The notes: generated by a model from the sequence alone, not told the origin. DNA of 20,976 nt from a virus (IMGVR_UViG_3300045999_005452:1-20976); one strand, 5' to 3'. Positions 1 through 20,976 are shown, numbered from the stretch's first letter. Numbers and translations are program-made.

Positions 1-1333
1 CCCAAAGGGTGATCTCGCCAGCTGCTGACACTCGGCTGCTTACGCTGACGGTCGTGCCCGATAGGCTGGCCGCGATGCCGTTGACCGTGCCCTGCACCTC
101 GAGCAGCGTCGTCTGCGATGCGTCGCCAGAGCCACCGCCGCCGCCTGAGTTGTCACGGATGGCCTCGAGGGAATCCGTCGTGATCGTGTATGTCGCTCCG
201 GCTGTGGTCGCCCGGATCTCCGTCTGCGTGGCTGAGTCTGCGGTTTTGCCCGCCAGCGCCCCGAGCCATCGGCTGAGATACGTGATGCCGCTGAACAGCG
301 TTGCCGTGATGCGACCGAGCAGTGTCGTCACGTCCGACTGCACAGCTGCGACTGCCGCGCTCGTGGCAAGGCCGCTCTGAATCTCTGTGACCGCATCCGC
401 TGCGATGGCCGCAGCGCTGATCGCATCCGTCGCAAACTTGGCCGCCGTAATCGCTCCGCCCTGAATGCTCGATGCTGTGATGCTGTTGTTTGCGATGCTC
501 TGCACCACCGATGACACGTGCCCGTTCGCCGCGATCTCGAGGTTCTGGAAATGCGTGGGGAATGTCACACCGCTGATTGACCCCACACTGCCCGTCACGC
601 TGGCCACTGCCCCACCTGCATAACTGCTGACCGTCGCAGGAAACGTCGCCGCCAGAAACCCCGTCGGCTGCGTGTAGGTGGGCATGGGCATTCCTGTCAC
701 CGTCACGCCGTTCCACTGGTCCGTGTTGGCTGTGACTCGTGCTGTCACGCTGCCAACTGCACCCGTCACACTGCCGACCGATCCGCTGAGACTGCCTGTA
801 ATGTTTGCCGTCTGGTTGCCGAGTCCGGTTGTCGCCGTGAGACTGTATCCCGTCTTATCGTTGTTGGTGCCGACTGTGACCGCTCCACCGCTCAGACTGA
901 TCGCCGAAGGCAGCCGTGTCAGTAACGTGGTCGTGCCTGCAGTGTCTCCGCCTGCATACGTACTGATCGCACCCGCCAATGCTGTCACACTGCCAGTGGC
1001 TGTCAGCATTCCGCCTGTCGCATTGGTTGCGTTCGCAAACAAAGCATCATACACCGTGGGCTGGCACACGTCGTAGCGAAACGCCGCCATAGCGTAACTC
1101 GCGTTGTTGATGGTGATTGCCAGCCGCCCGACCGTGTCCGTATTTGCTGTGGTCAACGTGATCGCATAATGCCCGTTGTGGCTGTGGCTGATCGTGTTGC
1201 CGGACATAGTGGCGGATGTGCCGTTTTTGGTCAGCGTGAAGTCACCTATGACTGCCGTGGTGACGGGATTGCCGGATGCGTCCAGCACTTGGCCGACGAT
1301 GACGGTGGTGGACGTTGATTGCTTCAGAAACAT
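1..1333 (-). CDS. Tail fibre, repetitive, partial (runs off left edge)
   Basis: At least 444 codons are open in one frame from ATG 1333 to the window edge, so the gene is truncated here and the C-terminus is not seen. Residues about 1-95 form a beta-rich Ig-like N-terminal domain (TVIVGQVLDASGNPVTTAV). After this come Gly/Ser/Val/Thr repeats (SGSVGSVTGAVGSVT around 180-200, SVTGSVGSISG around 240-255), a coiled-coil-like Ala stretch (AISAAAMAADAVTEIQSGLA), a helical LSRWLGALAGK and a Gly-rich GGGGSGD. This is the pattern of a long trimeric side fibre. A TGATATG junction separates it from the lectin gene. Confidence 0.85.
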   Translation of the reverse strand, partial: MFLKQSTSTTVIVGQVLDASGNPVTTAVIGDFTLTKNGTSATMSGNTISHSHNGHYAITLTTANTDTVGRLAITINNASYAMAAFRYDVCQPTVYDALFANATNATGGMLTATGSVTALAGAISTYAGGDTAGTTTLLTRLPSAISLSGGAVTVGTNNDKTGYSLTATTGLGNQTANITGSLSGSVGSVTGAVGSVTARVTANTDQWNGVTVTGMPMPTYTQPTGFLAATFPATVSSYAGGAVASVTGSVGSISGVTFPTHFQNLEIAANGHVSSVVQSIANNSITASSIQGGAITAAKFATDAISAAAIAADAVTEIQSGLATSAAVAAVQSDVTTLLGRITATLFSGITYLSRWLGALAGKTADSATQTEIRATTAGATYTITTDSLEAIRDNSGGGGGSGDASQTTLLEVQGTVNGIAASLSGTTVSVSSRVSAAGEITLW

Positions 1334-1334
1334 A

Positions 1335-2075
1335 TCACACCATTCCTGTTACGATTCGCCGCCGCCTATTGCCTGTCTGCACCCGAAACGCATAACTCCG
1401 CCGCTGTGGTGTCAACAGTCGCCCGAGACCTGACTGCCCCGACTGATACAATTGCCGAACCTCCGGTGCCGTCAGTGCTCGGCCCCATACACCGACGTCG
1501 CCGATTTGCCCGTCCCATTGAAATGCCGCAACGCCTCCTGCTGCGTTGGCGTATCTGCCGATGCCCTGCAAAGTAAACGTCCCCGAGATTGTCTGCGTTC
1601 CGCTGGTTGATTCGATGCCGTCTTTCCACACTCGCACACCGTTTGCTGCGTCACGACTGACAATCAAATGAAACCACACGCTGTTTGAGAACGTAAAGCC
1701 GCTGAACGTTTTTGCCGTGCCTCCAGTGTCCGATTGGACCGTTACACCAGATAGCAAAATATCTGCGATATACGTATCTACGTCCGTTAAGTTTCCCCAT
1801 AAAATTCGCTCATTGAACGTGCCCGCCGTCCTACGGTTTGCCCACATGCTGACCGTAAAGGCCCCTGTCAGCGTCTGGCGTGCGTCCACATAATCATTCA
1901 CGCCATCAAAATCCAGCGCCCAACCGCCGGGACTGCCAACCCAATCCGTGCCCGCGTCCATGTTGGTCAGCGTGCCGTGGTTGCCCCGTCCGCTGCGGTC
2001 CAGCAGCGCGTAACCGCTCGGACCCAGCGAAGGACACCATGCACCGATCAAACCTTGTAGAATGTTTCGGCTCAT
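1335..2075 (-). CDS. LamG-like jellyroll (concanavalin A-like) lectin domain protein
   Basis: A 246-residue protein with a laminin-G/concanavalin A-like domain spanning about 20-213. Recognisable blocks: WALDFDGVNDYVDA (52-65), FTVSMWAN (73-80), WFHLIVSRDAANGVRVWKDG (134-153) and IGDVGVWGRALTAPEVRQLY (191-210), the hallmark end of the family. These domains bind glycans or proteins, so it probably serves receptor binding at the tail or capsid surface. The C-terminus is basic (QTGNRRRRIVTG). The ATG at 2075 overlaps the upstream stop as ATGA; a longer in-frame reading lies under the previous gene and is rejected. Confidence 0.88.
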   Translation of the reverse strand: MSRNILQGLIGAWCPSLGPSGYALLDRSGRGNHGTLTNMDAGTDWVGSPGGWALDFDGVNDYVDARQTLTGAFTVSMWANRRTAGTFNERILWGNLTDVDTYIADILLSGVTVQSDTGGTAKTFSGFTFSNSVWFHLIVSRDAANGVRVWKDGIESTSGTQTISGTFTLQGIGRYANAAGGVAAFQWDGQIGDVGVWGRALTAPEVRQLYQSGQSGLGRLLTPQRRSYAFRVQTGNRRRRIVTGMV

Positions 2076-2572
2076 TGGATTTGCGGGTACTCGCCGTAAT
2101 ATGACAACTCGTGATTCGCTGCGGTGCTGTTGAGATTCACCCCGGTGTTGTGGACTGGGAACAGCACAATCTTTGACGGCAAGCATCCGCCAAACGCACC
2201 GCGAAGGCTGACGCCGGAGAAATGGTAGGTTCGATCGCTCGTGTTATTCGTGCTCATAATCGCGACCGGCTTACAGATCGCGTTCTTGATGTCGCTGGAC
2301 GTAATGGTCTCGCCGCTGCTTGTCCCGTCGAACACGTCCGGCCAATTGGCCCCGTCCCATCCAATTGCCCAGACCTCAATTGACCTCGCGGCTGTGGGGC
2401 TGGTGCCTGTTGTCAACTTGCCGGAAACGATGATGTCCGTGTAGCCGTCCGTGGTGTTGTCAATCACTGACGACTCAATGCCCGCCAGCAGATTCGTATC
2501 ACTGGCAAGCGATGCAACGGCGCATGTTAACGTCGTCTTTGACCCGTACTTGATCAGCACATTATTTGCCAT
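2072..2572 (-). CDS. Beta-rich tail-associated protein (unknown family)
   Basis: A 166-residue protein, beta-rich and Ser/Thr/Asn-rich, without signal peptide. N-terminus ANNVLIKYGSKTTLTC, later IEVWAIGWDGANWPD and YHFSGVSLRGAFGG, ending SYYGEYPQIQ. GGAGGT lies five bases before the ATG at 2572, which overlaps the upstream stop; a GTG one codon upstream is less likely. Its position just ahead of the lectin and the fibre suggests a tail adaptor or minor capsid-surface protein. I do not recognise the family. Confidence 0.7.
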   Translation of the reverse strand: MANNVLIKYGSKTTLTCAVASLASDTNLLAGIESSVIDNTTDGYTDIIVSGKLTTGTSPTAARSIEVWAIGWDGANWPDVFDGTSSGETITSSDIKNAICKPVAIMSTNNTSDRTYHFSGVSLRGAFGGCLPSKIVLFPVHNTGVNLNSTAANHELSYYGEYPQIQ

Positions 2573-3021
2573 CACGCACCTCCTGCAATCGCACGCCGTG
2601 CGTTAATCACGTAACCGATGCCAGCCTCGCCGATTCCAACTGTATCAACCCACCTCGCCGCCGTGTCTGCCAGTGCCTGCAGTGCGTCCAGTTGTGGCTG
2701 CGTTGCGAGATTGTAGGACAACAGCACCTGCCCGACTCCCTGCACAGTGCCGCCGTCCATGTCGATCGGCCTGCCCGCTTCGATCCAGTCCACAAATGAC
2801 ATCGCCGCCCCGCGTGGCGGATTCGGTAGTGCGGTGTTCTGTGCTGCAATCTTGACGATTGCCCACAGCCCGCTTGCGATGGCTGAAGCCTGCACTCGCT
2901 CCGCTGCGACAGGCTGCCGGATTGTGACCGTCTTTGCGTTCACGGTGTCGGCTGCCTGTTGGTCCGTCAGCCCCGCGTATTCGGGCTTCCGCAGTTCGTC
3001 GATCAATGCCTGCTCATTCAT
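2572..3021 (-). CDS. Conserved-looking hypothetical phage protein
   Basis: A 149-residue protein with a start typical of several unnamed phage proteins: MNEQALIDELRKPEYAGLTDQQAADTVNAKTVTIRQP, seen in my memory in tail or baseplate regions of other siphoviruses, without a known function. The remaining sequence is mixed helical, with VDWIEAGRPIDMDG and a C-terminal YVINARRAI. The ATG at 3021 overlaps the previous gene end by eight bases; the Shine-Dalgarno is weak. The stop overlaps the next start as TGATG. Confidence 0.75.
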   Translation of the reverse strand: MNEQALIDELRKPEYAGLTDQQAADTVNAKTVTIRQPVAAERVQASAIASGLWAIVKIAAQNTALPNPPRGAAMSFVDWIEAGRPIDMDGGTVQGVGQVLLSYNLATQPQLDALQALADTAARWVDTVGIGEAGIGYVINARRAIAGGA

Positions 3022-3355
3022 TGGCTGCTGCCTGTTGCTGTGGTCGTCGCATCGTCACGTAAACCGCCCGCGTGTTCATCGCCGCCAGCATCAACTGCCG
3101 CCGCGCATTCTGCACCGCATCAAAGCCGCTGGCCTCGAGCCAGTTCACGCCGCCCGGTCCATTCCTCCGGCAGAGCTCCAGCTGCTGCAGCAGATCCCCA
3201 ATCTCCTGGATCAGCTTGTCCAGCTGGTTGCCCTTTTCGTCGATCGCGTCGCTGTAGAGATGGCAAGGATCGACCGTCTGAGTATCGGACGTAGTCGATG
3301 GTGTTGCCGGCCCCTGTTGTAATGGTGTCTGCTCTGGTGACGTAAATTCTGTCAT
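3014..3355 (-). CDS. Small hypothetical phage protein with coiled-coil segment
   Basis: A 113-residue protein of unknown family. The first 30 residues are Thr/Pro/Gln-rich (low complexity); a helical segment follows (AIDEKGNQLDKLIQEIGDLLQQLEL, about 36-60) with coiled-coil character and a C-terminal helix (RQLMLAAMNTRAVYVTMRRP). The ATG at 3355 is preceded by GGAGG and GGAG. It overlaps the upstream membrane-protein frame by 236 bases and the next gene by eight bases. The possible coiled coil could pair with a partner membrane protein, but that is inference. Confidence 0.65.
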   Translation of the reverse strand: MTEFTSPEQTPLQQGPATPSTTSDTQTVDPCHLYSDAIDEKGNQLDKLIQEIGDLLQQLELCRRNGPGGVNWLEASGFDAVQNARRQLMLAAMNTRAVYVTMRRPQQQAAANE

Positions 3356-3590
3356 ACTCCTGCACCTCCGTTGATTGTTTCGCCTCGACCATGACCCGCA
3401 GCTGCTCATTCACGCGCACCGCATGGACGCCCCAGCAGCTCAGCACACCGGGAGCCAGCACCAGCAGCGCTCGACTGAGAGCCACCGTGACGATGCTCTG
3501 CGGAGTGATCCGAAACACCGCCACGCCGAGGCCAAAACAGGCCCAGCCCACAGACATTGCCTGCCAGAATTCGCCACTTAGATCAGCCAT
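3120..3590 (-). CDS. Membrane protein with one or two N-terminal helices, long 3' overlap
   Basis: A 156-residue protein. Residues about 11-27 (MSVGWACFGLGVAVFRI) and 33-55 (IVTVALSRALLVLAPGVLSCW) are hydrophobic, likely one or two membrane helices, followed by a polar segment with EYDRIYVTRADTITTG (79-92). GGGG seven bases upstream of the ATG at 3590 supports the start. The last 78 codons overlap the next gene in another frame. Coding quality (GC-ending codons) favours this frame down to about 3260 and the next frame below that, so the true C-terminus may be the part after residue 110, or a fusion by frameshift. Possible holin or lysis regulator. Confidence 0.55.
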   Translation of the reverse strand: MADLSGEFWQAMSVGWACFGLGVAVFRITPQSIVTVALSRALLVLAPGVLSCWGVHAVRVNEQLRVMVEAKQSTEVQEYDRIYVTRADTITTGAGNTIDYVRYSDGRSLPSLQRRDRRKGQPAGQADPGDWGSAAAAGALPEEWTGRRELARGQRL

Positions 3591-3802
3591 GATAACCCCA
3601 GACATACTGCGAGGACGACGATTGACAGCGCGATGGCGAGGACCACCCACACCCACGCGCTGCCAGTGTAATCCAAAAACGTCTGAGCAGTCTCCTCGGA
3701 GATGTCAGCCTCGAGGCCGGGCGCGTCGATCTGGATGGCTCGCTGCCTGCGAGTCGTCTGTCGTTTAGCCGGCTGCTTTGGCTGCTGCTCATCATCGCTC
3801 AT
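3578..3802 (-). CDS. Small C-terminally anchored membrane protein
   Basis: A 74-residue protein with a polar, basic N-terminal half (residues 1-46, including KRQTTRRQRA) and one C-terminal transmembrane helix (about 49-74, AWVWVVLAIALSIVVLAVCLG). The topology is that of a tail-anchored protein. The ATG at 3802 has GAGG about eight bases upstream; an in-frame ATG at 3907 would add 35 residues, but that segment uses AT-ending codons and looks non-coding. Together with the next gene, it is a candidate holin, antiholin or spanin, by size and place only. Confidence 0.65.
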   Translation of the reverse strand: MSDDEQQPKQPAKRQTTRRQRAIQIDAPGLEADISEETAQTFLDYTGSAWVWVVLAIALSIVVLAVCLGLSWLI

Positions 3803-3900
3803 TCTGCTGCCTCTTGGCGTGCCTGACAATATGCACGCCGCAGATAGTACACCGCACCAGGGTAAACCCCAACCACGGAAACAGGATCGCCCAATATCAT
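3799..3900 (-). CDS. Possible micro-ORF, 33 aa
   Basis: The ATG at 3900 overlaps the upstream stop as ATGA, and its TGA overlaps the next ATG as ATGA, the spacing this operon uses almost everywhere. The product would start MILGDPVSVVG and end RQEAAE. GC-ending codons are only about 45 percent, well below the rest of the window. The competing frame (continuing after the previous stop) has about 70 percent GC-ending codons and encodes RCTICGVHIVRH, a possible zinc knuckle, but lacks an ATG or GTG start near its beginning. Only one, or neither, need be real. Confidence 0.35.
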   Translation of the reverse strand: MILGDPVSVVGVYPGAVYYLRRAYCQARQEAAE

Positions 3901-4727
3901 GGGCCACCCGTGCCCGGATCTGGCACTGGCTCGCCGGTCGTCAGCATCATCGTCAGCCGCGTGTCAGCAGATCCGAGATCGACGATCGCCCTCGCGTCTG
4001 CGTCCGTCAGGGCTGAGCCCGTGTCCTCGACGAAGAACTGGATCGGGCTGGTTGTCCCCCAGCCGCTGACCGCCAGCAGCTCGTCTACAATGGCCAACAC
4101 GTCGAAGGACAGAAACGGCCCCGTGCTGGTCGTCGCGTCCTCGTATGCTGTCGTCTTGGTGCGGTTGTCGAGCGTGTCCCAATCGGTGATGTTGCCCGAC
4201 TGGTCGCCGCTGTACTTGATCCCGTAGACTCTGATTGTGCGGTTGGGTATCCACTGCACCAGCCTCAGCACCAGCATCGCATACTGCAGATCGGCAGTGC
4301 TGGCAAGGTCCGCTGCCGGCGTCGTCAGGTAGGCCCGGAATTCGTAGGGGTTGGCGCCGGCCCGCGTCGTGAGATCGTCGAAGCCGATCGATGGCAGGGC
4401 CGTCTGGAGAAAGTCCTCATCTGCTCCGGCGTCGCCGCTGTAGGCATGGCCGCTCACCGTCTCACTCAGCCGGGGCCCGTCCTTGCTCGCATAAAACACA
4501 TCAGCCGCACCGCTCACCACCCGCAGCCAGAGCGTGAGACCGGCGAGGGGCCGAGCGAACTGGTACTGCCCGGCGTCGATCGGCGAGCCTGCAGCTGCGG
4601 CCGCGGGCTCAGCCACCGCCCAGGCGAATTCGACTGAGCCAGTTCCGTCGATGGTGAAGCTGAACAGTTCTGCCGACAGCCAGTCCGTCGGGCTCCACCA
4701 GTCGGAATCGAGGGCGTGCTCAATCAT
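3897..4727 (-). CDS. Tail protein, aromatic-rich (unknown family)
   Basis: A 276-residue acidic protein with many Trp and Tyr (DSDWWSPTDWLSAELFSF at 8-25) and beta-strand pattern, without signal peptide or membrane segment. By position it is the last component of the tail-tip cluster. The end is Pro/Gly-rich (PVPDPGTGGP). It starts with an ATGA overlap with the previous gene. After its TGA stop the same frame continues open for 34 more codons containing CxxC, so a readthrough form is conceivable (see findings). Confidence 0.65.
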   Translation of the reverse strand: MIEHALDSDWWSPTDWLSAELFSFTIDGTGSVEFAWAVAEPAAAAAGSPIDAGQYQFARPLAGLTLWLRVVSGAADVFYASKDGPRLSETVSGHAYSGDAGADEDFLQTALPSIGFDDLTTRAGANPYEFRAYLTTPAADLASTADLQYAMLVLRLVQWIPNRTIRVYGIKYSGDQSGNITDWDTLDNRTKTTAYEDATTSTGPFLSFDVLAIVDELLAVSGWGTTSPIQFFVEDTGSALTDADARAIVDLGSADTRLTMMLTTGEPVPDPGTGGP

Positions 4728-6355
4728 GGCGTGTAAGGCTCCACTGTGACCGTCGAGGGGAAATCATCATAAAGGCCGTCCCAGCCGGCGGGGCTGCCGG
4801 CCCCGTGAATGTCAGTGAAGCCCGGCTGCGGCGGCGAGCTGACCGTGCCGGCCACCCGGCGGAAGATCGTCGCGGCTGAGGGATCCCACTTTCCGGCGAT
4901 CATCGAGTTACCCGAGGGAAGCCGCAAAGGCTGGTAGTGGCTTGTATCCTCCGGCAAATAAAAGGCGTAGCCAAGCGCCGGAGCCGCCGCCACCGCCCGC
5001 TTGAAGATCACGATATAGGGGATCTCCCTGTCGTGATACAGCCACACCGCCGCATCGTATGGCGTCGCCAGATCCGTAATCCTGAGAGCCCCGTTGTCGG
5101 ACGTGTTCCATCCGGCATTACCCACACTGTTGAGCACCGTCGCACCGCCTGGGCCGTCCGCGTCGAATGTCAGCTTCACCGGCGGCAGCTGGTGCCGATC
5201 GTGCGACCCGATTACACACCGCATTGATCCCGGCCTCACGTCGAGCCAGCCGACTTGATCGATAGGCCCCGGGGCTGACGGATTGAGAATTGAGATCTTT
5301 GCCTGCAGCCAGAGATCGACCTCGACCGTCTTCGCGTTGTCGGTGATGTCGGCCGCCCATGACACCCCGCCATAAGTCGACGCCTCAAAGGCCCGGCCCG
5401 TAATAGCGACGATGCCAGTCGCGTCGGTCCCGTCGAGCCAGAGGCGGCCGTGAGTCACTGTGTTCTCAATCGCACCGGACCAGAGCGTTCGCGGGAGTCC
5501 CGTCGGCGATGAAGGCTCGCTAAAATAATCCGTACCAACAAAGGCGTAGAAGGCCGTCGAGTTATCGGAAAAGCCCCGGCTGAAAAACATGCCCTCAGAT
5601 CGATATCCGCTCAGGTGGAATGCTGGCGGCAGCCTGTCGCTCAGCGGGAAGGCGATCGGGCCGAGAGTGTCGTTGATCGACTCCAGCCAGTTCTGCCGAG
5701 CCGAATCCCAAGGCGGCAGTCGTTCCCATGTCGGGGCGACTGTCGGCACCTCTTGCCGACCCCTGACACCGTGCCACATATCACCCCAGCCGTCGATCTT
5801 CCATCGAGTCGGCTGCATCTTGTACGTCTGCTGCCCGCCTGAGCCAATTGCCGCATCATAGGCGACGTAATACCCAACCGCGTTGTTTATCCGGAAGGCC
5901 CGCGTTTGTGCTCCGAGCGTCCTGAATGTACCCCAGTTCCACGCCGCGTTCTCGTCGCCTCGTTCATTGTCGAGCAGCTGCTTGAATCGGAGATATCGCG
6001 ACAGCTCACGCCGCACCACCGGCACACCCTGCGAAGGCCTGCTCACACAATACCCCAGCCTGCCGCATGGCTCCGCGTGAAACTTCGTGCCGCTTGCGAT
6101 CGCCCTCGGGCCGACATTCAGCACACCGATCCTGCAGCCCGTGTCTGTGATCGTCGTGCCGTTGATGGTGAGGATCTTGCACTGCACCGGAGTCGTCGCC
6201 GCCGCCGGCATCTGGGCCGTCGCCTCGACCAGCAGCCGGCCCAGCCCTCGGGGCTGCGTGGCCATGCCGCCTGCCTGCTGCGCGACTGAGCCGAGCAGCT
6301 GCTTAAATGCCGCCGCCTTGTCCCGCGTCATGCTTAGCCGTCGCCGGTCGCTCAT
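4724..6355 (-). CDS. Large tail-tip / fibre-like protein (unknown family)
   Basis: A 543-residue protein. Residues about 1-110 form a domain also seen alone in the preceding gene. The remainder is rich in Trp, Gly and Asp (for example WKIDGWGDMWHGVRG and LWLDGTDATGIVAITG), a composition common in tail-fibre, carbohydrate-binding or baseplate proteins. There are five cysteines in the first 105 residues and few after. I chose the ATG at 6355, which overlaps the upstream stop as ATGA; an ATG six codons further upstream gives a poorer overlap. The stop overlaps the next start as ATGA. No enzymatic motif was recognised. Confidence 0.65.
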   Translation of the reverse strand: MSDRRRLSMTRDKAAAFKQLLGSVAQQAGGMATQPRGLGRLLVEATAQMPAAATTPVQCKILTINGTTITDTGCRIGVLNVGPRAIASGTKFHAEPCGRLGYCVSRPSQGVPVVRRELSRYLRFKQLLDNERGDENAAWNWGTFRTLGAQTRAFRINNAVGYYVAYDAAIGSGGQQTYKMQPTRWKIDGWGDMWHGVRGRQEVPTVAPTWERLPPWDSARQNWLESINDTLGPIAFPLSDRLPPAFHLSGYRSEGMFFSRGFSDNSTAFYAFVGTDYFSEPSSPTGLPRTLWSGAIENTVTHGRLWLDGTDATGIVAITGRAFEASTYGGVSWAADITDNAKTVEVDLWLQAKISILNPSAPGPIDQVGWLDVRPGSMRCVIGSHDRHQLPPVKLTFDADGPGGATVLNSVGNAGWNTSDNGALRITDLATPYDAAVWLYHDREIPYIVIFKRAVAAAPALGYAFYLPEDTSHYQPLRLPSGNSMIAGKWDPSAATIFRRVAGTVSSPPQPGFTDIHGAGSPAGWDGLYDDFPSTVTVEPYTP

Positions 6356-6681
6356 GTCTCCACCACACACCACCCGAATGTGCTAACCCTGCGAGCGATC
6401 CGCCGGCCTGTCGTGCTGACTGCGGTGCCTGTGGCTGATCGCACCTGAACCCGTTGCTTGGTGTCTGTCCACGTCGAGCCGTCGAGAGTGTAGATTCTCG
6501 CCCACACCTGCGCCACCGAGCCGGCTGCGATGGCCGTCTCCAGCTGCACCACCAGCGCGTCACCGCTGCGGATGATCCCCGGCTGCACCGCCCCGAGCGA
6601 TGCGTCGCCGGTCGAGCGAATGAGATCGCCGATGGCCGCCGCCTGATCGCGTGTTGCCAGTATGGGATGCTCGTCTGTCAT
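6352..6681 (-). CDS. Small tail-tip protein, paralogous to the next gene's N-terminus
   Basis: A 109-residue protein that looks like a single-domain version of the N-terminal domain of the next gene. Shared blocks in the same order: TRDQAAA (10-16) versus TRDKAAA (10-16), IYTLDGSTWTDT (63-74) versus ILTINGTTITDT (61-72), and GWCVV (103-107) versus GYCVS (101-105). The start at 6681 overlaps the upstream stop as ATGA, and the stop overlaps the next start as ATGA. I do not recognise the family; a small beta domain binding to the tail tip is plausible. Confidence 0.65.
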   Translation of the reverse strand: MTDEHPILATRDQAAAIGDLIRSTGDASLGAVQPGIIRSGDALVVQLETAIAAGSVAQVWARIYTLDGSTWTDTKQRVQVRSATGTAVSTTGRRIARRVSTFGWCVVET

Positions 6682-7850
6682 GGCTGGTTGTTCGGCAGTG
6701 GGACCGCAGACCAGTCGGCCAGATCCTCGAGGATAAACTGGTTGACGATGACGCCGCTGAGCCAGACTGGTTTCGCCGTGCTGATCGTCGTGCTGGCATT
6801 CACGGCCAGCTGGGCGACCGTGCTGCTTGTGATCGTCTTGATGCGTGCCTCCAGTGTCTTGCCGCGTGGTCCTGCGCCGATGACGCGCACCAGTGCCCCG
6901 ACGTGCTTTGTCGAATCGAAGGAGCCGGTCGACAGATACAGAGCCGCATCGCCAGCCGTGATCGTGCCCGTGCCGAACTGCGTATCACTGAGTACCGGCA
7001 CCCGCACCGCTTGGCCGTTGGCATCCAGCCAGATCTCGCCGCCGGTCTGCTGCTGCTCCTCCGTCTGGATGGGGCGCTTGATGATCCGGCGATCTGTCGT
7101 GGGTGTCTTGCCGTCATAGGTGGCCTTGCTCACATCCTGCCATGCCGCTGTGCTGCTGGTTCTCGTCTGGTACACCAGCTCATTACTGCCCTTGTTCGGC
7201 AGCAGAATATAGTAGCCGCTGGGGTTGATTTCGATCGTGTAGCTGATCGGCCAATACAGCGAGCCAGCCACGTCCCGCTCTGGCTCGTCTGGCATCTCCA
7301 CATCTCGCAGCAGACAGCAGCCCGCCGGATACGACACACCATGGATCGTCACCGCTGAGAGGTTGATGGTGTCGGCCAACTCGAAAAGGAATTGCGGGAT
7401 TGTCGCGAAGTTCGCCGTGACGTTCACGACGCGCGTCCGGACCTTGCGAGTGAGGCCCTCGTAGAGATCGCCTGCCGAGTTGACCAGAGGATAGCCTCGG
7501 GCGTCGTGGAATGCCGGCACCGCAATCGACCCGGACCTCATGCCGCCCTTGACCCGCTGGCTGGCGTAGGCCTGATCTTCTCGCGTCGTGATGGCTGTGC
7601 TGTACGTCACCTGCATCAGATAGCGAGTAAGCACCTCGTCATCCTGCGACAGCTGGCGATTCACCACGATGGCTGTGGTTTTCTCGGGGTGACTGGCCCC
7701 CTTCGCCGGGATTCCCGTGGCCGTGACGACAGTCGTGATCGTGTCCGTCTCGGTCGTGGTTGTAATCTCCCACACATCAACGACCGTCTCTGTGCCGTCC
7801 TCGTCCTGCTGCCACTGCCCGCGCCTGTAGAGCTTTGCTGTCGCCGCCAT
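6678..7850 (-). CDS. Tail-tip / baseplate structural protein (unknown family)
   Basis: A 390-residue protein directly after the tape measure gene, the place of distal-tail and baseplate hub proteins. Composition is beta-rich with many Thr/Val strands (VWEITTTTETDTITTVVTATG near 27-47) and no signal peptide. A middle segment (about 100-200) with LYEGLTRKVRTRVV and GSLYWPISYTIEINPSGYY resembles structural proteins I have seen only as unnamed in phage tail modules. The start codon follows the tape measure stop by one base (TAACATG), and the stop overlaps the next start as ATGA. Role by position only. Confidence 0.65.
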   Translation of the reverse strand: MAATAKLYRRGQWQQDEDGTETVVDVWEITTTTETDTITTVVTATGIPAKGASHPEKTTAIVVNRQLSQDDEVLTRYLMQVTYSTAITTREDQAYASQRVKGGMRSGSIAVPAFHDARGYPLVNSAGDLYEGLTRKVRTRVVNVTANFATIPQFLFELADTINLSAVTIHGVSYPAGCCLLRDVEMPDEPERDVAGSLYWPISYTIEINPSGYYILLPNKGSNELVYQTRTSSTAAWQDVSKATYDGKTPTTDRRIIKRPIQTEEQQQTGGEIWLDANGQAVRVPVLSDTQFGTGTITAGDAALYLSTGSFDSTKHVGALVRVIGAGPRGKTLEARIKTITSSTVAQLAVNASTTISTAKPVWLSGVIVNQFILEDLADWSAVPLPNNQP

Positions 7851-7851
7851 G

Positions 7852-9480
7852 TTACACCGCCCATCCGATCATGCCGTCCTGTGTGGCCTTGAGTAGTTGC
7901 CGTTGTATCCCGCGAATCTCCTTCAGCTGGTCGAGCTGCTGCTGGCTCAGCGTCCCCTGCTGGTTGATGATGCTGGTGAGTGCTCCGGCACCCGCCGACG
8001 TCCGAAGATCTTGAGCCGGGCCGGCCTGCTGCACCGCCCTGTCGACGCGCGTGGCGATGTCGGACGATTTCAACTCCCCGATCAGCTCGTCAAATTTCTT
8101 GCCGGTCGCCGCTGCTGCCTCTGGCTGTGCTGCTGCCGCATTGGTCGCTGTCGCGATTGCTGCCGACCACTGCTCACGGGCTGCCGCCAGATCCGCACTG
8201 GCCCTGTCCAGTCGTGCCGCGTAGGCATCCGCTCTCGCCTGCTGGTCCGCCGCCGCCTGCTGGTCGATCTGCTGCACCTGCTGCGTGGCCATTAGATCGA
8301 TCTCGGCTCTGATCGCATCGGCATCGAGCGAGCTGTCGAGATAGGCCATGATGTCGACGATGCCGCTCGACAACCATGCCTGCGTCTCGGCCCACATCTT
8401 CCGCACACCGGAGACCGCTTGCCCGAACACGTCGAGGAATCCATTCCGCCATGCGTACCACTGATCGGAAATGGCCGCGATACCCTGAGCCCACGCCACG
8501 TCGAGCGAGGCCCAGAATACGCCAGCCGCTGCCGCCACGTCGCCAGCCGTGAGTGCTCCCGTGATGCTCGAGAGTGTATCGGAGACTGCCGAGCCCAGCC
8601 CGGCGAAGGGCTGCAGCAGCGCCCCGATCGCGTCGTAGGCGCGACCGAAACCGCTCACCAATGTCTCACCGACCAACTTGGCCAGTGTCTGTATGGCCGG
8701 CCATGTCGACATTACCATGTCGATCATCTGCGACAGGTAGGGCAGCACCGCCACTGCGATGATGTTACTCGCGTTGCGGAGCGTGGCCACCAGCCCCTGC
8801 CACTTGTCGTCGAAGGCCGCCGCCGCTGCCGCCTGCTCGCCGCTGATCGTCATGCCGAGCTTGTCAGCCTCGGCCATCAGGGCCCGGATGCCGCCGGCAC
8901 CGTCAGCCATCATCGGCACCAGATCCGCTCCGGATTTGCCCAGCAGATCCATCGCCACCGAGGCCTGCGCCGCCGGGTCCTGAATCTGACTGATGCCCTG
9001 AGCCACTGCGAGGAATCGATCCTCGACCGGCATGGCCAGCAGTTGCTCAGCGGACAGCCCGACAGAAGCCAGAGCAGCAGCCGCCGCCTTGCTGCCGCCG
9101 GCTGCCTGCGTCGTGACGTCGCCCAGCTTGCGCATGCCCTTCTCGACAGCCTCGAGATTCGCCCCAGACTGCTCTGCAGCATACCGCAGCTGGCTAAGTG
9201 CCTCAGCGCTTGCACCAGTCCGCTGTGCGATGTCGTCGATGCCCGCAGCTGCCTCGGTAAATCGCCACACTGAGGCCGCTGCCGCACTCATGCCGGAGAC
9301 GATCAGCCCGATGCCGCCTGCGACTGCAGCCGTGCCGAGTGATGCCGCGATGCCCGCCACGCCTTTGGCCGCACCTGCGAGTCGAGTCGTCAGCGTGGAT
9401 AACCCCCGCTTAAGCGGGGTGTCGTCCACGAAAATCTTAACGAAGGCTCTGGCCGCCTCGATCGCTCTACTACTCGCCAC
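7852..9480 (-). CDS. Tail tape measure protein
   Basis: A 542-residue protein that sets tail length and is ejected with the DNA. N-terminal FVKIFVDDTPLKRGL and following Ala/Gly-rich hydrophobic stretch (about 33-70) are typical, as are the SAEALSQLRYAAEQSGANLEAVEKGMRKL helix region and KSGADLVPMMADG (about 185-200), which are shared by TMP-family proteins. Residues 400-470 are a long Ala/Gln/Asp-rich helical rod. It starts with GTG at 9480, with GGAGGT five bases upstream; this overlaps the chaperone ORF. At about 0.15 nm per residue the length predicts a tail near 80 nm. There is no lytic transglycosylase or peptidase domain. Confidence 0.92.
   Translation of the reverse strand: MASSRAIEAARAFVKIFVDDTPLKRGLSTLTTRLAGAAKGVAGIAASLGTAAVAGGIGLIVSGMSAAAASVWRFTEAAAGIDDIAQRTGASAEALSQLRYAAEQSGANLEAVEKGMRKLGDVTTQAAGGSKAAAAALASVGLSAEQLLAMPVEDRFLAVAQGISQIQDPAAQASVAMDLLGKSGADLVPMMADGAGGIRALMAEADKLGMTISGEQAAAAAAFDDKWQGLVATLRNASNIIAVAVLPYLSQMIDMVMSTWPAIQTLAKLVGETLVSGFGRAYDAIGALLQPFAGLGSAVSDTLSSITGALTAGDVAAAAGVFWASLDVAWAQGIAAISDQWYAWRNGFLDVFGQAVSGVRKMWAETQAWLSSGIVDIMAYLDSSLDADAIRAEIDLMATQQVQQIDQQAAADQQARADAYAARLDRASADLAAAREQWSAAIATATNAAAAQPEAAAATGKKFDELIGELKSSDIATRVDRAVQQAGPAQDLRTSAGAGALTSIINQQGTLSQQQLDQLKEIRGIQRQLLKATQDGMIGWAV
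9404..9419. repeat. 16-bp perfect palindrome inside the tape measure gene
   Basis: CCCCGCTTAAGCGGGG, perfect about its centre, 61 to 76 bases downstream of the start codon. It codes for part of DTPLKRG, so it could be chance in a GC-rich frame. If folded, the mRNA hairpin could affect translation or RNA stability near the start. Confidence 0.4.
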
Positions 9481-9757
9481 TCAGCACCTCCGGCCCGTAT
9501 CCTGCCAACCACTGGATCTCACCGGGCGCGTGTTGCGCCATCTGAGCCAGCAGCACCTCGCGACCCGAAGGCCTGCGCCGCTCGCTGTCGCCGAAGAAAT
9601 CCTGCCACGTCCACACCCGATCAGACCGCTTTGTCCGCTGCACATTGTAGAGAGCCGCCATCAGTGACCCGAGCCGCTGAGACTCCAGCCGCTGCGACTG
9701 ATGCACAGCCCACAGAGCCTGCCTCAGTGTCAGCGGGCCGAGATCCACATGCGTCAT
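9470..9757 (-). CDS. gpT-like extension of the tail chaperone (frameshift partner)
   Basis: The ATG-started part is 95 residues (THVDLGPLTLRQALWAVH... ending VLSGE), in the -1 frame relative to the gpG-like gene. The same frame stays open upstream, and GC-ending codons already dominate from about 9810 (reading LDGIDCSGPDEWLTRLQC before the ATG), so the true product probably starts earlier, as the C-terminal half of a G-T fusion made by -1 frameshift. No Shine-Dalgarno precedes the ATG. Lambda gpT plays the same role: it recruits tape measure and tube subunits. It has Trp-rich helices (WTWQDFF). The last bases overlap the tape measure start by 11. Confidence 0.7.
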   Translation of the reverse strand: MTHVDLGPLTLRQALWAVHQSQRLESQRLGSLMAALYNVQRTKRSDRVWTWQDFFGDSERRRPSGREVLLAQMAQHAPGEIQWLAGYGPEVLSGE

Positions 9758-9771
9758 GCACTGCAGCCGTG

Positions 9772-10221
9772 TTAGCCACTCGTCGGGGCCGCTGCAGTCG
9801 ATGCCATCGAGTTGATATCGAGAGCCTCCACCGCTGCCTCGATCTGCTCGCTGATCGCCTTGCGTGCCTCCGTCTGAGCTGCCTCGACCTTTGCCAGCAG
9901 ATCCTGCAGCCCGGTTTTCATCGGGCTGCCCTTGGGGAAAAAATCGGCGAGGGCCTCCAGCAGTGCAGTCGATGCTTCCTCGTGCGTCGAGCCGTCCGCC
10001 GCCTCCATCAGTGTGGCCGACGGTACCTGCTCGATCGCTGCGAGGACCTCATAGATCAGCGAGTCATCCAGCTGGATTGCTGCGAGAAACTCACTGAGCC
10101 GCTGCGGATTGTGCGCCATCTCCAGCACATCCCACTCCGTCGAGTCGAGGATGCGCTGGCGTGCCGCGATACTGATCCGCACCGGATGCACCTTGCCGGC
10201 TGTATCACGATACTGAGCCAT
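9772..10221 (-). CDS. Tail assembly chaperone, lambda gpG-like
   Basis: A 149-residue helical, acidic protein located just ahead of the tape measure gene, the standard place of the siphovirus tail assembly chaperone G (lambda gpG is 140 aa), which coats and solubilises the tape measure during tail assembly. The ATG at 10221 has GGAGG plus GGAG upstream. The sequence has many Glu/Ala/Leu helices (EVLAAIEQVPSATLMEAADG, then LLAKVEAAQTEARKAISEQI). The gene runs out at 9772 with an Ala/Thr/Ser-rich tail, and the next ORF is in the -1 frame with open sequence reaching back far into this gene, the usual G/GT arrangement. Identification rests on position and composition rather than a motif. Confidence 0.7.
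   Translation of the reverse strand: MAQYRDTAGKVHPVRISIAARQRILDSTEWDVLEMAHNPQRLSEFLAAIQLDDSLIYEVLAAIEQVPSATLMEAADGSTHEEASTALLEALADFFPKGSPMKTGLQDLLAKVEAAQTEARKAISEQIEAAVEALDINSMASTAAAPTSG
9937..9943 (-). other. Candidate -1 slippery heptamer TTTTTTC in the gpG-like gene
   Basis: On the coding strand the zero frame reads GAT TTT TTC, so T TTT TTC matches the X XXY YYZ pattern; both Phe tRNAs would re-pair after a one-base slip. Downstream the -1 frame stays open into the T-like ORF. However, the gpG frame still looks coding after this site, and G/GT shifts usually occur close to the end of G, so this is only a candidate. Confidence 0.3.
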
Positions 10222-10366
10222 CTCCTGCTCCTCCGGTTGTGGTTGTTGCTTCTGACTGCGATTGGCCGCCCCCGACCACTGCAATCACTCTGAGCTTTAC
10301 CGTGCTGGTGGTGCCGTCTGCGTTCGTGACCTGCACCTCGTCGACTTGTCCGAGTACCACTGCCAT
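10205..10366 (-). CDS. Small 53-aa protein between tail tube and chaperone
   Basis: A 53-residue protein of unknown family: a short beta-strand-rich head (MAVVLGQVDEVQVTNADGTT) and a Thr/Ser/Gly-rich tail. A strong Shine-Dalgarno (GAGGAGG, 5-base spacer) precedes the ATG at 10366, and it lies in a place that would otherwise be an odd gap between the tube stop and the next start. Its 3' end overlaps the chaperone gene by 17 bases. An in-frame upstream extension runs under the tube gene and is ignored. It could be a tube accessory protein. Confidence 0.65.
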   Translation of the reverse strand: MAVVLGQVDEVQVTNADGTTSTVKLRVIAVVGGGQSQSEATTTTGGAGDGSVS

Positions 10367-10376
10367 GATGTCCTCC

Positions 10377-10841
10377 TCAGCTTGAGACTGTGCTGTAGTT
10401 GCTGGCGTAGCTGTTGTCCGCAGCCTTGGCGATCTCGATCGCCACCTTAACCGTGTCATTGTCGGGCCGGGTTTCATTCCACGACTTGATGCGACCCTCG
10501 ATGCGGAACACCACCTGACCGACGTCCGCGATCGCACCGCTGGCCAGTGCGTAGTGGTGCACCGTGCCGGCGACATAGGCCGACCGCATGGCCGCGTATG
10601 TCGTGCCGGGCGTGCCGCGCTTGAAGAGCATGTTTGCGCTGATGGTGTACTTCGGCTTGCCTGTGTGCTCGCTGATCTCGGAGTCGCCCCGGCAGTTGGA
10701 CTCCACCGACCGCCGCTCGCTGCTGATGCTGTCGTCGATCACCACGGGAATCTCTGTGAGTGCTCCGGCACCGCCGAGGGTGGCGGAGTAGAACAGCTTG
10801 CAATCGTCGCCGAGCACTGAACCGTCTGCTGCGTTTGGCAT
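10377..10841 (-). CDS. Tail tube (major tail) protein
   Basis: A 154-residue protein placed before the chaperone and tape measure genes, where the tail tube subunit belongs. Its content is mostly beta with one helix: VVIDDSISSERRSVESNCRGD (about 33-54) then KYTISANMLFKRGTPG and a repeat of strands ending KVAIEIAKAADNSYA, resembling siphovirus tube proteins that stack in hexameric rings. The start overlaps the upstream stop as TAATG, and its Shine-Dalgarno is inside a perfect inverted repeat, which may tune its output. The tube must be one of the most abundant late proteins. Confidence 0.75.
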   Translation of the reverse strand: MPNAADGSVLGDDCKLFYSATLGGAGALTEIPVVIDDSISSERRSVESNCRGDSEISEHTGKPKYTISANMLFKRGTPGTTYAAMRSAYVAGTVHHYALASGAIADVGQVVFRIEGRIKSWNETRPDNDTVKVAIEIAKAADNSYASNYSTVSS

Positions 10842-11380
10842 TATTGAAAGGCCCTTTCAAGGTAGTACGGAATCTTGGGTTCTACAATGTTGTAAGCCGG
10901 TCGCATGAATGGCCGGCGCTCCTCCAGCTGCTCGATCGTTGTCAGTCCGCCCGCAGCTTTGCGGACCGTTTTTTTGTACAGCTCGGGGCCGACAACGACG
11001 TACTCGTTATCGCTGCTGATCGCATAGAATAGTCGCTCCTTGAGCGGGCTCATTTGCTTGTGCAGCAGTGGTGGCTTGCCGGGTTGTGAGACCTTGTCTG
11101 GCCGCCGTGGCTTGCGTGCCGTGTAGCCCTGCTGCAGCGCAAATTGATACCACTCCTGCCGCTGACGGAATCGCTCGAGCTCCTCGGGCGTGAGCTCCGA
11201 TAACTTCTTCTGGGCCGCCCGCTTGAGTGACCTGCGAGCCACCTTGCGAATCGACCCGCCAACCACGTCGAAAAACTTCGCTTGCCGCTCCGTGATGCCG
11301 AGCTCGCTGCGGACCGTGCCGTCTGGCCGCCGCGTGAATCGCATCCTCATATTAGCTCGGAATCGAATGCTCTGGCTCAT
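10841..11380 (-). CDS. HK97 gp10 / lambda Z-like tail completion protein
   Basis: A 179-residue basic protein. Residues about 95-125 contain VSQPGKPPLLHKQ-SPLKERLFYAI, where the S-x-PG-x-PP motif followed by a leucine-rich stretch is typical of HK97 gp10-like minor tail proteins that link the tail tube to the head connector. The N-terminus is Arg-rich and the middle helix (KRAAQKKLSELTPEELERF) is charged. The ATG at 11380 overlaps the upstream stop as ATGA and has GGGG upstream. The 3' end, coding ERAFQ-stop, forms half of a perfect inverted repeat just before the tail tube start. The order terminator-gp10-tube is swapped relative to lambda Z-U-V, though still within the head-tail joining cluster. 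Confidence 0.75.
   Translation of the reverse strand: MSQSIRFRANMRMRFTRRPDGTVRSELGITERQAKFFDVVGGSIRKVARRSLKRAAQKKLSELTPEELERFRQRQEWYQFALQQGYTARKPRRPDKVSQPGKPPLLHKQMSPLKERLFYAISSDNEYVVVGPELYKKTVRKAAGGLTTIEQLEERRPFMRPAYNIVEPKIPYYLERAFQ
10844..10860 (-). promoter_or_regulatory. 17-nt inverted repeat covering the Shine-Dalgarno of the tail tube gene
   Basis: TTGAAAGG-C-CCTTTCAA: eight-base perfect arms about one central base. It spans the last codons of the gp10-like gene and ends three bases before the tube ATG at 10841 (TAATG overlap). On mRNA the AAAGGG Shine-Dalgarno is inside the stem, so translation of the upstream gene would be needed to open it. It has no U-tract and lies in an operon, so terminator function is unlikely. 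Confidence 0.55.
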
Positions 11381-11844
11381 GCTCGATTCCCCACACTGAC
11401 GGCCCACGTGGTTTCGATGACGCCTACAAAGACTTCCATCTGGTCGAGGATCTCGCCGTCGCATGTCGTCGCGATCGAGACCGATCGCCGCCGTGCTGCG
11501 ATGTTGCCGGCCAGTGTGACCTGCCGATATGTCGACGACGTCCGCAGATGATCGCAGAGGCCCTCGAGTAAATCCTCGTAGGTGTCCGATGCTGCGACTG
11601 CCTCGGCTGTGCAGCGCACCGTGAGGACGATTGCAATCGTGATGTCCTCGGAGACGTCGCCCCGGTTGCTGGTGTCCTCGACCCGTGGGCAGATGACCGT
11701 CAGGAATCCTTGACTGTCGCTCACCTCGTCGATGATGGCCGTGTAGCTCCGCCGCCTGCTGACTGTGATGCCAGCCGGCAGCGATGGGTAGGCCTGCAGC
11801 TGTGTCACCAGTGCCGCCGCCAGTGTCCGGATACGCGCTGCCAT
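11377..11844 (-). CDS. Tail terminator-like protein candidate
   Basis: A 155-residue alpha/beta protein in the place of a tail terminator or tail completion protein: between the head-tail connector and the gp10/Z-like gene. The N-terminal helix (IRTLAAALVTQLQAY) followed by beta strands and an amphipathic helix with DTYEDLLEGLCDHL near the middle, then strands to the end (MEVFVGVIETTWAVSV), resembles the fold pattern of lambda gpU-type terminators. No diagnostic motif is present, so the role comes mainly from position. The start at 11844 overlaps the upstream stop as TGATG and the stop overlaps the next start as ATGA. A longer in-frame ORF upstream lies over the previous gene and is unlikely to be translated. 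Confidence 0.6.
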   Translation of the reverse strand: MAARIRTLAAALVTQLQAYPSLPAGITVSRRRSYTAIIDEVSDSQGFLTVICPRVEDTSNRGDVSEDITIAIVLTVRCTAEAVAASDTYEDLLEGLCDHLRTSSTYRQVTLAGNIAARRRSVSIATTCDGEILDQMEVFVGVIETTWAVSVGNRA

Positions 11845-12209
11845 CAGTCGCGCTCCTTCGTGTGGATGCGGAGATATCGCCGCTCGGGGTCGTGATACTG
11901 CCAGAGCTGCGAGCTCGGGCCGAAGGGCATAACCCGGAATGTAACATCGTCCACTGTAATGGTATCGCCCCGCTGCGGAGTGACCACGGTGCCGCTTATG
12001 ATCAGATCCGCAGCGAGGACGATCCAGTCTGTCGAGCGATCCCCGACCCGAACCGCTTGGTACGTTTCGGACCGCTCCCATGTCGACTGCCCCCGCACCG
12101 CTGTCAGCTCGCAATTGTTGGCACCACGCGCGAACGTCGCCGCCTCACCCCGCACTTGGAATGATGCTGCTTGCGCTGCTCGCTGTGCTGCTTGGATTGC
12201 TGTGACCAC
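11844..12209 (-). CDS. Head-tail connector / attachment protein candidate
   Basis: About 121 residues from the GTG at 12209. The protein has an Ala/Gln-rich N-terminal helix (TAIQAAQRAAQAA), then beta-rich sequence ending WQYHDPERRYLRIHT, a pattern often seen in phage head-tail connector proteins. Its place right after the capsid gene corresponds to lambda FII. I favour GTG because GAGGT lies six bases upstream; the alternative ATG at 12278 would add 23 residues and close the gap after the capsid stop, but has no Shine-Dalgarno. If GTG is right, 12210-12283 is a short untranslated gap with nothing else I can name. The stop overlaps the next ATG (TGATG). Confidence 0.6.
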   Translation of the reverse strand: MVTAIQAAQRAAQAASFQVRGEAATFARGANNCELTAVRGQSTWERSETYQAVRVGDRSTDWIVLAADLIISGTVVTPQRGDTITVDDVTFRVMPFGPSSQLWQYHDPERRYLRIHTKERD

Positions 12210-12283
12210 GGGGAGACCTCGAAGTGAAAAGCCCACTGGCCGGCGCCCGGAGGAAACGCCGACCAGCGAGCGGGGCATGGCGA

Positions 12284-13249
12284 TCAGGTCAGCAGCGCCT
12301 CGGTGCTGCTGATGGCATCGGTGACGACGATCGGAATCCCTTCGTACTCGGTCGGTCGAGGTGCTGGCATCCCGGTCGGGCTGTAGGTTGTCCGGCTCAC
12401 CTGCAGCTGCCGCAGCGATCGGCGATTCATGCAGATATGGGTGGGCTGGTCGCTCGCCGGGAACAGAGCCAGAGCCCGTGCCAGCAGCGTATCGGTAAGG
12501 CCCTTGCCGCTGTCCTCGGTGAGGTTGGCGATGCGGGCCACAGCGTACTTCGAGCCGATCTGCACACCGAGATGGCCGCCGGCATCTCGCACCATGGCCA
12601 CCATGCTCTTCGAGTTGCTGCCGAGAACGACAGACTCGAAAATCTCGCCGACCGTGAAATTGATGTTTGGCGTGCTCAGCGACTGATCGCCGGACCCCAC
12701 CAGAGCCACCGATGCGTCGTCCGGGGTCGATCGCAGGAACCAGACCGAACTGCCTGTGGCTGCAGTCGTGCCGGCTGCGTTGATCACCAGCGCGTCTGAC
12801 GCCCCGTTGTAGTTGGCCGAGTCGGCCAAACCGAGGAAGCCGTCCGCCGATCCTCCGACCGTGCCGTTGAAGAATTGCTTCTCCAGCGTGAACAGAGCCT
12901 CACGGATCTGTCGTGCGGTCCGCTGATTCATCCAGGCTTCGGCCCCGAATCGATAGGCTCGGCAAGCCGCCGCGTCCTCGATCACCTTGGCGTCGATGTA
13001 CTTGAGATCCACCGACGTCTGCGTCGAGATGCTGGCCGTGTAATCAGCACCCGCGTTGACCGCCCGGAAGCCGATCACCGGGGCCGTGGTCTCGACATTG
13101 AACTTGTGCACCGTGCCGTTGCTCGACTGCATCGCGTGCAGTGCTCGCAGGACCGGGGCCTTATTCAGGATGTCGGTAATCTCTGCCGGGTTGACGTCGA
13201 GGCTGTTGAACCTGATCAGCTCATTCAGCGTGGAAAGTGTGTCGGCCAT
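12284..13249 (-). CDS. Major capsid protein, HK97 fold
   Basis: A 321-residue major capsid protein, similar in length to lambda gpE (341). It follows the protease/scaffold gene directly, with GAGGAG nine bases before the ATG. The N-terminal helix region, the sequence INPAEITDILN-like start (actual DVNPAEITDILN, about 18-29), a long helical region with RTARQIREALF (about 109-119) and the C-terminal EGIPIVVTDAISSTEALL fit HK97-fold coat proteins, where the end strand of the P or A domain often reads G-P-hydrophobic-D. No N-terminal delta-domain scaffold is fused, consistent with a separate Nu3-like scaffold. I saw no separate decoration protein between scaffold and capsid, unlike lambda D. Confidence 0.88.
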   Translation of the reverse strand: MADTLSTLNELIRFNSLDVNPAEITDILNKAPVLRALHAMQSSNGTVHKFNVETTAPVIGFRAVNAGADYTASISTQTSVDLKYIDAKVIEDAAACRAYRFGAEAWMNQRTARQIREALFTLEKQFFNGTVGGSADGFLGLADSANYNGASDALVINAAGTTAATGSSVWFLRSTPDDASVALVGSGDQSLSTPNINFTVGEIFESVVLGSNSKSMVAMVRDAGGHLGVQIGSKYAVARIANLTEDSGKGLTDTLLARALALFPASDQPTHICMNRRSLRQLQVSRTTYSPTGMPAPRPTEYEGIPIVVTDAISSTEALLT

Positions 13250-13262
13250 GGTCGTCTACTCC

Positions 13263-13622
13263 TCAATTCTTCTTGCTTCGGAATGCCTCGGCCAGACTGC
13301 GTGGCACCGTGCCACCAATCGCCACCGGCGTCGTCTCACCCTTGACCGCTTCGGCCATGCTGGCCGCTTGCTGCTTGAGCTGGGCCAGCTCAGCCCGCAG
13401 ATCCTGAATCGTGCCCTGCAGTGTCTGCAGATGGGCCGCCTGGGCTGCGTTGAAATCCATTCCATCGCGGAACATCCGGGCACCCTCGGCATCACCGAAG
13501 GCTGTCATAAAGGCCGCCAGATCCGGTCGCGTGGGCGCCTCCTGCACTGTCACCGGCACCTCTGCCGCTGCAGCTGCTGGCTGCTCCCCTGCCGCCGCTG
13601 GCTGCAGCGTCGCCTTGTTCAT
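13263..13622 (-). CDS. Nested scaffold protein inside the protease gene (Nu3-like)
   Basis: An in-frame internal start inside the protease gene (Met278) would give a separate 119-residue protein made only of the scaffold domain. The ATG at 13622 is preceded by AAGGA with a 9-base spacer, a plausible ribosome binding site inside coding sequence. The predicted product is Ala/Gln-rich, with a central helix and coiled coil and a basic C-terminus, as expected of a scaffold that binds capsid protein. Lambda makes Nu3 the same way from the 3' end of C. The location, immediately before the capsid gene, agrees. Expression is inferred, not shown. Confidence 0.65.
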   Translation of the reverse strand: MNKATLQPAAAGEQPAAAAAEVPVTVQEAPTRPDLAAFMTAFGDAEGARMFRDGMDFNAAQAAHLQTLQGTIQDLRAELAQLKQQAASMAEAVKGETTPVAIGGTVPRSLAEAFRSKKN

Positions 13623-14453
13623 GTCATTCTGTCCTTGCTGTGACCGGATGGCCGTGAGAACATCCTCGAGACCGCCGATCTGATCCACCAAACCGAGGCC
13701 GACAGCTTCGGCTGCCGACCACCACCGACCGTCGGATACGGCCTCCACCTGCTCGCTCGTCATGCTGCGACCGCTGGCCACGTCGGCCAGAAATCGGGCA
13801 TTCATTTCATCTACCTTGCCCTGCAAGAATGCCTGCTGGTCTGGCGTGATTTCTTCGCCCGGCGTCGCGATGCCCTTGTAGGCTCCACTGGTCAGCAGCA
13901 CCGACTTGAGGCCCGCGTCTGCGTATGCCTTCGAGTAGTCGATCACCTGCCAGTATGTGCCAATCGAGCCGACCTCTGAGTCCTTGCTGGCCCAGATGCT
14001 GCCAGCCTGCGATGCGATGCGATAGGCCATCGAGCAGCCGCAGCCGTTCACTGAGGCCACCACCAGCGTTCGCTGGGCCAGCTCATTCACGGCATCCACG
14101 ACAGCCGTGCCGCCATCGACCACACCGCCGGGGCTGTCGATCCGAAGCACCACAGCGCGGGGTGGCATCTCCAGCAGCTCCTCGAGGCCTTCGAGGATGC
14201 TGGCGTAGTTCGACCGGAACGGGCTGCTCTTGCCTTTGAACAGCGGGCCCACAATCGAGACGATCGCGATCCCGTCGTCTGTCATGCTGACTGGCGTGCT
14301 GTCTTGGAAGCCCAGCATCTCCGCCCACATGTCGTAAATGCGGTCGTCGATCCGCTCGGGGTCCATGTCGCTTCGGGGCCTGCCAGCCTTGGCCGCCATC
14401 CTGTGCTCGTAAGCCTGCAGCCACCGCATGTCGATCTGCCATCCGCGATTCAT
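13263..14453 (-). CDS. Head maturation protease, S49 / lambda protein C-like
   Basis: A 396-residue serine protease of the SppA/protein C (S49) family, which trims scaffold and head proteins during capsid maturation. Residues about 60-270 form the protease: IDSPGGVVDGG around 105-115, the nucleophile Ser141 in NGCGCSMAY, and Lys193 in TSGAYKG as general base. Residues about 278-396 are Ala/Gln-rich, then a predicted coiled coil (about 335-370) and a basic end (FRSKKN), typical of a fused scaffold as in lambda C/Nu3. The cysteines beside the catalytic serine (GCGCS) are unusual; small residues are normal there. The start overlaps the portal stop as ATGA. Confidence 0.93.
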   Translation of the reverse strand: MNRGWQIDMRWLQAYEHRMAAKAGRPRSDMDPERIDDRIYDMWAEMLGFQDSTPVSMTDDGIAIVSIVGPLFKGKSSPFRSNYASILEGLEELLEMPPRAVVLRIDSPGGVVDGGTAVVDAVNELAQRTLVVASVNGCGCSMAYRIASQAGSIWASKDSEVGSIGTYWQVIDYSKAYADAGLKSVLLTSGAYKGIATPGEEITPDQQAFLQGKVDEMNARFLADVASGRSMTSEQVEAVSDGRWWSAAEAVGLGLVDQIGGLEDVLTAIRSQQGQNDMNKATLQPAAAGEQPAAAAAEVPVTVQEAPTRPDLAAFMTAFGDAEGARMFRDGMDFNAAQAAHLQTLQGTIQDLRAELAQLKQQAASMAEAVKGETTPVAIGGTVPRSLAEAFRSKKN

Positions 14454-15844
14454 TGCACTGCCTCCAGTCGCACCATTGCCGCGTTACTCCATGTCTGCAG
14501 ATAGCCGAGGGATGCGAGCTCCTCGCGCTCCTTGGCAATCTCTCGGCAGTTGTCCAGATAGTCGCCAAAGCCCCACGTGTCGCACACGTCTTGCATCGAC
14601 TGGAGGCCTGCAGCGACTGACCGCAGCGCCACGTCGAGCTCTTCCTGTGGCTTCCAGAATGCAATGCCCCTCGGGACCCAGCGCCACTGCAGATCAGAGA
14701 CCAGCTGGCCGCCGGGTAGGCTGATCTCGCCCGTGCCGCCGAAGTCCACCGGCAATGCCCACTTGAGCAGCAGCCACTGCGTGAGTCTCTTGTGCAGTCG
14801 CTCCTGTGTCTTGCGTCTGGCGTGGCAAGCTCGCTCGAAAAGATTCCACGCGCCGCGTGAGCCGCTGTAGTTGGTCCACGACTCGTCGAAGAATGAGTAA
14901 GGCAAGTCCAGCGATTTCAGTGCGATCTGTAGACACAGCTTCAAAAAGTCCTGCGTCTGGCTGGCCGGGTTGCCCGACTCGATGGCCTTGACATCCTCGC
15001 CTTCGTCGAGATCGAACACCGCCGGGCCTTGGCCGAAATCGAGCACGCGGGCCGATGCGTCCTGTGAGCCGTCGGTGTCGTTGTCCGAGTCGAAGGCTTC
15101 GGCCTCGGGCTTGCGGCTGAATGCGATCCCGAACAATTGATCGAGCTTGATCTTGGCGCGCATGTGGTCGAATGTCTCATCGACGTCGCGGAACTCATTC
15201 AGGGCTGCGACGATCGGAGACTGTGGCCGGATCTGGTTGGGCCTGCCCTCGAATTGGCAGTGCTGCCAGACATTGCTCTGGCGGATGATCCTGTCGCCGC
15301 GTGTCCCCGTGAGCGGGTCCTCCTCGGCAAAATTCCAGGCGACGACCCGACCGCTGCGGAGCTTGGCCCCGTTGACCCATTGCTTCTGGTCGTTGCGTCC
15401 GTAGGCTGGCGACCGGCAGAATGCACCCTCGACCAGCTGCAGAGTCCAGTCGCTCTGCTTGACCAAAAAACAATCGCCCGCCAGCAGCTTCTGGGCCTCG
15501 GCTACCCGCCGGATATCGTCCCAATCCATGCGACCGTAGGTGTCGATAGCCTCGGGCTCGGTGTCCCGTGCCATCAGCTGCTTGAGTGCCACATCGAGAC
15601 CACGATCGCCAGTTCGTGGCTGGAAGTCCCACAGGCAGCAGTAGTCCAGCGTCCGCCGGATGGCCCATGCCAGCAGCCCCATATTTCGCCACACGTCCAG
15701 GGCGTTGGCTGCCAGTGCCTCACGCCGCCGGTCATTCAGCAGCGAGTCCTCGAGCCGCACCTTGGCCGTGGCCGACCGCCGGCGGTTGCCGGGGTTGAGC
15801 GCCTGATAGGTGGTGTCCGTCGTGCCGGGGCTGGTGGTGCTCAC
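14450..15844 (-). CDS. Phage portal protein, lambda family
   Basis: A 464-residue portal subunit that forms the dodecameric ring through which DNA enters and leaves the capsid. Evidence: length near lambda gpB (533), the N-terminal helical region with RNMGLLAWAIRRTLDY, the conserved stretch HCQFEGRPNQIRPQSPI (about 197-213, by estimate), and the following helix where the portal clip and stem begin, typical of the lambda portal family. It starts with GTG at 15844, with GGAGGT six bases upstream, just after the gpW-like stop. Its stop overlaps the protease start as ATGA. The gene order W-B-C is that of lambda. No truncation or frameshift was seen. Confidence 0.93.
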   Translation of the reverse strand: MSTTSPGTTDTTYQALNPGNRRRSATAKVRLEDSLLNDRRREALAANALDVWRNMGLLAWAIRRTLDYCCLWDFQPRTGDRGLDVALKQLMARDTEPEAIDTYGRMDWDDIRRVAEAQKLLAGDCFLVKQSDWTLQLVEGAFCRSPAYGRNDQKQWVNGAKLRSGRVVAWNFAEEDPLTGTRGDRIIRQSNVWQHCQFEGRPNQIRPQSPIVAALNEFRDVDETFDHMRAKIKLDQLFGIAFSRKPEAEAFDSDNDTDGSQDASARVLDFGQGPAVFDLDEGEDVKAIESGNPASQTQDFLKLCLQIALKSLDLPYSFFDESWTNYSGSRGAWNLFERACHARRKTQERLHKRLTQWLLLKWALPVDFGGTGEISLPGGQLVSDLQWRWVPRGIAFWKPQEELDVALRSVAAGLQSMQDVCDTWGFGDYLDNCREIAKEREELASLGYLQTWSNAAMVRLEAVQ

Positions 15845-15848
15845 TGCA

Positions 15849-16046
15849 TCACCTCCGGCTCATCATGACGTTAATCACGCGCGACCGTCGAGGCCTTGCC
15901 CCGGTCTGCTCCTCGAGCCGCTGCAGCTCACGGCGCACTGTGTCCAAGTCGAAGGACGTCGATGCGCCGTCGCGACTGTCTGACGTGACGCCGCTCTGCA
16001 GCAGCTCACGGAGTCGGGCGATTTTCTGTGCGGTTGTTTCGCTCAT
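15849..16046 (-). CDS. gpW-like head-to-tail joining (head completion) protein
   Basis: A 65-residue protein resembling lambda gpW (68 aa), which binds the portal vertex, stabilises packaged DNA and makes the platform for tail attachment. The N-terminal helix (TAQKIARLRELL), a short polar beta-hairpin region (about 18-32) and a second helix ending in LQRLEEQTG match the gpW layout; lambda gpW ends its second helix with a very similar EVQTG followed by a basic tail, as here (ARPRRSR). The position between large terminase and portal is also that of lambda W. No Shine-Dalgarno lies at the usual distance; instead a perfect hairpin abuts the start codon. Confidence 0.85.
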   Translation of the reverse strand: MSETTAQKIARLRELLQSGVTSDSRDGASTSFDLDTVRRELQRLEEQTGARPRRSRVINVMMSRR

Positions 16047-16063
16047 GCCCGCAGTCTGCGGGC
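16047..16063 (-). promoter_or_regulatory. 17-nt perfect inverted repeat abutting the gpW-like start codon
   Basis: GCCCGCAG-T-CTGCGGGC on the plus strand: eight-base arms around one central base, ending directly next to the ATG at 16046. In mRNA it would form a strong GC hairpin where a Shine-Dalgarno should be. The only purine-rich stretch, GAGCAGG, lies just upstream of the hairpin, so folding would bring it close to the start codon, as known for T4 gene 38. It has no U-tract, so it is not a typical terminator. Confidence 0.5.
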
Positions 16064-16070
16064 CGCCTGC

Positions 16071-16355
16071 TCAGTCGTCAACGGGCGAAACAGGATCGCC
16101 CGATTTCAGCTCGCAGATATACGATCTGTCCACCCGGTACTGGCCGCAGTTGAGGCAGCTGGTACGCCGCAGCAGAACAGCCGTGTATGGCCGACCCTCG
16201 GGGCTGATGCCATCGCCGTCGATCCGCTGGGGTGCGTCGCTGTACTCGGCCCGCTCCGTGCTCTGGCATGTGGGGCAGTGTGAGACCCTCACGTCCACGA
16301 CAACACGGTCCCGCGTCTTGCTGCCCTTGGGTCGCCCTGGTTTTCCCTCGCTCAT
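16071..16355 (-). CDS. Small zinc-ribbon protein with AT-hook-like N-terminus
   Basis: A 94-residue protein with two CxxC knuckles, Cys27-x-x-Cys30 and Cys67-x-x-Cys70, predicted to bind one zinc ion as a zinc ribbon. Residues 7-13 read GRPKGSK, similar to an AT-hook, so DNA binding is plausible. The start at 16355 overlaps the terminase stop as ATGA and has GGAGGT six bases upstream. Because it sits between the large terminase and the gpW homologue it may assist packaging or DNA recognition, or be a transcription-related protein; the sequence does not tell which. It could substitute for a small terminase, but that is speculative. Confidence 0.8.
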   Translation of the reverse strand: MSEGKPGRPKGSKTRDRVVVDVRVSHCPTCQSTERAEYSDAPQRIDGDGISPEGRPYTAVLLRRTSCLNCGQYRVDRSYICELKSGDPVSPVDD

Positions 16356-18478
16356 GTCCTTACCTCCGTTCGTCGTTTGATTCGTCGCCGCCGCTTCTGC
16401 TCCGTGGCCTCACTCACCTCGGGCACATTGCAGCCGAGCACTGATGCCAGCACCAGGCACCCGACTGAGCTGTCCAGCCAGTGATTCTCCGCCCCGACCC
16501 TCAGCCGCCACTCCATCACCGTCCGCCCTCGGCCTTCGGTCTGGGTGGCATACTCGCTCGTGAGATGCTCGGAGTACAGCCGATGCATCCCGTCGTAGAG
16601 TGTGATGGCTCCGGCGTGACCAATCCGCACAGCCATCTGGTCATGCCATGCCGTTTTCCAGTAGTTCACATCTGAGAGGCAATTGCGAATGTCGCCGGCT
16701 TGCTTGCGCTTCACAACCACCCAGCCGAGGCCGACTCGTGAGCCGGGGTCATATTTGCGTTCCGAGATCGGCTTGTCTGCCGCCCGATAGCTCTGGCCCA
16801 TGTACGCCAGCAGCTGCTGCCGATGGTTGCTGCGACTGAGTGCCGACTTCACCAAATCGGTTTTCCAGCGTGCGTCGAAGGCCACCAGTTCGGGCGTCAT
16901 GTGGCCGCCGTCCTCGCTCCGCCAGTCCTGAGCGAATAACCACTCACAAAACTCCGTGATGCCTTGGCTGAGAGCCGCCATGTCGCCGGCTTGCGGGTAC
17001 TTGTGGCTGAGCTTTCGCCGCGCTTCCTTGAGCGTGAAGTAGGGGTCGTCCTGCTCGGGGAATGTCCCGTATCGCATCACATGCAGAGAGCCATCCTCAC
17101 GGGCCGCGGCGACCGTGTAGTAGAGCAGAGTCTGCTGGACGTCCACCATGGCCACCAGCTTGTGGAACCCCTTCGGGGCCACCCCTCGAGGGAGCTTCAC
17201 CCGCCGACTGTCGGCGATGTCCTGAGCCGTGAGCCATGTTCTCGATTCGTTCTCGTCCTTCTGGGGCTCGTTCTGCAGCTCGCTGAAGAACCCGCTCCGG
17301 CTGCGATAGTACCACTCCATCCCATGCTGCAGAGCCGAGATCTCGCCGCTGCTGGCGCTGTACCTCGCCGGCCAGGCAACCTCGCTGCCGGAGTCCATGG
17401 CCGCCCGATGCTCGCGATAGAACCGGGTCGCGTCGCGAATGTCGCCGTGCTCCCGGAGTGATGCCGCCCGGATGTCGCCGTATTGTGACCACAGCTGCAT
17501 GGCCGCGTCGTCGGGCATCTGGCGGATAAAGGCTCTGCGTATCCCGCACCAGTCGGGGTTGATCTCGCGGTTGAGCAGCCTGTCGGCTGCGTCGTCGCTG
17601 CGGATCACAGTGCACGTCACCAGTGCGCAGAATGGCGTGTCCGGGCCTCGCATCCCCACGAGGTCATTCTGAATAACCTCGGTGCGTCCGTGGCATTGGA
17701 TGGCGGACAGGGCCGACTCGCGGGTCTGGAAATCATCGCACAGCAGCATCGAGGGCCGGATGACTCGACCGTCTGGCAGCGTATGCAGCGCACCGCGAAC
17801 AGCCTCCATCAGGCCGCTGGCCGTGACGATCGCGCCCGTCCCCGCGAATCCGTCGAGCGTGGCGAATACTGCCGTCTTGGTCGAGATCTGAATGTTAGTG
17901 TTCTGCCCCCTGTAGAGCTGGCCCTTGGCTCGGTTGCTGATCCCCTCCAGCTTGCGGATCGGGTAAGCCACCTCCGGCCAGAGATCGTAGAGCATGGGAT
18001 TGTGCGACCACTCTGTGACGATGTCCCGCAGCAGCTTTTCGGCCTTCCCCGCGTTGGCCGCCGCGATCATGCTGAATGGGTGCAGCCGCTTCACGATGGC
18101 CCAGATCATAGCCCGCATGATGATCGTCGACTTGCCGGTCCCTCGTGGCATACCGACAGCCCGGAACCCACCCCGCTCAATGACCCGCTGCAGCTCCTCG
18201 ATCAGCACCAGATGATCGTCACACCAGCCGAGCCTGAAGGCCTGCGGAAAGCACCGCTCGAGGAACGTCCGCAGATCCGCCTCGCACGCCTCACGCAGAA
18301 CCGGGTCGCCCACTGGCGGAATGTCGCCGATGTCTCGGGCCGAGTTGCTGACCTGCTTGGACCTCGCCGCCGCCTGAGCCTTCAACCGCTCATAGGCTGC
18401 TGTGGCCCTGTCGCGCACCTCGTCCGCTGAGCGCGGGGCCGCCGCTCGCCGCTTGCGTGGGGCCGTGGCCGTGCTCAC
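16352..18478 (-). CDS. Phage terminase large subunit, GpA-like
   Basis: ATP-driven DNA packaging motor and nuclease of about 708 residues, close to lambda gpA (641) plus a longer N-terminus. The ATPase half shows Walker A GMPRGTGKST (Lys about 116) and Walker B PSMLLCDD (about 243-248). The nuclease half has acidic positions expected of the GpA family: VDVQ (Asp about 445), VAFDAR (about 534) and NHWLDSS (about 668), the last being a family hallmark near the C-terminus. The start is uncertain. GTG at 18478 overlaps the thioredoxin stop as GTGA, matching the coupling used throughout; an in-frame ATG at 18538 would add 20 residues and overlap the upstream gene by 64 bases. The N-terminus is basic and Ala-rich and could contact DNA. 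No small terminase partner is recognisable nearby. Confidence 0.95.
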   Translation of the reverse strand: MSTATAPRKRRAAAPRSADEVRDRATAAYERLKAQAAARSKQVSNSARDIGDIPPVGDPVLREACEADLRTFLERCFPQAFRLGWCDDHLVLIEELQRVIERGGFRAVGMPRGTGKSTIIMRAMIWAIVKRLHPFSMIAAANAGKAEKLLRDIVTEWSHNPMLYDLWPEVAYPIRKLEGISNRAKGQLYRGQNTNIQISTKTAVFATLDGFAGTGAIVTASGLMEAVRGALHTLPDGRVIRPSMLLCDDFQTRESALSAIQCHGRTEVIQNDLVGMRGPDTPFCALVTCTVIRSDDAADRLLNREINPDWCGIRRAFIRQMPDDAAMQLWSQYGDIRAASLREHGDIRDATRFYREHRAAMDSGSEVAWPARYSASSGEISALQHGMEWYYRSRSGFFSELQNEPQKDENESRTWLTAQDIADSRRVKLPRGVAPKGFHKLVAMVDVQQTLLYYTVAAAREDGSLHVMRYGTFPEQDDPYFTLKEARRKLSHKYPQAGDMAALSQGITEFCEWLFAQDWRSEDGGHMTPELVAFDARWKTDLVKSALSRSNHRQQLLAYMGQSYRAADKPISERKYDPGSRVGLGWVVVKRKQAGDIRNCLSDVNYWKTAWHDQMAVRIGHAGAITLYDGMHRLYSEHLTSEYATQTEGRGRTVMEWRLRVGAENHWLDSSVGCLVLASVLGCNVPEVSEATEQKRRRRIKRRTEVRT

Positions 18479-18882
18479 TGACCCCGGAGCCTCTGGAGCT
18501 CCGCCGCGATCTGTGCTGGTGTTGCGCCGCCTCGCCATCGTGCCACCGGCATTCTGTCAGATTTCCGCACCAGCCACACCGTCGGAATGGATGTTACTGC
18601 CGGCACCGTGACCGGCTTGCCTCCGGATTGTACCACACGGGCCCGCCAATACTCCGGGCTGCGGTCCATGTCGGTCTGTGTGACCTTCAGCAGCTGCTCG
18701 ACCTGCGGGAGGGTGTTGGCTTTGTATCGCTGGCAGGGCCCGCACCAACTGGCAGTGAAGAGCACAGCGTAGTAGTCGTCGGCCTGCTCCTCAAATGGTG
18801 CCGGCTGTGGATGTGCGACCGACACACGGAATCGCCATTCGTCCGCGATCAGAAGGGCCATTGCTGCCAGTGCTGCGATCAT
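18475..18882 (-). CDS. Exported thioredoxin-fold protein (WCGPC)
   Basis: A 135-residue thioredoxin-like disulfide oxidoreductase. The classic WCGPC active site is at residues 46-50, in the context LFTASWCGPCQRYK, and the cis-proline loop is SIPT with Pro100. A hydrophobic N-terminus (about 1-13, IAALAAMALLI) suggests a signal peptide or anchor, so it probably acts in the periplasm or at the membrane rather than in phage DNA replication. I chose the ATG at 18882 because it overlaps the protease stop as ATGA and has GGGGGT seven bases upstream; an in-frame ATG at 18906 would add eight residues and hide the signal peptide. The coupling to a cysteine protease suggests a redox partner, but this is inference. 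Confidence 0.9.
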   Translation of the reverse strand: MIAALAAMALLIADEWRFRVSVAHPQPAPFEEQADDYYAVLFTASWCGPCQRYKANTLPQVEQLLKVTQTDMDRSPEYWRARVVQSGGKPVTVPAVTSIPTVWLVRKSDRMPVARWRGGATPAQIAAELQRLRGQ

Positions 18883-19673
18883 TGTGCTACCCCCGCGATT
18901 GGACAAACGGCATCATCGAATACAGCCTTGCGTCCACGCAAGATCCCGTATCCCTTGTCGCCCCACGTCGGGCCCCAGCTGTTGACAATACCCCAGCAGA
19001 GCTCGCCGTCGAGAATGAGTGCGTCCACGATCGCCACCTGATGGCCCCACCAGTTGAAACCTGCGGAGATCGGATAGCCGCTGAGCACCATGGTCGCTGC
19101 CTGCATCATGTTCCGTGGCTCAACCTCGATCCAGTCCGTCGCGCGATACTTGCGGGCCGCCAACTGGTTGCCTTGTGTAGCATAGCGTCGCTCGATGGCT
19201 CGCTCCGGCCAGTATTGCTGGGGCACCGCGCCGTGCTCCCGTAGCCACTTGAGGGCGTCGCCGCCCCAGCCGCCCACGTTCCTGTAGCCTTTGATCTGAG
19301 CTGCCACGCTGGCGGGGCTCAGCCTCACCGGTGTCTGGTTGGCCCTGAGTATTGCGAGCTCGAGGCAGTAGACCGTGGCAAAGGCCCAGCAGTAGTTGGT
19401 TTGCCCTTGATCCTTACAGCCCCAGTCGTGCTGTCGGATCATGTCGGAGATCCGGCTCTTGTATTTCTCGGCGTCGCGGATGCTGGCCTTTATTTCAGCC
19501 ATGGTCATCGTCCGCATACTGGTCGGGTATGGCATGGCTGACGATCCGTAGCCGAAGCCGCCGGCGTTGGGTCGGTCCGCCATGTCGAGGCCTCGGGAGC
19601 CTCCGGCCCAGACTGACTCGGGCGTCGAGTCGTCGATGATGATCGCGCCTGCCGGGATGCTGCTGCTGCTCAT
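18879..19673 (-). CDS. Papain-like (C1 family) cysteine protease
   Basis: A 264-residue protein with a complete papain-type active site. Counting from the ATG at 19673, Gln89 (oxyanion hole) is six residues before Cys95 in QTNYCWAF, His211 is in GHQVAIVDA and Asn231 in VNSWGPTWG, with the downstream GYGIL strand also conserved. The catalytic domain spans about 80-264. The roughly 80-residue N-terminal part is Ser/Gly-rich and then helical; it is not a clear ERFNIN propeptide, and there is no signal peptide. An in-frame GTG lies one codon upstream, but the ATG overlaps the previous stop (TGATG) and has a GGGGG Shine-Dalgarno. The S49 protease further along the operon is the evident head maturation enzyme, so this one probably has another job: host envelope or protein cleavage, exit, or virion processing. 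The chemistry is confident, the substrate unknown. Confidence 0.9.
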   Translation of the reverse strand: MSSSSIPAGAIIIDDSTPESVWAGGSRGLDMADRPNAGGFGYGSSAMPYPTSMRTMTMAEIKASIRDAEKYKSRISDMIRQHDWGCKDQGQTNYCWAFATVYCLELAILRANQTPVRLSPASVAAQIKGYRNVGGWGGDALKWLREHGAVPQQYWPERAIERRYATQGNQLAARKYRATDWIEVEPRNMMQAATMVLSGYPISAGFNWWGHQVAIVDALILDGELCWGIVNSWGPTWGDKGYGILRGRKAVFDDAVCPIAGVAQ

Positions 19674-20476
19674 CACTGCCCCCTTGCTGCCTTGAGAGCC
19701 GCCAGCAGCTGGGGCTGCGACTCGATCGGGATGACCGTGGCGTCCGTGCCACGGACAATCACCGCTTGTGGTCCATCACCCAAATCCGCTTTGACGTCTT
19801 GCCAGAGCTTCCGCCAGATCGGCGGGGCCGAATCGAGTCCGTCCGACTCGATGGCCGACCGATCCCAGAGCCTCCATTCCGCTCGTCCTGCATCCTGCAC
19901 ACAGTTGGCATCCAGCCACTGTCTCACCGCCTGCGAGTTGACCGCCTGCAGTGCCGCTGGCGGTGCGTCCTGATCGACCAGCAGCAACACCCGCAGATCC
20001 GCATCCGCCGGCTGTGGTGGCTGTGGTGGCGATGGCCCCGGCCCAGGGGGAGGAATCGGGCCAGAGCCATCGACCACCAGCTGTACGATCTGCCGCTCTG
20101 CGGGGTCGCTGAATCCGTATGGGACCACCACCAAAGTGACATTGCCGGGAGCTTGAGACTCGATCGAGTAGATCCACGGATCAGAGATTCGACGGGTCGT
20201 GATCTGCCCGTTGCCCCCGGCAAATCTGCCGCGATAGACTGCCGTCTCCCCCTGCTGCAACTGCTGCTCACTGATGCTAACCACACCCTCCGGGATTGCG
20301 ATCAGCAGACACTGGCGCTTTCCGCTGACCAGCAGCCACTCCTCGGGCCTGATCCGTATGGGGCCCGGCGCCACGTCCTGTGGCTGTGGAGTAACTGCTG
20401 GCACTGGCGATGGAAAGACCAGAGCCGGGTCATCGAGCAGCAGCAGCAGCAGACAGAGAGAGAGCAGCGCTGTCAT
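19673..20476 (-). CDS. Secreted two-domain protein with proline-rich hinge
   Basis: A 267-residue protein. The N-terminus (about 1-16) is a run of leucines typical of a signal peptide or membrane anchor, followed by a Pro-rich stretch, so export across the inner membrane is likely. Residues about 40-135 look beta-rich. A proline/glycine hinge at about 139-155 (PIPPPGPGPSPPQPPQP) leads to a C-terminal domain of about 110 residues starting LRVLLLVDQD, with an alternating beta/alpha pattern ending in an amphipathic helix. That last part loosely resembles the end of thioredoxin-like domains but lacks a CxxC, so the assignment is tentative. The start ATG overlaps the upstream stop as ATGA, and the stop overlaps the protease start as TGATG. 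Placement beside a protease and a thioredoxin suggests a shared extracytoplasmic role. Confidence 0.7.
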   Translation of the reverse strand: MTALLSLCLLLLLLDDPALVFPSPVPAVTPQPQDVAPGPIRIRPEEWLLVSGKRQCLLIAIPEGVVSISEQQLQQGETAVYRGRFAGGNGQITTRRISDPWIYSIESQAPGNVTLVVVPYGFSDPAERQIVQLVVDGSGPIPPPGPGPSPPQPPQPADADLRVLLLVDQDAPPAALQAVNSQAVRQWLDANCVQDAGRAEWRLWDRSAIESDGLDSAPPIWRKLWQDVKADLGDGPQAVIVRGTDATVIPIESQPQLLAALKAARGQ

Positions 20477-20856
20477 GTGTCGTCGCCTGTGTCCACAGCC
20501 TTGGCGGAGAACCCGGCAGACTCGACCACACTGGCCGGCTGAGTCAGACAGTCCGCGATGGTTGCGTCGGCGATCTGCTCAGCCTCCAGCCTGCTGATCT
20601 TGTGGCCTTGACGTCTGGCCGCCTTTGTGGCCGCGTTGGTCATGCGTCGCTTGAGTCGCTGCGGGTTGCGGGCCCGCATCGTCTGCACTCGCGACTGGAC
20701 CTGCTCCGGGGTGGTGTCGTCATTGTGGAACAAACAGTTGAGAGCCTCGGTAATGATCGGCACCAGCAGCGTCACCCACGCGAATCCGTAGGGCCCGTCG
20801 GCTGTTGGCATTTGCTGAGCCACGCGCTCAGCTGCGTTTTGGATTTCGTTCGGCAT
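20473..20856 (-). CDS. Hypothetical phage protein, first gene of the module
   Basis: A 127-residue protein whose family I do not recognise. The ATG at 20856 is preceded by GGAG with a 5-base spacer, a good ribosome binding site. Residues about 24-43 are hydrophobic (FAWVTLLVPIITEAL) and could be a membrane segment or a buried helix. The middle (about 55-90) is rich in Arg and Lys with helical character and could bind nucleic acid, and the tail is acidic. It occupies the position of a small terminase subunit in lambda-like modules, but I see no clear helix-turn-helix or other terminase small subunit signature, so that role is only a possibility. Its stop overlaps the next start by ATGA, so the two are probably translationally coupled. 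Confidence 0.75.
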   Translation of the reverse strand: MPNEIQNAAERVAQQMPTADGPYGFAWVTLLVPIITEALNCLFHNDDTTPEQVQSRVQTMRARNPQRLKRRMTNAATKAARRQGHKISRLEAEQIADATIADCLTQPASVVESAGFSAKAVDTGDDT

Positions 20857-20976
20857 GTCTACTCCATTGCAAATGTTGAGATTATCCCCGCAGTGAGATT
20901 ATCGCGAGCGGGAATGGTTTGCAAGCAAAACAAGAAAACTCAGGCGGAAAATATGGCACTTCCGAGGTTGCCCCTT
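20857..20976 (-). promoter_or_regulatory. Leader region upstream of the late operon, possible promoter
   Basis: This 120-base stretch is clearly more AT-rich than the rest of the window and has no credible ORF. On the minus strand it carries two GATAAT hexamers (plus-strand 20898-20903 and 20881-20886) that could act as -10 elements. Possible -35 partners for the upstream one are TTGCTT (20923-20928, 19-base spacer) and TTGCAA (20919-20924, 15-base spacer); neither spacing is the ideal 17, so this is a weak sigma70-type match. A small inverted repeat, TTTGC-AA-GCAAA, lies at 20918-20929. All genes to the left share this strand and no other sizeable gap exists, so this is the most likely place within the window for late-operon transcription to start. 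Initiation further right, outside the window, cannot be excluded. Confidence 0.35.
20877..20903. repeat. Direct repeat TGAGATTATC x2, period 17 bp
   Basis: The exact 10-mer TGAGATTATC occurs at 20877-20886 and again at 20894-20903, a period of 17 bases (about 1.6 helical turns). On the coding strand it reads GATAATCTCA. It lies about 21 to 47 bases upstream of the first start codon of the operon. It may be a pair of regulator half-sites or two overlapping -10 elements; the sequence alone does not decide. Confidence 0.5.

Follow-up and report, generated by a model that had tools for sequence, protein, structure and literature searches.

A predicted papain-like protease and an exported thioredoxin in a conserved gene module of planctomycete phages, with a possible role in lysis or envelope breaching

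Four tightly packed genes, g1 to g4, lie on the minus strand directly upstream of a GpA-type terminase in a virus record of IMG/VR (20,976 bases, analyzed in full and called the window below), and sequence comparisons indicate that they are a conserved module. We give about an even chance to the reading that this predicted module serves lysis or the breaching of the envelope in phages of Planctomycetota. The first-pass annotation of the same DNA had proposed an accessory cassette acting on the envelope, with lysis among the options; our results support that part and allow a more specific reading, lysis or envelope breaching, because holin genes occur near the module in four phage groups, no endolysin was found in the gene sets searched, the same gene order is present in planctomycete prophages, and the thioredoxin is fused to a protease in some relatives. 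The suggestion of an anti-defence device, made at the same time, gained no support.

Layout and conservation of the gene set

The first gene of the set, g1 (20473..20856, minus strand), codes for a small protein of 127 residues with one hydrophobic segment (approximately residues 24-44) and a basic C-terminal half, and it is counted into the same gene set as the three genes that follow. The product of g2 (19673..20476, minus strand; 267 residues) is a predicted exported protein, in which a signal-like N-terminus is followed by an Ig-like β sandwich, a proline hinge and a C-terminal thioredoxin-fold domain devoid of CxxC. Next come g3 (18879..19673, minus strand; 264 residues from the ATG at 19673), for a papain-like cysteine protease without signal peptide, and g4 (18475..18882, minus strand; 135 residues from an inner ATG at 18882), for an exported thioredoxin with a WCGPC motif. 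The genes are coupled by ATGA at 20473-20476 (g1/g2), TGATG at 19671-19675 (g2/g3) and ATGA at 18879-18882 (g3/g4), the last of these provided that g4 starts at the inner ATG, its longest frame running from a TTG at 18906. The positions given earlier for g2, g3 and g4 are borne out, as are the overlaps said to join them, with the same proviso for the start of g4. Outside the module, the neighboring gene (16352..18538, minus strand) codes for the large terminase subunit TerL of GpA type (PF20454, 3e-18; phrog_38, 8e-30); its annotated frame overlaps g4 by 64 nt, and the conserved part of the protein starts near residue 45.

A scan of 2.9 million viral contigs yielded 31 that carry the g3 papain family, some of them near-identical to one another. 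A g2-like gene is found directly upstream of the papain gene in 27 of the 28 contigs that reach far enough, those of a few most distant contigs being recognized by inspection and not by profile, and a thioredoxin gene lies directly downstream in 28 of the 31. Thioredoxin is absent from L042, L043 and L045, and the last of these also lacks g2. Where the thioredoxin is missing after the papain, its place is taken by a small exported protein whose cysteines are clustered (L042:7357-7941, and L070:2712-2954 of G008). The g1 family (alignment A3) comprises 11 sequences with 23-91% identity to the window protein and has no match in Pfam; in window-like groups g1 always directly precedes g2 where the contigs reach. 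Free variation of the neighbors in related phages and loss of the catalytic residues had been named at the outset as observations that would weaken the idea of a functional cassette; instead, gene order is kept and the residues are invariant.

The genes that flank the module differ markedly between phages. The head genes of the window include the GpA terminase, Phage_portal_2 and S49, and a GpA-type head is also present in G003, while those of G002 and G005 comprise TerL_ATPase/TerL_nuclease, Phage_portal, a Clp protease, Phage_capsid and Terminase_4. As the module is located beside unrelated sets of head genes, it moves as one unit between types of phage. The earlier remark that lambda-like phages carry the small terminase at this site holds in part: Terminase_4 precedes TerL in the sister group L109, and G002 and G005 encode it in a gene of its own; none of g1 to g4 has a small-terminase match, and the candidacy of g1 for that role was rejected given these separate genes. 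In G002, a secreted nuclease-like protein (L058:5379-5807; phrog endonuclease, 1e-9) is encoded just upstream of the module.

The ends of many independent contigs cluster 90-130 bases ahead of g1 (window 20856-20976; starts of L020-L029), and the conserved stretch at those ends reads ATATTTT..GCCTGAGTTT. L032 reads through this stretch, and G009 has an overlap of approximately 150 bases, with one mismatch, between its two termini. The shared ends look like a packaging site or a physical genome end of cos-like type.

The protease, the thioredoxin and their exported partner

On sequence criteria, g3 is a member of the Peptidase C1 family and a predicted protease. It matches Peptidase_C1 (PF00112) at 2e-13 with 51.2 bits for a cut-off of 20.7, its phmmer matches in the PDB are cysteine endopeptidases and cathepsin K, and comparison of the family profile with cathepsin K (6e-15) brings the catalytic residues into alignment. 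The papain active site proposed in the first-pass annotation proved right, including its numbering: Gln89, Cys95, His211 and Asn231, counted from the ATG, are invariant in an alignment of 17 sequences with identities down to 32%, in which the L047 row covers the C-terminal part only, all four catalytic residues included. Like the C1A enzymes (papain, cathepsins K, S, and L), g3 has the Gln/Cys/His/Asn set in register as well as an NSWG motif; unlike them, it is phage-encoded, has Thr at the position of Cys22 in nearly all relatives (QGxTNYC) and possesses a conserved N-terminal region of its own, of approximately 80 residues, with an IIDD motif. No g3 relative was detected among INPHARED phages at E 0.01. 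The papains of L015 and L016, generic distant C1 proteases in contigs devoid of the module, were rejected as module members, and weak matches in G217, G339, G366 and G050 were not counted, since these are probably generic C1 peptidases.

Hydropathy analyses indicate strongly hydrophobic N-termini on g2 and g4 in every full-length relative, and none on g3. For g4, the earlier description as a WCGPC thioredoxin with a hydrophobic N-terminus holds, with a match to Thioredoxin (PF00085) at 5e-6 and 26.8 bits, above the cut-off of 23.5. The CxxC motif is invariant in the 13 sequences of its family (alignment A5), and in INPHARED phages g4 was matched solely over the CxxC region, in roseophages. As in TlpA/DsbE-like exported thioredoxins, a signal-like N-terminus precedes a thioredoxin fold with WCGPC, from which g4 differs by being phage-encoded, linked to a protease, and fused to a secreted trypsin-like protease in two lineages, in opposite orders.

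These fusions take several forms. In L038 of G004, g4 consists of a signal sequence, Trypsin_2 and thioredoxin, both domains being above cut-off; in G206, Trypsin_2 is matched and the WCGPC thioredoxin region is recognized by the family profile, and the g4 proteins of L089 and L090 look like the trypsin-thioredoxin of G206. The reverse order, i.e., signal, thioredoxin, Trypsin_2, is found in L104 and L106. Altogether, secreted fusions of thioredoxin with trypsin-like domains, in either order, occur in phages and one prophage (L104:1548-2447, L106:3747-4622, L064:17576-18520, L075:39-1169). That g4 is fused to Trypsin_2 in both orders points to at least two independent events, and to a shared extracytoplasmic task in proteolysis for the exported thioredoxin.

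The leader and the proline hinge attributed to g2 in the first-pass annotation are both recovered, the former by hydropathy and the latter in an AlphaFold model (pLDDT 78), where the hinge is disordered and connects an Ig-like domain to a C-terminal domain of thioredoxin fold that has no CxxC. Residues 153-267 (domain pLDDT approximately 79-94) gave thioredoxin matches in Foldseek/VIA with Z of approximately 7.5, below the caution line of Z 8. The N-terminal domain resembles EhICP2, also below that line (Z 7.4, rmsd 2.7 over 78 residues). Inhibitors of chagasin type (I42) carry the loop motifs NPTTG, GxGG and RPW; in g2, inspection of alignment A4 by eye identified a GGxG-like loop only, NPTTG and RPW being absent. 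The idea that this domain inhibits the papain in the manner of chagasin was consequently rejected, the likeness being a hint at the level of the fold.

Among the terminase relatives (67-99% identity), a sister group of phages (L109-L112 and L124) is devoid of the papain module. At this site its members encode a lipoprotein-like product, a small exported protein, a peptidase candidate of 325 residues, an exported WCANC protein and the small terminase Terminase_4. The L109 member of the peptidase candidate matches no Pfam or PHROGs family. When its family, extended with L135, L139 and L142, was compared with the g3 family by profile, the probability was 84 (E 8e-6), with C, H and [N/Q]SWG in register and a score of 46.5, vs. 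12 for a reversed control and 14.5 for one shuffled control. The papain likeness thus depends on profile comparison, since the AlphaFold model of the L109 peptidase has a pLDDT of 34. In L109 (872-1846), L135, L139 and L142, these putative papain-like peptidases of 300-350 residues have Cys, His and QSWG instead of NSWG, and they adjoin exported Ig-like, Cys-rich or CxxC proteins. As the L109 group has both a divergent peptidase and an exported WCANC protein, the plan of a papain-like peptidase with an exported CxxC protein appears to persist across dissimilar proteins.

Hosts and the planctomycete cell wall

Searches of 392 Planctomycetota genomes returned two strong papain matches (G001 and G206), and 170 genomes of the order of G206 yielded five further papain loci; a pattern scan of 84,980 species returned one papain relative, in Planctomycetota. 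In G206 and in L089-L092, which are chromosome or MAG contigs, a g2-like gene and the papain gene are followed by a trypsin-thioredoxin or an exported thioredoxin, except in L092, where the stretch fetched contains no thioredoxin. In L088 (G463), g1 and g2 precede a stretch in which the search placed the papain and the gene caller did not select the papain frame; g1-like genes are present in L088, L091 and L092. In G206 the module is surrounded by phage genes (TerL_ATPase, Phage_portal_2, Phage_capsid_4). The G001 locus (L047), where a papain gene without the rest of the module lies between host genes and its product has a divergent N-terminus, was not accepted as a clear prophage. The presence of the module in six Planctomycetota chromosomes indicates that the hosts are planctomycetes, a host group that the first-pass annotation had not proposed.

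Cysteine-rich YTV proteins have been reported in cell-wall preparations of planctomycetes (PMC8567305). Such proteins were found in all seven papain-family genomes, compared with 42 of 392 in a draw from the phylum and none of 14 controls, an association confounded by ancestry because six of the seven YTV-bearing hosts come from one order. A link between this co-occurrence and a wall target is therefore suggestive only.

Planctomycetes possess peptidoglycan sacculi (PMC4432640), and mraY was above cut-off in five of the seven module hosts and GT51 in four. This contradicts the idea that the hosts have no peptidoglycan and that no endolysin is hence needed. Given these genes and the known sacculi, a peptidoglycan cutter is still expected in these phages, and it may be hidden among their proteins without known family. 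By the same token, the module may attack a protein layer in addition to peptidoglycan, or one linked with it.

Lysis and the alternative readings

In several relatives, the module is preceded by a holin gene. A holin is encoded directly upstream of g1 in G003 and G005 (PF23987, Phage_holin_10, at 1e-14 and 4e-10, respectively) and in G011 (PF05105, Phage_holin_4_1, 8e-25), and G004 has a phrog holin (7e-6) within 1 kb upstream, such that holin genes near the module are found in four phage groups and belong to three or more families. No identified holin adjoins g1 in the window or in G009. Two small membrane proteins without family match are encoded in the tail-side region of the window (3123-3605 and 3581-3907) and are candidates for a holin or antiholin. 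Endolysin families (amidase, lysozyme, transglycosylase, CHAP, NlpC/P60, M15, M23) were sought in five gene sets, namely those of the phages G002, G003 and G005, of the prophage region in G206, and of the window taken together with its near-complete relative G009, and none was found among the best 25 families per set, a search that a weak match or a new family could escape.

An unlikely possibility is that the real lysis enzyme is an unrecognized peptidoglycan hydrolase and the papain/thioredoxin set an accessory, e.g., one acting like spanins against an outer protein layer. The retention of mraY and often of GT51 by the hosts, together with the many phage proteins without family, would accommodate such an enzyme, yet it would have to have escaped detection in five gene sets with quite different structural genes. 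Ranking next and likewise improbable, modification of the envelope or superinfection exclusion would have the module expressed in lysogens or early in infection and altering surface proteins or receptors without lysis. Two exported proteins and the prophage copies in host chromosomes would agree with this, and a thioredoxin and a protease could remodel surface proteins; however, the module lies beside late genes and holins, no other lysis enzyme was found, and retention of the plan by the sister group, with another peptidase, suggests that the task is essential and not optional. Least likely is a role in entry, whereby the papain, in or with the virion, would cut a wall or envelope protein while the exported partners protect or re-form the envelope, since a protease suited to a protein-rich wall, its lack of a signal peptide and the location of the module with head genes would fit, but the signal-like N-termini make g2 and g4 poor virion parts, holins lie upstream in four groups, and the set moves between unrelated head modules.

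If the module serves lysis or envelope breaching, g2 and g4 would be exported across the inner membrane late in infection. The exported thioredoxin would then reduce disulfides of envelope proteins, and g2, whose thioredoxin-fold domain has no CxxC, might assist in the manner of a binding partner or a chaperone. The reducing cytoplasm would keep the papain active up to the opening of the membrane by a holin, and once released the enzyme would cut the loosened envelope protein, leading to lysis. Proteolysis and disulfide reduction would thereby replace the cutting of peptidoglycan by endolysins, and the main substrate might be a cysteine-rich YTV wall protein or a protein attached to peptidoglycan. 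That planctomycete phages exit by reducing and proteolyzing a disulfide-rich protein wall, and not by cutting peptidoglycan, is put forward tentatively. With similar reserve, we propose that this exit combines an exported thioredoxin, at times fused to a trypsin-like protease, with a papain released by a holin, and that the plan survives the replacement of the papain by a distant peptidase.

Holin-endolysin cassettes of tailed phages offer a close parallel in several respects: in several relatives a holin gene stands directly upstream, the enzyme, of lytic type, has no signal peptide and would need the holin to leave the cytoplasm, and the genes are swapped between unrelated phages. The module differs in that a papain-like protease takes the place of the peptidoglycan hydrolase, none of which was recognized, and two exported thioredoxin-fold partners are not known as a regular component of such cassettes. 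Papain-like cysteine peptidases that open a non-standard wall are known from viruses of methanogens, in which PeiW and PeiP (C71) cut isopeptide bonds in pseudomurein (PMC10318531); in contrast, g3 is a member of C1 (PF00112) and is accompanied by exported redox partners. No account of a papain/thioredoxin module was found in the open literature searched, where absence is no proof.

The nature of the planctomycete wall, protein or peptidoglycan, has been disputed for decades, and how phages escape from these cells appears largely unstudied. A module combining a papain with an exported thioredoxin would reveal what must break to open a planctomycete cell, and it would supply an enzyme tool kit for bacteria that are hard to lyse. 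It would also extend the idea of the lysis enzyme from peptidoglycan cutters to protein cutters.
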